Source of the DNA: Pirellula sp.
Lineage (GTDB): Bacteria > Planctomycetota > Planctomycetia > Pirellulales > PNKZ01
DNA length: 64,000 nucleotides
Reading direction: 5' to 3'
Assembly (NCBI GenBank): GCA_013822735.1
Contig: PNKZ01000019.1
Location: 62,001 to 126,000 of the forward strand
Position numbers and translations under genes: made by a program. Below are positions 1 through 64,000 of this stretch, one piece after another. Below the pieces are notes generated by a model. That model was not told where the DNA came from and ran no database searches. It saw only the letters and a list, made by a program, of their open reading frames with translations. The first letter of the stretch is position 1; each line of letters begins with the position of its first letter.

Positions 1-35
1 CGATGAGAGCGGCGGGCGATAGATCGCGTTCGCGA

Positions 36-2828
36 CTATCGCGCCGCTTCGATCGTTACGTCGTCGAGCAGCGCGGATCCCGCACCGCCCAGCGCCGCGG
101 TGAGCGTGATCTCGCCGTCGACCGGCACCATGCGGCAATAGCTGAACCGTTGCCAGCCCGCGGTCTTGCCGAAGCGTTCGGCCAGCGGTTCGCCGCCGAG
201 CGAATCGAAAACGATGAATCGCTCGCGACCCTTGGCGATGTCGTCGGGCACGTTGACCCAACCGCTGATCCGCACGACTTCGCCGGCCTGAACGGTTGCG
301 GGGGGCGACACGATCCAAACCGGCGGCGATTCCGTCACGGCGTCGGCCACCTCGGGCGTGAACGCTTGCGCGGTCATTCGCAAACAGAATTGCGAGCGCG
401 GCGTGGGCGTAGCGGAATTATTGGCGGCGCCGTTCGCGCCCGTGCTCGCCGCCGCAGGTTCGCGCATCGCGGCCGCGAGGTCGGCGTCGCAACGCATGTT
501 GTCTTGCGGATGTTGGAAGTGTCGCCAGCCGCTTTGCACGGTGAAGTCCAGGCTTTCAAACTCGCCCCCCGGCAGTAGGCTTTGCCAACTTCCGACCGCG
601 CGCAACCGGCCGAGCATTCGCCAATGGTCGGGCAGCGTAGCGAACGAACTTTCAAACGGCGTCAACGTCGTCGAACCTCCCGCCGCGGCGACGGCCGCCT
701 GCCAATGTGCTCGCTCCAAAAGGGCCAGCGGTCGCAAGGCGCGGCGCGTGTTGAGATAGCCGTCGCGCAAGTTTCCGGCGGCAAAGCGTGCATCGGCCGC
801 GGCCAACACGGTGCGTGCCTGTAGCAACCATTCGGAAGCCTGCGGCAGCGGCGTGGCAATCTCTAAGAGCTCGCCGTGCACGCGCTCGGCCGTACGCATT
901 TTCGCTTGGGTCACTTGGTGCTGGAGCTGCGCCGCCGTCCGGCCGACGGCGTTCATCCGCTGACCCACGACGCTCACCACTTGCGGGTCCTGCGTCAGCA
1001 TAATCAGCGACGTCAGGCTAAATTCATCCACGGTGATGCGCAGCCCGCCCGCGACCCGTTGTCGCGCGAGTGGTCGCATGCCGCCGGGGGAAAGTTCATA
1101 TACGTCGACCGACTCCGGCACGCCCGGCACGACGAACGTCAGCCCGGTTCCCGCCGATTGCCCCGGCACGAATTGCGCCCGAGCTCCGGTCCACATCGGC
1201 AAGAGCAGGTGTCCGCGATCGATCTGCAGCAGCGCGCCGGAAACGTCGGGCTCGCTCCCCGGCACGCGCGTCACAAACGTGCCGGCCGCGGCCCAAGCGT
1301 CGACCAATTCCAATTCGAGGTTGATCAGGTTCAGCGCCGCAGCACGGGTGCGCGTCGCGTCGTCGTTCGCGTTCAGCGGAGTTTGCGAATCGAACTTCAG
1401 CCCGCGCACGCCGGCGGCGAGCGCTTCGAAGACCATCAGCCGGATCTGCTCGCTTTCGACTTCCGGAATCACCGGCTTTTGTAGCGAGAGCAATTGCGCC
1501 TGCCGCCCGAGTTCGCGCGAGGCCTGCGTTTGGATGACGGCCCATTGCGGGGTGCCGGGACGTGCGAGCCGGGTCCGATCGCGCAACCAATCGCCGTAAT
1601 CGGCGAGCTCAAACGTCGTTCCCATCGGCAATCGCTTGGTGACGACGACGTCGACCTGCCGACTAAGCGAACGCAGGTCGGCCGCCGCTTGGCAGAGGAT
1701 CGGGCGCGGTCGCGGGAGGTCATGCCGACGGACGTGCTCGGCCCAACGCTTCAGCACGTCGAGATCGGCGGCCGAGAGTCCTTCGCCGAGGTCCCAGGCC
1801 AGGACCGATTGAAACGCTTCGCCGAACTCCAACACCGAGGTCGGCGTCGAGGCGCCGTACGGGTTGCCGAGGTCGGCCGGTTGTGGCGGCGGGCAGATGA
1901 TCCAGAGCCCGAGCTTCGCCGCTTCCTCCAAAGTTTCACGCGACGGCGTCGTGCGCATGCGCACCGTGTTAAAGCCGAGCTGCTGCAGAAACGGCAGCGG
2001 TTCCCCTTGGTGCTCGATGATGCGAGGAAAAAATTGTTTGCCGCGGACGAGCACCGTCTGCCCCTTGAGTTCGACAACCGACACGGCGCCGGCGACCGGT
2101 GCTCCGTCGGGCGTTTCGCTCGTGCGGCTGATCGGCATGAAGCCGTCCATCTGCGGCAAGGGCGACGGGGCATTCACGGCGGCCCCGGGTTGCGGCTCCG
2201 TCGGCGCGTAAACGATGCCGGTCACTTCCAGATCGTCGAGCCAGACCTGATGCTTCCCCGCGCCGACGTACACGTTCAGCAGCAGGCGATCGACGTACGA
2301 TTGGCGCGTGTCGACCGGCAGACGGAGCTGAGCCCGGAGCACGCGGGCCTGCTGTTCCACTTGATTGCGGATGTTCGTAACGGTGAGCCGTTCCCATTGT
2401 CCCGGCTTGGTGGAACTCGTGCCGAGAATCACGGCCGTCACGGGGCGTTGCGAATTGGGTTCGAGCGTGCGCGGAAAGACGACGCGGGCTGCGAACTGCA
2501 CGCCCGGCTGATCGGCCTTCACCCACAGGCCGGCGGTCAACTCATCGATCACCGGCGCGTTGCCTAGGTTATAGCTGAGGTAGATCGCCGTGCCGCCGTC
2601 GGAGCTTTGCGTCTCTACGAACTCGCAGCCGTTGCCGCTATGGGCATCTTGGGCGATGCGCAACTGTCGCTCGATTTTGTAGCGAGCATCGCCGCCGGCG
2701 TCGCGCCAGGAAGGTTCGTGCGTTTCGAAGCCTTCGTGCGTTTGCGCGCTGGCGCATGAAGCGGCGAGCGCCAGGATCCATACCGGCGCAACGAGCCACG
2801 GTCGCAATCGACGAACCAGCGCGCGCAT
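36..2828 (-). CDS. Secreted multidomain glycosidase-like protein of unknown specificity
   Basis: About 930 residues. I use the ATG at 2828 because it opens a clean signal peptide (Arg-rich start, hydrophobic core, cleavage near ASCASAQ); the frame can be extended to a GTG at 2867. After the signal comes a beta-rich region like a carbohydrate-binding module. Near residues 260-320 the segment GKQFFPRIIEHQ then LGFNTVRM resembles the first strands of the (beta/alpha)8 barrel of GH2/GH5-type glycosidases. The C-terminal 200 residues look like a second binding module. I cannot point to a pair of catalytic acids, so enzymatic activity is not established. It probably acts outside the cytoplasm. The divergent neighbour is a small conserved cytoplasmic protein. 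Confidence 0.75.
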   Translation of the reverse strand: MRALVRRLRPWLVAPVWILALAASCASAQTHEGFETHEPSWRDAGGDARYKIERQLRIAQDAHSGNGCEFVETQSSDGGTAIYLSYNLGNAPVIDELTAGLWVKADQPGVQFAARVVFPRTLEPNSQRPVTAVILGTSSTKPGQWERLTVTNIRNQVEQQARVLRAQLRLPVDTRQSYVDRLLLNVYVGAGKHQVWLDDLEVTGIVYAPTEPQPGAAVNAPSPLPQMDGFMPISRTSETPDGAPVAGAVSVVELKGQTVLVRGKQFFPRIIEHQGEPLPFLQQLGFNTVRMRTTPSRETLEEAAKLGLWIICPPPQPADLGNPYGASTPTSVLEFGEAFQSVLAWDLGEGLSAADLDVLKRWAEHVRRHDLPRPRPILCQAAADLRSLSRQVDVVVTKRLPMGTTFELADYGDWLRDRTRLARPGTPQWAVIQTQASRELGRQAQLLSLQKPVIPEVESEQIRLMVFEALAAGVRGLKFDSQTPLNANDDATRTRAAALNLINLELELVDAWAAAGTFVTRVPGSEPDVSGALLQIDRGHLLLPMWTGARAQFVPGQSAGTGLTFVVPGVPESVDVYELSPGGMRPLARQRVAGGLRITVDEFSLTSLIMLTQDPQVVSVVGQRMNAVGRTAAQLQHQVTQAKMRTAERVHGELLEIATPLPQASEWLLQARTVLAAADARFAAGNLRDGYLNTRRALRPLALLERAHWQAAVAAAGGSTTLTPFESSFATLPDHWRMLGRLRAVGSWQSLLPGGEFESLDFTVQSGWRHFQHPQDNMRCDADLAAAMREPAAASTGANGAANNSATPTPRSQFCLRMTAQAFTPEVADAVTESPPVWIVSPPATVQAGEVVRISGWVNVPDDIAKGRERFIVFDSLGGEPLAERFGKTAGWQRFSYCRMVPVDGEITLTAALGGAGSALLDDVTIEAAR

Positions 2829-3118
2829 CGAGATCGAGATCGCCCTTCCCTGGAATGATGCCTTCACGCCACATCGGGCTACGCGAGCGCTCCGGCGACG
2901 TAAGGCGTGCTTTTATCACGATTTGCGAAACATCCCTAGATCGGCTCGTGGCGTTTCGGCAACATCAGGCCTGCCGGCAATAGATTGCCGGCAGTGTAGC
3001 TAAGTGCTGTTGCGTAAAGGGTTTGTGTCTTGTTGAACGGTCCGATCGCGCCCTGCCGGCATGAGTGCTGCTTCTAAAGAGGAACATCACCCGGACCCAA
3101 CGACTGCGAGAGAACATC

Positions 3119-3409
3119 ATGAGCGACTCGACCCGCGTTATTAAGCCCGCCGCCGAAGAATTGCCGACCGACGTGCTGGATCTGATTCGGGTCGTCGCCG
3201 AACTGCCGGGCGAGCTTCGCGATCGGGTGGAACCGGTCCTCGGCCGCGTGATCGAAAGCACGAAGCGTCGTCGCCGCATCATGAACCTCGTGCAAGACGC
3301 GTTGGCCCAACTCCGGCTCGACATGAAGTACTTGCTGTTCGATCTCGAAGCCACGCGCCGCGAACGAGACGGCTACAAGCAACAACTCGAAGGCAACGAA
3401 GACCTGTAA
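3119..3409 (+). CDS. Small conserved hypothetical protein, helical
   Basis: A 96-residue soluble protein. The ATG at 3119 (MSDSTRV) is preferred to an upstream in-frame ATG at 3065, which would add an 18-residue Arg/Leu-rich leader without conserved character. The sequence is mostly helical and highly charged: VLDLIRVVAELPGELRDRV, then the basic stretch STKRRRRIMN, then a C-terminal helix rich in Arg, Glu and Leu that could form a coiled coil. No catalytic motif is visible. The basic patch would allow nucleic-acid binding, but this is inference. A GGAACGCC repeat follows 11 bases after the stop. Confidence 0.6.
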   Translation: MSDSTRVIKPAAEELPTDVLDLIRVVAELPGELRDRVEPVLGRVIESTKRRRRIMNLVQDALAQLRLDMKYLLFDLEATRRERDGYKQQLEGNEDL

Positions 3410-3420
3410 GCCGTAAGCCT

Positions 3421-3450
3421 CTGTAGGGAACGCCCTCCGTGGCGTTCCGC
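3421..3450. repeat. Short palindromic repeat, family A
   Basis: Copy of the family whose core is GGAACGCC, a 6-base spacer, then GGCGTTCC: a perfect 8-bp stem. Other copies: 4131-4160, 6573-6602, 6628-6644 (partial, inverted) and 50960-50989 (inverted). Confidence 0.85.
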
Positions 3451-3560
3451 TCCGGCCGGCATCTCGCCGCCGGTCGTCTTGGGGCGGCCGTATTGCGGCA
3501 ATCGGGGGCAATTTCTAAACTTCGCCCGCTTCTGACGCATACTGTTTCAAGGAACCGGTC

Positions 3561-4118
3561 ATGGACGACACGGCCCCCGCTCCGCGCCGCGCGACCCGAT
3601 GGTGGCGCGGCCCCTCGGCAACGATCACGGCCTCTTTGATCGGCGGCGTTTGCGCGGTGCTGGCCGCCACGTTGCCGCCGCTGCTAACGCGTCAATCCGA
3701 CGCTCCCCCGTCGCCGCAACCTCTTGTCGCGGCAACGAAAGCGAGCGTGCCGAATCTGACGCTCGGCGCTTGGACGCTCCACGACGCCGTCGATAACGAA
3801 GGCTTTAACTTCGCCGACAGCACGCTCAAGTTTACGTCGCAAGAGCCGACGCAGGACGGCGCGCTGCTCACCGGCTTCTTCGAATGGCGCGAGCAGTCGA
3901 AGTTGCTCGGTCGCGAAAACTTCGTGGCCCGTTACGTGGCCGAGACGCGGCATCTCTTCATCGAAGGGAAGGCGGTCGAGAACGTCGAAGGAAATCTCGG
4001 CGTCGGCTCCTTCTCGGCCGTGCTCACCGCCGACGGTCGCAAACTGACCGACGGCACATGGGGCAGCACGCCCGGCAACGTGCCCGGCATTCCGGGAAGC
4101 TGGAACGCGCGAAGGTAG
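3561..4118 (+). CDS. Membrane-anchored hypothetical protein
   Basis: 185 residues. A basic N-terminus (RRATRWWRG) precedes one hydrophobic segment at about residues 19-42 (ITASLIGGVCAVLAATLPPL), which should act as a signal anchor. The rest is a soluble domain with alternating strands and turns (NLTLGAWTLHDAVDNEGF, LLTGFFEWRE, GNLGVGSFSAVL). It ends in a Gly/Pro-rich tail. I do not recognise the domain; the pattern suggests a small beta-barrel or sandwich outside the cytoplasmic membrane. It is flanked by family-A repeats on both sides. Confidence 0.6.
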   Translation: MDDTAPAPRRATRWWRGPSATITASLIGGVCAVLAATLPPLLTRQSDAPPSPQPLVAATKASVPNLTLGAWTLHDAVDNEGFNFADSTLKFTSQEPTQDGALLTGFFEWREQSKLLGRENFVARYVAETRHLFIEGKAVENVEGNLGVGSFSAVLTADGRKLTDGTWGSTPGNVPGIPGSWNARR

Positions 4119-4424
4119 CCGCTCAATGCGCTGTAGGGAACGCGTTCCGTGGCGTTCCGCCCGCGCCGAATAGAGGCGGGCGAATAATCAATGACCAAGC
4201 ACCAAATTCGAAACAAGGAACAAATTTCAATGACTTAATGTGCGTTGCAGCGTCGATGCGCGCGGCTAAAGTCGTTCGATCATTTGTACTTGATGTTTGT
4301 TTGGAATTTGGTGCTTGGTTCTTGGAATTTGTCGTCTGTCGCGACGCCACGCGGCGGGAAACTCCAGGAGGCAAGCTCCGGGGCTAAATGGCCTTCCGCG
4401 TACTCACGCCTGACCCCTGGCCCC
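4119..4424. repeat. Repeat-filled gap: family-A copy plus a long AT-rich palindrome (family B)
   Basis: A family-A hairpin lies at 4131-4160. The arm at about 4191-4231 (ACCAAGCACCAAATTCG...) is complementary to the arm at about 4288-4330 (...GAATTTGGTGCTTGGTTC), giving an imperfect palindrome of about 140 bp that is much more AT-rich than its surroundings. The same element recurs at 50785-50916. A C/T-rich stretch at 4408-4435 runs into the stop codon of the next gene. No gene is seen here. Confidence 0.8.
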
Positions 4425-5234
4425 TCACCCCTTCTTATCCAACTCAATCCCCATCTCGCGCAGCAGCTTCTTCATATCTTCCCAAACGTCGCGCTTGGCG
4501 TCGGGATTGCGCAAGAGATACGCCGGGTGATAAGTGCACATCACCCGCATGCCGCGGTAGGTTTGAAACGTGCCGCGCAGCTTGCTGATCGGAATGTCGA
4601 GCCCGAGCAGTTGCTTGGCGGCCGTGGCGCCGAGGCAGCAGATGAATTCCGGGCGGATGATGTCGAGCTGCCCTTCGAGATACTCGCGGCAGTTGGCGCT
4701 CTCTTCGGGGGTCGGCGGGCGATTGTTCGGCGGCCGGCACTTCAGCACGTTGAGAATGTAAACATCTTCGCGCTTGAGCGTGCAGGCTTCGATGATTTTG
4801 GTGAGTAGCTGCCCTGCCCTGCCGACGAACGGTTCCCCTTGGGCATCTTCATCGGCCCCCGGCGCTTCGCCGAGAAAGCAAAGCCGGGCCTTGGAATTGC
4901 CGACGCCGAATACGGTTTGCTTGCGCGTCGCACAAAGCTCCGGACAACGAGGACAAGCGGCGACTTGCCGACGAATGACGTCGAGGGCCGCTTCGCGCTC
5001 GGCCTTGGTCTTCAAAGCGGGCGAAGTCGGCGCGGCTGGGGGAACGTAGGCCGGTGCGGCTGTTGGTGCGGGAGAGTTTGCCTGACGGGCCGTTGTGGCC
5101 GGGCTCGGCTTCTCGGCGGCCGCGACCTTTGCCGACGCAGCTTTGGCCACGGGCTTCCCTTTCTTCAGGCTCTTCACGCCGGCGCGCTGCAAGCTTTCCA
5201 AACGTTGGCGAGCGATCCTTCGCGGGTCGGCCAT
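4425..5234 (-). CDS. Type-4 uracil-DNA glycosylase (Fe-S)
   Basis: 269 residues. Removes uracil from DNA to start base excision repair. The family-4 signatures are clear: CPRCPELC at about 94-101 and further cysteines (C in NVLKCRPP and in NCREYL) for the 4Fe-4S cluster, the active-site motif [20 protein letters not shown] near 125, and the C-terminal [11 protein letters not shown] motif near 240. The first 75 residues form an Ala/Lys/Pro-rich, basic, probably disordered head that is not part of the glycosylase fold. The last codons (KKG, stop) lie in a C/T-rich repeat-like tract. Confidence 0.93.
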
Positions 5235-5239
5235 TACTA

Positions 5240-6127
5240 AGTCTCTCCCAAAAGAAGTTCGCCCGCTCGCCGAGCGGCGACCGAAGCGGCATCAGTATAG
5301 GAGAGCCGACGAACACGGAGAATCCCTGCCTGGTGGCGAAGCCCTTCTCCCGCTGGGAGAAGGTGGCCTTGAGGCCGGATGAGGGTGAGGTCGCACAACG
5401 CTTGGCATTGCGTGCGGGACATGCGCGGCGCTGTTATCGATCTCTGAGCCAAGCGTGATGCCGCGTGACCCTCACCCGCCGAGCTATGCTCGTCGACCTC
5501 TCCCAGTGGAAGAGGTAGTTCGACTCCGGTCGCTCACGCTCCCGGCTCGCCTCCAGAATTCATCTTCCCCATCCCCTGCTCATCCCCAGTATCTCCCTTT
5601 CTTTCGCTGCGTTTCTTGGCGTCTCTGCGTCTTGGCGCGCACTCTGAGAAAATGGCAGCCGGCCAAAAATCGCCTGGAAATGGGGCCGGCAGATCGGGGA
5701 GAATGCGGCCGGTTTTCTATCACGTCTCGCGGGGAGTGCTTGTGATGGCGCAGCGAAATCGACGTAAGTCGTGCGCACTAAATCGGCCCATTGCGCACAA
5801 CCGGGGGGTGGTTGTGCGCGTCGGAGCGCTTGGAAACAAGGGAGCGCACAAGCGGTCGGGCTTAGTGCGCAGCGGGCGGTGCGCCGTTCGGGGACTTACG
5901 TCGATTCGCGGAGTGGCGACCGACGCGATTTGCCGCTCGCGACGTCGTTCGGCGATCGTCAGGCCTTGCGAATGGCGCAATCTCGCGCACGACTGCGCAC
6001 TCGGCGAATTTCGAACCGGGCGCAGCGCGCAGCAAATGCGCAGAACGGCGCACGATAATGGCGCCCATTGGGGTGTGGCGCGCAGCAATCTGCGAGATCG
6101 AATTTACTGCGAACGAGGAGCCGCTGG
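5240..6127. other. 890-bp gap rich in palindromic GCGCA words
   Basis: No convincing gene. The left part (5330-5650) holds copies of two dispersed repeats: a CTCATCC/CTCCCAG-type element around 5340-5515 and a GCGTCTTGGCGCG-type element around 5600-5645. From 5771 to about 6095 there is a dense cluster of TGCGCA, GTGCGC and GCGCAC words, including a perfect 10-bp inverted repeat at 5793-5819. The short open frames here have no protein-like character. Confidence 0.55.
5793..5819. promoter_or_regulatory. Perfect 10-bp inverted repeat in the GCGCA cluster
   Basis: GCGCACAACC at 5793-5802 and its exact complement GGTTGTGCGC at 5810-5819, separated by GGGGGGT. There is no T-run on either side, so a regulator-binding or structured site is as likely as a terminator. 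The palindrome GTGCGCAC lies just upstream at 5771-5778. Confidence 0.45.
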
Positions 6128-6556
6128 ATGAAACCGCGCATCACGATGATCACGCTCGGCGTCGACGACCTGGAGCGGGCCGTCGCCTTTTACCGCGACG
6201 GGCTCGGGCTACCGACCGAAGGGATTATCGGGCAGGAGTTCGAGCACGGGGCGGTCGCCTTCTTCGATCTACAGGCCGGCTTGAAGTTGGCGCTCTGGCC
6301 GCGAGCCAGTTTGGCGCACGACGCCGGGCTGCCGCAGGAGCCGAGAAGCGCGACGGAGCTCAGCCTGGGGCACAACGTCGCCGCGCGCGACGAGGTGGAT
6401 GCCGTGATGCGCCAAGCGGCCGCGGCGGGGGGAACCATCGTAAAACCGGCCGGAGAAACGTTTTGGGGTGGCTACGCCGGCTACTTCCAAGACCCCGACG
6501 GGCACCTCTGGGAGGCGGCGTGGAACCCGCAACTGCTACCGGGGGAGGAGGTGTAA
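6128..6556 (+). CDS. VOC-family (glyoxalase/dioxygenase-fold) protein
   Basis: 142 residues, starting at the ATG at 6128 behind GAGGAG at 6115-6120; the frame is open further upstream but only through the repeat-like gap. It shows the vicinal oxygen chelate pattern: a first module with LGVDDLERAVAFYRDGLGLP and a last one with YAGYFQDPDGHLWEAAWNP. The glutamate in WEAAWNP fits the usual final metal ligand. Substrate cannot be inferred; relatives include glyoxalases, antibiotic-resistance proteins and dioxygenases. It stands alone, with a GCGCA-rich region upstream and family-A repeats downstream. Confidence 0.88.
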   Translation: MKPRITMITLGVDDLERAVAFYRDGLGLPTEGIIGQEFEHGAVAFFDLQAGLKLALWPRASLAHDAGLPQEPRSATELSLGHNVAARDEVDAVMRQAAAAGGTIVKPAGETFWGGYAGYFQDPDGHLWEAAWNPQLLPGEEV

Positions 6557-6572
6557 CCGATCTGCGGCGAGT

Positions 6573-6644
6573 CTGTAGGGAACGCCCTCCGTGGCGTTCC
6601 GCCCGTAAGCTGTAGACGGACCGCCGCGAAGGGCGTTCCCTACA
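6573..6644. repeat. Two family-A repeats facing each other
   Basis: A full copy at 6573-6602 and a partial inverted copy at 6628-6644 (GAAGGGCGTTCCCTACA) lie 17 bases after the VOC gene. The rest of the gap to 6866 shows no gene. Confidence 0.75.
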
Positions 6645-6866
6645 TAGGAACATTTGACAAGCAACATTTCTCTGTCGCGGAGATGCGCGGCTTGGCTAAA
6701 ATTGAGCATGAGGGACGGCGTTCGCCACATTCCAAACCCTGCTGCTCAGCGTCGTTTGAAGTCAGCGTCTGATGGACTGGGCCGATTTTGAGTCGGACTA
6801 CCTGAGTTTCGTCGGTCGGTTTCCAAAGTGCTCTCCGCATTTCTTTCGAGAGTTGGAGTTGCCGTT

Positions 6867-7889
6867 ATGCGCATCGCAAAGCTTGGCGCGTTGGTGTTTG
6901 CTCTGGCGCTGATCGCAGGGGCGTTCGATTCGGCTTCGGCTGCGCCGCGCCAATGGAAAGATGCGAGCGGACAGTTCTCCGTGTCGGCGGAGCTCGTCGA
7001 AGTGAAGAACGGCGAGGTCCATCTTAAGAAGGCCGACGGCGAAGTGATCGTCGTCGCGGCAAGCAAGCTTAGCGAGTCGGATCGCAACTATCTGGCGGGG
7101 CGCGTCGTGGCCAGGCCTGCGGCCGCCCCACCTGCCGCGGCTGCAACACCGGCCGCCGCAGTCGACTCGACCGGCATCATCAAGGTTGCCGATGCCAACG
7201 CCGACGGCAAACTTTCGCGCACGGAATGGGGAAGCCTGGCTCAGAAGTTCCGAGCCTGGGACGCTGACAAAGATAACGCGCTCGACGAGACCGAGCTTGA
7301 GGCGACCGACGAGGTGGAGCTGGTCATGAAACTTGCCGACGCCGACGGCGATGAGAAAGTAGCCCGCGCCGAATGGGCCCAATTCGCGCAAGCCTTTCCG
7401 CGTCTGGATAAGGGGCGCGACGGCTCGATCGATCGCGACGAACTTGAAGCGGCCGCCAAGAGCTCGGCCACGCGCGCCGCAGGCACGGCGTCGCTGGCCG
7501 GTAACAACACGCGCGCGAATGCCGGGCCGACCGTCTGGCGCGGAAGTATTGAAGGTCGCGGGCAGATCGAGCTCACCGTGACGGGCAATCAGATCGCCGG
7601 TCGCGAATTTCGCGGCGGCGGACCGCCGGGCGGTGCTCCGATGGGCGGCGGACCGCAAGGAGGCTTGGGGTCCGGCACGTTCACGATGTCGGGGGACGGG
7701 CGTTCGGGCAACATGGACGCCGTGTACACCGAAGGTCCGCAAGCGGGCCAGGTTTGTTTGGGTATTTACCAGCTCAACGGCGACACGCTCACATGGTGCG
7801 TTTCGAATCGAAACGGCCAGCGCCCGCAAGCCTTTACCAGCGGCGGCGGCAACTGGCTGATGGTGCTGCAGCGCGTGGCGATGCAGTGA
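6867..7889 (+). CDS. Secreted EF-hand protein with SHD1-like and TIGR03067-like domains
   Basis: 340 residues from the ATG at 6867 (GGAG at 6854-6857); an upstream in-frame start would only spoil the signal peptide MRIAKLGALVFALALIAGAF. After the signal is an SHD1-like module (RQWKDASGQFSVSAELVEV to ASKLSESDRNYL). An Ala/Pro linker leads to four EF-hand-like loops: DANADGKLSRTEW, DADKDNALDETEL, DADGDEKVARAEW and DKGRDGSIDRDEL. A Gly/Pro-rich linker follows, then a C-terminal beta domain with GQVCLGIYQLNGDTLTWCVS, typical of the TIGR03067 group. Calcium binding is likely from the loop residues; the biological role is unknown. Confidence 0.85.
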   Translation: MRIAKLGALVFALALIAGAFDSASAAPRQWKDASGQFSVSAELVEVKNGEVHLKKADGEVIVVAASKLSESDRNYLAGRVVARPAAAPPAAAATPAAAVDSTGIIKVADANADGKLSRTEWGSLAQKFRAWDADKDNALDETELEATDEVELVMKLADADGDEKVARAEWAQFAQAFPRLDKGRDGSIDRDELEAAAKSSATRAAGTASLAGNNTRANAGPTVWRGSIEGRGQIELTVTGNQIAGREFRGGGPPGGAPMGGGPQGGLGSGTFTMSGDGRSGNMDAVYTEGPQAGQVCLGIYQLNGDTLTWCVSNRNGQRPQAFTSGGGNWLMVLQRVAMQ

Positions 7890-8118
7890 ACGATTGTCGG
7901 GTTAGGACGCGCAGGAGCGAAGCTCACGCGGCGTCTTCGCGTTCCTGCATCCGCGTGGGCCTCGCTGCGCTAGACCCACCCAACACGAAACGCTTGATTT
8001 ACGGTGCATCCGGGCTCCTAGTTAGTGAGCCACGCGGTAAGTAGAATATAGGGTCAAAGTCCCCTCGGCAGCTTGCGGAGGGGCTCGCACCTTCTCGCAG
8101 CTTGGTCGTGTGTTTCGT
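7890..8118. repeat. Gap with a GCGTGGGCCTCGCT...GACCCACCC repeat
   Basis: The segment 7962-7986 matches a dispersed element also present near 41570-41603 (inverted), 42010-42045 and 42470-42500. No gene is seen. Confidence 0.6.
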
Positions 8119-9672
8119 ATGGGCGTCCCGCAGATCGTTATCGTCGGTAGGCCGAATGTCGGCAAAAGCAGTCTCTTCAATTGGCTCGCCAAGAAGCGGC
8201 TCGCCGTGGTCGACGATCGCGCCGGCGTGACGCGCGATCGTATGACGTTTTTGATGTGCGAAAACGACCGCTACTTCGAGTTGGTCGATACCGGCGGAAT
8301 GGGGATCGAAGACGAAGACAACCTGACGGCCCACATCGAAGCGCAGATTGAAAAGGCGGTCGATTCGGCGACGCTGATTTTGTTCGTCGTGGATACGCGC
8401 AGCGGTCTGACGCCGCTCGACATCGAAGTGGCTCGGCGATTGCGCAAGGTCGAAGCGCCGGTGATTTGCGTGGCGAATAAGACCGATGCGATGTCGATGG
8501 ATGCGCTGACGGGAGAATTTCATCAGCTCGCGCAGCCGGTGATCATGCTGACGAGCGTGCATCAGAATCGGGGCCGCGACGAGCTCCTGACGGCGATCGT
8601 CGAAAAGTTGCCCCCTTCCGACGGCGACGATCCTCCGGCCGACGCCGTGATGAAGTTGGCGATCGTCGGACGCCGCAACACGGGGAAGAGTACATTCGTC
8701 AACACGCTGGCCCAGGCCGAGCGAATGATCGTGAGCGAAGTGCCGGGCACGACGCGCGACAGCGTCGACGTGCGCTTCGAACTCGACGGCAAGGCGTTCA
8801 TCGCCATCGATACGCCCGGCGTGAAGCGGCAGAAATCTTTGGCGAATGATATGGAGTTCTACAGCCTGCACCGCGCGCAGCGCAGCGTGCGACGGGCCGA
8901 TGTGGTGCTGATCTTCTTCGATTGCGCACAGCCGATCAGTCGTGTCGACAAGCAACTCACGGATTACGTCGCCGAAAACTACAAGCCGTGCGTGTTCGTC
9001 GTAAACAAGTGGGACCTCTACGCCGGCAAGGTGCCGAGCGATCAATGGGTGACCTACTTGCACGAGACGTTCCGCTCGATGAAGTACGTCCCGATCGCGT
9101 TCGTTACCGGGCAGACCGGCAAGAACATGAAGGCGCTTTTGAATCATTCGCAGATGCTTTACAAGCAATCGATCTCGCGGATCTCGACCGGCGAATTGAA
9201 TCGGCTACTGCGGTATGCGTTGGCGAAGAATGAGCCGCCGCTGTATCAAAGCCGGCGCCCGAAGATTTTTTACGCCGTGCAGGTCGGCTCGCAGCCGCCG
9301 ACGATCGTGCTGTTCTGCAGCGACCCGGCGGCGATTAGCGCCGACTACAAGCGATATTTGCTGACGACGTTTCGCGACCATCTGCCGTTTTCGGAAGTAC
9401 CGATCAAGCTCTATTTGCGACCTGCTCACGCAGGCGACGCCCGCAAGGCGGCGCGCGACGAGCGCAAGCGGCATCACGAAGAAGAGATCGCCGCCGGACG
9501 AATGCCTGCCGGCGAACCGTTTGCCGACGATGATCTCGACGAAGAACTCGAAGAGGACTTCGGCCGCGAGTGGAGCGACGCTGATGCTGCCTCGGCGGCC
9601 GATAAGGCGGAAGCCGCGCCGGACGAAAGCTTCGAACCGGAATGGCGCGGTCTGGATGCGGACGAGGAGTAA
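8119..9672 (+). CDS. der: Ribosome-biogenesis GTPase Der (EngA)
   Basis: 517 residues from the ATG at 8119; a GTG three codons earlier is possible. Der assists assembly of the 50S subunit. Both GTPase domains are intact: G1 GRPNVGKS with DTGG and NKTD in the first, GRRNTGKS with DTPG and NKWD in the second, followed by a KH-like domain ending near YLRPAHAG. The final 80 residues are an acidic, low-complexity tail (DDDLDEELEEDFG) longer than in enterobacterial Der. The divergent repeat-bearing gap upstream and alanine dehydrogenase downstream give no functional link. Confidence 0.97.
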   Translation: MGVPQIVIVGRPNVGKSSLFNWLAKKRLAVVDDRAGVTRDRMTFLMCENDRYFELVDTGGMGIEDEDNLTAHIEAQIEKAVDSATLILFVVDTRSGLTPLDIEVARRLRKVEAPVICVANKTDAMSMDALTGEFHQLAQPVIMLTSVHQNRGRDELLTAIVEKLPPSDGDDPPADAVMKLAIVGRRNTGKSTFVNTLAQAERMIVSEVPGTTRDSVDVRFELDGKAFIAIDTPGVKRQKSLANDMEFYSLHRAQRSVRRADVVLIFFDCAQPISRVDKQLTDYVAENYKPCVFVVNKWDLYAGKVPSDQWVTYLHETFRSMKYVPIAFVTGQTGKNMKALLNHSQMLYKQSISRISTGELNRLLRYALAKNEPPLYQSRRPKIFYAVQVGSQPPTIVLFCSDPAAISADYKRYLLTTFRDHLPFSEVPIKLYLRPAHAGDARKAARDERKRHHEEEIAAGRMPAGEPFADDDLDEELEEDFGREWSDADAASAADKAEAAPDESFEPEWRGLDADEE

Positions 9673-9741
9673 GCCCGCGGGAGCAAAGCGGCCGCGAGCG
9701 CCGCTTCCGAAACCTATCCATGATCTAGAAAGGATGCACGC

Positions 9742-10851
9742 GTGATCATCGGCGTTCCCAAGGAAATCAAGCGCGACGAATACCGGGTGGCGATGTTGCC
9801 CGTCGGGGTGGAAGAACTTACGCGGGCCGGCCATCGCGTGCTCTTCGAAAGCGGCGCAGGGCTCGGCTCGGGCATTCCCGACGAGCAATACGAAGCGCAC
9901 GGCGCGCGGCTGATGAACGACGTCGACGAGCTGTTCGGCACGGCCGACATGATCGTGAAGGTCAAGGAGCCGATGGTCGACGAATGGCCGCGGCTGCGCT
10001 CCGGTCAGATATTGTTCACCTATTTGCACTTCGCGGCCGACCGCAAGCTGACGGAAGAGGTGCTCGCTTCCGGTTGCACCGCCGTGGCGTACGAAACCTT
10101 GCGCGACGACCAAGGCAGGCTCCCGCTGCTGACGCCGATGAGCGAAGTGGCCGGCCGGATGAGCATTCAAGAAGGCGCCAAGTATCTGGAGCGGCCGCAA
10201 ATGGGGCGCGGCATCTTGCTCGGCGGCGTGCCGGGCGTGGCGCCTGCCAACATTGCCGTGCTCGGCGGCGGCGTGGTCGGCGCCAACGCCGCCAAGGTGG
10301 CCGCAGGCTTCGGAGCTAATGTCGGCTTGCTCGACGTCAACATGGATCGCTTACGCTATCTCGACGACGTGATGCCGGCGAACGTTGATTGCCTCTTCAG
10401 CGATCGGCACACGATCCGCGAGCAATTGCAAAAGGCCGATCTCGTGATCGGCGCCGTGCTCATTCCAGGTGCGAAAGCCCCGCGACTGATCGAAGCCGAC
10501 GATCTGAAGCTGATGAAACCGGGGAGCGTAATCATCGACGTGGCGATCGACCAAGGAGGTTGCGTCGCCACGAGCCGGCCGACCACGCATAGCGAACCTG
10601 TGTATATGGTCGATCAAGTCTTGCACTATTGCGTGACGAACATGCCTGGGGCCGTCGGCCGGACGAGTACGTATGCGCTGTGCAACGTCACGCTGCCGTG
10701 GGTCGTGCAAATCGCCAATCGCGGCATCTTGGCGGCTGCGCAAACGCTCAAGCCGGTCGCACGAGCGATCAATATGCACGCCGGAAAGATCACCTATCGC
10801 GCGGTCGCCGATACGTTCGACATGCCGTACGATCCGCGGTTCGAAGCGTAG
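9742..10851 (+). CDS. ald: Alanine dehydrogenase
   Basis: 369 residues. Catalyses NAD-dependent oxidative deamination of L-alanine to pyruvate, and the reverse. GTG start at 9742 after AAAGGA at 9729-9734. Family landmarks are complete: MIIGVPKEIKRDEYRVAMLP at the N-terminus, VKVKEP, the FTYLHFAAD segment with the catalytic His, the Rossmann motif VLGGGVVGANAAKVA near 173-187, and the C-terminal NMPGAVGRTSTYALCN. Length equals the family norm. Confidence 0.97.
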   Translation: MIIGVPKEIKRDEYRVAMLPVGVEELTRAGHRVLFESGAGLGSGIPDEQYEAHGARLMNDVDELFGTADMIVKVKEPMVDEWPRLRSGQILFTYLHFAADRKLTEEVLASGCTAVAYETLRDDQGRLPLLTPMSEVAGRMSIQEGAKYLERPQMGRGILLGGVPGVAPANIAVLGGGVVGANAAKVAAGFGANVGLLDVNMDRLRYLDDVMPANVDCLFSDRHTIREQLQKADLVIGAVLIPGAKAPRLIEADDLKLMKPGSVIIDVAIDQGGCVATSRPTTHSEPVYMVDQVLHYCVTNMPGAVGRTSTYALCNVTLPWVVQIANRGILAAAQTLKPVARAINMHAGKITYRAVADTFDMPYDPRFEA

Positions 10852-10893
10852 CGACGCTGAGCAGTTGGGATTCTGGCGGTCCTTGCGATCTTA

Positions 10894-11940
10894 CTACTCC
10901 TTAGGCAGACGCACCTTCGCCAGATAGATACTGGTTTTCTCTTCGTGTGTCGAATAGTAGCTCACCCAGAGCAGCCCGTCGTGGTCGACGATTCCGGCGT
11001 AGCTCGTATCGCCGGCGCTAGGAAACTCCAATACGGGCCGGAGCGACTTCTCATCCATGCGCGCCACGACGGTCGACCGTTTGTCGCCGTAGAGTCGTGT
11101 GACAGCCCACAGCTTGCCGCTCGGCAGGACGATGAAGTTCGGCCCGCCGATTCGCATGTCGGTCTCGTGCCACGTCCACTTCGTATATGGAGCGAGGCTA
11201 GTACCGAGCCAGCCGAGCTTCGAGCCTCCTTCGCGACGGACCATGGCTAACATCCGGCCGTCGGGCAGGAAGCGAAGCGTCGTTTCGTTGGGATGCCCGG
11301 GCACGTCGAGGTGCGTAATCAGGTCGTACTTCACGCCGTCGGCGCTCTTGTAAAGCTTGAGCTTCCACTCGGCCGGCCCCGGCTCGGCGGGCGTCGTTAG
11401 TTTGGCGGCTTCTTTCGCGGCGGGAGTCGAACGCTTCGAAGCATCGTACGCCGCGCCGTAGCAAACGCCTTCGTGCCACGTGACGCGCCAGAGCCATTCT
11501 CCTTCCCCCAGCACCTTTACGGGGGCGGTCCAAGTCCGGCCGTCGACGGAAAAGGCGACCCGCGGCCGGCGGCCGAGCAGCGTCTTGCCGTCATAAGTCG
11601 ACCCCCCGGCGACGATCATCAGACGATCGTCGGGCGTGACGCTTAGCTTGGGGTCACGCAAATCGATCCCCTGCTCAGTCACTAACGCGGCCGATTCCCA
11701 CACGTCGCCGTCGGTCGATGTGAGTACGCGCAGCGCGCCGTTGCCGCCCACATGATCGTCGGCCTCGCGAAAGGTGCACCAGAAGCGATCGTGCCAACGA
11801 ATGAGATCGGTAAACGCATTGTGCTTTCCCGCATCCCAAATCTTCCTGACCGATACAAGCTCCGGCTCCGCTGCACAGCTGAAACTCGCGCCCCAGGCAA
11901 CAATCGTGAAAACAACGGTCAGCGTGAAGTGTCGGATCAA
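10894..11940 (-). CDS. Secreted sialidase-superfamily (BNR-repeat) protein
   Basis: 348 residues with a signal peptide (MIRHFTLTVVFTIVAWGASF, cleavage near SCAAE). The start is TTG at 11940, chosen because AGGAGA lies six bases upstream. Asp-box-like repeats STDGDVWE, SVDGRTWTA and SADGVKYD mark the six-bladed propeller of exo-sialidase-like proteins, and WHDRFWCTFREADDH near residue 50 fits the blade carrying conserved Arg and Asp. Whether it cleaves sialic acid is unknown; planctomycete members often lie in sugar-degradation contexts. The next gene is divergent across a 377-bp gap. Confidence 0.82.
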   Translation of the reverse strand: MIRHFTLTVVFTIVAWGASFSCAAEPELVSVRKIWDAGKHNAFTDLIRWHDRFWCTFREADDHVGGNGALRVLTSTDGDVWESAALVTEQGIDLRDPKLSVTPDDRLMIVAGGSTYDGKTLLGRRPRVAFSVDGRTWTAPVKVLGEGEWLWRVTWHEGVCYGAAYDASKRSTPAAKEAAKLTTPAEPGPAEWKLKLYKSADGVKYDLITHLDVPGHPNETTLRFLPDGRMLAMVRREGGSKLGWLGTSLAPYTKWTWHETDMRIGGPNFIVLPSGKLWAVTRLYGDKRSTVVARMDEKSLRPVLEFPSAGDTSYAGIVDHDGLLWVSYYSTHEEKTSIYLAKVRLPKE

Positions 11941-11946
11941 CGAAGG

Positions 11947-11952
11947 TCTCCT
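11947..11952 (-). promoter_or_regulatory. Ribosome binding site deciding a TTG start
   Basis: AGGAGA on the minus strand, six bases before the TTG at 11940 of the sialidase-like gene. No ATG or GTG lies at comparable spacing. Confidence 0.7.
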
Positions 11953-12239
11953 GCGAAAGGGCTAACTAGGGGATTACCCCCGGGCCAGAATCGACCTTGA
12001 GCTATGTCAGTAAATTGTGCGAAAATATTGCTCCGCTCGGTCGACACGAATACTATTAGAGCAGCTTGATGGATGCAACTTTCTATTATCCGCCCGAGAG
12101 TTGCCGGCCTGCCGAACGGATTCCTACCTGAGTTCGCCCACCTGTAAGTTTCGAAGTCGCTCGGTTTCGCCCACCGGACGATTTCGCAATGTTTGAGAAG
12201 TAGCCGCTGGTCTCGACCACGGCTAGCCCGCCCGCCTTG

Positions 12240-12264
12240 AGAAACTCGCCGCACGCGAGTTTCT
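12240..12264. terminator. Hairpin in the sialidase/DUF1501 divergent gap
   Basis: AGAAACTCG (12240-12248) and CGAGTTTCT (12256-12264) form a perfect 9-bp stem with a 7-base loop, followed by TGTTCT. It lies 54 bases before the DUF1501 start. It could be a leader attenuator or a weak terminator. The rest of the gap (11941-12317) shows no gene. Confidence 0.35.
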
Positions 12265-12317
12265 TGTTCTCCGCATCGCTCGCAACATCGTCACGCCCCC
12301 CGTTTCGGAGCAGGGAT

Positions 12318-13712
12318 ATGCTCACGTTACTCGGTTCGCGCCTGGCCCCAGGCGCGTACTGCGATCGCATTACGCGTCGCAACTTTCTCACCGTCGGCGC
12401 GCTCGGCGCAGGCGCTTCGGCGTTTACGCTCGCGGATCTCTTCCGCGCGGAAGCGCGCGGGGCGACCGTCAGCGCTCCCGATGCGGGCCCTGTCCGGCGC
12501 AGCGGGCTCGGCCACAAGGCGATCATCAACATCTTCCTGGGCGGCGGTCCTCCCCACCAAGATATGTGGGACATCAAAACGGACGCCCCCGCGGAGATTC
12601 GTGGGCCGTTCGATCCGATTGAGACGCGCGTGCCGGGCCTACAGATCGGCGAGTGCTTCCCGAAAATCGCGGCGATGATGGACAAGTTCGCCGTGATTCG
12701 CTCCGTGGTCGGCGCGAAGGGACCTCACGACGCTGAACAGTGCATGACCGGTTGGCCGAAGGAATCGCTGGCCTTTGTCGGCGGTCGGCCGAGCATCGGC
12801 GCGGCGCTCACGAAGCTGCGCGGGCCGGTCGATCCGTCGGTGCCCGCGTTCGTGGCGCTGGCCGAAGAAACGAAGCACAAGCCGTGGTCCGACGCCGGCC
12901 GTCCGGGCTTTCTCGGCCCTGCTTATGCGGCATTCCGTCCGGAAGGGCCCGGCCTTGCCGACATGAAACGCAGCACGACGATGTCGCTGGAACGGCTTTC
13001 CAGCCGGCGCGATTTACTCAGCCGGTTTGATCACCTGCGCAGCGAAATCGACACTTCCGGCGCGATGAACGCCGCCGATGAATTCGGCCGACGTGCATTC
13101 GACGTTCTGACATCGAGCAAGTTAGTCGACGCGCTCGATCTGTCGAAGGAAGACCCGAAGGTTCTCGCCCGCTACGGCAACGGGCAGCCGTACAGTTTCC
13201 AATACGACGGCGCTCCGACCTGCAACGACCATCTGCTCATGGCCAGGCGTTTGGTCGAGGCCGGCGCCCGTTGCGTGACGCTGAGTTACGGTCGTTGGGA
13301 TGCTCATAGCGACAACTTTGGGCTCGTTCGCGATCATGGCGGCAAGCTCGATCAATGCCTCACGGCACTCGTGCAAGACCTCGACGAACGAGGCATCTTG
13401 GACGACGTGACGGTGATCGCGTGGGGCGAGTTCGGCCGCACGCCGCGCATCAACGCCAAAGCGGGGCGCGACCATTGGCCGAGCGTGAGCTGCGCGATAC
13501 TCGCCGGCGGCGGACTCAAAACCGGCCAAGCGATCGGCAGCACAAATCGGCTCGGCGAATCGGCCGAGGACCGGCCGTGCCACTTCCAAGAAGTGTTTGC
13601 AACGCTCTACCATTCGCTCGGAATCGACGTCAGCAAGGTGACGGTTCGCGACACGGCCGGTCGACCGCAGTATCTCGTCGAGATGCAGCAACCGATCCGC
13701 GAGTTGGTCTAG
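12318..13712 (+). CDS. DUF1501 protein with Tat signal
   Basis: 464 residues from the ATG at 12318, preceded by GGAG and AGGG at 12307-12315. The N-terminus holds a twin-arginine signal, ITRRNFLTVGALGAGASAF, so the protein is exported folded. The body is typical of DUF1501, related to the alkaline phosphatase/sulfatase fold: IIINIFLGGGPPHQDMWDIK-like segment, FPKIAAMMDKFAVIRSV, MARRLVEAGARCVTLSYG and VIAWGEFGRTPRIN. In planctomycetes DUF1501 genes usually accompany DUF1549/DUF1553 cytochrome-like partners; none is adjacent here. Substrate unknown. Confidence 0.93.
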   Translation: MLTLLGSRLAPGAYCDRITRRNFLTVGALGAGASAFTLADLFRAEARGATVSAPDAGPVRRSGLGHKAIINIFLGGGPPHQDMWDIKTDAPAEIRGPFDPIETRVPGLQIGECFPKIAAMMDKFAVIRSVVGAKGPHDAEQCMTGWPKESLAFVGGRPSIGAALTKLRGPVDPSVPAFVALAEETKHKPWSDAGRPGFLGPAYAAFRPEGPGLADMKRSTTMSLERLSSRRDLLSRFDHLRSEIDTSGAMNAADEFGRRAFDVLTSSKLVDALDLSKEDPKVLARYGNGQPYSFQYDGAPTCNDHLLMARRLVEAGARCVTLSYGRWDAHSDNFGLVRDHGGKLDQCLTALVQDLDERGILDDVTVIAWGEFGRTPRINAKAGRDHWPSVSCAILAGGGLKTGQAIGSTNRLGESAEDRPCHFQEVFATLYHSLGIDVSKVTVRDTAGRPQYLVEMQQPIRELV

Positions 13713-13880
13713 CCGCGGGCCGGAATGCCGTTGAATCGGCGACTAATCGCTACGATCCGCACGTTCGTCATCCCGACCCTTCATCGGCCGGTCCCGTGAC
13801 GTAGGGTTGCATGTACCTCAAGTGCCGGGCACAGGCGCCTTGGCCGAGTAGTATCAGGCAACTTCTCACGGCGCGCGGCG

Positions 13881-14945
13881 ATGCGACAATTCCTGGCGGC
13901 GACGATTCTGTTGTTGGGCGTTGACTCTCTCGCGGCGGCCGAGCCCCGCTGGACGCTCGCACTGACGCTCAACAACCAGCGCCTCGAAGCGACGCCCATT
14001 ACATGGACCGATAGCCGAGCGTTTGTTCTGGCCCGCGACGGGCAAATGTACGACTTCGCGACGTCGGCGGCCAAGGATGCCAAGAAGGTGTCACCGACGT
14101 TCCGCGGCTATTCCGCCGCTGAAATGCGCGAGCGTCTCTCGCGCGAACTCGGCAAAGGCTTCGAAGTGACGCACACCGGGCACTATCTCGTAGCACATCC
14201 CAAGGGGCAGAAGAAGGATTGGGCTCCGCGGTTCGAAGAGATGTACCAGCAGTTCGTGCATTACTTCACCATCCGCGGCTTGGCGCCGAAGGAGCCCGAG
14301 TTTCCGCTCGTCGCCATCGTCTTCCCGACGCAGGCCGAGTTTCAACGTTACGCCGCGGCCGACGGTTCGCCGATGGGAACCGGCTATCTCGGGTATTACT
14401 CGGCCCGCACCAATCGGGTCGCACTATTCGATCAACAAGGTTCCGGCGGCGCGTCGGCGGCCAACGCCGATACCGTGATTCACGAAGTCACGCATCAGAC
14501 CGCTTACAACACGGGCGTGCATCGCCGCTTCACAGCGACCCCGCGGTGGTTGGCCGAGGGACTCGGAACGATGTTTGAAGCCCGCGGCGTTTGGAACGCG
14601 CGCACCTATACCAAGCGCGAGGACCGTTTGAATCAGGGCCGGCTGGCTGACTTCCAAGCCAAGCTATCGAAGCGTCCGAAAGGACTTACGGCGGAAATGA
14701 TCGGCAGCGATCGCTACTTCGAGACCGATCCGCCGGGCGCCTATTGCGAAGCGTGGGCCTTCTCGTTTTACCTCGCCGAGAAGATGCCGCGGAAGTATTG
14801 CGACTACCTCGCGCTCACCGCCAAGCGCCCGGCATTTCAGGACTACACGGGCGCAGAACGTCTGAAAGACTTCACCGCCGTCTTCGGCGGCGATCTCAAG
14901 TTGATCGAGGCGCAGTATCTGAAGTTTATGACGGAACTGCGCTAG
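13881..14945 (+). CDS. Secreted HExxH protein (DUF1570-like putative metallopeptidase)
   Basis: 354 residues with a signal peptide (MRQFLAATILLLGVDSLAAA). A short beta region like SHD1 (TLNNQRLEATPITWTDSRAF) follows. The core has the gluzincin pattern: TVIHEVTHQTAYN near residue 196 with the two zinc-binding His and catalytic Glu, and WLAEGLGTMFE about 30 residues later with the third ligand Glu. This agrees with DUF1570 proteins common in planctomycetes. Substrate unknown. It converges on a membrane glycosyltransferase gene 16 bases away. Confidence 0.85.
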   Translation: MRQFLAATILLLGVDSLAAAEPRWTLALTLNNQRLEATPITWTDSRAFVLARDGQMYDFATSAAKDAKKVSPTFRGYSAAEMRERLSRELGKGFEVTHTGHYLVAHPKGQKKDWAPRFEEMYQQFVHYFTIRGLAPKEPEFPLVAIVFPTQAEFQRYAAADGSPMGTGYLGYYSARTNRVALFDQQGSGGASAANADTVIHEVTHQTAYNTGVHRRFTATPRWLAEGLGTMFEARGVWNARTYTKREDRLNQGRLADFQAKLSKRPKGLTAEMIGSDRYFETDPPGAYCEAWAFSFYLAEKMPRKYCDYLALTAKRPAFQDYTGAERLKDFTAVFGGDLKLIEAQYLKFMTELR

Positions 14946-14961
14946 CGCACCGGCGGCCTTG

Positions 14962-16698
14962 CTATTTGCGAACCGTGACGGGGACTTTGACGGCGGTCGC
15001 ACCGGTTGATTTCGGACGATATTCGAGCAATGCTAAGCGATCGAGCGCGTAGACATGGCGCGACGTGCGCACTCCTTGGTCCAGCACTTTGACCTCACCC
15101 TGCGATTCGAAACGGGGTAAGAAATCAATCGACGTCAGGATGTAGTACGGCTCCGACGCGGCCGGGAGAGTAACCTCCTTCGGATCCGCTCCGTTTTTAT
15201 AAGCGTCGCGCGAGTGCCACTGCCGCAGCGGCCGATCCACGTAGAAATGGATCTGTGATTCGGGCAGAAACATCAGATGGACCACGGCATCGGCGGGAAC
15301 TTCGGCCGAAGTGCGCCGTCCGAGTTCGGCTAAGGGACGAAACGAATCATGGCTCGGCATGACCCAGACTTGCACCACGACGAACGCCAAACCGATCGTG
15401 CCGAAGAGCGTGCCGAGTTGCAGCGTCGTGCGACCGCGCATTTCGCAGATAATGGCCAGTGCCGTACCGAGCGCTAGTAGCGTCGCCACCGCGGTGAGCG
15501 CTTCCCAATCGGTCGGGCGTTTCCAAAGCACAAAGCCGACGCCGGCCGCGCCGCTGAGGAGAGTGAGACCCAGCAATTGCGGCAACCAACGATTGGGCGC
15601 GGTCTTGTGACGCTTCACGTATTCGTGCAGGCCCACGGCGCAGGCGACGACAAGCGGCGGCAACAGCGGCATCGTGTAGTGCTTCGCCTTGAAGGTCGAC
15701 AGGCTGAGCAGCAGCATTCCGGGGGTCATCCAGCACGCGAAGAAGAGCCATACCGGCTCGAATCGGATCGTGCCGCGCAGTCGGGAGACGATTGCTCCGG
15801 CGGCATAAGGTGTCCAAGGCAGGAGCATAAACGGCACGAGGTACGCGTAGGCATACCAAGGCTCGCGCTCGCCGAAGGCGCCCTTGAAGCGGCCGAAGTG
15901 ATTGAGCCAAAAGTCTTGCAGGATTTCCGGATCGACTTGATAGGCTGCGATCATCCACGGCACGGTGAGCAAGGCCGCAAAGGCAATGCCGCCCGGGTGG
16001 AAGAGGAATCGCCAGACTTTGCGATCGCGGGCCAGTAGTGCGTAGGCAAAACAGCCGGTGCCGATGAAGGCGGGGCCGAACAACCATTTCACCATGAACG
16101 ACGCCGCGAAGAACCCGTAGAACGCATAGGGAAGCCACCGCGAACGGCTGACGCCGCGCGGACTATCGACCGTCGCCGCGGCGAACGCATACATGCTTGC
16201 CGTAACCGTGGCGCAGAGCAGCATGTCGGCTTCGGCGAGCCGGCCGTTGGTCAGTACCTGCAGCGTGGTGAGTTCGATGAACCCGGCGAGAATGCCGGCT
16301 CGAGCCCCGAACCAGCGGGCCGCCATCGACGCCATGAGTAATGCCGCGGCAATGGAGAACAGTACGTTCGGCGCCCGAACCGCCCATTCGTCGTCGGTGC
16401 CGAAGAGCCACATCGAAGCCGCGATGCTCCACGCCGTCAGCGGCGTGCGGTCGTTAAACGGGTCGCCGGCGATGGTCGGCACGATCCATTGACCGCTCTG
16501 CAACATCTCCTTGGCCGGCGTTGCAAAGACGACCTCGTGAAACGTGAGCACGCGCGCGTCGCCCAAGCGAATGGAAAGTAGCGCGATGCCGAAGAGTGCG
16601 ATCGCGACGGCCCAGCGCCCAGTGAGGCGATAGTCGTCCGGCGAACCTTCAAGGTAGCTCGGTGCCGCAGAAGGCGAAGCGGAATCATGAGGCGACAT
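14962..16698 (-). CDS. Membrane glycosyltransferase, GT39/ArnT-like
   Basis: 578 residues from the ATG at 16698; the frame runs on to 16833 but the extra 45 residues lack membrane character. It has about 11-12 hydrophobic segments. The first periplasmic loop contains FHEVVFATPAKEML and DRTPLTAW, matching the acidic residues of PMT/ArnT enzymes that use polyprenyl-phosphate sugars. Other landmarks are LAEADMLL, the KWLFGPAFIGTG helix and STFKAKHYTMPLLPPL. The C-terminal 100 residues are soluble. The acceptor cannot be predicted. Confidence 0.87.
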   Translation of the reverse strand: MSPHDSASPSAAPSYLEGSPDDYRLTGRWAVAIALFGIALLSIRLGDARVLTFHEVVFATPAKEMLQSGQWIVPTIAGDPFNDRTPLTAWSIAASMWLFGTDDEWAVRAPNVLFSIAAALLMASMAARWFGARAGILAGFIELTTLQVLTNGRLAEADMLLCATVTASMYAFAAATVDSPRGVSRSRWLPYAFYGFFAASFMVKWLFGPAFIGTGCFAYALLARDRKVWRFLFHPGGIAFAALLTVPWMIAAYQVDPEILQDFWLNHFGRFKGAFGEREPWYAYAYLVPFMLLPWTPYAAGAIVSRLRGTIRFEPVWLFFACWMTPGMLLLSLSTFKAKHYTMPLLPPLVVACAVGLHEYVKRHKTAPNRWLPQLLGLTLLSGAAGVGFVLWKRPTDWEALTAVATLLALGTALAIICEMRGRTTLQLGTLFGTIGLAFVVVQVWVMPSHDSFRPLAELGRRTSAEVPADAVVHLMFLPESQIHFYVDRPLRQWHSRDAYKNGADPKEVTLPAASEPYYILTSIDFLPRFESQGEVKVLDQGVRTSRHVYALDRLALLEYRPKSTGATAVKVPVTVRK

Positions 16699-16953
16699 CA
16701 AGCGGCGTCCTTGCCGAAATGCGGAAGAAGCGGGTTCCGCGCCAACACCTTGCCAGGCTTGCAGCCGGCAAAATGCGAAAGCGGGTCGGAAGTATAGCCG
16801 GCACGTCAAATGCGGGTCGAGGTCATTCGCCATGCCGGCAGTCGCTTGCCCGACGCCTCTCGCCTTGGCTATGCTAACTGTCGTGCCGTAAAGAGTTTCG
16901 GCCGTTCCATCGGCACGGTCTAGTAGCCTGCGATTGCCGGGAGATGCTCACTG

Positions 16954-18780
16954 ATGACCACCGCTCATGGTCGCTCAATACGATTCGCCGGATCGCGGCG
17001 TGCCGCAATGCTGCTTGCAATGCTGGGCGGACTTCTGTTCGTGTCGCAAAGCGTGCGATGCGGCCGCGCGGCCGACACGCCCAAGGTCGCTCCGCCCGCC
17101 GATCAAGGGCGGATTGCCGAGCTGATCGGGCAATTGGGTTCGGACGATTTCTTCAATCGCGAGAAGGCCCAAGCAGAGCTGACGACGGTCGGTGCCGAAG
17201 CGTTCGATGCCCTGAGCGAAGCGCTCGACACGGCTCGCGACGTCGAGGTCATCGAGCGGGCCGCCTACCTGTTGCGCATGATCAAAGTGCAGTGGGTCGA
17301 GAAAGACGACCCGATCGAGGTACGCAACCTCCTGCAAAATTACGAAGGGATGGACGAAGAGACGCGGCAGACAGTGATCGACCAATTGGCGCAATTGCCG
17401 GACTTGAAGCCGCTCTCGGCATTGTGCCGCATCGTCCGCTTCGAACGCTCGCAAGCACTGTCGAAGCGAGCCGCCGTTCGCCTAATGGATCAAAAGCTCG
17501 CCGAAGGAGCCGATTGGTCGGCGCGCGAAAAGTCGTTACGCCACGGACTGGAGAATAGCCCGCGGTCGTCGGCGGATTGGATCCGGATCTATCTTGCGGC
17601 GCATCAAAGCCCGGGCGATGCCGTGGCGCCGTTGCGCAAGCAAATCGATGCGGAGATGGACATCCTGCGGCAGTACCCTCGCCGCACGAGCCCTGAAATT
17701 CTCATGAGTCTCTGGCGTCGGTTGGCCGACCTGCTCAAGGGGCTCGACCGTCGACAAGACGCCGTCGACGCCATGATGCAAATGGTGGCGCTGGAGAAGT
17801 CGGGTACGACGGTACTCACCGCCGTGCTCGATTGGCTGATGGAGGTCAAGGCGTGGCCGGAGATCGACGAGCTTGCTCTGCGATTCCCGGGCCGGTTTGA
17901 GCAAGACGCCCTGCTGCTTTATACCTGGGCCGATGCGAAACGTCGGCAAGAGAAGAAGGTCGAAGCCGGCGAGATTGTGGCGCGAGCGCGAAAGCTCAAC
18001 GTCGAGGACCAACGCCGGCATTTGATCACCGGCTTGGAACTGCATCGGCGCGGGCTCATCGATTGGTCGGAGCAGGAGTACCAGGACGCCGTCGCCATGG
18101 GGACGCCGGGGCAAGCGCTCACGCTCACTGCCCAATTCCTATTGAGCGAATCGATGCATGACCGCGAGGCGGACGAAGAGGCCGCAAAAGTTCTCGATGC
18201 GGCCACGAAGGGGATGGAAGCGGCCGCGGCGCAAGGGCTCGATATCTCCGACGCTCAACGTACGCCCGAGGCGAACCGCGCTCGCTCGCATTATTTCTAT
18301 GCCCTGCACCATCAACGCAAGGGAGAACAGGAGCAGGCGCTCAAACACCTGCTCGAAGGTCTCGGCGAAGACCAGTTTGACGCCGAGATCCTGATCGCTT
18401 TGTTCCAAATGCCCGACTTGGATACGTCGGTTCGCGATCGTGTGCGGAAGCTCATTCGTGAATCCGCGGCCGTGTATCGCCGGCAGATGCAGGAGACTCC
18501 CGACGACGACACGCCGTACAATCAACTGGCATGGCTCATCAGCAATACCGAGGGAGATTTCCAAGAAGCGGTGAAGGCGTCGCAAAAGTCGTTGGAAATC
18601 AAGCCGGATAGCGCCGGCCATCGCGACACGCTGGGCCGTTGTTTCTACGCGGCAGGCGATCTGGACAATGCGATTAAGTATCAGAAGGAAGCGCTGGCGA
18701 TGGAGCCGCATTCGCAACAGATGCGTCGGCAGCTGGCGCTCTTCGAAGCGGCGAAAGCCAAGAAAGATGCAACCAAGTGA
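16954..18780 (+). CDS. Secreted HEAT/TPR repeat protein
   Basis: 608 residues with an N-terminal signal or anchor (AAMLLAMLGGLLFVSQSV). Residues 50-200 are HEAT-like (IAELIGQLGSDDFFNREKAQ). The rest is helical, and the C-terminus has clear TPR units, for example YNQLAWLISNTEGDFQEAVK and DTLGRCFYAAGDLDNAIKYQ. Such solenoids hold partner proteins; no catalytic residue is seen. Its TGA overlaps the ATG of the following hydrolase by one base, so the two genes are translationally coupled. Confidence 0.85.
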   Translation: MTTAHGRSIRFAGSRRAAMLLAMLGGLLFVSQSVRCGRAADTPKVAPPADQGRIAELIGQLGSDDFFNREKAQAELTTVGAEAFDALSEALDTARDVEVIERAAYLLRMIKVQWVEKDDPIEVRNLLQNYEGMDEETRQTVIDQLAQLPDLKPLSALCRIVRFERSQALSKRAAVRLMDQKLAEGADWSAREKSLRHGLENSPRSSADWIRIYLAAHQSPGDAVAPLRKQIDAEMDILRQYPRRTSPEILMSLWRRLADLLKGLDRRQDAVDAMMQMVALEKSGTTVLTAVLDWLMEVKAWPEIDELALRFPGRFEQDALLLYTWADAKRRQEKKVEAGEIVARARKLNVEDQRRHLITGLELHRRGLIDWSEQEYQDAVAMGTPGQALTLTAQFLLSESMHDREADEEAAKVLDAATKGMEAAAAQGLDISDAQRTPEANRARSHYFYALHHQRKGEQEQALKHLLEGLGEDQFDAEILIALFQMPDLDTSVRDRVRKLIRESAAVYRRQMQETPDDDTPYNQLAWLISNTEGDFQEAVKASQKSLEIKPDSAGHRDTLGRCFYAAGDLDNAIKYQKEALAMEPHSQQMRRQLALFEAAKAKKDATK

Positions 18781-19592
18781 TGAAGAAAGTAACGATCGGC
18801 GATCGGCAATGCAGTGTCTATGACAAGGGTTCCGGCGCGACGATACTCTTCGTGCACGGCTTCCCGCTCTCGCATGCCATGTGGAGAGGGCAGCTTGAGA
18901 CCTTGAAGGCACGGTTCCGTGTGGTTGCGCCCGACTTACGCGGGTTCGGAGGCAGTCCGTTGCCCGCAGGTGTCGAAGCCGATGAGAAATCGACCATGCG
19001 GCAGATGGCCGATGACTGCGCCGTGGTGCTCGACGCTTTGCAAATTGCGGGGCCCGTGGTGCTTTGCGGACTCTCGATGGGGGGCTATGTCGCGTGGCAG
19101 TTTGCCAAGCATCACTCCGGCAAGCTGCGCGGGCTCATCTTGTGCGACACCAAGGCCGCCGGCGATACGCCGGAAGCGGCGGAGACGCGCCGCAAAATGG
19201 CGGAGCACGTGCTGAAACACGGCACGAGCGCCGTGGCCGAAGCGATGCCCGCCAAGCTCTTTGCGCAAGTAACTCACAAAGAGCAGCAAGAAATCGTGGC
19301 CGAAGTACGCAAGACGATCGAAGCGACCAGCCCGCAAGGGCTCGCCGCCGCGCAGCGCGGGATGGCCGAACGCGAAGACGTTCGCTCCTGGTTGCCGAAC
19401 ATCGCCGTACCGACGCTCGTCATCGTCGGCCGCGAAGACGCGATTTCACCGGTAGACGAAATGCGGGCCATCGCCGATGCGATCCCCGGGGCGAAGTTTC
19501 ACGTCGTCGAACAAGCGGGACACATGGCGCCGCTCGAGCAGCCCGGCGACGTGAATACGCTTATCGCGGATTTCGTCGGGTCGCTCGCTTAG
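18780..19592 (+). CDS. Alpha/beta hydrolase
   Basis: 270 residues; the ATG at 18780 shares its A with the upstream TGA. The fold's landmarks are complete: oxyanion region LFVHGFPLSHAMW, APDLRGFGGS, nucleophile elbow GLSMGG (Ser near 97), acid in VGREDAISPV and catalytic His in VEQAGHMAPLEQP. The closest general resemblance is to the 3-oxoadipate enol-lactonase/haloperoxidase-like group, but specificity cannot be assigned. No signal peptide, so cytoplasmic, unlike its coupled neighbour. Confidence 0.92.
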   Translation: MKKVTIGDRQCSVYDKGSGATILFVHGFPLSHAMWRGQLETLKARFRVVAPDLRGFGGSPLPAGVEADEKSTMRQMADDCAVVLDALQIAGPVVLCGLSMGGYVAWQFAKHHSGKLRGLILCDTKAAGDTPEAAETRRKMAEHVLKHGTSAVAEAMPAKLFAQVTHKEQQEIVAEVRKTIEATSPQGLAAAQRGMAEREDVRSWLPNIAVPTLVIVGREDAISPVDEMRAIADAIPGAKFHVVEQAGHMAPLEQPGDVNTLIADFVGSLA

Positions 19593-19616
19593 CACGAGCT
19601 CGCTTAGAGAAGCAGG

Positions 19617-20375
19617 CTACGCGGTCATGCGTTCCCAAAGCAGCCGATAGTACTTCATCACGCGAATCGGGTCGGTCGTGGCGGCGCTTTCCTCGACGAG
19701 CGTCCAACCCGCGAAGCCGGAGCCTTTGAGCAGGTCGAAAATCTTCTGCCAGGGGTATGTGCTGATCAAATCGTGTATGTGTACCGTGCCGATTCGCTTG
19801 CCGACCATCGCGAAGTTCGCATCGAGCCCGGCGCCGTCGAGATCGGTCGGGTTGCAGTTCCAGCAGACCTTGGCGTTCGGGTGGTCGGCCGTGTCCATGA
19901 TCGTCTTCATGTGCGGCAACTCTTGCGTTCCCTTGCCGTGCACCTCGACGCGAATCTCGACGCCGTAACCGGCGCCGAACTCCGCAACTTCGTTTAATGA
20001 GCGTCCGATTTGCTCAAGCGTCTTCGCGACCGGCACGTTCATCGGCAGGCCGTTCGGACGAACTTTTACACCTTTGCCGCCGCAATCGTGGGCCAAGACG
20101 ATGAAGGCCTTGGTCTCTTCGATGTTCTTCTTCACGACCGTCGGGTCTTCGGAGTGATACTCACATGCGCTGCCGAGGCCGACGAGTTCCAGGTTGGCAT
20201 CGTTAAATCGCTTCGCGACATCTTTCCGCGCCGATGCGTCGAGCGTAATTTCGACGCCGTGCTTATGGGTGCTGCGAAGCTCGACGCCTCCCCAGCCCGC
20301 GAGTTGCAGATTCTTGAGAACCGTCGGCAGGTCCCAGTCTTTGCCCCAGTTGTACGTGACGAGTCCGAGCTTCAT
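19617..20375 (-). CDS. Sugar phosphate isomerase/epimerase-like TIM-barrel protein
   Basis: 252 residues from the ATG at 20375, with GGAG in the leader; the upstream in-frame extension to 20450 runs through a repeat. Xylose-isomerase-like TIM-barrel pattern: MKLGLVTYNWGK, LAGWGGVELRS, VRVEVHGK-like EIRVEVHGKG, VCWNCNPTD, VHIHDLI and WTLVEESAA. Glu and His at these positions are the usual divalent metal ligands. Acts probably on a sugar or inositol. Several planctomycete copies exist per genome, so substrate is not predictable. Confidence 0.87.
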   Translation of the reverse strand: MKLGLVTYNWGKDWDLPTVLKNLQLAGWGGVELRSTHKHGVEITLDASARKDVAKRFNDANLELVGLGSACEYHSEDPTVVKKNIEETKAFIVLAHDCGGKGVKVRPNGLPMNVPVAKTLEQIGRSLNEVAEFGAGYGVEIRVEVHGKGTQELPHMKTIMDTADHPNAKVCWNCNPTDLDGAGLDANFAMVGKRIGTVHIHDLISTYPWQKIFDLLKGSGFAGWTLVEESAATTDPIRVMKYYRLLWERMTA

Positions 20376-20394
20376 GACGTGGTTCTCCGGGCGG

Positions 20395-20535
20395 GCGAAC
20401 TTCGCACTAAGGCGCGAAGACGCAAAGGGGTGGGATTTCCAAAGGGGCAAGCAACCGGGGGCGAATCGGCTAGCTTAACTCACGGCGCGCGTCGATGCGA
20501 CACTCTTTGCGCCTTGGCGTTTATGCGCGAGATCC
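20395..20535. repeat. Palindromic repeat of the GCGAAGACGCAAAG family
   Basis: The left arm near 20406-20430 (AAGGCGCGAAGACGCAAAG) is roughly complementary to the right arm near 20506-20530 (CTTTGCGCCTTGGCG). Related copies occur at 5600-5645, 41617-41650 and 42370-42455. It fills the whole gap between the two minus-strand genes. Confidence 0.6.
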
Positions 20536-20539
20536 GCAA

Positions 20540-22342
20540 CTATAAAAGCGAGTCCAATTCGTCGACCAATTTGCTGAAGCGGGCGAGCGCCGTATCGACG
20601 GCGGCCGGCTGCTCCATATCGACCCCGGCGTCGCGGAGCAGATCGAGCGGATCTTTCGAGCAGCCTCCCTTGAGGAAGTTGTGATACTGATCGAGTTCCG
20701 CTTTGCCGCCGCTTACAACGCGTTCGGAAAGCGCAATGGCCGCCGAGAGGCCGGTCGCGTACTTGTAGACGTAGAACGCGCCGTAGAAGTGCGGGATGCG
20801 GAAACACTCGAGTTCGAGTTCCGAGTCGATCGCGAACTCCGGCCCGAAATAGGCGTTGAGCAACGAGCGATAAATCTCTTTGAACCGATCGACCGTGAGC
20901 GGCTCTCCCTTTTCGATTTCCGCGTGGGCGTCGCGCTCGAACTCCGCGAACATCGTCTGCCGAATGATCGTGCCGCGGATGGCGTCGATTTCACGGTTGA
21001 TCAGGTAGGCGCGCTCTTTGTCGTCGCGCGCTTGCGCCATCAGGTGCTTGCTGAGAAGTTGCTCGTTGAACGTGCTGGCGACTTCGGCCACGAAGATCGT
21101 GTAGTTGGCATACACGTGCGGCTGGTTTCGGGCCGAGTTGTACGAATGCATCGAGTGACCGGCCTCGTGCGTGAGCGTGAAGACGTGGTCGAGCACGGTC
21201 GGCTGGTAGTTCATGAGGATGTACGGAATGCTGTCGTACGTGCCGCTGGAAAACGCGCCGCTGCGCTTCCCTTGGTTCTCGTAACGGTCGCACCAGCGGC
21301 CGCTCAAGCCGGCCTCCAGAACCGCGCAATATTCGCTCCCCAGCGGCTTCAGCGACTCCATCACCACCTTTACGGCCTGGTCCCAGGTGTGTGTCACTTC
21401 GCGCTCGCTGAGGATCGGCACGTACGTATCGAAGTGGTGGATGTGGTCGAGGTTCATCTTCCGACGGCGAAGATCGTAGTAGCGATGCACGGCCGGCAGA
21501 TTCTTGCGCACCGAGGCGCAAAGATTGTCGTACACCGACTTCGGTACGTTGTCCGGGAACAAGGCGTGCTCGAGCGCGCTAGGATACTTCCGCGCCTTGG
21601 CATAGTAGCAATCGCGTTGCATCGAGCCGCCGAGAATCGCTGCCAGCGTGTTCTCATGCGCTTGAAACTGCTTGTAGTACTGACGAAACGCCGCTTCGCG
21701 TACGTCGCGATTCGGCGAGTGGAGGAACGCCGAGAAGGAAGCGTGGCTGAGTTCGACCTCTTCGCCGTGTTCGTTCTTTACGAACCCGAATTTGAGATCG
21801 GCGTTGTTCAATTGGCTGAAGGCTTGGTTTGTGGCGCCCGACATTTCGGACTGCATCGCCAGCAAGTTCTCTTCGCCGGGCGTAAGGGTATGCGCCTTAT
21901 AGCGCAAGACTCGCTCGAGCACGAGCTTGAACGGCTTTAGCTCTTCCGATGCGAGGTATGTTTGCATCTTCGCGGCCGGAATGCTCATGATCTCCGGTCG
22001 AATGTAGCTGCCGGCTTGGCCCGCCTTCGAGGCGACGTTGCGGAAACGCCCCATCATGCGCTGATAGTCGCTGTTCGACGTATCTTCCGACGTCTTGAGT
22101 GATGCGTAGGTGCCGACGTTGTCGGCCAAGCGATCGAGATCGTCGTCAAACTTGAGGCAGGCGGCAAGCGTCGCAGCCGAATCGCCGAGCTTACCTTGAA
22201 ACTGCTCGTAGCCCGGGATTTGCGCTTCGAACTTCTTGAAGGCGACTTCCCAAGCGGCGTCGTCGACGAACAGGCTGCTCAGGTCCCAGGTATCCGAAGT
22301 TTTGACTTCGCTGCGCTTCGGAAGCGATTTGACTTTAGACAT
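20540..22342 (-). CDS. pepF: Oligoendopeptidase F
   Basis: 600 residues, the usual length. M3-family zinc metallopeptidase that cleaves short peptides in the cytoplasm. The zinc motif LTHEAGHSMHSY near residue 392 gives both His and the catalytic Glu, and the third ligand Glu is in IFVAEVASTFNE about 25 residues on. Other landmarks are the N-terminal TWDLSSLFVDD and the C-terminal YYVYKYATGLSAA-like segment (FYVYKYATGLSAAIA). Confidence 0.96.
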   Translation of the reverse strand: MSKVKSLPKRSEVKTSDTWDLSSLFVDDAAWEVAFKKFEAQIPGYEQFQGKLGDSAATLAACLKFDDDLDRLADNVGTYASLKTSEDTSNSDYQRMMGRFRNVASKAGQAGSYIRPEIMSIPAAKMQTYLASEELKPFKLVLERVLRYKAHTLTPGEENLLAMQSEMSGATNQAFSQLNNADLKFGFVKNEHGEEVELSHASFSAFLHSPNRDVREAAFRQYYKQFQAHENTLAAILGGSMQRDCYYAKARKYPSALEHALFPDNVPKSVYDNLCASVRKNLPAVHRYYDLRRRKMNLDHIHHFDTYVPILSEREVTHTWDQAVKVVMESLKPLGSEYCAVLEAGLSGRWCDRYENQGKRSGAFSSGTYDSIPYILMNYQPTVLDHVFTLTHEAGHSMHSYNSARNQPHVYANYTIFVAEVASTFNEQLLSKHLMAQARDDKERAYLINREIDAIRGTIIRQTMFAEFERDAHAEIEKGEPLTVDRFKEIYRSLLNAYFGPEFAIDSELELECFRIPHFYGAFYVYKYATGLSAAIALSERVVSGGKAELDQYHNFLKGGCSKDPLDLLRDAGVDMEQPAAVDTALARFSKLVDELDSLL

Positions 22343-22408
22343 GCTGAATCGGTGTGGGGTTCAGGGTTCAAGAATTGATGACTTCCGCTCAACTCCGTCG
22401 AGCTTTGC

Positions 22409-23419
22409 CTACCAGCGCCAGACGCCGGTGCCCCAGGCGAGACCGGCGCCGAAGCCGCTCATGAGAATCGGGTCGCCGCGGCGAACCCGGCCCGCCTGCA
22501 GGCATTCTTCTAGAGCCAAAGGAATGCTCGCGGCCGAGGTGTTGCCGTAGCGGTCGAGTTGAACGGCAACCTTCGACTTATCGAGCCCGAGCGCGTCGGC
22601 AATGCCGTCGAGGATGCGCACGTTGGCTTGGTGTAAGACGACGAGTTGCAGCTGTTCGAGCGTCAGGCCTGCGGCGCCGACCACTTGGCGCATGTTTTCT
22701 TCCACGAGCCGAATGGCCCATTTGAAGACCGGCTTCCCGTCCATGAAGAGGTAGTGTTTTCCTTCAGCCGCGTTCTCGACGCTGAACGGCGTACGCGAGC
22801 CGCCGACCGGACGAATGAGATAATCGCAGCCGCCGCCGTCGGCGCCGAGCGAATAGGCGAGCATCCCCTGCTCCGGCGAGCCGGGCGTGAGCAATACGGC
22901 CCCGGCCCCGTCGCCAAACAGCGGATAGATCTTGGTGTCCGCAGGGTTTAGGATGCGCGAGTTGCAATCGGCGCCGATTACCAAGCAGCGCTTGCTGGTG
23001 CCGGCCGCTACGAACTGCATGCCTGTGATCAGCGAATACATGAAGCCTGCACAGGCCGCCTGCAGGTCGACGGCGCCGCAGCGCAACCCGAGCTTGTGTT
23101 GCACGAGCGCCGCGGTCGACGGGCAGAGGTAGTCGGGCGTGAACGTGCCGACCAACAGCATGTCGACTTCGCTCGGCTGCACACCGGCGCGCTCGAGGCA
23201 TTGGGCCGCGGCACGTGCCGCCAAATCACTCGTCGCTTCGTCCGGCGGCGCATGGCGGCGTTCGCGAATGCCGGTCCGTTGCACGATCCATTCCGGATCG
23301 AAACCGTATAACCGCTGCAGGTCGGCGTTCGTCACCACCTGATCCGGCACGCACGCCCCCACCGCGGCAATCTCCACGCCCGTCAAACGGCGGATCGGGT
23401 ATTGATCGGAGGTGGGCAT
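22409..23419 (-). CDS. fabH: Beta-ketoacyl-ACP synthase III
   Basis: 336 residues. Condenses acetyl-CoA with malonyl-ACP to initiate fatty-acid synthesis. The triad is complete: Cys in DLQAACAGFMYSL near 121, His in LVVLHQANVRI near 263 and Asn in RYGNTSAASIP near 293. The motifs WIVQRTGIRERR and FGDGAGAVLL also fit. No other fab gene or acyl carrier gene is nearby, so an alternative role of a FabH homologue in a special lipid pathway cannot be excluded. Confidence 0.94.
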   Translation of the reverse strand: MPTSDQYPIRRLTGVEIAAVGACVPDQVVTNADLQRLYGFDPEWIVQRTGIRERRHAPPDEATSDLAARAAAQCLERAGVQPSEVDMLLVGTFTPDYLCPSTAALVQHKLGLRCGAVDLQAACAGFMYSLITGMQFVAAGTSKRCLVIGADCNSRILNPADTKIYPLFGDGAGAVLLTPGSPEQGMLAYSLGADGGGCDYLIRPVGGSRTPFSVENAAEGKHYLFMDGKPVFKWAIRLVEENMRQVVGAAGLTLEQLQLVVLHQANVRILDGIADALGLDKSKVAVQLDRYGNTSAASIPLALEECLQAGRVRRGDPILMSGFGAGLAWGTGVWRW

Positions 23420-23525
23420 GGAGAAGTAGCCGGCTGCTGGGAGCTAGTTGCTGGAAAAGATGGAGTTTGATTAGTACTAAAGCGATTAAGAAAAAAACTA
23501 GCGACTAGCTACCGATTGCTAGCTA
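23420..23525. repeat. Small inverted repeat with CTAG words between fabH and the dehydrogenase gene
   Basis: AGCTAGTTGCT near 23442 is nearly complementary to AGCGACTAGCT near 23499, and GCTAGCTACTACTTCG follows. It could form a stem of about 11 bp with an A/T-rich loop. No gene. Confidence 0.4.
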
Positions 23526-24647
23526 CTACTTCGCGGCTTCCGGAGTTTCGATCCAGCGCCTAGCCGCGTGCGATTCCAAGCAAGCGTCGGCGACAAGCTG
23601 CGCATTCAACCCTTCGTAGAAGCTCGGAACGGCATCACGCCCTTCGACGATGGCCGAGACGAACTCCCACATCAGATCATAGCGGAACACCGTCGCCGGT
23701 TTGCCCTGGCTCGGGTCGCGCGGGCTTCCCGCCGGCTTCAAAAACTCATCAGGCACGGTGACCGGTTTCAAATCGCTGCCGGTCTTGCCGAGCAGAATCA
23801 CGTTGGGCTCGTGCATGCGATACACGGCGGAACCTTCGGAGCCGTTGATCTCGGCCCATTCGTGCCCGAAGCCGTCGAGATGGTAACCCTTGGCAAGCGT
23901 GGTACCTTCCCAGACGCCGACGGCCCCGGAGCGGAAGTCGCCGATGAGCGCCGACCAATCGTCGACTTCCGACGGGAGGCACGATTTGCCGTCGACGGTC
24001 TTATCGCGTGAGGCGAACCGTGCGATGCTGCCGCAGATGCGCTCGATCGGGCCCATCAGATCGGCCGCGAAGTCGATGCGGTGAATTGTCATGTCGAAGA
24101 GGTCGCCCGCTCCGGCTTTGTCTTTGTATTGCCGCCATCCCCAGCTGGTTTCCGGCCAATCGAGAAAGCGTTGCGAACGGAAGTGCCTTGGCGTGCCGAG
24201 AGCACCGCTCGAAACGAGGTGCTTCATGTAGCGCATCGACGGGGCGAAGCGATACGTGAAGGCGGTCATGTGCACGACGTTATTGTCGCGGGCCGCTTCG
24301 TACATCGCACGCACTTCGCCGGCGTTCAAACCCAGCGGCTTCTCGCACATGATGTGCTTGCCGTGATTCGCGGCGGCGACGGCAATCTCGCGATGCGTGA
24401 AGTTCGGCGTGGCGATCACGACGGCGTCGATGTCCGGATCGGCACAGAGCGCCGCGGCATCGGTCGTCACCTTCGTGATGCCCCATTCCGACTTGCGTTT
24501 TTCCAGCAGCGCCGGGTCGGCGTCGCAAGCCGCGACGAGCACGGCCCGTTTGTCGAGCCGAATGCCGGGCACGTGGTGATAGTCGCTCACGGCTCCGGCG
24601 CCGATGATGCCGATACGGATGGGCGTGTGTTGGGCTGCGCGAGGCAT
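23526..24647 (-). CDS. Gfo/Idh/MocA-family oxidoreductase
   Basis: 373 residues. NAD(P)-dependent sugar or cyclitol dehydrogenase fold. Rossmann motif IRIGIIGAGAVSDYHHVPG at the N-terminus, AVVIATPNFTHREIA, and the active-site EKP in MCEKPLGLNAGEV near residue 100; the substrate domain contains DLFDMTIHRIDFAADLMG, where the His is the usual catalytic residue. No signal peptide. Substrate unknown; the nearby TIM-barrel isomerase-like gene suggests a shared sugar or inositol theme, as inference. Confidence 0.93.
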   Translation of the reverse strand: MPRAAQHTPIRIGIIGAGAVSDYHHVPGIRLDKRAVLVAACDADPALLEKRKSEWGITKVTTDAAALCADPDIDAVVIATPNFTHREIAVAAANHGKHIMCEKPLGLNAGEVRAMYEAARDNNVVHMTAFTYRFAPSMRYMKHLVSSGALGTPRHFRSQRFLDWPETSWGWRQYKDKAGAGDLFDMTIHRIDFAADLMGPIERICGSIARFASRDKTVDGKSCLPSEVDDWSALIGDFRSGAVGVWEGTTLAKGYHLDGFGHEWAEINGSEGSAVYRMHEPNVILLGKTGSDLKPVTVPDEFLKPAGSPRDPSQGKPATVFRYDLMWEFVSAIVEGRDAVPSFYEGLNAQLVADACLESHAARRWIETPEAAK

Positions 24648-24786
24648 AATTCTTAGTTGCGTTCCGAACTCGAAAACTCGCGACCGGCGGTCGCCGAAAG
24701 TCCCCCGACCGGCTTATTTCGCCGGGGAATTGAACCGTCAGAGTATTCGTTTCCCAGGGGCTTCACAAGGCCCGAAACGATGCCTA

Positions 24787-25503
24787 CTAAGCGGCCTTGC
24801 GACGTCGCGATCGCTTGGGCTCAGGCACCGGCGGCGACGGCGGAAGCACGCAGTAAAGGCGGGCGTTGCGCTCCTTTCCCACCTGCGTGAGGAGGCCCAT
24901 CTCGCGCAAGCAATACACGATGCGCTGCGCCATGCCGCGCGGCACGGCTAACCCTTCGGCAACGTGGCCTGAATGAAACGTCGCCGGCAGCAATTCCGGC
25001 AGCAGCGCTACGAGGTCGGCTCCGCTCCGGAACGAGCGAGTCTCGTGCACCGCCAAGAGATGTTGGTCGTCGACTTGAAACTCGTTGCGTCGCCAGCGTC
25101 GGCGTCGACCGTGGCCGGGAAAGCGATGTTCTTCAATGTCGACGAGGACGATTTCGAGCGTGAGTCGCGGATGCGGGAAAACGCGTCGCCAGTAAACCAG
25201 TTCTTCAAACACATCCAAGAGCTTGCCGCGCTTTGGGCTCGTGCGCCGCTCCAGCACTTTGCCGCCTCGTTTCGCAAGCTTGACCAACGTCTTGCGCACA
25301 ATAATCGGCTTGACCACGCGCACGTCGTGCTCGGCGGTGAGCGTGCGGATCTTATCGCGAAGCGCGGCGAGCGAGCCGTGCTGGATTTCGATCAGTTCGT
25401 TACCGCGCACGACATCGATCCGAAACCGCCCTAGCCGCACTTCCGTGGCGGCATCATCGCCTGCGTAGAAACTCTTTAATTGACGATGCAGCGAAGTTTC
25501 CAT
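24787..25503 (-). CDS. Nuclease-fold-like protein with C-terminal winged helix
   Basis: 238 residues of unrecognised family. The N-terminus reads TEVRLGRFRIDVVRGNELIEIQ (split: TEVRLGRFRIDVV, then ELIEIQHG): E21, D30 and E39-x-Q41 on successive predicted strands match the spacing of PD-(D/E)xK nucleases with Gln for Lys. The middle is basic and beta-rich (RRVFPHPRLTLEIVLVDIEE). Residues 175-225 (HVAEGLAVPRGMAQRIVYCL, then REMGLLTQVGKERNARLYCV) resemble a winged-helix DNA-binding module. The tail is Lys/Arg-rich. It starts 39 bases after pyrE and may be cotranscribed. Confidence 0.7.
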   Translation of the reverse strand: METSLHRQLKSFYAGDDAATEVRLGRFRIDVVRGNELIEIQHGSLAALRDKIRTLTAEHDVRVVKPIIVRKTLVKLAKRGGKVLERRTSPKRGKLLDVFEELVYWRRVFPHPRLTLEIVLVDIEEHRFPGHGRRRRWRRNEFQVDDQHLLAVHETRSFRSGADLVALLPELLPATFHSGHVAEGLAVPRGMAQRIVYCLREMGLLTQVGKERNARLYCVLPPSPPVPEPKRSRRRKAA

Positions 25504-25542
25504 ACTTCATCCATGAAGCAGCGGTAGTGTCTTGCCGCGTGC

Positions 25543-26109
25543 CTATTTAGCAGGCGGTTCGATTCCGAAATCGCGGATGGTGAACAGGCTTTTACACCAG
25601 TAACCCTTGGCGGCAAACGCTTCGATGCCCCCCTCCATCCGGTCGACGATGGCGATGACGCCGCGGACCTTCAGCCCATACGCCAAAGCCCGTTCGATGG
25701 CTTGCAGCGAAGAACCGCCAGTCGTAACGACATCTTCGACGATCACGACGTCGTCCCCGGCTTCCACCGGGCCTTCGATAAACTTGTTCGCCGTAGCCCC
25801 GTGGTCCTTGGTTTCTTTACGAACCAGGAAGCCTTTGAGCGGTACGTCTTCATAACCGGCTACCGTGACGACGGCCGCCGTGATCGGATCGGCGCCGATC
25901 GACATGCCCCCGACCGCTTTCGGCAGCGGAGCGTCTTGGCGCAGCATTTCCAGAATGCCTTCGCCGATCAGCTTTGAGCCGAGCGCGTCGAGCGTCACTT
26001 GCTTGCAGTTGAGGAAGTACGACGATTTCTTACCCGATGCGAGCGTAAAGTCGCCTCGCTTCAGGGCCTTGGCTTCGATGAGAGCGTGGAGAGTGGAGCG
26101 CTGGTACAT
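25543..26109 (-). CDS. pyrE: Orotate phosphoribosyltransferase
   Basis: 188 residues. Converts orotate and PRPP to OMP in pyrimidine synthesis. The PRPP loop VVIVEDVVTTGGSSLQAI (near 122-139) is exact; LASGKKSSYFLNCKQV, GGMSIGADPI and VRKETKDHGA provide the other substrate-binding motifs. Length is normal. No other pyrimidine gene is close. Confidence 0.96.
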   Translation of the reverse strand: MYQRSTLHALIEAKALKRGDFTLASGKKSSYFLNCKQVTLDALGSKLIGEGILEMLRQDAPLPKAVGGMSIGADPITAAVVTVAGYEDVPLKGFLVRKETKDHGATANKFIEGPVEAGDDVVIVEDVVTTGGSSLQAIERALAYGLKVRGVIAIVDRMEGGIEAFAAKGYWCKSLFTIRDFGIEPPAK

Positions 26110-26205
26110 GATCGCGACGAGGGGTCCGAGGTGAGTGTCCGGAGATCTAGTTAACCGGCTACTCTATCGCGACCTGCCGAGATTGCCTACCCGCCGCCCG
26201 TATGC

Positions 26206-27507
26206 TCACTGCCGAATCATCACCTTCGAGCCTAGCGAGAGAATGTCGTAAACATCCTCACTGTCACGAGGGTTCAGAATCAGGTATCCGCGGCTGCCGG
26301 GGCTGGCGAGTGCCGCCGGATCGATCGAGCCGTGAATACCTTGGCGATTTCCGAGGTCGAGCCAACGCTCCCCGAGCGGGTTGCTCGGATCGTCGGCCGT
26401 GATCATGCCGTCGGCCGCCTGAAAGGTTGGATTCACAAGCTTCGCCTGTACGACGTAGTTCCCCTCGGGCAACGTCAGGTCGCGACCGAAGCCGACGGGA
26501 AAACTTCCCGCGTACAATCCGTCGCCGACGAAAAGAGTCAGGTGCCGACGACTTTTGTCGACTAGCGCATCGAACGGGCCTTTGATTACCTTGAGTTGCG
26601 TGCCGGCCGGAAGGTAGAGCGGATCGGCAATACCGTTAATCTTCACCAAGAGTTCCAGCGGCACTTGGTAGCGATCGGCGACCGCCTGCAACGTCTCACC
26701 TTGCACCACCGTGTGCGGCGGCTCCAGCAAGTGCTCGCGCGAGTAGATCACCCGGCCCGCGAGTTGATCCAGCGTGGTCTGTACGCGATACCGTTCTTCT
26801 TCCGAAAGTTGGGGGTGATCAAACCAATGGCTCAGTTCTTCGTGGGCCTCGGCAAACTTGCCTTGATTTAAGAAGCCTTGCACCTTCTCCATGCTCGGCA
26901 ACAGGGCTTTGGGCTCCGCCGCCGCGGTGGTCGTGGTTGTCGTCAATGCAGCGGTCGTCGTAACCGGAGCAACGGGCGTCGTCGCCGGCGGGAAGCTCAC
27001 GCCGCCTGCGGTATGGTTCGAAGTCGTTGAAGGGCCGGCGTGCACCACTTGCGGAACGGCGCTTAATCCTCCCGCCGAAACGGCCGAAACCGGCGAAACG
27101 TTCGACGCTCCGCCCAGGCTCGGGCCCGCCGACGTTGCGATCGGCGTCGCGCCGACGGCATCCAGCGGGCTCGGCGGTACGTTCGTCGTCGGGTAGCGAT
27201 CCGGCACCGACTGTGCATCGACCGGCCGTACGTTCGTAATGGAAGCTCCGCTGACCGGTCCCCCTGGCGCAATGCGCGCCGTCGTCGAGGACCCGCCTGC
27301 CGAATACTTTGGCGCCGCGCCGCCGCCCGCGAGCGACGAACCCGAACCTGCCGACGGCTCGCCCGGCAATTGCACATCGGGCGGGCTGTCCCAATTCGCC
27401 GCCTCGTGCGGAGGCTCCGACGGCGGGCTGCTCGTCAGCGTGTTGTAGGCGCCGTAGGCCAACGCCCCCAAGACCGTAATGACGCAGATCGTCTTGATAA
27501 ACTGCAC
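26206..27507 (-). CDS. LysM / YkuD-fold (L,D-transpeptidase-like) protein lacking the catalytic Cys
   Basis: 433 residues from the GTG at 27507, fixed by AAGGAGGA five bases upstream. A short N-terminal membrane segment (FIKTICVITVLGALAYGAY) anchors it. A long Ser/Pro/Ala/Thr-rich linker follows, then a LysM module (HTVVQGETLQAVADRYQVPL), then a YkuD domain (LFVGDGLYAGSFPVGFGRD, PEGNYVV, QGIHGSIDP). In active enzymes the end of the domain reads S-x-G-C-x-R. Here it is GSRGYLIL, with Tyr408 in place of Cys and no Arg. It should bind peptidoglycan or a similar polymer but probably cannot cross-link it. Confidence 0.88.
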   Translation of the reverse strand: MQFIKTICVITVLGALAYGAYNTLTSSPPSEPPHEAANWDSPPDVQLPGEPSAGSGSSLAGGGAAPKYSAGGSSTTARIAPGGPVSGASITNVRPVDAQSVPDRYPTTNVPPSPLDAVGATPIATSAGPSLGGASNVSPVSAVSAGGLSAVPQVVHAGPSTTSNHTAGGVSFPPATTPVAPVTTTAALTTTTTTAAAEPKALLPSMEKVQGFLNQGKFAEAHEELSHWFDHPQLSEEERYRVQTTLDQLAGRVIYSREHLLEPPHTVVQGETLQAVADRYQVPLELLVKINGIADPLYLPAGTQLKVIKGPFDALVDKSRRHLTLFVGDGLYAGSFPVGFGRDLTLPEGNYVVQAKLVNPTFQAADGMITADDPSNPLGERWLDLGNRQGIHGSIDPAALASPGSRGYLILNPRDSEDVYDILSLGSKVMIRQ

Positions 27508-27512
27508 GAGCG

Positions 27513-27520
27513 TCCTCCTT
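27513..27520 (-). promoter_or_regulatory. Strong ribosome binding site deciding a GTG start
   Basis: AAGGAGGA on the minus strand ends five bases before the GTG at 27507. This rules out the longer in-frame extension to 27645. Confidence 0.85.
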
Positions 27521-27739
27521 GACTCTCGAAACACGACGACCGTCGGTCGCCGCTTCGCTTCGCATGGGCCCGCTCCTTGCGTTCCCTTGCCTCGCACGGC
27601 GCGCGGCCTTTCACAAAGCCGAGCTTGCGCGAGGCTGCGAATCATAGCGAAGCGCCGAAAATCCCACTACGCCAGTGGACGCGAGCTCGCGACGCCGCCG
27701 GATCCTGATACGCATCAGCCTGTGAAAATGGCCAATGTG

Positions 27740-27780
27740 ATTCGTCGTAAGTTTTTGTATGACAATGACTTACGTCGAAT
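27740..27780. terminator. Hairpin overlapping the rarA stop codon
   Basis: ATTCGTCGTAAGT (27740-27752) pairs with ACTTACGTCGAAT (27768-27780) with one mismatch in 13. The right arm contains the TAA stop of rarA. It probably ends or protects the rarA transcript; there is no T-run. Confidence 0.45.
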
Positions 27781-29137
27781 CGTCGTTCCGTTCCGCCTTC
27801 GCGGATCGTAGCCGCTCGCGGATGGTTTCCAATCGCTTCGCCAACTCCGCTTCGAAGCCGCGCGGCACCGGATGGTAATACGTCTTATCGACGCCCAGAT
27901 AATCCTGCGCCGCGACGCCTCCCTCGGCATCGTGCGCATACTCGTACCCTGCCCCGTGCCCAAGCCGCTTCGAGCCCGCGTAGTGACCGTCGCGCAAATG
28001 CACGGGCACCGGCAGCAGACGTCCTTCGACGACGTCGGCCCGCGCCGCGCCGATCGCCAACGTCGCCGCGTTCGATTTCGGCGCGCACGCCAAATACGTC
28101 ACCGCCTGCGCCAGCGGCAATTGGCACTCGGGCAACCCCACGAACTCGCACGCCTGCATCGCGGCAATGGCCAACGGTAGCGCGTGCGGATCAGCATTGC
28201 CGACGTCTTCACTGGCCGCGATGACGATGCGTCGCGCGAGGAACCGCACTTCCTCCCCTGCCTCAAGCATGCGGGCCAGCCAATAGATCGCCGCGTCGGG
28301 ATCACTCCCGCGAATACTTTTGATCAACGCACTCGCGGCATCGTAGTGGCCGTCGCCCGAGCGATCGTACTCAATCGCCTTCTTCTGAATCGATTCCTCG
28401 GCCAGCCCCTTCGTAAACTCGACCGGCCGTTCGGTGGCCGACAACACGCCGACCTCGAGCGCCGACAGCGCCCGTCGCGCATCGCCGTCGCTCACGTCGC
28501 CGAGAAAGTCGACGGCGTCGTCATGCAGACGCACATCGTAACGCCCGAGCCCGCGCTGTTCGTCGGTCACGGCACGCCTCAGCAGCTCTTTAATATCGTC
28601 GCGCGACAAAGGTTTGAACTCAAACACTCGGCTCCGGCTCACGAGCGCGCTGGTCAGCGCGAAGAACGGGTTCTGCGTCGTCGCCCCCACGAGCACGATC
28701 CCGCCGTCTTCCACGTCGGGCAGCAGCACGTCTTGCTGCGCCTTGTTGAAGCGATGGATCTCGTCGACGAACAACAACGTCCGCGGACCGCCGGCCGACA
28801 GTCGATCGCGGGCCGCGTCGAGCACCTCGCGCAGTTCTTTGACGCCGGTCGCCACGGCGTTCACCTGTTGAAACCGGCACTTCGTCTCGCCGGCCAAAAG
28901 TTGGGCCAGCGTCGTCTTGCCGGTGCCGGGCGGCCCGTAAAAGATCACCGATCCCAACCGATCGGCGGCGATCAACCGGCGGAGCAGCTTTCCTTCCGCC
29001 AAAAAATGCTTCTGTCCGGCAAATTCCGCGAGCGTCCGAGGCCGCATCCGCGCAGCCAACGGCTGCGCCTTCTGACGGTACCCCGCCTCAGCCTCGGCAA
29101 ACAACGACATCGATTCATCAGCCCGCTTAGCACCCAT
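27770..29137 (-). CDS. rarA: Replication-associated recombination protein A (MgsA, AAA+ ATPase)
   Basis: 455 residues; a second ATG at 29110 is also possible. Clamp-loader-like AAA+ protein acting at stalled replication forks. Walker A GPPGTGKTT near 69, Walker B LLFVDEIHRF near 123, sensor 1 GATTQNP and arginine-finger context SALVSRSRVFEF. The C-terminal tetramerisation region has the family's DPDAAIYWLARML and GLPECQLPLAQ, and it ends YYHPVPRGFE. Length and order are normal. Confidence 0.96.
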   Translation of the reverse strand: MGAKRADESMSLFAEAEAGYRQKAQPLAARMRPRTLAEFAGQKHFLAEGKLLRRLIAADRLGSVIFYGPPGTGKTTLAQLLAGETKCRFQQVNAVATGVKELREVLDAARDRLSAGGPRTLLFVDEIHRFNKAQQDVLLPDVEDGGIVLVGATTQNPFFALTSALVSRSRVFEFKPLSRDDIKELLRRAVTDEQRGLGRYDVRLHDDAVDFLGDVSDGDARRALSALEVGVLSATERPVEFTKGLAEESIQKKAIEYDRSGDGHYDAASALIKSIRGSDPDAAIYWLARMLEAGEEVRFLARRIVIAASEDVGNADPHALPLAIAAMQACEFVGLPECQLPLAQAVTYLACAPKSNAATLAIGAARADVVEGRLLPVPVHLRDGHYAGSKRLGHGAGYEYAHDAEGGVAAQDYLGVDKTYYHPVPRGFEAELAKRLETIRERLRSAKAERNDDST

Positions 29138-29384
29138 GCAGCCATTGTACCGGGAAGGTCCAGCGATGTGCCACTCTCCCCCACCTCGCCCACCGGGAGA
29201 TGTCGACGAGCGCAGCTCGGCGGGTGAGGGCCTCGCTGTACGACGCTTGGCCGTGATGGTCGGTAAGCGAAGATCATTTCCGAGTGCACGATCGATCGCA
29301 CGCGGATTCGAAACGCATCATCCAGCGTCCCGCAGCGCGCCCCTCATCCGGCCTTCGGCCACCTTCTCCCAGTGGGCGAAGGGT
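29138..29384. repeat. Repeat pair: CTCTCCCACCTC... and CTCATCCGGCC... elements (family R)
   Basis: 29160-29230 carries a palindromic element with GTCGACGAGCG-AGCTCGGCGGGTGAGGG. 29312-29388 carries the CTCATCCGGCCTTCGGCCACC element in a diverged copy. The same arrangement recurs at 29910-30130 and, partly, at 35270-35404. Confidence 0.8.
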
Positions 29385-29882
29385 TCAGGTCGGGGCGTTC
29401 TCGTCTCTTGCAACTTCGACGGCTCTCGCAATTTCTCGGTCGGCGTCCGCGAGCTCACCGAGTGTTGTGAATACCACACAGGCGATCATCGCAAGCACAA
29501 AACCGGGCCAGCCGAAGAAGTAGCTGACGCAGAGTCCCATGAAAGCGCCGATGTACGCGCCATGGAAAGCACCACCGATCAGGCAGTAGAGACGATACAT
29601 CGAATACTGGATGGGTGCTTCGCCACCGCCGCTCCGCAGGTGCCGTATCGCTGCCGCTCGTAATCTCCAATCGACAACCGCCAACAGCGCCAACGCTCCG
29701 ACGAAAATCAAGAACGTCGCTCGCTCCAGCTCAAAGTACAACTTCGCCAGAAAGCCCGCCATGAGCAAGAATGTGAGGACCGACTTCGGCGACGGGCTAA
29801 GTGTCTGCGGCGGCTTCCGACGGGGCTCCCCTTCAGCCTCGACAACCGGCAGCGTCGAACTATCGGCACGCTGAGCGCTCAT
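29385..29882 (-). CDS. Small integral membrane protein
   Basis: 165 residues from the ATG at 29882. The frame continues to 30137, but that part is a translation of the family-R repeat and is not used. After a charged, Pro-rich N-terminus come about four hydrophobic stretches: SVLTFLLMAGFLAKLYF, TFLIFVGALALLAVVDW, LYCLIGGAFHGAYIGAFMGL and FVLAMIACVVFTTL. The C-terminus is acidic and cytoplasmic. Function unknown. It sits between two copies of family R, suggesting it was moved or duplicated with them. Confidence 0.6.
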   Translation of the reverse strand: MSAQRADSSTLPVVEAEGEPRRKPPQTLSPSPKSVLTFLLMAGFLAKLYFELERATFLIFVGALALLAVVDWRLRAAAIRHLRSGGGEAPIQYSMYRLYCLIGGAFHGAYIGAFMGLCVSYFFGWPGFVLAMIACVVFTTLGELADADREIARAVEVARDENAPT

Positions 29883-29909
29883 GCCGAAATTGTACCGCGA
29901 AGTTCCGGC

Positions 29910-30130
29910 GACGTGCCACTCTCCCCCACCTCTCCCACTGGGAGAGGTCGACGAGCGAAGCTCGGCGGGTGAGGGCCGCGCGGCATGACGCTTGGCGGTG
30001 ATGATTGTTAAGCGAAGATCATGCTTGAACGAACCGGCGATCGCACGCAGATTGGAAACGCGCGGTCCGGCTTTCTGCGGCGCGGCCCTCATCCGGCCTT
30101 CGGCCACCTTCTCCCAGGGGGAGAAGGGTT
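29910..30130. repeat. Family-R repeat pair, left boundary of the low-GC patch
   Basis: 29910-29980 is the CTCTCCC/GTCGACGAGCG element. 30054-30130 is a 77-bp element that differs at only two positions from 35328-35404, in the same orientation. Confidence 0.85.
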
Positions 30131-30174
30131 TATGCATGGGTGTGCTCGTCGGCCGCGGATGACGCTAAAGTGAT

Positions 30175-31086
30175 TTACCGCCGATTGGCAACCTTTGCAT
30201 CTTCGTGACTATCCCAAAAATCGTTCTCGTGAACGATCAGCAATTGGTGGCCATTCTTTCGGTGACTGATGGCCTGCTCTACTTTGCGACCGTAGCACGC
30301 ATATGCCCAGCAAGGATTGCCGTCGGCGCCGATGATTAGATAGTCGATGCCGAGAGTGACACGCTCTGAAAATCGACCGCCGAGTCCTTCGACGATCTGA
30401 ACCAACTCATTTCGTGATAGTCGTTCGGATTTGCCTGTGAAGCAGAACACTCTCTCTCTGAAAGAGATTTCCGGGCAGACGGCACAAATTCCAGAGACGG
30501 TTATGGACGAAACATCAGGTAGCGCCACGGAGCGGTGTCCCGTCGTGCTGGCGAAGTCGGCGAAAAACCGCAGCAACATTCCATGTTCGTCTTTGTCGAT
30601 TTTGCCGTCCTTGAGAACGGAAATAATTAACGCTTCCAACTCGTCGTAAGGCCAACATTTTTTCAGGTGGTCGTGACATTCCATCCACTCTTGCAGAGTT
30701 CCCAATTCCTCTTCAGTGATTTTGCCGTCAAACGATATTCCTGCCATCATCCCATGAAGTCGTTGCATATCGGCGGTCACAACATCGAAGTAGCCGTCTC
30801 CCGTTGTGAACTTCGTGCAAAGCCAAAGAAGATTGTCTCGTTCCTCGCTGTCGATCTTCTTGTCTTGAAGGGCGTTCAGAAGAACAGGGATGATCTCATT
30901 GAATGGATGCTTGAAGCAGAATTCGTAATGGTCGTGGACCCAGCCGCTCAGCATCTTCACGTCGTCCGGGCCAATTTCTCCATCGGCGGCAGCGCCCTTC
31001 AATAAGCCTTCAAGAGTGTGGATTGCTTTGTCCAACCGCTGCGGTCCCGTGTACTTATAGTAGGACGCATTTTCGTCGTTGAGCAT
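30175..31086 (-). CDS. Four-repeat TerB-like protein with C-terminal BRCT domain
   Basis: 303 residues from the ATG at 31086, with GGAG eight bases upstream; the longer frame to 31209 has no support. Residues 20-185 hold four helical units of about 40-45 residues, each with an acidic turn: DGEIGPDD (35), DKKIDSEE (75), DGKITEEE (120) and DGKIDKDE (160), like TerB or EF-type turns. Residues 208-292 form a BRCT domain (RVFCFTGKSERLSR, VEGLGGRFSERVT, DYLIIG, KVEQAISH), as in NAD-dependent ligases. BRCT domains bind DNA ends or phosphopeptides. Codon use and GC are unlike the housekeeping neighbours. Confidence 0.8.
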   Translation of the reverse strand: MLNDENASYYKYTGPQRLDKAIHTLEGLLKGAAADGEIGPDDVKMLSGWVHDHYEFCFKHPFNEIIPVLLNALQDKKIDSEERDNLLWLCTKFTTGDGYFDVVTADMQRLHGMMAGISFDGKITEEELGTLQEWMECHDHLKKCWPYDELEALIISVLKDGKIDKDEHGMLLRFFADFASTTGHRSVALPDVSSITVSGICAVCPEISFRERVFCFTGKSERLSRNELVQIVEGLGGRFSERVTLGIDYLIIGADGNPCWAYACYGRKVEQAISHRKNGHQLLIVHENDFWDSHEDAKVANRR

Positions 31087-31456
31087 ACGTCGTCTCCATG
31101 CTGGGATTGAGCAGCCCACGATTGTGTCGCGCTGGCTGAAAAAGGCAAGTATCATCGACGACTGCGGATAGCTCGCCTGATAGGAAACTACCATCCCATT
31201 CCACTGCACAACAATAAACCCCGTTTGGTCCCCTCGCCCCGACGAGCGACGCAGCCATTTCTCCAGATGAAAATTCGGGGAGAGGGTTAGGGTGAGGGGC
31301 GGAATGCGGAAGTCTGCGGCGCGAGCGTTGTTCCGCGTTCAGCATTCGGTAAAAATCGCGAACCTGTCCGACGACGGGCGAGTCTTTAGGCTCAAAACGC
31401 GGCTGGTAGAGAATCGACGTAGCTAAGTGTTTGAATAAACGTTCGGCGAGTGAACC
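31087..31456. repeat. Gap with family-C repeat
   Basis: 31221-31299 is a palindromic element beginning GTTTGGTCCCCTCGCCCC and ending GAGAGGGTTAGGGTGAGGGG. No gene is seen in the remainder of the divergent gap. Confidence 0.7.
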
Positions 31457-32011
31457 ATGGTGCTGACCGACACGCAAATCAAGTTGTTGCTCAGACAACA
31501 ATCCATTTCGGACCGTTGGCCGTGGTCGACGAATGACGAGTCCGTCATCGATAAGAACATCAAAGACATCGTGGTCGAAGTTTGCCGCCAGGCCAGCGTC
31601 GAAGATAAGACCGAGTACGGTCACTATGGTTCCGGCTATGCGAGCTTCGTCGATTGTTGGCTCTACCGTCCGAACGATACGTTTCGAATCCGATCCGGCA
31701 ACAACTTTCAAGGGCTCGTGGTCGTCTTCAGCCGGTTGTCTCCGTTCTACGTCCTGGGCGAGGGAGCGAAATCGTGGCATGAACGAGGCGGGGGTTCCTA
31801 TTTGCCCTGCTTTGACTTCGTGGACGAAATCAAGCATCAAGCCGTCAGCGAATTGATTCCGCAGGTGACGGCCGTCCTCGCCGATCGCGGGCTAGAGCGA
31901 CTTCATAAATCCGATTTGGACGTCGTACTGCCGACCAGCGTCCGCGTCCCTACGATCTTGGCCGACCATGAGAATCGACATTTCGACGCGTTGTTCTATT
32001 GGGAAGATTGA
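31457..32011 (+). CDS. Hypothetical protein, soluble, acidic
   Basis: 184 residues, unrecognised. There is no signal peptide or membrane segment. Composition is rich in Asp, Arg, Trp and aromatic residues (SISDRWPWSTNDESVID, YGSGYASFVDCWLYRP, GLVVVFSRLSPFYVLGEG), reminiscent of small immunity-type proteins, but no specific family can be named. It starts 370 bases from the divergent BRCT protein gene and belongs to the low-GC patch. A family-C repeat starts three bases after the stop. Confidence 0.6.
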   Translation: MVLTDTQIKLLLRQQSISDRWPWSTNDESVIDKNIKDIVVEVCRQASVEDKTEYGHYGSGYASFVDCWLYRPNDTFRIRSGNNFQGLVVVFSRLSPFYVLGEGAKSWHERGGGSYLPCFDFVDEIKHQAVSELIPQVTAVLADRGLERLHKSDLDVVLPTSVRVPTILADHENRHFDALFYWED

Positions 32012-32013
32012 CG

Positions 32014-32090
32014 ACCCCTCACCCTAGCCCTCTCCCCCGATCCTCGACGAGCGCATGGCAACGTCGCGCCGGGGGCGAGGGGACCGAACA
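32014..32090. repeat. Family-C palindromic repeat
   Basis: CCCCTCACCCTAGCCCTCTC at the left and GGGGGCGAGGGGACCGAACA at the right, with GACGAGCGCATGGCAACGTC between. This is the inverted orientation of 31221-31299. Confidence 0.75.
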
Positions 32091-32204
32091 AATGCCTGAA
32101 TGCCGCCGGTGAGACGGGACTTTGCATCACGCCCCTCGATTACGCTAGAATGCTCACCCAATTCGCCGACTTTAGGCAAGCACTAAGCAATTGAGTCCGA
32201 CAAG

Positions 32205-32441
32205 ATGCGATTCTTCAAGCGTCGAACGATCGGCCTCGTCCTGATCGTCGGTTCGGCGTCTTTTGTCTTGATCACGCGGCTGCTTGGGATCTCGATGGTG
32301 ATGGACGGACAGACAACGTCCGTCGCCCCTCACCTGCATGTGCATGAGGTCACAGTAAACGTGCCCATCGTATTCCCGGTAGTTGTCGGCATCGCCGTCG
32401 GTATTGTTCTCTGGGTGTATCAACCTCGAAACGACGGATAG
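32205..32441 (+). CDS. Small membrane protein
   Basis: 78 residues. A basic N-terminus (RFFKRRT) and two hydrophobic segments, IGLVLIVGSASFVLITRLLG at about 9-28 and VPIVFPVVVGIAVGIVLWVY at about 53-72, with a His-rich loop (HLHVHEV) between them. Function unknown. It lies 35 bases before a secreted-protein gene on the same strand. Confidence 0.55.
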   Translation: MRFFKRRTIGLVLIVGSASFVLITRLLGISMVMDGQTTSVAPHLHVHEVTVNVPIVFPVVVGIAVGIVLWVYQPRNDG

Positions 32442-32476
32442 GCTAAACGACGGTCTTCATCTTACGGGAGTTAACG

Positions 32477-33193
32477 ATGGCCTCTCGGCGAGCGTTTTTG
32501 TCGGCAACCGTATTCGCGGCGGCGTCCTTAGAGACGACGAGCGGACTATTGATACGTGCCGACGAAGCGAATCTCAAGAAGCCGGAATTTATTCAGCCTG
32601 ACTATGAACAGTGGCGGCAACTTGCAATCGGTATGAAACGTGACGATGTGCTGAAGTTGCTCGGTGATCCGCTGGAACGCGGCGACCACTCCCCGCGGAT
32701 GCCAAAGCCGGGAAGCGAGTTTGCCAAGTCTTGGGCTTACTCTTGGAAATACGGGCATCTTGACTTCGCCCATTCGTCGGTGCCGATGCCGTTTGAATTC
32801 AACGTCGGGATCAATCTCGAAACTCAGTTGGTCATTTTCGTTCATGATCCGTTCGGAGGTCGCCTTTCAAAAGACGGATCGCCGACGGCGCCGCAGTTGG
32901 TGACGCCGCATGAGAAATCGAAATGGAGTCACTATCCGCGATTCCTCGACTTTCGTTGGCTTCCTTCCTCGGGGGAATATCCCATGAGCTACGAGGTCGA
33001 ATGGGCTACCGGACAGCGCGGCGTCAACCTCAATGAATGGACCTACATTGCGCGGCCCGTCGAAAATACGAATATCCCGTACCATGTGATTTCGTTTGCC
33101 GGATCCAACCCGGGCCGATTGCGTGTGAGAGCAGTGAATCAAAAGGGTACAAGCGTATGGAGCGACTATCGCCACTTTGAATTCACACGCTAG
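32477..33193 (+). CDS. Secreted protein with SmpA/OmlA-like motif and C-terminal Fn3-like domain
   Basis: 238 residues. The N-terminus MASRRAFLSATVFAAASL has an RR followed by a hydrophobic stretch, compatible with Tat export. Residues 45-65 read LAIGMKRDDVLKLLGDPLE, the G-M-x-x-x-x-V-x-x-L-L-G-x-P motif of SmpA/OmlA-type beta-lactamase-inhibitor-like domains. The C-terminus (FRWLPSSGEYPMSYEVEW, RVRAVNQKGTSVWSDYRHF) looks like a fibronectin type III domain. No enzymatic residues are visible. Likely periplasmic or cell-surface. Confidence 0.7.
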   Translation: MASRRAFLSATVFAAASLETTSGLLIRADEANLKKPEFIQPDYEQWRQLAIGMKRDDVLKLLGDPLERGDHSPRMPKPGSEFAKSWAYSWKYGHLDFAHSSVPMPFEFNVGINLETQLVIFVHDPFGGRLSKDGSPTAPQLVTPHEKSKWSHYPRFLDFRWLPSSGEYPMSYEVEWATGQRGVNLNEWTYIARPVENTNIPYHVISFAGSNPGRLRVRAVNQKGTSVWSDYRHFEFTR

Positions 33194-33530
33194 CCGCGCG
33201 CGTTTCTACGCTCGATGAGTCGGCCCAACTTCTAGGCTATCGCGCAAGCCGTGGGATTGATGCGGCAACGTCACACTAAAAAACCGGTTTGGTGCCCTTT
33301 CCTCCCAATTGCGTGCCAGAGAATGGCATCGTCGCGCCGGGGCGAGGGGACCAAACAGGGGTTCACGAGAGTCCTAATCGTCTCGTTGGTGCGTGTCTTA
33401 GAAAACTGCTTAACCTCTTCTTGCCCGACAACTAGAATCCGCTGAGCACGTCTTTCGTCTGAACCTTGAGGCGTGGGGTTTTGTTGGGGGCTTTGCTTTC
33501 GTTGTTCCATAAGCATCTAGAAGAGGCTCG
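33194..33530. repeat. Gap with a family-C repeat
   Basis: 33286-33357 begins CCGGTTTGGTGCCC and ends GGGGCGAGGGGACCAAACAG, with GGCATCGTCGCGCC in the middle shared with 32014-32090. No gene recognised elsewhere in the gap. Confidence 0.7.
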
Positions 33531-34577
33531 ATGATGAAGCGCTTCGCGACGCTCTCGTTGCTCACTTTTCTCTTCGTCGCGGCAAGCAACGGCTTGGCCG
33601 GCGGTTGCTTGGCGCAGGACGCGAAGATTCCGGTGCCTATCACAGGGTCGGGCGGCTGGTTTGAACTGGTCGGGGAACTGGGGGTGAAGCTTGGGGAGAT
33701 GGCGACCGTTGAGGGGATCGTCGTCGAAGGGGCTTTCAAAGGTTACGAGGGAGGGCCGAATTTGGTCGTTCAGGTGATCAACGGCAAGGCGACGCAACGC
33801 CTCATCCAAATTCCCATCTCTCCTTACTTTGGTGAGTTCGGTGACGCAGATTTCGGTCGCAAAGGACCGCCGAATGTGAAGAACGGTGCTACGTATCGTT
33901 TACGCGTGTACGAATCGGGCGGGTTCGTCGGTACGCCTTCGGACGCCTATCAAGAGGCGGGAATCATGTTGCAAACGACGGGCTTTTACTTTCGCAACTA
34001 CCTGTCGGTGGTTTCCGGAGACAAGATCGAACCGATTGTTTGGAGCCCGACTCAGTTTCTTGATCGCGAGGCCCTGCTCTCCGGCGTCGCGACGAATGAG
34101 AACGAGGTCGCGACCATTCATGCGCCTGGCTGGAAAGTCATCCTGACGGGGGTCGAAAAATGGAGCGACGCCGAAACGGGCAAGCAAGCGGAGGTGTTCG
34201 GCACGATTCGAGCGACGGAACCGAAGGAGACGTTTCGCGCGGAGAACTGCCGAGCTCGTTTAACGAAGCTGGAAGATCAACTCGGTAGAAACGTCGCGCT
34301 CCGAGGAAAGGCGCGCAGCCTGAACGGACACTGGTGGTTTCACTATCGCGGCACCGATCTCTACGTTGAAGGAATGGAGCAATTGCCGAATTGGGCGACC
34401 GAAAATCATTGGCGCCCGATGGAAATCACGGGAGTGTTGGAACAGGCCCAACTGCCGCGGATCGACCAAATCACAGAAAAGCCGGATCGCGATCTGGCAA
34501 CCTACTACGTCGTGAAACGGCCGAAATGGATTCCGGTCGATGAACTGCTCACGCCGGAACTTTCGCTGGAAGAATGA
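33531..34577 (+). CDS. Secreted hypothetical protein
   Basis: 348 residues. ATG-ATG at 33531 after GAGG at 33524; signal peptide MMKRFATLSLLTFLFVAASN with cleavage near GGCLAQ, where the Cys could be a lipoprotein site. The mature part is beta-rich with repeated strand patterns: MATVEGIVVEGAF, YRLRVYESGGFVG, WKVILTGVEKW, NVALRGKARSL and MEITGVLEQAQL. This suggests two OB-like or similar small beta domains. Function unknown. Confidence 0.65.
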   Translation: MMKRFATLSLLTFLFVAASNGLAGGCLAQDAKIPVPITGSGGWFELVGELGVKLGEMATVEGIVVEGAFKGYEGGPNLVVQVINGKATQRLIQIPISPYFGEFGDADFGRKGPPNVKNGATYRLRVYESGGFVGTPSDAYQEAGIMLQTTGFYFRNYLSVVSGDKIEPIVWSPTQFLDREALLSGVATNENEVATIHAPGWKVILTGVEKWSDAETGKQAEVFGTIRATEPKETFRAENCRARLTKLEDQLGRNVALRGKARSLNGHWWFHYRGTDLYVEGMEQLPNWATENHWRPMEITGVLEQAQLPRIDQITEKPDRDLATYYVVKRPKWIPVDELLTPELSLEE

Positions 34578-34684
34578 TGGGGAGGGATAGGTTGCCGAGC
34601 AAACGAGACCGCGTACGCTCAACGGATGTCGGATCACCCAGGAGTTCATGATCTCTCGTGTACTTTCGCATTCCGACAATCAGG

Positions 34685-35032
34685 ATGTTCGGGTGGTTGC
34701 GAAAGCGACCGACGGATGCAACGGCTGAGCCCCTGTCCGACGCGCCGAGTCGAAGGATCGTGGCGGAGTTCTACAACGATCGGCGCGACTTTCGTGGTCT
34801 CATCTTCGAGCGTGACGACGGCACCTTTTCGTACTACTTTGAATCGTTGATGGATTTGTCGGACGAGCCGGTGTGGCCGATTCCGGAAGTTTGGTGGGAG
34901 GGGAACTTGCGGCCGCTTTCCGGCGTTTACGATAGTGCCGAGACCGCGCTTGCGGAGGCGAAACGTGATGCCGTGTGGGTCCAGAACGGCTGTTCCGACG
35001 TACGTAGTTCGGGAGCAGAAGATGGCAACTGA
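34685..35032 (+). CDS. Hypothetical protein
   Basis: 115 residues from the ATG at 34685; a GTG at 34658 is an alternative. The head is basic (FGWLRKRPTD). The rest forms a compact, aromatic-rich domain (IVAEFYNDRRDFRGLIFERD, YYFESLMDL, WEGNLRPLSGVYDSAETAL), with the pattern of a small alpha/beta protein. No known family. Its end overlaps the next gene by 11 bases, so the two are probably coupled. Confidence 0.55.
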   Translation: MFGWLRKRPTDATAEPLSDAPSRRIVAEFYNDRRDFRGLIFERDDGTFSYYFESLMDLSDEPVWPIPEVWWEGNLRPLSGVYDSAETALAEAKRDAVWVQNGCSDVRSSGAEDGN

Positions 35033-35258
35033 TGGGCGAATACTCGGCCGGCTTGCTCGGCTGCTTGAGCATCCGCACTTTCACGACTTGAAGAGTTGGC
35101 GCATCGATATGCTGGTCTGCTTCCTCGTGGCCGCGGTGATGACGCCGGCGAACGCCGACCCGAATCGCTTTTACTACATTGCCGTTCCTTTGTTTGTCGG
35201 CTGGATGTTCGTTCGTTTCGTGATTTCTCGGCGGAAGTTGCCGGATGACGTCGGATGA
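35022..35258 (+). CDS. Small membrane protein overlapping the previous gene
   Basis: 78 residues from the ATG at 35022, preceded by GGGAG at 35011-35015. Two hydrophobic segments (IDMLVCFLVAAVMTPAN and FYYIAVPLFVGWMFVRFVI) flank a short loop. The N-terminus (RLARLLEHPHFHDLK) is amphipathic. Function unknown; the coding overlap suggests it works with the soluble protein upstream. Confidence 0.55.
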   Translation: MATDGRILGRLARLLEHPHFHDLKSWRIDMLVCFLVAAVMTPANADPNRFYYIAVPLFVGWMFVRFVISRRKLPDDVG

Positions 35259-35440
35259 GTGCCATCGGATGGCGATGATTTGTCAGCGTAGATCGTGCCG
35301 GAACGTACGGTCGATCGAGCGCGGATGGGAAACGCGCGGTCCGGCGTTCTGCGGCGCGGCCCTCATCCGGCCTTTGGCCACCTTCTCCCAGGGGGAGAAG
35401 GGTTCGGAGGAGACCGAACCGAGGAGATACGTTGCGAGTT
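35259..35440. repeat. Family-R repeat, right boundary of the low-GC patch
   Basis: 35328-35404 is the 77-bp element, 75 of 77 positions identical to 30054-30130 and in the same orientation. Weaker similarity extends about 55 bases upstream. Confidence 0.85.
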
Positions 35441-36610
35441 TTATTCAAATAGCGACGTGCCGCCGCGGGTTTCTTTGACCAGCATTTGGATGAAGTGCAT
35501 CTTTTTGAGCACCGGGCGCGACATGACGAACGGGTAGTAGTCGTGCTGGCCCATGCTGCGGGCGAGTTCGTTGAGCACCGTCGTCAGCTGCACCCAGGAG
35601 TTGACGAGGAGGATCACGCGCTTCGCGTCCGGCGCGTCGGGATCGTAGAGGTCTTGGTGCGTGAACGGCTCGACTGCCTGCTCGACGTCTTCCCCTTTGA
35701 GGCCGAAGCGCAAGGCCGTGTCGAGGCTGTCGACCACGTGCAGGTAGTGGGCCCAGGTTTCGGCCCAATCTTCCCACGGATGCACCGAGGCGTAGGAACT
35801 GATGTATTGGTCGGCCCAATTCGGCGGCGGGCCTTGCTCGTAATTCTTCTTGAGTGCCGCGGCGTAATCTTGTCGCTCGTCGCCGAAGAGCGCGCGAAAC
35901 TTCTCAAGCCACGGCGTGCCGACGACGAGCCGGTCCCAATAGTAGTGGCCGACTTCGTGACGGAAGTGCCCGAGCAGCGTGCGATACGGTTCGCGCAGCT
36001 CGTGTCGGGTTTTCTCGCGGACGGAGTCGTTCGCCTCTTCGATGTTGAGCGTGATTAAGCCGCCGGCATGGCCGGTGAGCACGCGCGGGCCTTTTTCAGG
36101 CGAGCGGAGAAAATCGAACATCAGGCCGTGTTCCGGATCTTCGCTCACCTTCGAAGCGACCGGTAGGCCGAGGCTCAAGAGTTGGGCGACGAGTCGGCGT
36201 TTGGCGTTTTCGATTCGGCGCCACCAGAGTCCGTTGTCGGGGTCGTCGAGCACGGGAATGGTGCGATTGAGTCGGCAGGAGCGGCAGAGCGGTTCGGCTT
36301 CGTCGGCGCGCACGAGCCAATTGCAGCCGGCCGGCGACTCGAAGTTTTCGCAACGCTTCCAGGTCGTCGATTCTTCTAGATCCTCGCCGTCGAGCTTCCA
36401 CGTGCCCGGCGCTTCGGCAAGCTCCATCGAGCGCACTTGCAATAGCTCGGGCGCGTAGCCTAACTGCGCTTTGCAGCCGAGGCACAAGCTGTTGTGAAAA
36501 AAGACGGGGCGTTCGCAGCGGCAAGCGAAGGCGCTGCGGCGCCCGCCCGGCTCGTCGGATCGCCAGGCCTCGACCAAGCGTTTGGTGATCGCTTCAAAGA
36601 TGTTTGCCAT
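35441..36610 (-). CDS. Putative zinc-binding metallopeptidase with N-terminal zinc ribbon (Peptidase_Mx1-like)
   Basis: 389 residues. The N-terminal zinc ribbon has CRCERPVFFHNSLCLGC at about 30-46 and a second set of cysteines (CENF, CNWL, CRSCRL) near 87-115. The peptidase part carries FRHEVGHYYWDRLV near 217 with the HExxH zinc site; the distal SSYASVHPWEDWAETWAHYL supplies a conserved acidic/His cluster. This matches the paired zinc-ribbon plus Mx1 peptidase family found across bacteria. No signal peptide, so cytoplasmic; target unknown. Confidence 0.88.
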   Translation of the reverse strand: MANIFEAITKRLVEAWRSDEPGGRRSAFACRCERPVFFHNSLCLGCKAQLGYAPELLQVRSMELAEAPGTWKLDGEDLEESTTWKRCENFESPAGCNWLVRADEAEPLCRSCRLNRTIPVLDDPDNGLWWRRIENAKRRLVAQLLSLGLPVASKVSEDPEHGLMFDFLRSPEKGPRVLTGHAGGLITLNIEEANDSVREKTRHELREPYRTLLGHFRHEVGHYYWDRLVVGTPWLEKFRALFGDERQDYAAALKKNYEQGPPPNWADQYISSYASVHPWEDWAETWAHYLHVVDSLDTALRFGLKGEDVEQAVEPFTHQDLYDPDAPDAKRVILLVNSWVQLTTVLNELARSMGQHDYYPFVMSRPVLKKMHFIQMLVKETRGGTSLFE

Positions 36611-36862
36611 TAGGTGTGCGTGTCATGTGCGAGGGGGAGTGCGTGCGGTATCGCCCGTCGATTTTAGCACGGGTATTTCACGAAGAAACGCGCCGTCGGT
36701 GCGGAATGCCGCGGCGTGCAGATTGGCGCGGCCGCGACACGAAGTTGGTCGGGGACCCGGTCGCCGCCGCGCAAGTAGCTTTTTAAAGTTGCATTACGTG
36801 CCGCGCGGATGGTCTGATGACGGACTACGAAGCGGTGCTTAACTCTGTCCCGGAGCTTTCCG

Positions 36863-37237
36863 ATGCCGACCTTGCGTACTGTTCTCGGCTGCCTCATGTT
36901 CCTCTTGCCGTGCGCGGCGGCGGCGGCCGAACCGACCGAGCCGAGTATGGGGCGCTACAACATTCGCTCCTACGGAGCTTCGAACCGGCCGCCGATTTTT
37001 CTCGGCCACTTCGTCTTGGAGGCCGGCGGGAAGTACACGGTGCACCTGCCCGGCGGTCGGATGGTGGGCGAAGGGACGTACGAGTTCGACTCGGCGAATA
37101 AGGAGGTGAAGTGGCTGACCGGCAAGTATAAGGACGAAGCCTGGGAGGGTCGGTTCCTCGTGGCGAGCGACGAGAAGACGCCGGTGATCTGGCTGAAATC
37201 GACGACGCGAGCGACGTATGCGCCGGAGGATAAGTAG
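36863..37237 (+). CDS. Small secreted protein
   Basis: 124 residues. ATG after CCGGAG. Signal peptide MPTLRTVLGCLMFLLPCAAA. The mature 100 residues form a beta-type domain (GRYNIRSYGASNRPPIFLGH, LEAGGKYTVHLPGGRMVGEG, EVKWLTGKYKDEAW), resembling small lipocalin-like or avidin-like barrels seen as solitary secreted proteins in planctomycetes. No binding site can be named. A C/T-rich hairpin element follows at 37253-37301. Confidence 0.6.
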   Translation: MPTLRTVLGCLMFLLPCAAAAAEPTEPSMGRYNIRSYGASNRPPIFLGHFVLEAGGKYTVHLPGGRMVGEGTYEFDSANKEVKWLTGKYKDEAWEGRFLVASDEKTPVIWLKSTTRATYAPEDK

Positions 37238-37252
37238 GGCGCTGTAGTCCCT

Positions 37253-37301
37253 TACCCCTCACCACTGGCCCCTCTCCCGCAAGGGGCGAGGGGAACCAAA
37301 C
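37253..37301. terminator. Family-C-like hairpin between converging genes
   Basis: CCCCTCTCCCGCAAGGGGCG forms an imperfect stem, and the end GGGGAACCAAACG matches the family-C end. It lies between the converging 3' ends at 37237 and 37318 and could stop transcription from both sides. Confidence 0.45.
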
Positions 37302-37317
37302 GAGCGCGCGATAACGA

Positions 37318-38739
37318 CTACGGGCTCGGAACGATCTCGACGGTGAGCGCGCCGGCGTTGTCGTGGAGTTCGCCGTTGGAGTCGTTCACGCGGAGGTAGA
37401 GCGTGCCGGCCGTGGAGGGCTCGATGATCGTGTCGAGGCCGAGCCCGATAGGTTGAAGCATCGCGGGTTGGAGCATCGCCGGCGGAAGCGTCGCCGGTGA
37501 AACGCCTGCCGCGGGGGCGTCGGGTTCCACGGCGCCTAACAGCATGCCCAGCGGGCGGCTGCGGTAGTAGCGGAGCGTGATGCCGCCGGGCTCGCACGGC
37601 CAAGGCTTTTGCGTACTCGTGCCGGCGGCAGCGTCGACCGGTGACAAGGCGATTTGGTAGCGGCCGACGGCGCGGATGCGATACTTCCGCCCTGCTTCGA
37701 GGCGCACGCCCGACGATTGCCAGCCCCGGTCGGCGGCGATCGTCGTCTTGGCGCCGGCCGGTGCGAGGGGGCGGCCGGAGGAAAACGTGATCGCCGCGCG
37801 CGGTACGTCGACGCCGTATTCCAAGTCATTCGCGAAGACGAGCCACTCGCGGCGCAGTTCGGCGAGTTCGGCGGCGTAGATACGTCGAAAGGCGGCGTTG
37901 AATTGCGGATCGTTCACCGACTTCTGCAGCGCGCGGAATGACGCGCGGTAGCGGGGATGGCCGTCGAGAAACGTCGCCAAGGCCCAACACCAGGCGTACG
38001 ATTCGTTGTCGGTGAAGCTCGGCACGGCGTCGTTGACGATGTCGTCGATGCCCCGCATCCGGCCGGCGGCGATTTCGGCTTTGACGAGCGCGATGCGGCC
38101 CCAGAGCGGTACGTCTGCTTTGTGCCGCGGCACGACGCCGAGCGTGAGTTTGCCTTCGGCCCAAAGGTGCGTGCCGAGCAATTCGGCGACCCCTTCCATA
38201 TACCATCCGGCGCCGCAGGAGCCGAGCTGCGTGTTCATGAAGCCGTGCGTACCTTCGTGCAGCAGCAAGTGCCGGCGATAGTAGTCGCTCGGTTGATCGT
38301 AGAGCCAAAGATCGTGGCCGCCGGAGTAGCCGTTTTTGAAATCGGGCAACTCTTTCGGCGCCAGGCCGGCGGCTGCGAAACGTTCGCGGCTTTGCATGAG
38401 GAAGCCGCGCATCCGCCAGTCGGCGAGCTTGGCCGGATCGATGCCGAAGTATTCGGCCCACTGCGGCACGGCGGCGTCGAACACTTGCGGCAACTCGTCG
38501 ACGGCCGGCGACGACGGCACGTCGGTGTAGAGCGTGAGATGCTTGCTCTGGAGAACGCGAAACCCGGCGGCGCGGGCCACGTCCGGATCGAGCGCGGCGG
38601 GCTCGGCGGCACGGAGAGGAGCCACAGAGGCGTAGACGCACAGGGCAAGAAAAATTGCTGAATGCCGAATGCTGAATGCGGAACAGCGGAAGGACTGTTT
38701 GTCGTTCGGCATTCTGCATTCAGCATTCAGCATTGGCAT
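37318..38739 (-). CDS. Secreted HExxH protein (gluzincin-like)
   Basis: Up to 473 residues. The zinc site is HLLLHEGTHGFM near residue 160, and MEGVAELLGTHLW about 22 residues on supplies a third ligand Glu, so the layout parallels the DUF1570-like gene at 13881 but the sequence is different. The C-terminal half (GVRLEAGRKYRIRAVGRYQI, LYLRVNDSNGELHDNAG) is a beta-sandwich similar to LecA/PA-IL-type sugar-binding domains. The start is uncertain: the first 26 residues are translated from a palindromic repeat (38657-38731), and the hydrophobic SIRHSAIFLALCVYASV then serves as the signal core. Confidence 0.78.
   Translation of the reverse strand: MPMLNAECRMPNDKQSFRCSAFSIRHSAIFLALCVYASVAPLRAAEPAALDPDVARAAGFRVLQSKHLTLYTDVPSSPAVDELPQVFDAAVPQWAEYFGIDPAKLADWRMRGFLMQSRERFAAAGLAPKELPDFKNGYSGGHDLWLYDQPSDYYRRHLLLHEGTHGFMNTQLGSCGAGWYMEGVAELLGTHLWAEGKLTLGVVPRHKADVPLWGRIALVKAEIAAGRMRGIDDIVNDAVPSFTDNESYAWCWALATFLDGHPRYRASFRALQKSVNDPQFNAAFRRIYAAELAELRREWLVFANDLEYGVDVPRAAITFSSGRPLAPAGAKTTIAADRGWQSSGVRLEAGRKYRIRAVGRYQIALSPVDAAAGTSTQKPWPCEPGGITLRYYRSRPLGMLLGAVEPDAPAAGVSPATLPPAMLQPAMLQPIGLGLDTIIEPSTAGTLYLRVNDSNGELHDNAGALTVEIVPSP
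38657..38731. repeat. GAATGC palindrome inside the 5' end of the HExxH gene
   Basis: Left arm 38657-38681 (GCTGAATGCCGAATGCTGAA...) and right arm 38707-38731 are complementary except for about three positions, separated by 25 bases. The arms consist of near-tandem GCTGAATGC units. Confidence 0.8.
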
Positions 38740-38744
38740 TGCCG

Positions 38745-41393
38745 TTACAGCGCCCGGCGGTACTTCTTCTTCGGCGGCGGTTTCGGCGGGCCCCCTTCGG
38801 GCGCTTCCGCTTCGAAGCCGACGTCGCTCGTGATGTACTTCGTGCTCGCGGCCTGCGCGGCGGCTTGAGCGGCTTCCATGTTGTCGCGGGCCTTGCGGCT
38901 CGTGGTTTCGAAGCCTTCGATTTCGTCGCGGCGGAGCTGCTTGTCGATGCGCATTTCAATACGCGTGAGCTCGCCGCCCTCTTCCGGCGTGACGAACGTG
39001 TAGGCTACGCCTTCGCGGCCCATGCGCCCGGTACGGCCGACGCGATGGACATAGTCGTCGCAGAAGGCCGGCACGTCGTAGTTGATGATGTGCGAGATGT
39101 TGCTCACGTCGATACCGCGGCCGACGACGTCGGTCGCCACCAAGTGCTTCACGCGCCCTTCGCGGAAGGCCGACATCACGCGATCGCGCACGCTTTGCGA
39201 AAGGTCGCCGTGGATGCAGGCCGAGCCTTCCACTTTCTTTTGCAAGTGGTGGTGAATCTTCTCCGTGCCGCGCTTCGTGCGGCAGAAGATGATCGACTGC
39301 GTCGGGTTTTCCCGCGCGATGAGCTTCATCAACAGGTCGAACTTCTTGTCGGTGTCGACCGTGAAGTAGAACTGTTCAATCGTGTCGGCCGACACGTCGG
39401 TCGGCGAGAAGTTCATCGATTCCGGCTCGCGCATGTAGCGCCGCGCCAGCTTCTCGACCGGCGGCGGCACCGTGGCGCTGAGCAACAGCGTCTGCCGCGA
39501 TTGCGGACAGCTCCGCAGAATCTTTTCGATGTCGGGTCGGAAGCCGATGTCGAGCATGCGGTCGGCTTCGTCGAGCACGACGAGCTTCAGCGAGCTGAGT
39601 TGCAGCGTGCCGCGCGCTAAGTGATCGAGCACGCGCCCGGGCGTACCGACGACGACTTCGACGCCGCTCTTCAAGCGTTCGACTTGTTGGCGAATGGGCT
39701 TGCCGCCGTAGACGGCGAGAATACTCGACTTGCGACCGACGGCCAGCTTTTCGAATTCGTCTTTCACTTGCACGGCGAGCTCACGCGTCGGCACCAGCAC
39801 GATGGCTTGCGGCGCGGCGTGGGCGTGGTGCGCTTCGAGCGCTTCCAAAATCGGCACGACGAACGAGGCCGTCTTGCCGGTACCGGTGCGCGCTTGGCCG
39901 AGCACGTCGACTCCGGCGAGGGCCCGGGGAATGAGCCCGGCTTGAATCGGCGACGGCTCTTCGTAGCCGGCGTCGGCCAAGGCGCTCATCATCACGTCGG
40001 AGAGGCCCATCGTGGAGAAGCCGCCGGTGTAGGTCTTTTCCGTTCGCTCGACTTTCGCGCGCGGGGCCGGCGCTTCCATGTCGTCGATGTCGTGGGCGTC
40101 GTATTCCGATTCGAACTTGCCGCGCCCGCCCCGGTCGCCGCCGGGCTTGCGGTCGCGATCGCGCCCACGGTCGGGTCCGCCGCGTTCACGGCTGCCGCGT
40201 CCCTCGCGACGTCCTTCCCGGTCGCTGCGACCTTCGCGGCGGCCTTCTTCCTCGCGCCGACGAGGCGGCGGCGAACGTGTTTCTTCAGGGCGAACATCCG
40301 CGCGAATTTCTTCGGCGGGAGCGTCGCTCGGTCGTTCGACGTCGTCGATGCGCGGCGCCGCGGCGCGCGGTTCGGCGGGACGACCTTCCGTCGAACGAGG
40401 CGGCTCGGGTCGGCGATTGCCGGAGCGGCGCTGTTCTGAGTGACGGGGCTCGGAGTGACGCGGTTCCGAGCGACGCGGTTCGGCGTCGCGCGAGCCTGCT
40501 TCACGCGGCGCGGCATCCCGAGGTGCGGCATCCCGAGGGGCCGCGCCTTGTTCGTAATCGTCGCGCGGTCGGGCCGGCGGACGAGGCCGGCTCGGCGGTA
40601 CGTCGCTGCGGCGAGCTTCCGGCGCGCGGGCCGGGGCCGGCGGCGGCGAAAGATCGTCTTCTTCCTCATCGTCGTCGAAATCTACAAACGCCGTGTAGCC
40701 TTGCGGCGGCCGGCTCTGCGGCGGGCGACTTTGGGGCGGGCGCTGCGGCGGACGTCCCTCCGACGTGCGACCCTGCGGAGGCCGACCTTCTGCCGGTCGT
40801 CCCTCTTGCGATCGAGCTTGCGGCGGACGAGCCGGGCGACGTTCTTGCGAACGACCTTCCGGAGCGCGCCCTTCCTGCGAGCGCCCCTGCGGGCGACTGC
40901 CCCCTTCAGGTTGCTGTCCTTGCGGACGATTGCTGCGCGGCGGGCGGTCGTCGCGCCGCGGCGGCCTCGGCGGCGGAGTCGTGGGACGAACGTCGTCGTG
41001 ATCGTCGATCAGATCGTGATCGAGATCTTCCAGCCAATCGGTCACCGGCGGCTCGCGACCCGTGTGTTGCGGCGGCGGCGGAGTGCGGCGCGGCGGGCGA
41101 CCTTGTTCCGGCGGGCGACCCTGCGGCGGACGTCGTCCGGCCGAAGGTGTGCCCGACGATGCGGGGCCCGAGGAAGGTGTGCCCGAGGACGATGGGCCGT
41201 TGGACGATGGTCCGGAGGAAGGTGGCGATCCTTCAGGGCGGCGACCACGGCCGCGGCCTCCACGACGTCGCTTGCGCGGCGGGCGATCACCAGATGAATT
41301 GTTCGGGTCTTGCGGCTCGGGTCCGTCGTTAGTTGTCAATGCAGATCTATGGGGAGAGAGGAGTAAGGAGAGGCGGTGCGTGCAGCGAAACAT
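38745..41393 (-). CDS. DEAD-box RNA helicase with a 450-residue disordered head
   Basis: 882 residues. The core from about 453 has the Q motif (FSTMGLSDVMMSAL, EEPSPIQ), Walker A ARTGTGKT, PTRELA, TPGRV, VLDEADRM, LLSATV, IFCRTKRG, ATDVVGRGID and HRVGRTGR, all in order. It unwinds RNA, as RhlE/DeaD-type enzymes do in ribosome assembly and cold response. The head is unusual: a basic RRGGRGRGRR patch, then repeated RPPQGR, RSQEGR and PRHSEPRH units, plus one acidic island (FDDDEEEDD). The exact start is unsure; a TTG at residue 20 (TTNDGPEP) may be used. Five bases separate its stop from the start of the following HExxH gene. Confidence 0.93.
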   Translation of the reverse strand: MFRCTHRLSLLLSPHRSALTTNDGPEPQDPNNSSGDRPPRKRRRGGRGRGRRPEGSPPSSGPSSNGPSSSGTPSSGPASSGTPSAGRRPPQGRPPEQGRPPRRTPPPPQHTGREPPVTDWLEDLDHDLIDDHDDVRPTTPPPRPPRRDDRPPRSNRPQGQQPEGGSRPQGRSQEGRAPEGRSQERRPARPPQARSQEGRPAEGRPPQGRTSEGRPPQRPPQSRPPQSRPPQGYTAFVDFDDDEEEDDLSPPPAPARAPEARRSDVPPSRPRPPARPRDDYEQGAAPRDAAPRDAAPREAGSRDAEPRRSEPRHSEPRHSEQRRSGNRRPEPPRSTEGRPAEPRAAAPRIDDVERPSDAPAEEIRADVRPEETRSPPPRRREEEGRREGRSDREGRREGRGSRERGGPDRGRDRDRKPGGDRGGRGKFESEYDAHDIDDMEAPAPRAKVERTEKTYTGGFSTMGLSDVMMSALADAGYEEPSPIQAGLIPRALAGVDVLGQARTGTGKTASFVVPILEALEAHHAHAAPQAIVLVPTRELAVQVKDEFEKLAVGRKSSILAVYGGKPIRQQVERLKSGVEVVVGTPGRVLDHLARGTLQLSSLKLVVLDEADRMLDIGFRPDIEKILRSCPQSRQTLLLSATVPPPVEKLARRYMREPESMNFSPTDVSADTIEQFYFTVDTDKKFDLLMKLIARENPTQSIIFCRTKRGTEKIHHHLQKKVEGSACIHGDLSQSVRDRVMSAFREGRVKHLVATDVVGRGIDVSNISHIINYDVPAFCDDYVHRVGRTGRMGREGVAYTFVTPEEGGELTRIEMRIDKQLRRDEIEGFETTSRKARDNMEAAQAAAQAASTKYITSDVGFEAEAPEGGPPKPPPKKKYRRAL

Positions 41394-41749
41394 CGCTGAC
41401 CCGAAACCGGCATCGACTGGCGACGCGGCAGATCAAGCGATTGTGCGCACAGGCGCGGCCGGCGCCCCCCAACTCAAATCTTTCACCAAGGAGACGCCCG
41501 AAACAACAGCCCTAACCCTATCAGGGATGGCCGAATTCGTCAAATCTCGGGCACTTCGCGGAACAGAGTCCGTAGGGTGGGTCGAGCGAGACCGAGGCCC
41601 ACGCGGAACCGACCGGATTTCGCGCCCAGACGCGAAGTCGCAAAGATCGCGGCAGCCGACGCGAATTCCTCCAACTTGGCACTGTCGGGCTATTGAGTGC
41701 GCGGCATTCGGGCGTTCGCAATTTGGACCGACGGACATCGTTTCCTAAG
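41394..41749. repeat. Divergent gap with GTGGGTCGAGCG and GCGAAGTCGCAAAG elements
   Basis: 41570-41603 is an inverted copy of the GCGTGGGCCTCGCT element, and 41617-41650 is a copy of the GCGAAGACGCAAAG element. The upstream part (41394-41560) is the probable promoter region of the helicase gene; no clear boxes are identifiable. Confidence 0.5.
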
Positions 41750-41995
41750 ATGACTCACATGAAGGCCGTCCAAATACTGCAGAACGTCTCGTTCGCGCTG
41801 GCAACGGCCTCTCTAGGGCTCGTTATCTGGTCCCAAGTGGTTTGGGATGGGTGGGGCTACGACTACCCACTGTGGAAAGGCGTCGTGAATGTTGCCGCGA
41901 TCGGCGGATGGTATCTCGGCTGGATATTACTTATTTCTTCGGCGGGCGCGAGTTTAGCGGCGATGTTACTTCGTCGACGGCGCGGCGACATGTAA
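41750..41995 (+). CDS. Small membrane protein
   Basis: 81 residues from the ATG at 41750; a second ATG at 41759 is as good. Two hydrophobic segments: ILQNVSFALATASLGLVIWS and GVVNVAAIGGWYLGWILLIS, running on into ASLAAMLL, and a basic RRRRGDM tail that should stay inside. Function unknown. The gap before the next gene carries the GCGTGGGCCTCGCT repeat. Confidence 0.5.
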   Translation: MTHMKAVQILQNVSFALATASLGLVIWSQVVWDGWGYDYPLWKGVVNVAAIGGWYLGWILLISSAGASLAAMLLRRRRGDM

Positions 41996-42039
41996 TTACG
42001 GATCGATTGCCGCGTGGGCCTCGCTTTGCTCGACCCACC

Positions 42040-42297
42040 CTACGCCGCCGCCGTCATGAGCACGGCGAACAAAACGCACCCGGCAATCAGCAGCCAGATC
42101 AATGCGAACGCGATGAAGGCAATTTCCATCGTCGATCGACCGACGACTCCGAAGGCGCCCAAGGCAATCGCGGTCGCATAGGCCAGCAGGCTCGCATATC
42201 CCCAACGCATGCAGAAGCAGATCAAGCAAACGCCTAAGAGCGCAGCTTGGCCGATGAATAAATGACGCAGGCGACGTGTGAAGGGTTTGCCGTTCAT
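42040..42297 (-). CDS. Small integral membrane protein
   Basis: 85 residues from the ATG at 42297. A basic N-terminus (KPFTRRLRHL) is followed by three hydrophobic segments: FIGQAALLGVCLICFCMRWG, ASLLAYATAIALGAFGVVG and IAFIAFALIWLLIAGCVLFA. Function unknown. It converges on the small membrane protein at 41750-41995, with the GCGTGGGCCTCGCT repeat between and partly overlapping its 3' end. Confidence 0.5.
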   Translation of the reverse strand: MNGKPFTRRLRHLFIGQAALLGVCLICFCMRWGYASLLAYATAIALGAFGVVGRSTMEIAFIAFALIWLLIAGCVLFAVLMTAAA

Positions 42298-42646
42298 GCC
42301 CGCCATCGTACCGCGCGGGGATTCGCGATCCAAAGAACTCGGCGGCCGAAGGCAAGCCGGGCAGAGTTCGCGCCAAGACGCAAAGACGCCAAGAGGGATC
42401 GGTCAAGGAGTTCACACCATCGGCAGCGATCTTTGCGTCTTCGCGTCTGGGCGCGAAATCCGCTCGATTCCGCGTGGGCCTCGCTTGGCTCGACCCATCC
42501 TACGGCTCCCCCATCAAACAACACAGGCCGGCGGGGCGATGCCTAAGCATCGGCCCGTCGGCCTCTCTCGTTGTATCAAGTGCGATTTCGCCGAGGAGGG
42601 GATCCTACGGGCACAATCGCGTCGTCAGAAGCTCCGCGCTTGCGGA
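42298..42646. repeat. Gap with GCGAAGACGCAAAG palindrome and GCGTGGGCCTCGCT repeat
   Basis: Left arm 42370-42394 (TCGCGCCAAGACGCAAAGAC) and right arm 42431-42460 (CTTTGCGTCTTCGCGTCTGG) form an imperfect palindrome; the second repeat follows at 42470-42500. No gene seen. Confidence 0.65.
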
Positions 42647-42748
42647 CTACTTCTTGCCCTTCTTGGCCGGACCCTTCGTCTTGGTCGACGGGGCAGGCTT
42701 GGCGGCGGGCTTGGCGGTCTTAGCAGCGGGCTTCTTGGCAGCGGCCAT
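42647..42748 (-). CDS. 33-residue Lys/Ala/Pro peptide resembling a histone H1 tail
   Basis: A 33-codon gene, ATG at 42748, stop TAG at 42649-42647, with GGAAGGAA 8-16 bases before the start. The product starts MAAAKKPAAKTAKPAAKPAP and ends KTKGPAKKGKK: only Met, Ala, Lys, Pro, Thr, Ser and Gly, in the AKPAAK pattern of H1-type C-terminal tails and of bacterial Hc1/KfrA-type tails. It would bind nucleic acid through charge. The repetitive codons without stops and the Shine-Dalgarno-like leader argue for a real gene, but a degenerate fragment of a longer gene is possible. Confidence 0.6.
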   Translation of the reverse strand: MAAAKKPAAKTAKPAAKPAPSTKTKGPAKKGKK

Positions 42749-43125
42749 GGTCACAGATTCCTTCCAAAAATTCGGACTCCCTTATAGCAATCAAACGGCC
42801 TTCCCGAGAGCCCGAGGGAGGAAGACCGCTTCGACCTGAGAACCCGGCGTCCGTTTCGCCGGCGAAAGCGCGTCGCGACATCCGTGTCGCCGTTGCCTTC
42901 ACCTGCGCGAACCGTTGCAAGCGTTCGTCACGTCCAACAATAGTTGATCGTCGAACACACGTTGTGCACGACGACAAAAGCGATTGAAGCAGGTTTCCCG
43001 CGCTTGCGTCAAGAGAAGTTCGCACCGTGTGAAAGATTTGTAGCGCGTGATGGTCGCGCAACGAGCGCGCAGGTCGCGCGCGTCGCCGGTTTTGCTCGGC
43101 CTCGCTCGGCGTTATAAATGAGGTC
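42749..43125. other. Intergenic region without recognised features
   Basis: Divergent promoter region of the small peptide gene and of the HEAT-like protein gene. It contains several GCGCG words near 43060-43085 but no repeat family, hairpin or gene that I can support. Confidence 0.5.
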
Positions 43126-44697
43126 ATGAATGAAGAACAACTCAACGACGTTTGGAACCAACTTTTGGCCGACCTGCCGCGCTACGGCGCGCTGGAGCAG
43201 GAGCGCCGCGCCGCGATCGGCGAAACCCTCCGCGAGACCGAGCTCGGCGACACGGAAGCGGCCGACGAATTCCTCGCCGTGCTCAGCGCCGAACCTCCCG
43301 CGGCCGACGGTCGAGAGCAGGTTTTAGCCCTGTTTTTGCAGCATTCCGCGCAACCCTGGCTGCAGCGCGAGCCGGAACTGGCGCTCCCGCCCGACGCCGT
43401 TCGAAGGCTGGTCGCTTGGTACCATGCGGCCGGTTGCGAGGCGCTCCGTTTGCCGATCTTGCGCACGCTCGCCATCGACGGTTACCCGCCGGCCGCCGGC
43501 GCTCTGGCCGAGCTGGTCGCCGCCGATCCGCCGGCCGACGATCGCCAGTCGCTGCTCGCGCTGGTTCCCCTCTTCCAACCGCGCACGCAACCGCTGGCCG
43601 GCGCCGCCGCATTATTTCCCAGATTGCTCGACGCGGTCGCCAGCCCGGCCCTGGCTCCGGCCGTTCTCGACCTCGCCAATTTCCTGACGCGCCGCGAAGT
43701 GCTCCCCGAACATCCTGCCAAAGCGCGCGCCGTGGAGCTCTCCGGCCTGTTGGGGGCGCTGGTCGGGCGCTTATCGCGCATCGAGGAAAAGCCCTCGGAA
43801 TACGCGAAAACGCCGCAGGAATTAAGCACCATTGTCAACGAAGCGGTCGCGCTCATGGTCTCGCTGTGCGATACGCTCTCCCTGACGGGGGACCCTGCCG
43901 TGGTCGGCAAGTTGCGGCAGGTTTTAGAGCTGCCGCATCGCCGGCTGCAGACCGAGGCGGCCGCGGCGCTGGCCAAGCTCGGCGAGGACGAGGGGCGAGA
44001 CCGGCTCATCGATTTGGCCAAGCAGCCGGTCGTCCGCACTCGGGCCCTGCACTACCTAGAAGAACTCGGCGCGCTCGACAAGCTCGATGCGAGTTTCCGC
44101 ACCCCCGAGGCCCGCGCCGAAGGAGACCTCGCGGCTTGGATGGCCCAGCCGACGCGGTTCGGCGTCGCTCCTGATACGTTGGAGCTGATCGACACGACCA
44201 AGCAATTTTGGCCCGGCTATGTCGACCCCGTGACCTGCTTCTTGTTCGTGTACGAATACCAGCGCGGTGCGAAAACGGTCGGCGGCGTCGGCCTCGCCGG
44301 GCCCACGACCAACGCCTTGCAGATCGATCTGCAGGATCTGCCGCCGAACGATATTTACGCCCTCTATGCCGGCATGGATTCCGAGCACGGCGAGATTTAT
44401 GAGACGCCGGTCGAAGAACTGTCGCCCGATCAGGCCGACGCTTGGACGAACGTGGCCGGCGCGCTGAAGAACCAAGGTTACGACAAGCCGGAGCTCGCAC
44501 TTTGGGGGCATTTCTTTGGCGAGCAATTCGCGATTGCCACGGCCGTGCACGACGGGCGGCCCGGCGTGCTGGTGATCGCCGACGACCACAGCGAATGGTT
44601 TTCGCTACCGGTGCCCGGCGGAACGCTGGGGCCGGCACACGTCTACGCTCTCTTCAAAGGCCGCCGGCTGTTGAAGGCGTTTAATAAAGAGGGGTAA
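43126..44697 (+). CDS. HEAT-like helical repeat protein, cytoplasmic
   Basis: 523 residues; ATG at 43126 behind GAGG. No signal peptide. Residues 1-330 are helical repeats of HEAT type (LRETELGDTEAADEFLAVL, RRLVAWYHAAGCEALRLPIL, KLRQVLELPHRRLQTEAAAA, LGEDEGRDRLIDLAKQP). Residues 345-523 form a different alpha/beta domain (YVDPVTCFLFVYEYQRGAKT, GGVGLAGPTTNALQIDL, HGRPGVLVI-like DGRPGVLVIADDHSEW). No catalytic residues are recognisable. A scaffolding role is plausible, as inference. Confidence 0.7.
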   Translation: MNEEQLNDVWNQLLADLPRYGALEQERRAAIGETLRETELGDTEAADEFLAVLSAEPPAADGREQVLALFLQHSAQPWLQREPELALPPDAVRRLVAWYHAAGCEALRLPILRTLAIDGYPPAAGALAELVAADPPADDRQSLLALVPLFQPRTQPLAGAAALFPRLLDAVASPALAPAVLDLANFLTRREVLPEHPAKARAVELSGLLGALVGRLSRIEEKPSEYAKTPQELSTIVNEAVALMVSLCDTLSLTGDPAVVGKLRQVLELPHRRLQTEAAAALAKLGEDEGRDRLIDLAKQPVVRTRALHYLEELGALDKLDASFRTPEARAEGDLAAWMAQPTRFGVAPDTLELIDTTKQFWPGYVDPVTCFLFVYEYQRGAKTVGGVGLAGPTTNALQIDLQDLPPNDIYALYAGMDSEHGEIYETPVEELSPDQADAWTNVAGALKNQGYDKPELALWGHFFGEQFAIATAVHDGRPGVLVIADDHSEWFSLPVPGGTLGPAHVYALFKGRRLLKAFNKEG

Positions 44698-44743
44698 TAG
44701 CGCGGACGGAGCGAGCGACTATTTAGCCCCCGTCGAGCCGCAG

Positions 44744-45052
44744 CTAGATCGGCGGCTGGCCGGGTCCGCGGACATGCATGACGTGAACCACCTGCTGCTC
44801 AACGCGAAACAACATGCGATATGGCCGGCCGTGCGGCGTGCGAAAAATCAACTGGCGAATGACATGGCCTTTGTGCGGGCTTTCATCCGCGACCGACCAA
44901 CTCTCCGGTGAATTCTCGAGAACATCCGTCGATGAAAAGAACTCGGCGAGCCACGTGGCGGCGCCTTGTTCGGAATGTTCTCGGAGCCAGTTGAATATTC
45001 GCTGCGCATCCTCTTGAGCTCGCGGCAAGACAATGACGCGATACTTGCTCAT
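44744..45052 (-). CDS. RelE/ParE-family toxin
   Basis: 102 residues. ParE/RelE fold signatures: YRVIVLPRAQEDAQRIFNWL at the N-terminus, IRQLIFRTPHGRPYRMLFRV and VVHVMHVRGPGQ at the C-terminus. Members either inhibit gyrase (ParE) or cleave mRNA (RelE); the sequence alone does not decide. Its ATG overlaps the stop of the upstream antitoxin gene by four bases (ATGA), the usual coupling in such pairs. Confidence 0.88.
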   Translation of the reverse strand: MSKYRVIVLPRAQEDAQRIFNWLREHSEQGAATWLAEFFSSTDVLENSPESWSVADESPHKGHVIRQLIFRTPHGRPYRMLFRVEQQVVHVMHVRGPGQPPI

Positions 45053-45291
45053 TCCGACGGAATCCCGTTTCGCTTACGAAACTCCTCTTTGAATTCTGCG
45101 AGCGGCGTTCCGAGCCCTGCTGCGATTTGGTCGGAAGCTTCGTCGAGCGCACGGATCGTGTCGCGATGTTCCGCCCAGTAATGCAAAGCGTCGCGCAGCA
45201 GGTCGTTTGACGACGCATATCCGCCGTACGACATTTCACGCTGAACAAGTGATTGCAGATCGACGGGCAAGTAACCAGCATCGGAACTCAT
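45049..45291 (-). CDS. ParD-like antitoxin
   Basis: 80 residues from the ATG at 45291 (another ATG is immediately upstream at 45294), after GGAG. The pattern LPVDLQSLVQREMSYGGYAS, then SNDLLRDALHYWAEHR is that of a ribbon-helix-helix DNA-binding dimer, and the acidic C-terminus (LAEFKEEFRKR) should wrap the toxin. It represses its own promoter in known relatives. It lies 62 bases downstream of the inositol-phosphate synthase gene on the same strand, so read-through is possible. Confidence 0.83.
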   Translation of the reverse strand: MSSDAGYLPVDLQSLVQREMSYGGYASSNDLLRDALHYWAEHRDTIRALDEASDQIAAGLGTPLAEFKEEFRKRNGIPSE

Positions 45292-45356
45292 CATTTGGCT
45301 CCAGGGGCTACATTCAAATTAGCAAGACTGCCCAACGTCGGCAAATTCGACGTCGT

Positions 45357-46568
45357 TCACTTCACCGCCGCGGCCCACTTCTCGAGTTCTTGGAACTGCA
45401 CCGTGAAGTCGTGTTCCGGCGTGCCGAGCGGGCTCTTGAAGAAGCTCGCCAAGAACGTCAGCGTGCCGACGTCGCCGTTGCGCCAGGCGCGTTCGGTGAA
45501 GCGCACCAGGTCGATCACCAGCGGCGCGGCTAGGAGCGAGTCGCAACCTTGCCAGATGAATTGAAACGTCATCGGCGTGCCGAGGAAGCCTTGGAAGTGG
45601 ATGTGATCCCAGGCCGTTTTCCAATCGCCCATGCTGGCGATGTATTCGATGCTCACGAGCGTCTGCGGCGGGTAGCCGAGAATCTGTCCGAGCAGTCGGT
45701 CTTTGCTCGTGACCTTGGCTTTCTTGTTGGCCGGGTCGTCGAGGACCTTGCCGTCCATGTTGCCGAAGATGTTGTGGCCGACCCAACTCATGACGTTCAA
45801 GTTGCGGCGAGCGAACATCGGCGCGAGCACGCTCTTCAAGAGCGTTTCGCCCGTCTTGCCGTCGTAGCCCATGTGCCGCGTTGATTTTTCACGGGCCAGT
45901 TCGTCGATGGCCGGCAAGCTCGAGCCGAGCGACGGCGTGAAGTTCAAATGCGAGTAGCCGAGCTCGAGCGCCGCAATGGCATACAGCGAGCTGGCCGGCA
46001 GCGGACACTTCTTCGGCTTGTCGAGCAGCTTGGAGAGTTCGCTCCACTTCGCGGGGAACTGCGCGACATCGCAGGGGGGCTCGGTCGAGGCGACGTTGAT
46101 CACCACGACGTGCGCGAGCTTGTTCTCGTCGGCGAACTTTTTCAAGTCGGCCTGCAGGCGATCGATCGCGGCGCGCGGCGATTCGTTCTTCGCTTCCTTC
46201 GTGCGCAGGCTCGGCATCGCGAAGCCTTCGATCGTGCCGCCGCTGTGGGCCACGGTGCCCGGGCGGATCACTTTATCGAGCTTGTCGAGGTCGGGCTTGA
46301 GCTTCGCAATGAGGCCGCCGTCGATCGCGCGGCTTTCCGTGCTCATGCGCATCGCTTCGTCGTAGCTGGAGATGTCGCGAATCTCGTGGCCGCCGAGCAC
46401 CAAGTCTTTCCAGTCGACGAGCTCGAGCCGTTTGAATTGCGGCAGCTCGCTGACCAGCGCGGTCGTCGCGGTGAGTCCCTTCTTCAAAGCCAACAAGCCG
46501 ACGATAGCGGTCGAGGCGACGCCTCCCTTGGCGCCGATAAACCAAATGCCGATGCGATTACGAGCCAT
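45357..46568 (-). CDS. ino1: Inositol-3-phosphate synthase
   Basis: 403 residues. Converts glucose 6-phosphate to inositol 3-phosphate with NAD. N-terminal Rossmann motif IWFIGAKGGVASTAIVG, then VVVINVASTEPP, the substrate region HMGYDGKTGETLLKSVLAPM with its Lys, and LNVMSWVGHNIFGNMDG. This is the prokaryotic/actinobacterial-like short form. It would supply inositol for phospholipids or solutes. No inositol-using partner is adjacent. Confidence 0.92.
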   Translation of the reverse strand: MARNRIGIWFIGAKGGVASTAIVGLLALKKGLTATTALVSELPQFKRLELVDWKDLVLGGHEIRDISSYDEAMRMSTESRAIDGGLIAKLKPDLDKLDKVIRPGTVAHSGGTIEGFAMPSLRTKEAKNESPRAAIDRLQADLKKFADENKLAHVVVINVASTEPPCDVAQFPAKWSELSKLLDKPKKCPLPASSLYAIAALELGYSHLNFTPSLGSSLPAIDELAREKSTRHMGYDGKTGETLLKSVLAPMFARRNLNVMSWVGHNIFGNMDGKVLDDPANKKAKVTSKDRLLGQILGYPPQTLVSIEYIASMGDWKTAWDHIHFQGFLGTPMTFQFIWQGCDSLLAAPLVIDLVRFTERAWRNGDVGTLTFLASFFKSPLGTPEHDFTVQFQELEKWAAAVK

Positions 46569-46810
46569 GCTATTGAACGCTTAAATCCGGGTGTGCGACG
46601 CGAGTGCGCCGATGGGTGGGAATGCGCTGGGCGGGACCGAATCTTCGATTGTCGACCGCGGCCCGAATTGCGTCAAGGACCGAAACGCCCGCTCCTGCGG
46701 CGGTATTTGAGCCGAACGACCGCCCACACTGGCGACGCATCGGCCGAGGTGAATAATACGGTTGCCGCCGTCGTTACGTCGCTCGTTGCCTACTTTCTCA
46801 AAGGTGCGTC

Positions 46811-47173
46811 ATGCCCAAGCTGATCACGGCCCCGCGTATCATCGAAGCGGCGGGCACGCCGACCAAGACCATCCAAGAGTTTGTCGGCCGCATCGCCAGC
46901 GGCACGACGCAGGCGAGCGTCGCGCGGATGATCAGCCCTTCGGGCTGGAGCGAGCCGGGACAGACGCCGGAGTTCGACGAGTACACCGTGGTGCTGCGCG
47001 GCACGCTGCACGTGGCGACGCGCGAAGGAGAAGTCGACGTCGAAGCCGGTCAGGCGATTATTGCACATGCCGGCGAGTGGATTCGCTACAGCACGCCGGG
47101 GCCGGAAGGCGCCGAATACATCGCCGTCTGCATGCCGGCTTTCTCGCCGGGAACGGTTCATCGCGATGCCTGA
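46811..47173 (+). CDS. Cupin-domain protein
   Basis: 120 residues. The cupin motifs are partly visible: PEFDEYTVVLRGTLHVATRE (motif 1 region, with Glu but without the usual HxH) and GQAIIAHAGEWIRYSTPG (motif 2 with one His). The middle ATREGEVDVEAG is the inter-motif loop. It resembles EutQ-like or small solitary cupins whose ligand is unknown. Its stop overlaps the next start by eight bases, so the two genes are coupled. Confidence 0.82.
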   Translation: MPKLITAPRIIEAAGTPTKTIQEFVGRIASGTTQASVARMISPSGWSEPGQTPEFDEYTVVLRGTLHVATREGEVDVEAGQAIIAHAGEWIRYSTPGPEGAEYIAVCMPAFSPGTVHRDA

Positions 47174-47966
47174 CGCCGTTCGAAACGTGCCGACGTGGGA
47201 AGTACGGCGCCGCTTGCAGCATCGCCCCGCCGGTCGGCCCGCCATGTATCAAACGTGGACCGATCTGTTGTTCGCGCATTGGCGCGTCGAGCCGGAGCGC
47301 ATTCAGCGCACGTTGCCGAAAGGTTTGTACGTCGACACGCTCGCCGGCTCTGCCTACGTCGGCGTCGTTCCCTTTTTCATGCGCAATATTCGCCCGCGCG
47401 GTTTGCCGGCCGTGCCCGGCATTTCCAACTTTTTGGAACTCAACGTGCGCACCTACGTGCACGACGAGGCCGGCACGCCCGGCGTTTGGTTCTACTCGCT
47501 CGATTGCAATCAGGCGTTGGCCGTGTGGACGGCACGAACTTTCTTTCATCTGCCGTATCGTCACGCCCGGATGAGCGCCGAGTGCGCGGGCAATCGTATT
47601 GCGTACGCTTCCGCGGTGCGTTCGACTTCGCTACGTTGCGACGTGACTTACGCCTTGCAGCGAGATACGGCCGCGGCCCGACCGGAGACGCTCGAGTTCT
47701 TCTTGGTCGAGCGTTATCTCTTGTACTCCGCCGCGGCCGACGGGCGATTGTTTACGGGCCAGGTCCATCATCGGCCTTATCCGGTTGCGGCGGCCGAGAT
47801 CATCGGCGACGAAGCTCCGCGGCCGTGGTATTGCAACCTGTTCGATCCCCACGACTTCGGCATCGATGCCGCGCGGCCCGACCACGTGTGCGGCTCGCCG
47901 GGCGTGGAGGTGGAAGTGTTCGGGCTCGAGCGTCACTTGCTGCGAGACGCGACCGTCGGCAAATAG
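47166..47966 (+). CDS. DUF2071 (YqjF-like) protein
   Basis: 266 residues from the ATG at 47166, inside the end of the cupin gene (ATGCCTGA). Family landmarks: MYQTWTDLLFAHWRVEPERI, LPKGLYVDTLAGSAYVGVVP and FLELNVRTYVHDEAGTPGVW, then FHLPYRHARMS. DUF2071 has a beta-barrel fold of unknown function and often appears with cupins or VOC proteins. The last 34 bases overlap the 3' end of the converging TPR gene. Confidence 0.9.
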   Translation: MPDAVRNVPTWEVRRRLQHRPAGRPAMYQTWTDLLFAHWRVEPERIQRTLPKGLYVDTLAGSAYVGVVPFFMRNIRPRGLPAVPGISNFLELNVRTYVHDEAGTPGVWFYSLDCNQALAVWTARTFFHLPYRHARMSAECAGNRIAYASAVRSTSLRCDVTYALQRDTAAARPETLEFFLVERYLLYSAAADGRLFTGQVHHRPYPVAAAEIIGDEAPRPWYCNLFDPHDFGIDAARPDHVCGSPGVEVEVFGLERHLLRDATVGK

Positions 47967-48547
47967 GCCTTGGCCGTCGCATTTTCCGGATCGAGGGCGA
48001 GGATCGCTTCGATCAGTTGCTTCACGTCCAATTGCTTCAACGCCGCACTGCAGACCAGTTGTTCGGCCAAGAAGCTGACGTCGGTCGGATACAGTTCCAA
48101 CATCCCGGCGTTCAGGTCGCGGGCCGGGCGAAACTTGCCTTGGATGCGCAAGGCGGTAGTCAGCCGGAGTGCGGCCGTGTATTGGTGGGCGTCGTTACCG
48201 AGAATCGTCTTACAGACGGCTTCCACTTCTTGCCACTTCTGCTCCGCCATCAAGGGGAGCGTGTAGCCGAGCCGCGGCTCGACCGACTTGGGCGCCATGC
48301 GCATGGCCGCTTGGTAGAACTGCTTCGACGACGCGTAGTCGCCCCGCAGATAATGCAGCCAGCCGAGCCGCATGTTGACCAAGTACGTTTGCTTCCGCGC
48401 GCTCAAGAGCGCGGTGACCGCTTCGTCGTACTGCTGCGACCGCTCCGCTTCGTACGATTTTACGAGGGCATCTTGTACGGCATCGGCTCGTGCCATGGTC
48501 GGCAGCATCGTCGCTGCGAAGAGAAGGAGTACGGATAAGTGTCGCAT
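47933..48547 (-). CDS. Secreted TPR protein
   Basis: 204 residues, ATG at 48547 with AAAGGA nine bases upstream. Signal peptide MRHLSVLLLFAATMLPTMAR. The mature part has TPR helices: ALVKSYEAERSQQYDEAVTA, MRLGWLHYLRGDYASSKQFY, LGYTLPLMAEQKWQEVEAV and LRIQGKFRPARDLNAGML. It starts 12 bases after the stop of the transporter-M23 fusion gene and is probably cotranscribed, so it may be a periplasmic partner. Its 3' end overlaps the converging DUF2071 gene by 34 bases. Confidence 0.8.
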   Translation of the reverse strand: MRHLSVLLLFAATMLPTMARADAVQDALVKSYEAERSQQYDEAVTALLSARKQTYLVNMRLGWLHYLRGDYASSKQFYQAAMRMAPKSVEPRLGYTLPLMAEQKWQEVEAVCKTILGNDAHQYTAALRLTTALRIQGKFRPARDLNAGMLELYPTDVSFLAEQLVCSAALKQLDVKQLIEAILALDPENATAKAYLPTVASRSK

Positions 48548-48559
48548 GGTAACGATCCT

Positions 48560-50758
48560 TTAACGGGCGCCGACGATTAATTCGTATGATTCATCCGTCG
48601 GGTCGACGGCTGGGAGCTCGGCAGGGAGCAATTCTTCGTGCGGCATGCGCACCACGTCGACCGGCTCGGCCTTGCGCACGCGCAGTTCCCACGCGCCACA
48701 GACGACGGCGCCGATCCCGTAGCGTGCGTCAAGCTCGACCCGGGCCGTACGCACGCCCAAGCCGAGCGGCAAATGGAGCGTCGTTTCAATCATGTCGGCC
48801 GACGTGTAACGGTGCGACGTCTCGACACGCGCCGCCGGTGCAAAAAGCGGCGCCGCGCCCCAGGCCAGCCAACGCCGCAGGCCGCGCGTCGCCAAACCGA
48901 CCGGAATGCAATCGCGCCATACGCTATGTCGGCCGCGCACCAGCGGTAGCCGGGGGATCGCCGCAAAGAGCAAGCTGAGCAACGGATCGCGCCCTTCCAG
49001 ACGATAGAAGTAGAACGTGCCGTCGAGCTTCCCGAAGTAAAGCTTGCCGCGGCCGGGGCAATCGAGATAGAGCGTGCCGTCGATCGCCATCTTCACTTCG
49101 AGCCGCAAGCTGCCGGCGGGCCGACCATGATGCACGACGTCGTACGTCACGACGTCGTTGAGCAGAAATTCCATCGCGGCGTCGAGCCGATCGTCGACGA
49201 CGGCCGGTTCGACCACGGTCCCCTTCTCCGGCCGCGCTTGAGCGTGGAACATGCCGCCGCTGCGGAACCGTGCAAATGCAAACGGCAGCGTGCCGCCGTC
49301 GACCTGCTCCGTCGCCTGTACGTGAATATGCAGATGCGGCTGCGGCGAGTAGCCGGAGTTGCCGCAAAGGCCGAGCAACTGTCCACGCTCGACCTGTTGC
49401 CCGACCGCAACGGCGATCGAACCTTGTGCGAAGTGCGACAGCTCGACGTAGAAGCCGCGCTCGTCGTGCACGACGACGTGGTTCCCCCAGTTGTGTAACT
49501 TGTCGACCCGGCCGATCGCATTGTCCGGCAAATCGTCGACCACCTTCACTACGCGGCCGCGACACGGCGCAAGCACCGGCTTGCGAAAGCAAAAGTAATC
49601 GCGCGGCTGTAAGCCTTCGCCGGCGTGCGTTCGGCCGTCGTCGCCGGTGATCACGAAGTCGTAGGCGTAGCGCCAAGGGCCTTGATGGGTCCACTCGTCG
49701 TCGAAACCTTGCCACACCGTCCAGCCGCCGAAGAACGGCAGCGACAGCGTCCGCCCGCCGTCGGCAAAGCGGCGCTTCGCGGCCAGATCGTTCTCCATGG
49801 TTTCCTCGGGCGTCGTGCCGATCACCTTCGCAAGGCCGGAGAATTGTTGCACGCCGAGCGTATAGAGCACGCCGAGCGTCACCAAGTTGAACGGCAGCGT
49901 ATAGGCCGGCACCGCGAAGAAATAGCCGAACACCTGCACGGCGTCGACCAGAACGATCGAGCAGCAGACGGCCGCCGCCGCGATGAGGAAACTGGTCCCC
50001 GACGGCACAAGAAACACGCCGCCGACGGCCATGGCAATCAGCAGGAAGTTGAAACTGTAGACGTCGAGATAGGCCTGCTCCGGATTGTCGAGCAACATCG
50101 CGCGCAGCGAAGTGCCGAGCAGGTATCCGCCGACGGCGAGCCCGAACAGAATCCGCGACCGGATCACGAGCAGCAAACTAAACATCGCTCCGACGGCGAC
50201 GCTCGGCACGAAGACGATCGCCCCGAGCGACTTGCAGAACCCGACGATCACGAGCGGCAGGCCGAAATCGTCGGACATCAGCTCGCTGAGCTTGCGCGAG
50301 TTGAGCCCTAGGCTGCTGTACCGCAGCGCGGCCGTGTGCATGATGGCGCTGCCGACGACGAACGGCAGACTCAGCGCCGGCAGATTCAGGTAGAAGCGGA
50401 AGAGATGCACGATCGCGGCCGTGAGCAGAAACGTCAGCACGCCGGCGACCATGATCAAAAGCGCCGTCGGCCACGACCACGTGAGCGTGGCGCCGAGTGA
50501 AAGGCCCGCCAGCAACGGGTTGTACGTGTAGTAGCCCGATTGCAAGGCTCGGGCATCCATGCGGATGAGCCGTGCGAAGGCATACGCCGCGACGACGGCC
50601 AACAATCCCGCGGCCCCGATTCGCCAATTCAAAAGCGTGCCGACGACGAGCACGAACCCGACCGCCGCGCGGCTCAGAAAGAAGATCTCCGCATAGCTGC
50701 GGACGATGCCTTGAACGACGGCGAACGTGGAACGGAGTGGTTGAAGTAGGTTCGTCAT
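48560..50758 (-). CDS. Urea transporter fused to an M23-type peptidase domain
   Basis: 732 residues from the ATG at 50758; the in-frame extension to 50839 is repeat sequence. Residues 1-310 carry about ten hydrophobic helices with urea-transporter features: SGYYTYNPLLAGLSLGATL, LPALSLPFVVGSAI and VPAYTLPFNLVTLGVL. From about 370 the chain continues with WRYAYDFVI, a lysostaphin-type M23 domain: VLAPCRGRVVKVVDD, WGNHVVVHDERGFYVELSHF, GQLLGLCGNSGYSPQPHLHI. The zinc ligands would be His/Asp in RYAYDF and the HxH in HLHIHV. A further 230-residue C-terminal domain is unknown. A TPR protein gene follows closely. Confidence 0.88.
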   Translation of the reverse strand: MTNLLQPLRSTFAVVQGIVRSYAEIFFLSRAAVGFVLVVGTLLNWRIGAAGLLAVVAAYAFARLIRMDARALQSGYYTYNPLLAGLSLGATLTWSWPTALLIMVAGVLTFLLTAAIVHLFRFYLNLPALSLPFVVGSAIMHTAALRYSSLGLNSRKLSELMSDDFGLPLVIVGFCKSLGAIVFVPSVAVGAMFSLLLVIRSRILFGLAVGGYLLGTSLRAMLLDNPEQAYLDVYSFNFLLIAMAVGGVFLVPSGTSFLIAAAAVCCSIVLVDAVQVFGYFFAVPAYTLPFNLVTLGVLYTLGVQQFSGLAKVIGTTPEETMENDLAAKRRFADGGRTLSLPFFGGWTVWQGFDDEWTHQGPWRYAYDFVITGDDGRTHAGEGLQPRDYFCFRKPVLAPCRGRVVKVVDDLPDNAIGRVDKLHNWGNHVVVHDERGFYVELSHFAQGSIAVAVGQQVERGQLLGLCGNSGYSPQPHLHIHVQATEQVDGGTLPFAFARFRSGGMFHAQARPEKGTVVEPAVVDDRLDAAMEFLLNDVVTYDVVHHGRPAGSLRLEVKMAIDGTLYLDCPGRGKLYFGKLDGTFYFYRLEGRDPLLSLLFAAIPRLPLVRGRHSVWRDCIPVGLATRGLRRWLAWGAAPLFAPAARVETSHRYTSADMIETTLHLPLGLGVRTARVELDARYGIGAVVCGAWELRVRKAEPVDVVRMPHEELLPAELPAVDPTDESYELIVGAR

Positions 50759-50784
50759 GGGTGTGTCAGCGTGGCGGCGGTCGA

Positions 50785-50989
50785 AATTCCAAGGACCAAG
50801 CACCAAGTTCCAAACAAGTACCAATGATCGAAACTTCAATGTGCGCTGCCGCGCGATTCGGTCATTCGGTCCTTGTTATTTGTTCGGAATTTGGTGCTTG
50901 GTCATTGGTTATTGGTTTTCGTCACAGGCACGTCGGCCTCACGGCTCGACGCTCGCCTTGCGGAACGCCACGGAGGGCGTTCCCTACAG
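50785..50989. repeat. Family-B palindrome followed by a family-A copy
   Basis: Left arm from 50785 (AATTCCAAGGACCAAGCACC...) pairs with the right arm to 50916 (...AATTTGGTGCTTGGTCATTG). This is the second copy of the element at 4191-4330. A family-A hairpin (GGAACGCCACGGAGGGCGTTCC) lies at 50961-50983 just before the stop of the decarboxylase gene. Confidence 0.8.
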
Positions 50990-50993
50990 ACGC

Positions 50994-52388
50994 TTATGCC
51001 TCGCGATGGAGTTCTTCGAGGAACGCCGCTTCATCACGGTTGAGCATCAGCCGCGTCGGCAGCACTTCGCGGCGCTCGATATCGCTCAGGTCTTCCCGTT
51101 GCCGAATCAGTTCGACTTCGCCGGCTTCCGAAACGAGCACGACGTTTGGGCGATACTCGATGAATTGCAGCCATTGCGTGTTGTTGTACGCCCCGACCGG
51201 CGAGAAAATCAGCCGGTGTCCGCGCTCGAGCGGCGGGAGTTGCAGCCCATCGTCGATGGCGTCGATGTTCATGCACATCGGCCCGTACACGACGCTCAGT
51301 TCGTTCGCGCCCGACACTTCGCGATCGACCTCGACGTGGAACTTGTACCAGAACGAGGTGAACAGCAAGTTGATGCCGGCGTCGGCCACGTACGCCCGCG
51401 TGCCGTCGGCGAGGCGCTTCGTCGCTTGAATCGTCGTGATCAGGTAACCGGCCTCGTCGACCAAGTGCCGGCCTGCTTCAATGACCAGCGTCGGAAAGTG
51501 TCCCGGCCGGAGCGAGTTGCGCAGCGCGTCGCAGATTTGCTCCGCGTAATCGTCGATGCTCGGCACGGAGACGTCGGGCGAGAGATAGGTGCCCTTCAGC
51601 TTGCTGCGCGATGGGAAGCCGCCGCCGATGTCGATCGAGTCGATCTCGTAGCCGAAGGCGGCTTGCACTTGGTAGGCGAACGCCACGAGCTTCTCGACTT
51701 GGCGCGCGTAGGCCGTTTCGTCGGTGATGAAGGTGCCGATGTGGCAATGCAGCCCCGTAAGCCGAAGTTTACCGCCGCGCGAAATGCGCTTCACCGCATC
51801 GATCGCTTGGCCCGACTCGAGGTTAAAGCCGAACCGGGACCATTGCGGATGGATGCCGACGTCCATGTTCAGCCGGATGCCGACGTCGATCGTGCGGCCC
51901 AGCCGGTCGGCCATGTGTTCCAGGTCGTTGATCTCATCGAGGTGATCAATGTTGATCGTCGCGCCTGCGACGACCGCCGCGGCCAGCGTCTCGAGCGGCT
52001 TGTGCGGACCGTTGAAGATGATCTTGTCGCCGGGAATCCCCAGGGCCTGCGCCTTCTCAAATTCCATTTTCGAGACGATTTCCGCCACGGCACCTTCCTG
52101 GTGCATGATGGCGCAGATCGCCTTCAGGTAGTTGGTCTTATACGACCAGCCGAAGACGACGTTCGGGTAACGCGTGGTGAACGCCGAGTGCATCTGCCGA
52201 TATTTGCGACGCAGCGAACGCTCCGAATAGACGAACAGCGGCGAGCCGTACGCGTCGACGAGATCGGCGATCTTCGCTCCCTCGATCTGCTTGCGCACGC
52301 GGCGCCCTGCACCGGGCTGGAAGCCGTGCTTGTTCATCATCCGGCTCTGCAGCTTCATCAGAAACGGCTTTTCGTAGGCTCGCTTCAT
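50994..52388 (-). CDS. Fold-type III PLP-dependent decarboxylase (DAP/ornithine-decarboxylase-like)
   Basis: 464 residues from the ATG at 52388 with GAGGAGA upstream; the longer frame to 52970 is only antisense-like shadow of the previous gene. Landmarks: GWSYKTNYLKAI with PLP-binding Lys84, GLHCHIGTF, DIGGGFPSRS, LVIEAGRHLVDEAGYL (phosphate and substrate loops) and GPMCMNID with the catalytic Cys. The substrate could be diaminopimelate, ornithine/arginine or a carboxyspermidine-like compound. Its start overlaps the ATP-grasp gene stop by four bases (ATGA). Confidence 0.92.
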   Translation of the reverse strand: MKRAYEKPFLMKLQSRMMNKHGFQPGAGRRVRKQIEGAKIADLVDAYGSPLFVYSERSLRRKYRQMHSAFTTRYPNVVFGWSYKTNYLKAICAIMHQEGAVAEIVSKMEFEKAQALGIPGDKIIFNGPHKPLETLAAAVVAGATINIDHLDEINDLEHMADRLGRTIDVGIRLNMDVGIHPQWSRFGFNLESGQAIDAVKRISRGGKLRLTGLHCHIGTFITDETAYARQVEKLVAFAYQVQAAFGYEIDSIDIGGGFPSRSKLKGTYLSPDVSVPSIDDYAEQICDALRNSLRPGHFPTLVIEAGRHLVDEAGYLITTIQATKRLADGTRAYVADAGINLLFTSFWYKFHVEVDREVSGANELSVVYGPMCMNIDAIDDGLQLPPLERGHRLIFSPVGAYNNTQWLQFIEYRPNVVLVSEAGEVELIRQREDLSDIERREVLPTRLMLNRDEAAFLEELHREA

Positions 52389-53440
52389 TGCGTCTCTCCT
52401 CGCATCACGACGTTCTGAAAACAGTTCATATCGGTGACCATCTCGTACGTGTAGCGCATGAAGAAGCGCCCGGCGTCGTAGGTGTCGGTCGAGTCCAAAG
52501 GCAAGCCGAGCGTGTGTCGCAGCATGCGCCCCGGCAAGTTCACGCCGACGCCGGTGGCGAAGTACGACCACGCGGGAAAGCGCGGGTTGATCTCGATGAG
52601 GTACAGCTTGCCGGTTTCGGGATCGGCGATGCATTCCAGTTCGTACGGCCCGCGCCATTGCGTGCCGGCGACGAAGCGCTCGGCGGCGGCGGTGAGGGCC
52701 GGGTTCTTGAGCGTGACGGCCGCCCAAACTTTGCCGAGCGACGTGATGGAGACCTTCTTCATGGCCACGCTGCCGAGCGAACCCCCTGCCCCGTCGCCGA
52801 CGCCGACCAAATTGAGTTCGTCCCCCTTCACCAGCTTCTGCACGATGACGGGGTAGCCCCACTCGGCTGCGATCGCGCGGAAATGGCCGGCCGCTTCGAG
52901 ATACGTATAGGCCGTGTGCGCCAGGTAGTAGGCCCCTTTCACGACCAGCGGAAAGCCGATCTCCTCGCACGCCTCGAAGAGCGCTTCTTCGCTCGCGACG
53001 AAGCGGGTTTCCGGCACGTCGATGTCGAGCGCGGCGGCGACCTCGGGCAATTTGTCTTTACCGCGCAGGCGAAACTGTTTCATCGTCGGGAGAAACGTGC
53101 GGATGCCGGCCGCCGCGAGTTCGTCGGCGTAGCGAATGTAGAGCGGCAGCTCGACGTCGAGATTCGGCACGACGAAGTCGAGACCGTGCGTCGCTTGGAT
53201 TTCCAGCAGTCGAGCAATAAAGTCGTCGCCGCCGCCGGAAGGATACGGCAAGGTGAACGAGCGCTCGAAGAGCCAGTCCATGTAGATGCCCGGCTCAAGC
53301 GCGTCGTACGCGAGCCCGACGACGCGGGCTCCCAAGGCGCCGTCTTCCAGCAGGCTGCGGGCCACGCCGGTGCCGGGCCCGGGGTTGTCCGCGGCGTTGA
53401 TGCCGGAGACGCCGACGACGAAATCGGAACGACGAATCAT
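52385..53440 (-). CDS. ATP-grasp ligase
   Basis: 351 residues. The N-terminal pre-ATP-grasp domain begins FVVGVSGINAADNPGPGTG and has PNLDVELPLYIRYADELAAA. The ATP-grasp core has KDKLPEVAAALDIDVPETRF, GFPLVVKGAYYLAHTAY (nucleotide-binding Lys), YPVIVQKLVKGDELN (hinge) and YLIEINPRFPAW with the Glu and Asn that bind magnesium. It forms an acyl phosphate and joins it to an amine; the substrates are unknown. It sits in a tight operon, eight bases after the PqqD-like gene and overlapping the decarboxylase gene. Confidence 0.9.
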   Translation of the reverse strand: MIRRSDFVVGVSGINAADNPGPGTGVARSLLEDGALGARVVGLAYDALEPGIYMDWLFERSFTLPYPSGGGDDFIARLLEIQATHGLDFVVPNLDVELPLYIRYADELAAAGIRTFLPTMKQFRLRGKDKLPEVAAALDIDVPETRFVASEEALFEACEEIGFPLVVKGAYYLAHTAYTYLEAAGHFRAIAAEWGYPVIVQKLVKGDELNLVGVGDGAGGSLGSVAMKKVSITSLGKVWAAVTLKNPALTAAAERFVAGTQWRGPYELECIADPETGKLYLIEINPRFPAWSYFATGVGVNLPGRMLRHTLGLPLDSTDTYDAGRFFMRYTYEMVTDMNCFQNVVMRGETQ

Positions 53441-53448
53441 GGCCGTGC

Positions 53449-53694
53449 CTATACGAGTTGGAAGTTCTTCAGCCGGGAGAGAAAGTCGACGACGTCGCGT
53501 CGGGCTTCCTCGTGGTCGACGCTGTAACGCGAAGTGAGGTCGGCGACCAGCGCCGCTTCGCCGCGCCCTTCTTGTAGGCCGCGGAGGATCGCCACGGCCG
53601 TGGGATTGGCGACGTAGCTCTCGCCCGAGCCGGGGTCGAAGAGGAAACCGTCGTCATGAAAGACGATCTGCGCTAAACGTTCGGCGACGCTCAT
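53449..53694 (-). CDS. PqqD-like protein (peptide-recognition fold)
   Basis: 81 residues; ATG at 53694, or GTG one codon earlier, after GAGG. PqqD/RRE pattern: FHDDGFLFDPGSGESYVANPT, AVAILRGLQEGR, VADLTSRYSVDHEEARRDVV and DFLSRLKNF, the wound helix-turn-helix fold that binds leader peptides in RiPP pathways. It is the first gene of the ATP-grasp/decarboxylase operon. No short precursor-like gene was found on the 340 bases upstream, which carry a family-C repeat. Confidence 0.87.
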   Translation of the reverse strand: MSVAERLAQIVFHDDGFLFDPGSGESYVANPTAVAILRGLQEGRGEAALVADLTSRYSVDHEEARRDVVDFLSRLKNFQLV

Positions 53695-54037
53695 CACGGC
53701 CTCGATAGATCGGGGAAGACGGGAACCGACGGATATGCGGCCGCCCCGACAGACGACGGCCGATACAGGGAAGAACGTGCCGGCAGCCGGGGCGTCTACA
53801 GAGTTCCTTGAAAAACCAATCCCGTTTGGTCCCCTCGCCCCCGAAAATGCGATGGTTGTGCAGAAAGCCGTATCGGGGGAGAGGAATAAGGTGAGGGGCG
53901 AGGGCTCCGGGAGTTGTCGAATCTAACGGCCTTACGAGCTCGCAAGCGTGCCGGTGGTGCGGACTGCGCAATTCGCCGATTTTCGACTAATATTGACGGT
54001 CGGGAATCGTTTTCCTCGCACACTCTGTAGACGCCCG
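53695..54037. repeat. Divergent gap with family-C repeat
   Basis: 53823-53901 begins CCGTTTGGTCCCCTCGCCCC and ends GGGGAGAGGAATAAGGTGAG, a palindromic family-C copy. The remaining sequence should contain both promoters (PqqD operon and sigma factor); no consensus boxes are evident. Confidence 0.7.
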
Positions 54038-54733
54038 ATGACCGCGTCCGTTCCTAATTCCGGTGAGTCGCTCGAAGCGAAAGACTCGGCCTCGGCCGCC
54101 GGTGCGGACGAGGCTCGGCTTGCGCGCGTGCTCGCCGGCGACGAGGAGGCGTTTACAGCGTGGTTTGCCGAACTCCGTCCCCGCTTAGTGCGCATGGTCC
54201 ACTTCCGTCTCGATCCGCGCCTGCGCGGTCGGATCGACGCCGAAGACGTGCTGCAAGAAGTGTACGTCGATGCCGTGCGACGGCGCGACGCCTTCGCAGC
54301 CGCGCAACCGATGACGTTCTTCGTCTGGCTCCGCTTGATCGTCGGTCAGACGCTCGTCGACCTGCATCGCCGGCATCTCGGCGCGCAGATGCGCGATGCC
54401 GGACGAGAGCGTTCGCTCGGCGGCGGCGTGTCGGCCGGAACTTCGCAATCGCTCTCGTTTCATTTGCTCGGCAAGCTCTCGTCGCCCAGCATGGCCGCGA
54501 TGCGGGCCGAACTCTCCGCCTCGCTGACGCAAGCTTTGGAAGAAATGAACGAGACCGATCGCGAAATTCTCGCGCTGCGGCACTTCGAAGAACTTTCGAA
54601 CAAGGAAGTCGCCGAGGTGCTCGGCATCGAACGCAAAGCGGCGAGCATTCGTTACGTGCGGGCCTTGGAACGGTTGAAAAAAGTACTGTCGGCCGTGCCG
54701 GGCTTTCTCGATTCGCAAACGCTCGGCCGCTAA
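54038..54733 (+). CDS. ECF-type RNA polymerase sigma factor
   Basis: 231 residues from the ATG at 54038; the longer frame runs through non-conserved sequence. Sigma region 2: FTAWFAELRPRLVRMVHFRL, then GRIDAEDVLQEVYVDAVRR. Region 4: REILALRHFEELSNKEVAEV, then IERKAASIRYVRALERLKKV, a helix-turn-helix that reads the -35 element. It belongs to the planctomycete ECF groups found directly before Ser/Thr kinase genes, as here (47 bases apart). Kinase-dependent activation in place of an anti-sigma factor is the usual inference. Confidence 0.93.
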   Translation: MTASVPNSGESLEAKDSASAAGADEARLARVLAGDEEAFTAWFAELRPRLVRMVHFRLDPRLRGRIDAEDVLQEVYVDAVRRRDAFAAAQPMTFFVWLRLIVGQTLVDLHRRHLGAQMRDAGRERSLGGGVSAGTSQSLSFHLLGKLSSPSMAAMRAELSASLTQALEEMNETDREILALRHFEELSNKEVAEVLGIERKAASIRYVRALERLKKVLSAVPGFLDSQTLGR

Positions 54734-54779
54734 CGGCGGTGCACACGGCGTACGTCGTCGCCGTCGGTAGGTTGCAGCC

Positions 54780-57659
54780 ATGACCAAATCAGCACCCGCC
54801 GCCGAGTATGAAGCTTTGGACGACGACGACTTGCTCGACGCCGTCGTGGAAGAATTTACGGCGATCTGTCGTACCGGCGCAACGCCGCAGCCGAGCGAGT
54901 TTGCGGCCCGTCATCCGCGAATCGCCGAGCAATTGATCGAGTTGCTGCCGACCATCGCGGCGATTGAGCAAACGAAGTCGTCGTCGGATCCGACCGTCGT
55001 TCACGGATTTCGCGGCAACGCACCGGAGCGGCTCGGCGATTATCGCATCGTGCGCGAAATCGGTCGGGGCGGCATGGGCGTGGTGTACGAAGCGGTGCAG
55101 GAATCGCTGGGCCGCACCGTTGCGCTGAAGGTCTTGCCGCAACAGATGCTGGCCGATGCCAAACGGGTCGAACGCTTCGAACAAGAAGCGCGCATCGCGG
55201 CGCGTCTGCATCATACGAACATCGTGCCGGTGTTCGGCGTCGGCTTCGACGAAGGCTTGCATTACTACGTGATGCAGCGCATCCATGGAGAAGGTTGGGA
55301 TCGCCGGCTGCTGCACTCCGCGACCAAGCCGACGGCCCAAGAAGCGGCACGCATCGGGCGCGACGCGGCCCGAGCTTTGCAACAGGCGCACGACGAAGGA
55401 ACGCTCCATCGCGACGTGAAGCCGGGCAATATTCTGATCGACGACCAGCAACACGTTTGGCTTACCGACTTCGGTCTCGCGCAGATTTTAGAGTCGGACG
55501 TCACTGCCACGGCGCACGTGGCCGGCACGTTGCGCTATTTGCCGCCGGAGCGCTTGCACGGCGTGTCCGATGCGCGCGGCGACGTCTACAGCCTGGGCGT
55601 GGCGCTGTTTGAGGCCGTCGGCGGTCGGCCGCCGTTTGAAGCCCGCTCGAATGTGGAGCTGATGCGCTTGATCGCGCACGGCGAGCCGGCGCGGTTGCGA
55701 AAGATCGATCCTGCGATCCCGCGCGATTTCGAAACCATCGTTACAAAGGCGACCGCGCGCGAGCCGAACGATCGCTATGTCTCGGCCGCCGCGATGGCCG
55801 ACGATCTCGAACGTTTCCTGCAAGGCATGCCGATTCGGGCCCGCGAATTCGGGACCGCGGAGCGGGCCTGGCGTTGGTGCCGACGCAATCGTACGACGGC
55901 GACCGCGCTGGCCGCGGCCGTATTGGCGCTGGTGCTTTTGGCGGCGGTGTCGACCGTCGGCTATTGGCGCACCACGCGACTCAACGACGACTTGGCAGAA
56001 GCCTTCGTGCGCGAGCAGGCCTCGCGACGGTCGGCGGAATCGACGAGCCGCACGGCGCTCGAGGCCCTCGATACCGTGTTCGAACGTTTTGCGCCGCGCG
56101 GATCATGGTCGCTCGGGGCTAGCGCCATTTCGACGGAAGCGACGGAAGACCTCGACGGCGCGCTGTCGGCCGGCGACGTGGCCCGCACCGTCACGAACGT
56201 CACGCCGCAAACGGCCGCCGCGCTCGAAGAGTTGTTGCCGTTTTACTTGCGGCTGGCCGCCGAGCGCGGCGACGATCCGCAGATCCGCCGGCAAGCCGCG
56301 TCGGCCATGCATCGCATCGGGCTGATTCAAGCGAAGGTCGGCCGATTTGAAGAGGCCCGCAGCGTTTGGACGCGCGAAGCGGCGCTGTTGGCGGAGTTGG
56401 CGAAAGAGCAACCATCGGCCGCCGGCGAGTTTGCCTTGGCCGCGGCCGTGCTCGATGCCGATCTTGGGGACTTGGAACGGGTGCAAGACCGCATCCCGGA
56501 TGCGAAGGCCGCGTACGAGCGCGCGCTGGAGAAGCTCGAAAAGATGGACGCCGCGCAGCATTCGTTTGAAATGCGACGCGAGTTGGCGCGCGTGCATCTG
56601 GCGCTCGCGCAGCGGATGCATCATGCCGAGCACGAGCACCTGGGCCCGCAAGGTCCGCGCGGACGGGAAGAGGGGCATGGTCCGCCCGGCTTTGACGGAC
56701 CGCCGGGTTTCGGGGGTCCGTTAGGGTTCGACGGTCCGCCCGGTTTGGGAGACTCGAATCGGCCGCCGCCGCCACCGCGCGGGCTCGGGGGACCCGGCGG
56801 GCCGCCGCACGAACGACATCCTTTCGGGCCGCCGGGCTTCGATCGTCGTCCGATGGACGGTCCTCCCGGCGAAGGTCCTCCGCACGACGACGGACTGTCG
56901 CCCGATGCTCGTCCCCCGGAACATGCGAAGCCGCCGCGCGACGATCCGGCCGAACTCGCGGCGCATTTGAATGCGGCGTTTTCGCTGTTGGAAGCGTTGC
57001 ACAAGGAGCGTCCGAACGATCGGCTGACGCGGTTGTTGCTCGCGCGCTCCTACCGCGAACGGGCCAAGGCGGCGGATGCGAGCGTGTTTCACTTGGAGAC
57101 CGCCGACTTCGCCGAAAGCGCCAAGCTGCTGCGGGCGCTGTGTGACGAGTCTCCCGATCTCCCCGACTATGCGCACGAGTTGAGTATCGCCCTTTCCGAC
57201 TTCAACCCGCGCCGCCTTCCGCCGGAAAAACGCGACGTAGCGTCGAAGTTCTTGTACGAAGCGCTCGCGATCTCGGAACGGCTCACGCAGCAATTCCCCG
57301 AAACCACGCTTTACGTCGGCGAGCAGCCGCACATTTTGCATCGTATCGCCACGATGCAGGCCGACGATCATGATCGCGAGGCGGAAGCCGTGTATCGGCG
57401 GGGCGTGAAGGTGTGCGCGGAGCTCACGAAGCGGTTTCCCAAAGACTTTGTCTACGCCTATTGGGAAACGCGGATGCGACAAAGCCTGGCGGAGTTCTTG
57501 GCCGGGGCGCCCGGCCGAAAGTCGGAAGCGTTGGCCGAGGCCGAACGTGCGGCGGCGCTGATCCGCCCGTACGCGGAAGAGAAGAACGGCCCGCCGCCCG
57601 CATTGCCGCTCGACGATCAACTGCGGCACTTCGTGGAAGAGCTGAAACGCCGGCCGTAG
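54780..57659 (+). CDS. Membrane Ser/Thr protein kinase with TPR-like sensor and collagen-like insert
   Basis: 959 residues. N-terminal 85 residues are an acidic sigma-partner-type region (LDDDDLLDAVVEEFTAIC). Kinase domain about 86-350: GRGGMG 95-100, Lys117 in VALKVL, HRDVKPGN at 210-217, DFGLA at 230-234 and APE-equivalent LPPERL. One transmembrane helix, residues 373-396. The outside part has helical TPR-like repeats interrupted at about 621-724 by a Gly/Pro stretch with GPPGF and GPPG units. It likely phosphorylates targets in response to an outside signal; pairing with the sigma factor upstream suggests a shared pathway. Confidence 0.92.
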   Translation: MTKSAPAAEYEALDDDDLLDAVVEEFTAICRTGATPQPSEFAARHPRIAEQLIELLPTIAAIEQTKSSSDPTVVHGFRGNAPERLGDYRIVREIGRGGMGVVYEAVQESLGRTVALKVLPQQMLADAKRVERFEQEARIAARLHHTNIVPVFGVGFDEGLHYYVMQRIHGEGWDRRLLHSATKPTAQEAARIGRDAARALQQAHDEGTLHRDVKPGNILIDDQQHVWLTDFGLAQILESDVTATAHVAGTLRYLPPERLHGVSDARGDVYSLGVALFEAVGGRPPFEARSNVELMRLIAHGEPARLRKIDPAIPRDFETIVTKATAREPNDRYVSAAAMADDLERFLQGMPIRAREFGTAERAWRWCRRNRTTATALAAAVLALVLLAAVSTVGYWRTTRLNDDLAEAFVREQASRRSAESTSRTALEALDTVFERFAPRGSWSLGASAISTEATEDLDGALSAGDVARTVTNVTPQTAAALEELLPFYLRLAAERGDDPQIRRQAASAMHRIGLIQAKVGRFEEARSVWTREAALLAELAKEQPSAAGEFALAAAVLDADLGDLERVQDRIPDAKAAYERALEKLEKMDAAQHSFEMRRELARVHLALAQRMHHAEHEHLGPQGPRGREEGHGPPGFDGPPGFGGPLGFDGPPGLGDSNRPPPPPRGLGGPGGPPHERHPFGPPGFDRRPMDGPPGEGPPHDDGLSPDARPPEHAKPPRDDPAELAAHLNAAFSLLEALHKERPNDRLTRLLLARSYRERAKAADASVFHLETADFAESAKLLRALCDESPDLPDYAHELSIALSDFNPRRLPPEKRDVASKFLYEALAISERLTQQFPETTLYVGEQPHILHRIATMQADDHDREAEAVYRRGVKVCAELTKRFPKDFVYAYWETRMRQSLAEFLAGAPGRKSEALAEAERAAALIRPYAEEKNGPPPALPLDDQLRHFVEELKRRP

Positions 57660-57678
57660 GACGTTGTTTGAACGGATT

Positions 57679-57815
57679 TTTCACCACGGAGGCACGGAGG
57701 ACACGGGGCGGATTGAAAATTGGCAATTGAGAATCGCAAATTGCAAATTGAAGGAGACGACGTCGGCGGCTCGCTTGCGTCCAATTTGCAATTTGCAATT
57801 CTCCGTTCTCATTCC
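57679..57815. repeat. Family-D repeat: CACCACGGAGGCACGG leader plus CAAATTGCAA palindrome
   Basis: TTCACCACGGAGGCACGGAG at about 57679 is followed by an AT-rich palindrome: left arm ATCGCAAATTGCAAATTG (near 57733) and right arm CCAATTTGCAATTTGCAATT (57781-57800). The spacer contains TCGCTTGCGTCC. A second copy lies at 61674-61823. Confidence 0.8.
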
Positions 57816-58039
57816 GCTTCGGCCCAAACTCGGGCTTCGCCTCCTTCGTCGATCTCCACGTAAATCACGTTCGGTCGGCAGCAGACGGGGCAATCTTCCA
57901 CGTACTGCTGGCTTTCGCCCGCCGAGAGATCGATCGGTACGACGATCTCTTCGCCGCATGCATCGCAGATGTAGCTTCCTTCATCGCGATCGCGCTCCGC
58001 GCGCAGACGTTTGCGCTTCTTCTTTTTCTTCTTCGACAT
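57809..58039 (-). CDS. CPXCG-motif cysteine-rich protein
   Basis: 76 residues. A Lys/Arg-rich head (SKKKKKKRKRLRAERDRD) precedes the small zinc-ribbon-like domain: YICDACGEEIVVPIDLSAG, then QQYVEDCPVCCRPNVIYVE. Two pairs of cysteines (CDAC and CPVC-C) match the CPXCG family, whose usual function is unknown. In this copy the first motif is C-D-A-C-G. Its 3' end meets the family-D repeat, and it is divergent from the peroxidase gene. Confidence 0.88.
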   Translation of the reverse strand: MSKKKKKKRKRLRAERDRDEGSYICDACGEEIVVPIDLSAGESQQYVEDCPVCCRPNVIYVEIDEGGEARVWAEAE

Positions 58040-58251
58040 GGGCGTGTCTTTCTTCGGCGTGAGGTTCGGGAAGAGCTATGTCCGCGTAGCGGCGCGGCGG
58101 TTGTCAGAAAAAAATAGCAATGCTTGTAGATGCCGGCGAGCTCGTCCGTTTATTTCCCTGAGGCGTTCGCCTTGCTTGGTCCGTCGCGGCACTTCTCCTT
58201 CGGCCGCGGCGGGAAATTCTTCTTCAGCCAAGAACCTTCGGGAGCCGCATC

Positions 58252-60339
58252 ATGAATCCGTACTCGCTCGCTCGGTCGGTAATGTCTCGTCTCGGCCGAC
58301 CGTTTCGTCAAGCCGTTTCTCGGCCGCGCGACGCCTTTCGCAAACTCGGCGCCGAGATGCTCGAAGAGCGGATCAACTTCTCGGTCGACCTGACCGGCCT
58401 GGGGATGACCGCCACGGTCGAATCGTACGACGGCACCGGCAACAACCTCGCGAACTCGCTCTGGGGTTCGGCCGGCACCGACTTTCTGCGCAAGTCGACC
58501 GCCGAATATGCCGACGGCGTCGACGACCCTTCCGGCGCCGATCGGCCGAGCGCCCGACTGGTGAGCAACCTCGTTGCCGCGCATCCCGATTCGGCCATTC
58601 TGAACGATCGCGACCTCAGCGCGTTTATCTACGCCTGGGGACAATTCCTCGACCACGACGTCGACCTCACGAACACCGGCACGCCGGCCGAGAAGTTCAA
58701 CATCGCCGTGCCGACCGGCGACGCTTGGTTCGACCCGAACAGCACGGGCACGCAAACGCTCGGCCTGACCCGCTCGCAGTATGATTCGGCCACCGGCACC
58801 GGCGTGAACAACATTCGTCAGCAGGTTAACTCGATAACGGCCTACATCGACGGCTCTCAGATCTACGGTTCCGACGCCGCCACGGCCGCTTCGCTTCGCA
58901 CGTTCTCCGGCGGACGATTGAAGACAAGCGAAGGCAACCTGCTGCCGACCGCCGCCGACGGCTCGTTTCTCGCCGGCGACATTCGCGTGAATGAGAATAT
59001 TGAGCTCATCTCCATGCAGACGTTGTTCCTTCGCGAACACAATCGCCTGGCCGACGGCATCGCGAAGGCCAATCCGAAGCTGACCGACGAGCAGATCTTC
59101 CAGCAAGCTCGCCGGATCGTAATCGCCGAACTACAGGTGATCACCTATAAGGAGTTCATCCCCGCCCTACTCGGCGAAGGGGCGCTGAAGTCGTACGCCG
59201 GCTACAACGCCGGCGTGAATGCGGGCATCTCCAACGAGTTTGCCGCAGTCGGGTTCCGCATCGGCCACAGCATGCTCGGCTCCGACGTCGAATTTCTCGA
59301 CAACAACGGCAACGAAGTGCGCGAAGCAGTGGCGCTACGCGACGCCTTCTTTAATCCGGGATTGATCAAGGAGACCGGCATCGATTCGGTGCTCAAGTAT
59401 CTCGCCTCGGATCGGGCCGAAGAAATCGATACCAAGGTGGTCGACGACGTGCGCAACTTCCTCTTTGGTGCGCCCGGCCAAGGGGGGCTCGATCTTGCGT
59501 CGCTCAATATCCAGCGCGGTCGCGATCACGGACTGCCCGACTACAACGACATGCGGGCCGCCTACGGTTTGAAGAAGGTAACGAGCTTCGCGCAGATCAC
59601 GTCCGACGTCGAACTGCAGAAGCAACTCCAAGCGGCGTACGGCACGGTCGACAAGATCGACGCCTGGGTCGGCGGCCTCGCGGAGAAGCATCAGCCCGGC
59701 AGCAGCGTCGGCGAACTCTTCTCAAGAATCCTCGTCGATCAGTTTACGCGGTTGCGCGACGGCGACCGGTTCTGGTATCAGAACACGTTTTCCAAGGCCG
59801 ACGTACAGAAGCTGGAGCAAACGACGCTGGCCGACGTCATTCGCAACAACACGACCACGACGAACCTGCAACGCGACGTGTTCTTCTTCCACGCGTCGAT
59901 TTCCGGCTCAGTGTTTCAAGACGCCAACGCCGACGGCCTGCGAAAGGCCGGCGAACTCGGCGCGGCCGGCATCCATCTGCAATTGCTCGATTCGGTCGGC
60001 ACGGTCGTCGCGACGGCCCGGACCGATGCTTTGGGGAACTACACCTTCAAGGGGCTCGATCTCGGCCAGTACACCATTCGCGAGCAGACGCCGGCCGATG
60101 CCAAGGCCACGACCACGACGACGGTCGCCGCGGCGATCACGCGCGGCATGGATATCCGGCACGTCGACTTCGGCATCACGAAGCTACAGAAGCCGACCAC
60201 TCCGCCGCCGCCGCCGGCTCCTCCGGCCCCGCCGAAGCCTCTCCCGTCGCCTCCTCCGCCGCCGGTGAAGTTGGCAGCCGGTGGCGAGATCATGCGAGCG
60301 CAAGCGGAGCAGACCACGAAGCCGCCCGCGAAGAAGTAG
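58252..60339 (+). CDS. Animal-type heme peroxidase with SdrD_B-like domain and Pro-rich tail
   Basis: 695 residues; ATG at 58252 with GGGAG upstream. The peroxidase domain spans about 45-560: WGQFLDHDVDL with distal Gln131 and His135, TAYIDGSQIYGSD, TLFLREHNRLA and proximal His339 in VGFRIGHSMLG, then SLNIQRGRDHGLPDYN. Oxidises substrates with hydrogen peroxide, as in peroxinectin/myeloperoxidase relatives. A beta-sandwich domain (SGSVFQDANADGLRKAGELG) and a PPPPPAPPAPP tail follow. There is no classical signal peptide; the N-terminal GAEMLEERINFS resembles the LE-x-R motif of planctomycete surface proteins. Confidence 0.93.
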   Translation: MNPYSLARSVMSRLGRPFRQAVSRPRDAFRKLGAEMLEERINFSVDLTGLGMTATVESYDGTGNNLANSLWGSAGTDFLRKSTAEYADGVDDPSGADRPSARLVSNLVAAHPDSAILNDRDLSAFIYAWGQFLDHDVDLTNTGTPAEKFNIAVPTGDAWFDPNSTGTQTLGLTRSQYDSATGTGVNNIRQQVNSITAYIDGSQIYGSDAATAASLRTFSGGRLKTSEGNLLPTAADGSFLAGDIRVNENIELISMQTLFLREHNRLADGIAKANPKLTDEQIFQQARRIVIAELQVITYKEFIPALLGEGALKSYAGYNAGVNAGISNEFAAVGFRIGHSMLGSDVEFLDNNGNEVREAVALRDAFFNPGLIKETGIDSVLKYLASDRAEEIDTKVVDDVRNFLFGAPGQGGLDLASLNIQRGRDHGLPDYNDMRAAYGLKKVTSFAQITSDVELQKQLQAAYGTVDKIDAWVGGLAEKHQPGSSVGELFSRILVDQFTRLRDGDRFWYQNTFSKADVQKLEQTTLADVIRNNTTTTNLQRDVFFFHASISGSVFQDANADGLRKAGELGAAGIHLQLLDSVGTVVATARTDALGNYTFKGLDLGQYTIREQTPADAKATTTTTVAAAITRGMDIRHVDFGITKLQKPTTPPPPPAPPAPPKPLPSPPPPPVKLAAGGEIMRAQAEQTTKPPAKK

Positions 60340-60346
60340 CAGAGAG

Positions 60347-60495
60347 GTGGCGAGTGATGAGTGGCGAGTGATGAGTGGCGAGTGGCGAGTGGCGAGTGGC
60401 GAGTGGTGAGTGGTGAGTGACGAGTGGTGAGTGACGAGTGGTGAGTGACGAGTGGTGAGCTACGAGTGGTGAGTGACGAGAGTGGTGAGCTACGG
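60347..60495. repeat. Tandem heptamer array GTGGCGA/GTGGTGA/GTGACGA
   Basis: Nineteen consecutive 7-base units from 60347 to 60479, then two bases and two more units. Units vary at positions 4 and 5 (GTGGCGA, GTGATGA, GTGGTGA, GTGACGA, once GCTACGA). It starts eight bases after the peroxidase stop and ends near the hairpin at 60506. Confidence 0.92.
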
Positions 60496-60505
60496 CTGTG
60501 TAGTT

Positions 60506-60530
60506 CCCCTCTCCCCTTGCGGGAGAGGGG
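60506..60530. terminator. Perfect hairpin between converging peroxidase and radical SAM genes
   Basis: CCCCTCTCCC (60506-60515), loop CTTGC, GGGAGAGGGG (60521-60530): a 10-bp perfect G/C-rich stem between two converging genes. No T-run follows, so it would act as a processing or Rho-assisted end rather than a classical terminator. Confidence 0.55.
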
Positions 60531-60558
60531 CCAGGGGTGAGGGGTCAGTAAGCACTTC

Positions 60559-61641
60559 CTAAAACAAATTCATCTGCCCGCTCGCCGGGCGCGGCGGCTG
60601 AAAGAGCGAGTAGTCGTACTCCGGCATCGGCTGGTCGAGTTTGTACTTGCGCGCGAACACGGCGAACGACTGCGCGATCTGTTCGGCGTATCGGCCGGTG
60701 CCCCGTTGTCGTACCGAGAAATCGGTTTGATAGAGACTGCCGTCGCGCGTATCGCGAATCAGCGCTTCGACCCGATCGCGCTTGTCGGGATAGTTCTGCG
60801 TCACCCAATCGAGAAAGATCGGCTTCACGGCGTGAGGCAATCGTAAGAGCACGAAGCCGGCGCGCCGCGCTCCCGCTTCCGCCGCGGCGGCGAGGATTTT
60901 AGGAATCTCGTGATCGTTGAGCCCCGGCACGACCGGCGCGATCATAATGCCGACCGGAATACCCGCGGCGCTGAGCGTGCGAACGGCAGCGAGCTTCGCG
61001 GCCGGCGACGACGTGCGCGGCTCCAGCTTGCGCGAGAGCTCTTGGTCGAGCGTGGTGATGCTCAGGCGAACTTGCACCAGGTTTATCGCCGCGAGTTGTG
61101 CGAGCAGGTCGACGTCGCGCGTCACCAGCGCGTTCTTGGTAATGATGCCGGTCGCTTGGCGCGCTTCGAGCATCACTTCCAAGAGGCTGCGCGTGAGCCC
61201 GAAGCGTCGCTCGGCGGGCTGGTAACAATCGGTGACGCCCGACATCACGATGAGCTCCCCTTTCCACGAGGAGCGGCAGAGTTCCTCGCGCAGCAGCTTC
61301 GCGGCGTCGAGTTTCACCATGATCCGAGTTTCGAAATCGATTCCCGCGTTGAAGCCGAGATACTCGTGGCCCGGTCGGGCATAGCAATACGCACAGCCGT
61401 GTTCGCAGCCGCGGTAGGCGTTGACGCTGTAGTCGAAGAAAACGTCGGGACTATCGTTCTTGGCGATGATCGATTGCGACGCATCGACGAAAAACTGGGT
61501 CGGCACGCGCCGCTCGGCCGTGAGAAGTTCGTCGTCGCCGGCAAGCTGCTCATAGTCGTCTTCGAGGTGAATCGACTCGAAGCGATTCCCCGGACTCACC
61601 GTGGCGCCGCGTCCGACGATTGGTTTGGAGTTTTCCGCCAT
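60559..61641 (-). CDS. PA0069-family radical SAM protein
   Basis: 360 residues. The iron-sulfur motif is NAYRGCEHGCAYCYARP near residue 76-92, C-x3-C-x2-C with the Cys spacing of radical SAM enzymes. Other family segments: VGRGATVSPGNRFE at the start, GVTDCYQPAERRFGLTRSLL, GIITKNALVTRDVDLL, RLSITTLDQELSRKLEPRTS and PVVPGLNDHEIP. The group is related to spore photoproduct lyase-like proteins; its substrate is unknown. Upstream, its promoter area meets a family-D repeat. Confidence 0.94.
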   Translation of the reverse strand: MAENSKPIVGRGATVSPGNRFESIHLEDDYEQLAGDDELLTAERRVPTQFFVDASQSIIAKNDSPDVFFDYSVNAYRGCEHGCAYCYARPGHEYLGFNAGIDFETRIMVKLDAAKLLREELCRSSWKGELIVMSGVTDCYQPAERRFGLTRSLLEVMLEARQATGIITKNALVTRDVDLLAQLAAINLVQVRLSITTLDQELSRKLEPRTSSPAAKLAAVRTLSAAGIPVGIMIAPVVPGLNDHEIPKILAAAAEAGARRAGFVLLRLPHAVKPIFLDWVTQNYPDKRDRVEALIRDTRDGSLYQTDFSVRQRGTGRYAEQIAQSFAVFARKYKLDQPMPEYDYSLFQPPRPASGQMNLF

Positions 61642-61673
61642 GTCTGCATTCTATCGCAACGGGCAAGGCTTGC

Positions 61674-61823
61674 TTTCACCACGGAAGCACGGAGAACTCG
61701 GAGAGAGCTTGGATTGCAAATTGCAAATCGAAAAATGCAAATTGCAAATTGACGCAAGCGAGCCTCTGGCGTCCTTCCATTCAATTTGCACTTTGCGATT
61801 TGCAATTACCAATTTGCAATTAA
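61674..61823. repeat. Family-D repeat, second copy
   Basis: TTTCACCACGGAAGCACGGA at 61674, then TTGCAAATTGCAAATCG (61714), ATTGCAAATTGACGCAAGCG (61741) and right-arm AATTTGCACTTTGCGATTTG. The core word GACGCAAGCGAG is the complement of CTCGCTTGCGTC in the copy at 57679-57815. Confidence 0.8.
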
Positions 61824-61830
61824 TCCGCTT

Positions 61831-62697
61831 TCACCACTCCGCCGAGCACGGTCCGCTATCGGGGAGTAGTTCTTCCAGCGGGCAGCCCGTGCAGATCGGC
61901 TTGGTCTTGCAGTGCTCTTTGCCCACCTTTACGAGCAATGCGTGGTATTCGTTGTAGAGCGGCGCTTCGGCGGGGAGCCGGCTCTCGAAGAAGTCTTGCA
62001 GCCCGTGATAATCGGCTTCGAATTCGATCCAGCCGTGCCGGGCCGCGACGCGCATGGCGTAACCGTCGGCGATAAACTTCGGGAAGTTGCCCACGTACAA
62101 GAGGATGCAATCCGCCGTTTCGGGCCCGACGCCGTTGACGCCGAGCAGTTCTTCGCGAAGCGCGTGCATGTTGCCGGCGAACATCGTGTCGAGATCGCCG
62201 TCGTATTGGTCGATAATGAGCCGCAGCAGGTTGCGCAACCGCTTCGTCTTCACCTGGTAATAGCCGGCCGGACGAATGAGTTCGCCGAGCTCTTCCGGAT
62301 CGAGCGCGTAGATTTTTTCCGGCGTCAGCACGCCCGCTTCGCGCAGATTGTCGATCGCCTTCTCGACGTTGCGCCAGTTCGTGTTCTGCACCAGCACCGT
62401 GCCCACGAGAATTTCAAACGGTCCTTCGCCCGGCCACCAATGCTGTGGTCCGTAGCGCTCGAGCAGGCGATCGAAAGCTTCTTGCACGGCTGCGGTCAAG
62501 GGAAAACTCCGGCTCGGGCGTTGGTTGCGAACGACGGATTCGTTGTAACAAGTCGCGAGCAATTCTTCACGCGAGTTGTCAATGGGAACTTCCGTAGCAC
62601 GATTGCGGCAACACTCCGCGGAAAATTTTTTCGCTAGGCGCGCGCCGCGCGAGCGCGTGGCGCAAAAACGCCGGCCCGCTAGCACGCGTCGTCGCAC
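61831..62697 (-). CDS. Endonuclease III-family DNA glycosylase, MagIII-like
   Basis: Up to 288 residues; start uncertain, because conservation begins only near residue 66 (FPLTAAVQEAFDRLLERYGP) and no ATG lies in the first 60 codons. Helix-hairpin-helix: LLGVNGVGPETADCILLYVG near 190, followed by the catalytic Asp in FIADGYAMRV. At the HhH tip the Lys of EndoIII (RKTA) is replaced by Glu (PETA), so a monofunctional glycosylase is expected, like MagIII acting on methylated adenine. A Fe-S cluster motif is present: HCKTKPICTGC and a distal C in SGPC. It removes damaged bases. Confidence 0.88.
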   Translation of the reverse strand: MRRRVLAGRRFCATRSRGARLAKKFSAECCRNRATEVPIDNSREELLATCYNESVVRNQRPSRSFPLTAAVQEAFDRLLERYGPQHWWPGEGPFEILVGTVLVQNTNWRNVEKAIDNLREAGVLTPEKIYALDPEELGELIRPAGYYQVKTKRLRNLLRLIIDQYDGDLDTMFAGNMHALREELLGVNGVGPETADCILLYVGNFPKFIADGYAMRVAARHGWIEFEADYHGLQDFFESRLPAEAPLYNEYHALLVKVGKEHCKTKPICTGCPLEELLPDSGPCSAEW

Positions 62698-62915
62698 GAC
62701 AGTGGCGCTTCTTGAACGGCGCGCGCAATTGTCAAGATAGGATTCGCGCCGAAAATCGCGCTTCGGGAAAACACTCTTGGACCTGTTTGATGAGAGTCCT
62801 ATAATGCCCCTCGTCGTGCTTGAGAAAGCGTTCGCTTGAGCTCACGCACGACGTCGCAAGTCGGTCGCATCTTCCCGTCGTCTTCCATCACCGCTTTCCA
62901 GCAAGGGTTGCCCTC

Positions 62916-63455
62916 GTGCAGTCTGTTCGCCCGAAAATTGCTGAATTGGTGTTTCAACTTTACGGTCGCTCGCTCCATCCGGAGCTCTTCGAAACGCACG
63001 ACTCGCGCAGCTTCGAGCGCGGCGACTACGGCGTGAAGATCGACATTACCGGCGCCGGCCACGTGATCACGTGGCGCTACCACGGCCTCACGCTGACGGA
63101 AGTCGCGGCGGCCACCGGGCAGCCGCTGCCGCAGAAGCGACGCTTGATGTCGTACAAGCTGCGCGGCGAACGGAAAGACCGGGTCGAATGCCGCGGCGGC
63201 GTGACCTATCAGATGAATTTCCAGCTGGAGACGGTCGAGCCCGAGATCTTTTGGGCCTTCCAACAAGAGCTCACCCGCGATTCGAACTCGCGCGGCTTGC
63301 TCTACAGCTTCAACGGCGGCGGACGCATGGCGCTGGGGGCGTTGAGCTTCATCGGCATCGAATCTCGCAACCGTAGCCTGAGCGTGCAATCGTTCCACAC
63401 GTTCCCGGACGACTACGCGATTGTGAAGAGCCAGTCGCTCTTCGAGATTCCGTAG
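62916..63455 (+). CDS. DUF2617 protein
   Basis: 179 residues from a GTG at 62916, chosen because AAGGG lies eight bases upstream and family similarity starts here (VRPKIAELVFQLYGRSLHPE); the frame extends to 62820 without conserved features. Landmarks: ELFETHDSRSFERGDYGVKI, HVITWRYHGLTLTEV, PLPQKRRLMSYKLRGER, VTYQMNFQLE and FWAFQQEL. Function unknown; this family occurs mainly in planctomycetes and actinobacteria. The stop is five bases before a palindromic repeat shared with the converging gene. Confidence 0.9.
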   Translation: MQSVRPKIAELVFQLYGRSLHPELFETHDSRSFERGDYGVKIDITGAGHVITWRYHGLTLTEVAAATGQPLPQKRRLMSYKLRGERKDRVECRGGVTYQMNFQLETVEPEIFWAFQQELTRDSNSRGLLYSFNGGGRMALGALSFIGIESRNRSLSVQSFHTFPDDYAIVKSQSLFEIP

Positions 63456-63460
63456 GCATT

Positions 63461-63562
63461 GTAGTCCGCCACTCCGCGGCGGAAATGCTCGTCGCACCTG
63501 ATTGCGGATCTGATTCGCTTGGGTAGTTCTGCGCCCTCTTCCGCCGCGGAGCGGCGGACTAC
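63461..63562. repeat. GTAGTCCGCC palindrome between converging genes
   Basis: GTAGTCCGCCACTCCGCGGCGGA at 63461-63483 is complementary, with one mismatch or bulge, to 63539-63562. The right arm contains the TAG stop (63559-63561) of the converging TPP-enzyme gene. The long spacer shows no gene. Confidence 0.75.
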
Positions 63563-64000
63563 TCTAGCGCCGCTTGGAACTTCTGGATCCGCTCGGCCAT
63601 CGGCGCGGGCGCAGGCAAGTGATACGCCGCGCCGACCGGCTGCGTGAAGAGTTGCACGAAGCGCGGGCCGGGCAAGGCGAGCACTTCCGCGGCCGACGCT
63701 TCCCAATCGCCGAGCTTCGCGTAACGGCGCACCGTATGAAAGCCGGCCCCTTGCGCGAAGGCGGCGAAGTCGCACGAGCCGCCGCCGACCTTCGCTTCCG
63801 CCGCGCCTGCGGTCGGCTGCCCGCCGGTTACTTCGTAGAGCCCGTTGTCGAGCACGATCAGCGTAAAGTTATGCGCGCCGGCGGCGACCACGGTGACCAA
63901 ACAGCCGAGGCTCATGAGCATCCCGCCGTCGCCGTTGAAGCAAATCACCTCGCGTTCGGGTCGGGCCAGCGCCAGTCCCAGGGCCAGCATCGGGGCATGA
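63559..64000 (-). CDS. Thiamine-pyrophosphate-dependent enzyme, C-terminal part, cut by the window edge
   Basis: The visible 147 codons read in-frame to the right edge (HAP then MLALGLALA at the edge), so the gene continues beyond 64000. The TPP motif is complete: GDGGMLMSLGCLV then LDNGLYEVTG, i.e. GDG with N-G about 28 residues later. The C-terminus is short (GPRFVQLFTQPVGAAY). This fits the small beta subunit or C-terminal half of sulfopyruvate/phosphonopyruvate decarboxylase-type enzymes. The stop codon lies within the palindromic repeat. Confidence 0.82.
   Translation of the reverse strand, partial: HAPMLALGLALARPEREVICFNGDGGMLMSLGCLVTVVAAGAHNFTLIVLDNGLYEVTGGQPTAGAAEAKVGGGSCDFAAFAQGAGFHTVRRYAKLGDWEASAAEVLALPGPRFVQLFTQPVGAAYHLPAPAPMAERIQKFQAALE

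Follow-up and report, generated by a model that had tools for sequence, protein, structure and literature searches.

Searches for RiPP clusters that start from RREs assume that an RRE serves a short precursor peptide. In butirosin biosynthesis, the ATP-grasp enzyme BtrJ and the fold-type III decarboxylase BtrK work together, with decarboxylation after ligation. This resembles the logic of the operon described here, but the butirosin pathway uses an acyl carrier protein, unlike the operon, and we know of no RRE or leader motif in it. The FslC/FigC decarboxylases (rhizoferrin; N-citrylornithine decarboxylase) are the next comparison, and the partner of FslC is an NIS synthetase rather than an ATP-grasp enzyme. 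E-64 pathways, like the operon, pair an ATP-grasp ligase with a PLP decarboxylase; their decarboxylase supplies a free polyamine, and the portion of the published account available to us describes neither an RRE nor a transporter fusion (PMC12568646). The leader motif of lasso peptides is [Y/W]xxPx[L/V/I/F/A], and in LppB the N33A change nearly abolished, and D70A lowered, binding of a YxxP leader (PMC13381572).

We analyzed a 64,000-nucleotide stretch of Pirellula sp. DNA (the window) that encodes a PqqD-family protein of the same RRE type, by profile, as the lasso B1 proteins TfuB1 (6jx3) and TbiB1 (5v1u). In contrast to lasso systems, the motif in this operon sits on a 464-residue enzyme. 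Here a metabolic enzyme appears to carry a leader motif as its docking tag, and the operon is kept in more than 20 phylum-level groups (counted from record titles, mostly of MAGs). Within the open-access literature, we found no description of the operon and no leader motif on an enzyme.

Gene organization and conservation of the operon

The three open reading frames of the preliminary description are present, all on the minus strand, separated by 8 nt at one junction and overlapping by 4 nt at the other. That description closed the operon after these genes; however, a urea transporter (UT)-M23 fusion gene and a TPR gene follow in the same orientation and accompany them in relatives. The features of the locus are as follows:

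53449..53694, minus strand: PqqD-family discrete RRE, 81 aa (PF05402 match and lasso B1-like profile)
52385..53440, minus strand: ATP-grasp ligase, CPS-like/PRK12767-like, 351 aa (profiles and structure model)
50994..52388, minus strand: fold-type III PLP decarboxylase, FslC-like, 464 aa (profiles, structure, and catalytic residues)
52305..52388, minus strand: leader-like N-terminal tail of the decarboxylase, residues 1-28 (motif counts and low model confidence)
52359-52376, minus strand: YEKPFL, decarboxylase residues 5-10, lasso-type leader motif
within the tail: MNKHG, decarboxylase residues 18-22
48560..50758, minus strand: fusion of a urea-transporter domain (PF03253) and an M23 metallopeptidase domain (PF01551), 732 aa
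47933..48547, minus strand: TPR protein, 204 aa, N terminus signal-peptide-like by eye

The full unit consists of PqqD/RRE, ATP-grasp, fold-type III decarboxylase, UT/M23 fusion, and TPR genes, and many relatives add a protein of ~290 residues with a signal-like start. No radical SAM gene is adjacent, as had been noted, and one lies ~7 kb away at 60559-61641. Neither a short lasso precursor, a B2 protease, nor a C cyclase is among the genes of the window operon, and a lasso peptide cluster was rejected because the B2 and C genes are missing there. The best PF13471 match in the window genome reached 24.7 bits against a cut-off of 26. For a graspetide, in which an ATP-grasp ligase cross-links a short core-bearing precursor, the neighborhood ORF scan showed no short precursor save a single ORF at locus L068. 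In agreement with the preliminary description, we could neither name nor find in the open-access literature a RiPP class with this layout.

Treating the genes as a conserved set also proved sound, since the unit is kept far outside Planctomycetota, in groups that include thermophilic Aquificota, Campylobacterota, and Cyanobacteria. We fetched 80 genome-contig loci as best matches to a tailed decarboxylase, which biases this sample toward tailed enzymes; a further 18 loci were reached through the ATP-grasp gene and so were not selected for the tail. A decarboxylase was called in 78 of the 80 fetched loci, and in these the ATP-grasp gene was directly upstream of it in 73/78, PqqD was ahead of the ATP-grasp gene in 68/78, and the UT gene was directly downstream of the decarboxylase in 68/78. 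PqqD was detected by six-frame search in 87 of all 98 loci, and 8 of the 11 misses were contig ends. Two tailed enzymes without an adjacent PqqD gene (G272 and L072) come from genomes with an operon-type PqqD elsewhere (89 and 121 bits, respectively). On plasmids, the only matches to the operon decarboxylase were two haloarchaeal sequences annotated as lysA, at 30% identity.

The decarboxylase carries a leader-like tail

The preliminary description saw no precursor but had overlooked YEKPFL, the lasso-type leader motif on the decarboxylase, and the tail that bears it is the likely answer to the "absent precursor." The [YW]xxPx[ILV] of the tail matches the motif that discrete RREs recognize in lasso leaders, and its distances to a Gly and to the end of the leader are presumably similar to those in a lasso leader. 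Tail counts used gene-called starts; a final recount over all 98 loci, anchored by tblastn, placed [YW]..P.[LVIFAM] upstream of the catalytic domain in 97/98. By gene calls, the motif lay within the first 45 residues of 77/80 decarboxylase-like genes versus 18/1028 other genes, making it ~55 times commoner in the decarboxylases; the three decarboxylase-like genes without it were one with a mis-set start, a fragment, and a LysA-like gene. Among the loci found through the ATP-grasp gene (n = 18), 16 of 17 called decarboxylases had the motif versus 2 of 226 other genes. When enzymes of the same genomes were compared, the tail was on 19/20 operon-type enzymes and on 0/10 distant decarboxylase paralogues, which are LysA-like by similarity only. 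For the tail-less exception (G112), the 90%-complete genome gave no PF05402 match; joint loss of PqqD and tail is represented by this single case, and no second case of loss was found in its family (6 genomes) or class (12 genomes).

In the AF2 model, which covers loci other than L030-L038 (the Sir2-fusion type), the tail is predicted to be disordered, with pLDDT values of <50 at residues 6-8 and 10-28, and the enzyme proper is ordered. The codons of the motif vary among loci, which indicates that selection acts on the protein, and an RNA or translation signal behind the conservation of the tail was ruled out on this basis.

Tail positions 14, 15, and 17 are most often N (67/96), K (82/96, with R in 8/96), and G (72/96). 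Position 15 is K or R in 90/96 sequences and Glu, Thr, Pro, Ala, or Asp in 6/96, which ruled out K15 as an obligatory modification site. Conservation beyond YxxPxI exceeds what simple docking would need. The L032 enzyme, which has lost its PLP lysine, still keeps its tail, an observation hard to square with a purely catalytic role. Locus L068 has a separate 64-aa ORF between the ligase and decarboxylase genes (KKYHKPIIEKV...STSKYG) that is leader-plus-core-like. We found no convincing homologue of this ORF in its own genome (one weak match, E = 0.002, with an internal stop) or in 6 other genomes. A strict scan for a leader plus an NKFG-like sequence in 39,272 six-frame neighborhood ORFs gave, outside the decarboxylase reads, only this ORF and one frame that runs antisense within the L067 decarboxylase.

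It is unlikely, though a real possibility, that the tail itself serves as a genuine RiPP-like substrate, in which a PqqD-guided ATP-grasp enzyme modifies the segment after the leader (around NKFG) and yields a modified or self-carrying enzyme. The conservation past the docking motif, the stand-alone peptide of L068, and the tail of the lysine-less L032 enzyme are all consistent with such a substrate. However, the would-be site has no invariant residue, as position 15 illustrates, and the stand-alone peptide was seen only once.

The decarboxylase and the ligase, with ligation proposed to come first

The catalytic residues of the decarboxylase (Lys84, the GGG loop, and the Cys) are intact, in agreement with the preliminary description: in alignment A3, which covers loci other than L030-L038, K84, G257, and C372 were each present in 70/70 sequences, and G255-G257 were invariant. 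A profile search gave FslC at 1.8e-97 versus LysA at 1.1e-72, with BtrK (7ru7) also among the matches, and among solved decarboxylases FslC/FigC comes closest in both sequence and fold. The two pockets have one Thr, a Tyr, and the Met after the Cys in common: T344 (69/70), Y348 (67/70), and M373 (69/70) in A3 match FigC T327, Y331, and M355, which stand where enzymes for basic amino acids or DAP use Asp/Arg. The two differ in that W347 (68/70) replaces FigC T330 and Ile375 replaces FigC H357, and the FslC N terminus did not align with the operon tail. LysA identity was rejected because the score against TIGR01048 (236.6 bits) is below its equivalog cut-off of 297.9 and the pocket Arg is lost, DAPDC R343, which serves the distal carboxylate, aligning to T344. 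The score against NF041039 (FslC), 228.2 bits, is below the cut-off of 500.

The ligase is complete, as had been reported, with core residues K128, K168, E283, N285, and R287 each present in 61/61 sequences of alignment A4. It scored 64.8 bits against NF009405, below the cut-off of 390. A profile search gave 2pn1 at 2.7e-24, and 2pn1 was also the top fold match of the structure model (pLDDT 95.3).

FslC/FigC acts on an amino acid whose amide link is already in place. Because the active site of the operon enzyme resembles that of FslC/FigC, ligation followed by decarboxylation fits the sequence data better than the order first proposed, in which the decarboxylase makes a free amine that the ATP-grasp enzyme joins to a peptide or small acid. 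We regard that earlier order as rather unlikely. The two genes do adjoin, and a similar logic is found in E-64 biosynthesis, whose clusters contain an ATP-grasp gene and were searched for by way of the decarboxylase that supplies the polyamine (PMC12568646). However, the residues that would hold DAP or a basic amino acid have given way to FigC-like ones, and the leader motif is on the decarboxylase and not on a small peptide. The proposal that the amine is attached to a PqqD-held peptide loses ground for the same reasons, since no other product of the operon is as good a candidate for the ligand of PqqD as the decarboxylase.

A transporter fusion and the proposed pathway

The UT-M23 fusion matches PF03253 (6e-54) and PF01551 (3e-12); although the Pfam UT threshold is reached, its score against TIGR03441 (urea transporter), 110.2 bits, is below the equivalog cut-off of 274.6. 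Residues H358, D367, H442, H475, and H477, the putative M23 zinc/catalytic residues, were present in 73/73 aligned sequences, and the putative zinc ligands include an unusual H358-D367 spacing. In a subset of loci, a sirtuin with its motifs present takes the place of M23 on the transporter, which makes amide cleavage at the membrane by the fused M23 or sirtuin plausible. Both ends of the UT domain are presumably cytoplasmic.

On balance, we lean toward reading the unit as a conserved operon for biosynthesis and transport whose RRE has an enzyme, and not a small precursor, as its client, with docking, ligation, decarboxylation, trimming, and transport in turn. The PqqD/RRE protein would bind the disordered [YW]xxPx[ILV] tail in the way that leader peptides are bound by lasso B1 proteins, and this docking would gather the decarboxylase and the ATP-grasp ligase into one unit. 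The ligase would link an amino acid to a partner through an amide, and the decarboxylase, judging from its active-site residues, would strip the alpha-carboxylate from the conjugate. The M23 hydrolase or sirtuin would trim an amide at the cytoplasmic mouth of the urea-type channel, and the small product may cross the membrane with the TPR protein as a helper, joined in many relatives by the ~290-residue protein. If this reading is right, it represents a widespread metabolite pathway, one that we found nowhere described in the open-access literature, with a channel fused to a peptidase or sirtuin, and enzymes may likewise be the clients of some orphan PqqD genes.

A distinctly improbable variant makes the decarboxylase its own leader-bearing precursor and carrier: PqqD would present the tail, the ATP-grasp enzyme would build an amide-linked amino acid on it, the same decarboxylase would decarboxylate this cargo, and M23 or the sirtuin would free it for the channel. 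If true, this would be an assembly line of RiPP logic with an enzyme as the carrier.

The PqqD protein and its proposed client

PqqD matches PF05402 (E = 6.1e-15; 55.7 bits versus a cut-off of 23.4), and the top solved relatives in its profile search are TfuB1 (5.9e-14) and TbiB1 (7e-14), which bears out its earlier assignment to the leader-binding kind of RRE. N30 is kept in 54/57 and D67 in 55/57 aligned sequences; their spacing of 37 residues equals that of LppB N33-D70, an equivalence set by spacing and motif.

We consider it very improbable that a cryptic RiPP precursor elsewhere is the real client of PqqD and that the tail merely resembles a leader. RREs usually bind small precursors, and small genes are easily missed, the YxxP peptide scan having covered the neighborhoods of the loci. 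However, that scan gave only the L068 ORF and the L067 antisense frame outside the decarboxylases, the motif is strongly enriched in the decarboxylases, and the operon PqqD is the only PF05402 match in the window genome. That PqqD is a plain winged-helix protein paired with the motif by accident can be dismissed as extremely improbable: PF05402 does span many proteins of unknown use, but N30 and D67 are kept, the best solved relatives are leader-binding B1 proteins, and the co-occurrence extends over many phylum-level groups.

Covariation with the Y/W position was not seen, in that W-tails came without the Asn-to-Gly and Asp-to-Gln changes of the W-binding paeninodin RREs. HprK_rel_A (TIGR04352) matched in 0/4 genomes, a weak search since the control was silent too. 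The neighboring genes of the HPr-rel-A system differ from those of the operon, and the operon PqqD scores 46.6 bits against TIGR04353, the HPr-rel-A system PqqD model, whose cut-off is 35.

Organization of the operon

The preliminary description had placed a PqqD-like protein, an ATP-grasp ligase and a decarboxylase in a three-gene operon without a visible precursor. ORF and Pfam reading of the window showed that these three genes are real but do not make up the whole unit, which continues through a urea-transporter (UT)/M23-peptidase fusion gene and a TPR gene to give five co-oriented genes on the minus strand (53694-47933).

Genes of the operon in the window
53694-53449, minus, PqqD
53440-52385, minus, ATP-grasp
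52388-50994, minus, decarboxylase
50758-48560, minus, urea-transporter/M23-peptidase fusion
48547-47933, minus, TPR protein

The 235-nt gap preceding the fusion gene contains a genomic repeat. The stretch at 50789-50908, between the decarboxylase and UT genes, forms an inverted repeat whose 44-nt arms are 84% complementary; it has 87 matches genome-wide, counting itself and with many representing both strands of one place. The inverted arms and the genomic matches identify it as a dispersed palindromic repeat.

Conservation of the unit

ATP-grasp relatives (E ≤ 1e-20) were present in 19 of 294 genomes sampled from the phylum, including the window genome. We fetched the 18 other ATP-grasp neighborhoods, several of which end at contig borders and one of which (L025) lacks an ATP-grasp gene according to the gene caller, and the majority carry the same unit. 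The gene set also extends well outside this phylum. A decarboxylase-alignment scan of named genomes found relatives encoded in at least 571 stretches (587 examined), from which we kept the best 80, ordered by similarity to a tailed query. By record title, these 80 loci, mostly from metagenome-assembled genomes, span more than 20 phylum-level groups, with titles including Verrucomicrobia, Aquificota, Cyanobacteria, Gemmatimonadetes, Calditrichota, Ignavibacteria, Campylobacterales, Thermodesulfatator, Elusimicrobia, Myxococcales and Gammaproteobacteria. The decarboxylase of L043, recorded as a Planctomycetota bacterium, is 90% identical to that of the window, which is accordingly assigned to that phylum. 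A decarboxylase was called in 78 of the best 80 loci; among these 78, ATP-grasp lies immediately upstream in 73, PqqD precedes ATP-grasp in 68, and UT lies immediately downstream in 68. By length alone, a co-oriented gene of 265 to 330 codons without a TPR match follows UT in 31 of the 62 loci with a next gene, often with a TPR gene after it. This gene is absent from the window operon, and the one such protein scanned (L041) had no Pfam or NCBIfam match. The RRE-ATP-grasp-decarboxylase-transporter system is widely conserved, and our searches of the open-access literature found no description of it.

A conserved tail on the decarboxylase

The operon decarboxylases begin with an extension of the form YEKPxIxKLxxGxMNKFG. 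Alignments to solved structures omit this tail, the two shown beginning at profile positions 26 and 32, and AlphaFold2 gave pLDDT below 50 at residues 6-8 and 10-28, with 365 of 464 residues reaching 90. A tblastn-anchored recount located [YW]..P.[LVIFAM] ahead of the catalytic domain in all loci but L037 (97 of 98). Counted by gene calls, the motif occurs in 77/80 decarboxylases versus 18/1028 other genes (~55-fold enrichment); the three misses are a mis-set start (L074), a fragment (L089_3) and a LysA-like gene (L090_2). The loci found through the ATP-grasp gene, a sample not selected for the tail, had it in 16/17 decarboxylases versus 2/226 other genes. Among the 30 of 34 matches that had a locus in the 19 genomes of this set, the tail was present in 19 of 20 operon-type enzymes and in 0 of 10 distant paralogues, which are 24 to 28% identical and LysA-like by similarity. 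Of 96 tails selected for the motif, 91 have Y and 5 have W at position 0, whereas at position 15 K occurs in 82 and R in 8.

The PqqD protein resembles lasso-peptide RREs

Against solved structures, the PqqD profile matched TfuB1 (5.9e-14) and TbiB1 (7e-14) best, both from lasso pathways, and more weakly another lasso PqqD-family protein (1.9e-06) and the PQQ PqqD (3.5e-05). Discrete lasso RREs are described as recognizing [Y/W]xxPx[L/V/I/F/A], and leader binding by LppB is almost abolished by N33A and reduced by D70A (PMC13381572). At a spacing equal to that of LppB N33/D70, N30 is kept in 54/57 and D67 in 55/57 PqqD proteins. YxxP is also given for lasso RREs in PMC12710340, the main text of which does not contain the word "decarboxylase". 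Overall, there is strong sequence evidence for the decarboxylase tail as the predicted ligand of the RRE.

PqqD is present in 87 of 98 loci, and 8 of the 11 misses are contig ends; seven of these contig-end genomes (all but that of L038) were checked, and PqqD was matched in six, weakly in two (27 and 36 bits), while that of L068 had none. L029 (G272) and L072 are misses away from contig ends; both keep the tail, and an operon-type PqqD is encoded at another site in their genomes (89 and 121 bits, respectively). The genome of L037 (G112, 90% complete) has neither a PF05402 match nor a decarboxylase tail, a joint absence that is a single, unreplicated case. The only PF05402 match in the window genome is the operon PqqD.

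Docking alone accounts for YxxPxI but not for the NKFG-like segment, conserved beyond the docking motif, and this keeps alive the alternative that the tail is itself modified. In L068, a 64-aa ORF with a TTG start (246-437, plus strand) fills the gap separating the ligase and decarboxylase genes, with short overlaps, and reads YHKPII...STSKYG, the same YxxPxI...SKYG layout as the decarboxylase tail. This ORF, unique so far, has no Pfam or NCBIfam match, and its layout is as a stand-alone precursor would be expected to have. Likewise, the L032 decarboxylase (5066-6481, plus strand) has lost the PLP lysine (YSAVANPL) and retains the YxxP tail and the Cys; another tailed copy (L139) is encoded in its genome, G023. 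However, the candidate modification site varies, and because it is not invariant we favor docking as the probable role of the tail.

Predicted chemistry

The decarboxylase profile preferred FslC (1.8e-97) to LysA (1.1e-72), and Foldseek agreed, ranking 7kh2 first. In FigC, T327, T330, Y331 and M355 are reported to stand in for the acidic/Arg residues that serve basic amino acids and DAP (PMC7857480). The operon pocket has T344 (69/70), W347 (68/70), Y348 (67/70) and M373 (69/70); by our mapping, read by eye from the profile alignment, FigC differs in having T330 and H357 where the operon enzyme has W347 and Ile375. Such a pocket suggests that the substrate is an amino acid in amide linkage, and for that reason the ligase may act first, with ATP-grasp ligation preceding decarboxylation. 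The nearest relatives of the ATP-grasp protein are 2pn1 and carbamoyl-phosphate synthase by sequence and 2pn1 by fold, a likeness that does not reveal its substrates.

Domains fused to the transporter

The M23 residues H358, D367, H442, H475 and H477 are kept in 73/73 aligned fusions. In eight loci (L030 and L032-L038), a sirtuin instead of M23 is fused to the transporter downstream of the decarboxylase; a cut transporter gene in L031 also begins a sirtuin, and in L028 sirtuin and UT are separate neighboring genes. Pfam was run for this type on L033 and L028 and confirmed UT plus SIR2 in the L033 fusion. Nine aligned sirtuins retain GAGxSTESG, TQNxD, the HG motif and two CxxC pairs, and many sirtuin-type loci also encode a second ATP-grasp-like protein as well as a ~810-residue TPR protein. 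M23 and sirtuin domains both cut amides, and both termini of UT proteins are cytoplasmic, which suits an NAD-dependent sirtuin. From these two properties we infer that either domain would cleave an amide at the channel mouth.

Other genes in the window

At 44744-45294 (minus strand), a ParE-family toxin gene (PF05016, 2.6e-07) is overlapped by a small upstream gene of antitoxin size with no Pfam match at 0.001. An animal-type heme peroxidase with a C-terminal SdrD-B-like domain is encoded at 58252-60339 (plus strand; PF03098, 2.9e-161). The 303-aa protein encoded at 30175-31086 (minus strand) has a C-terminal BRCT domain (PF00533, 4.9e-06) as its only Pfam match at 0.001.
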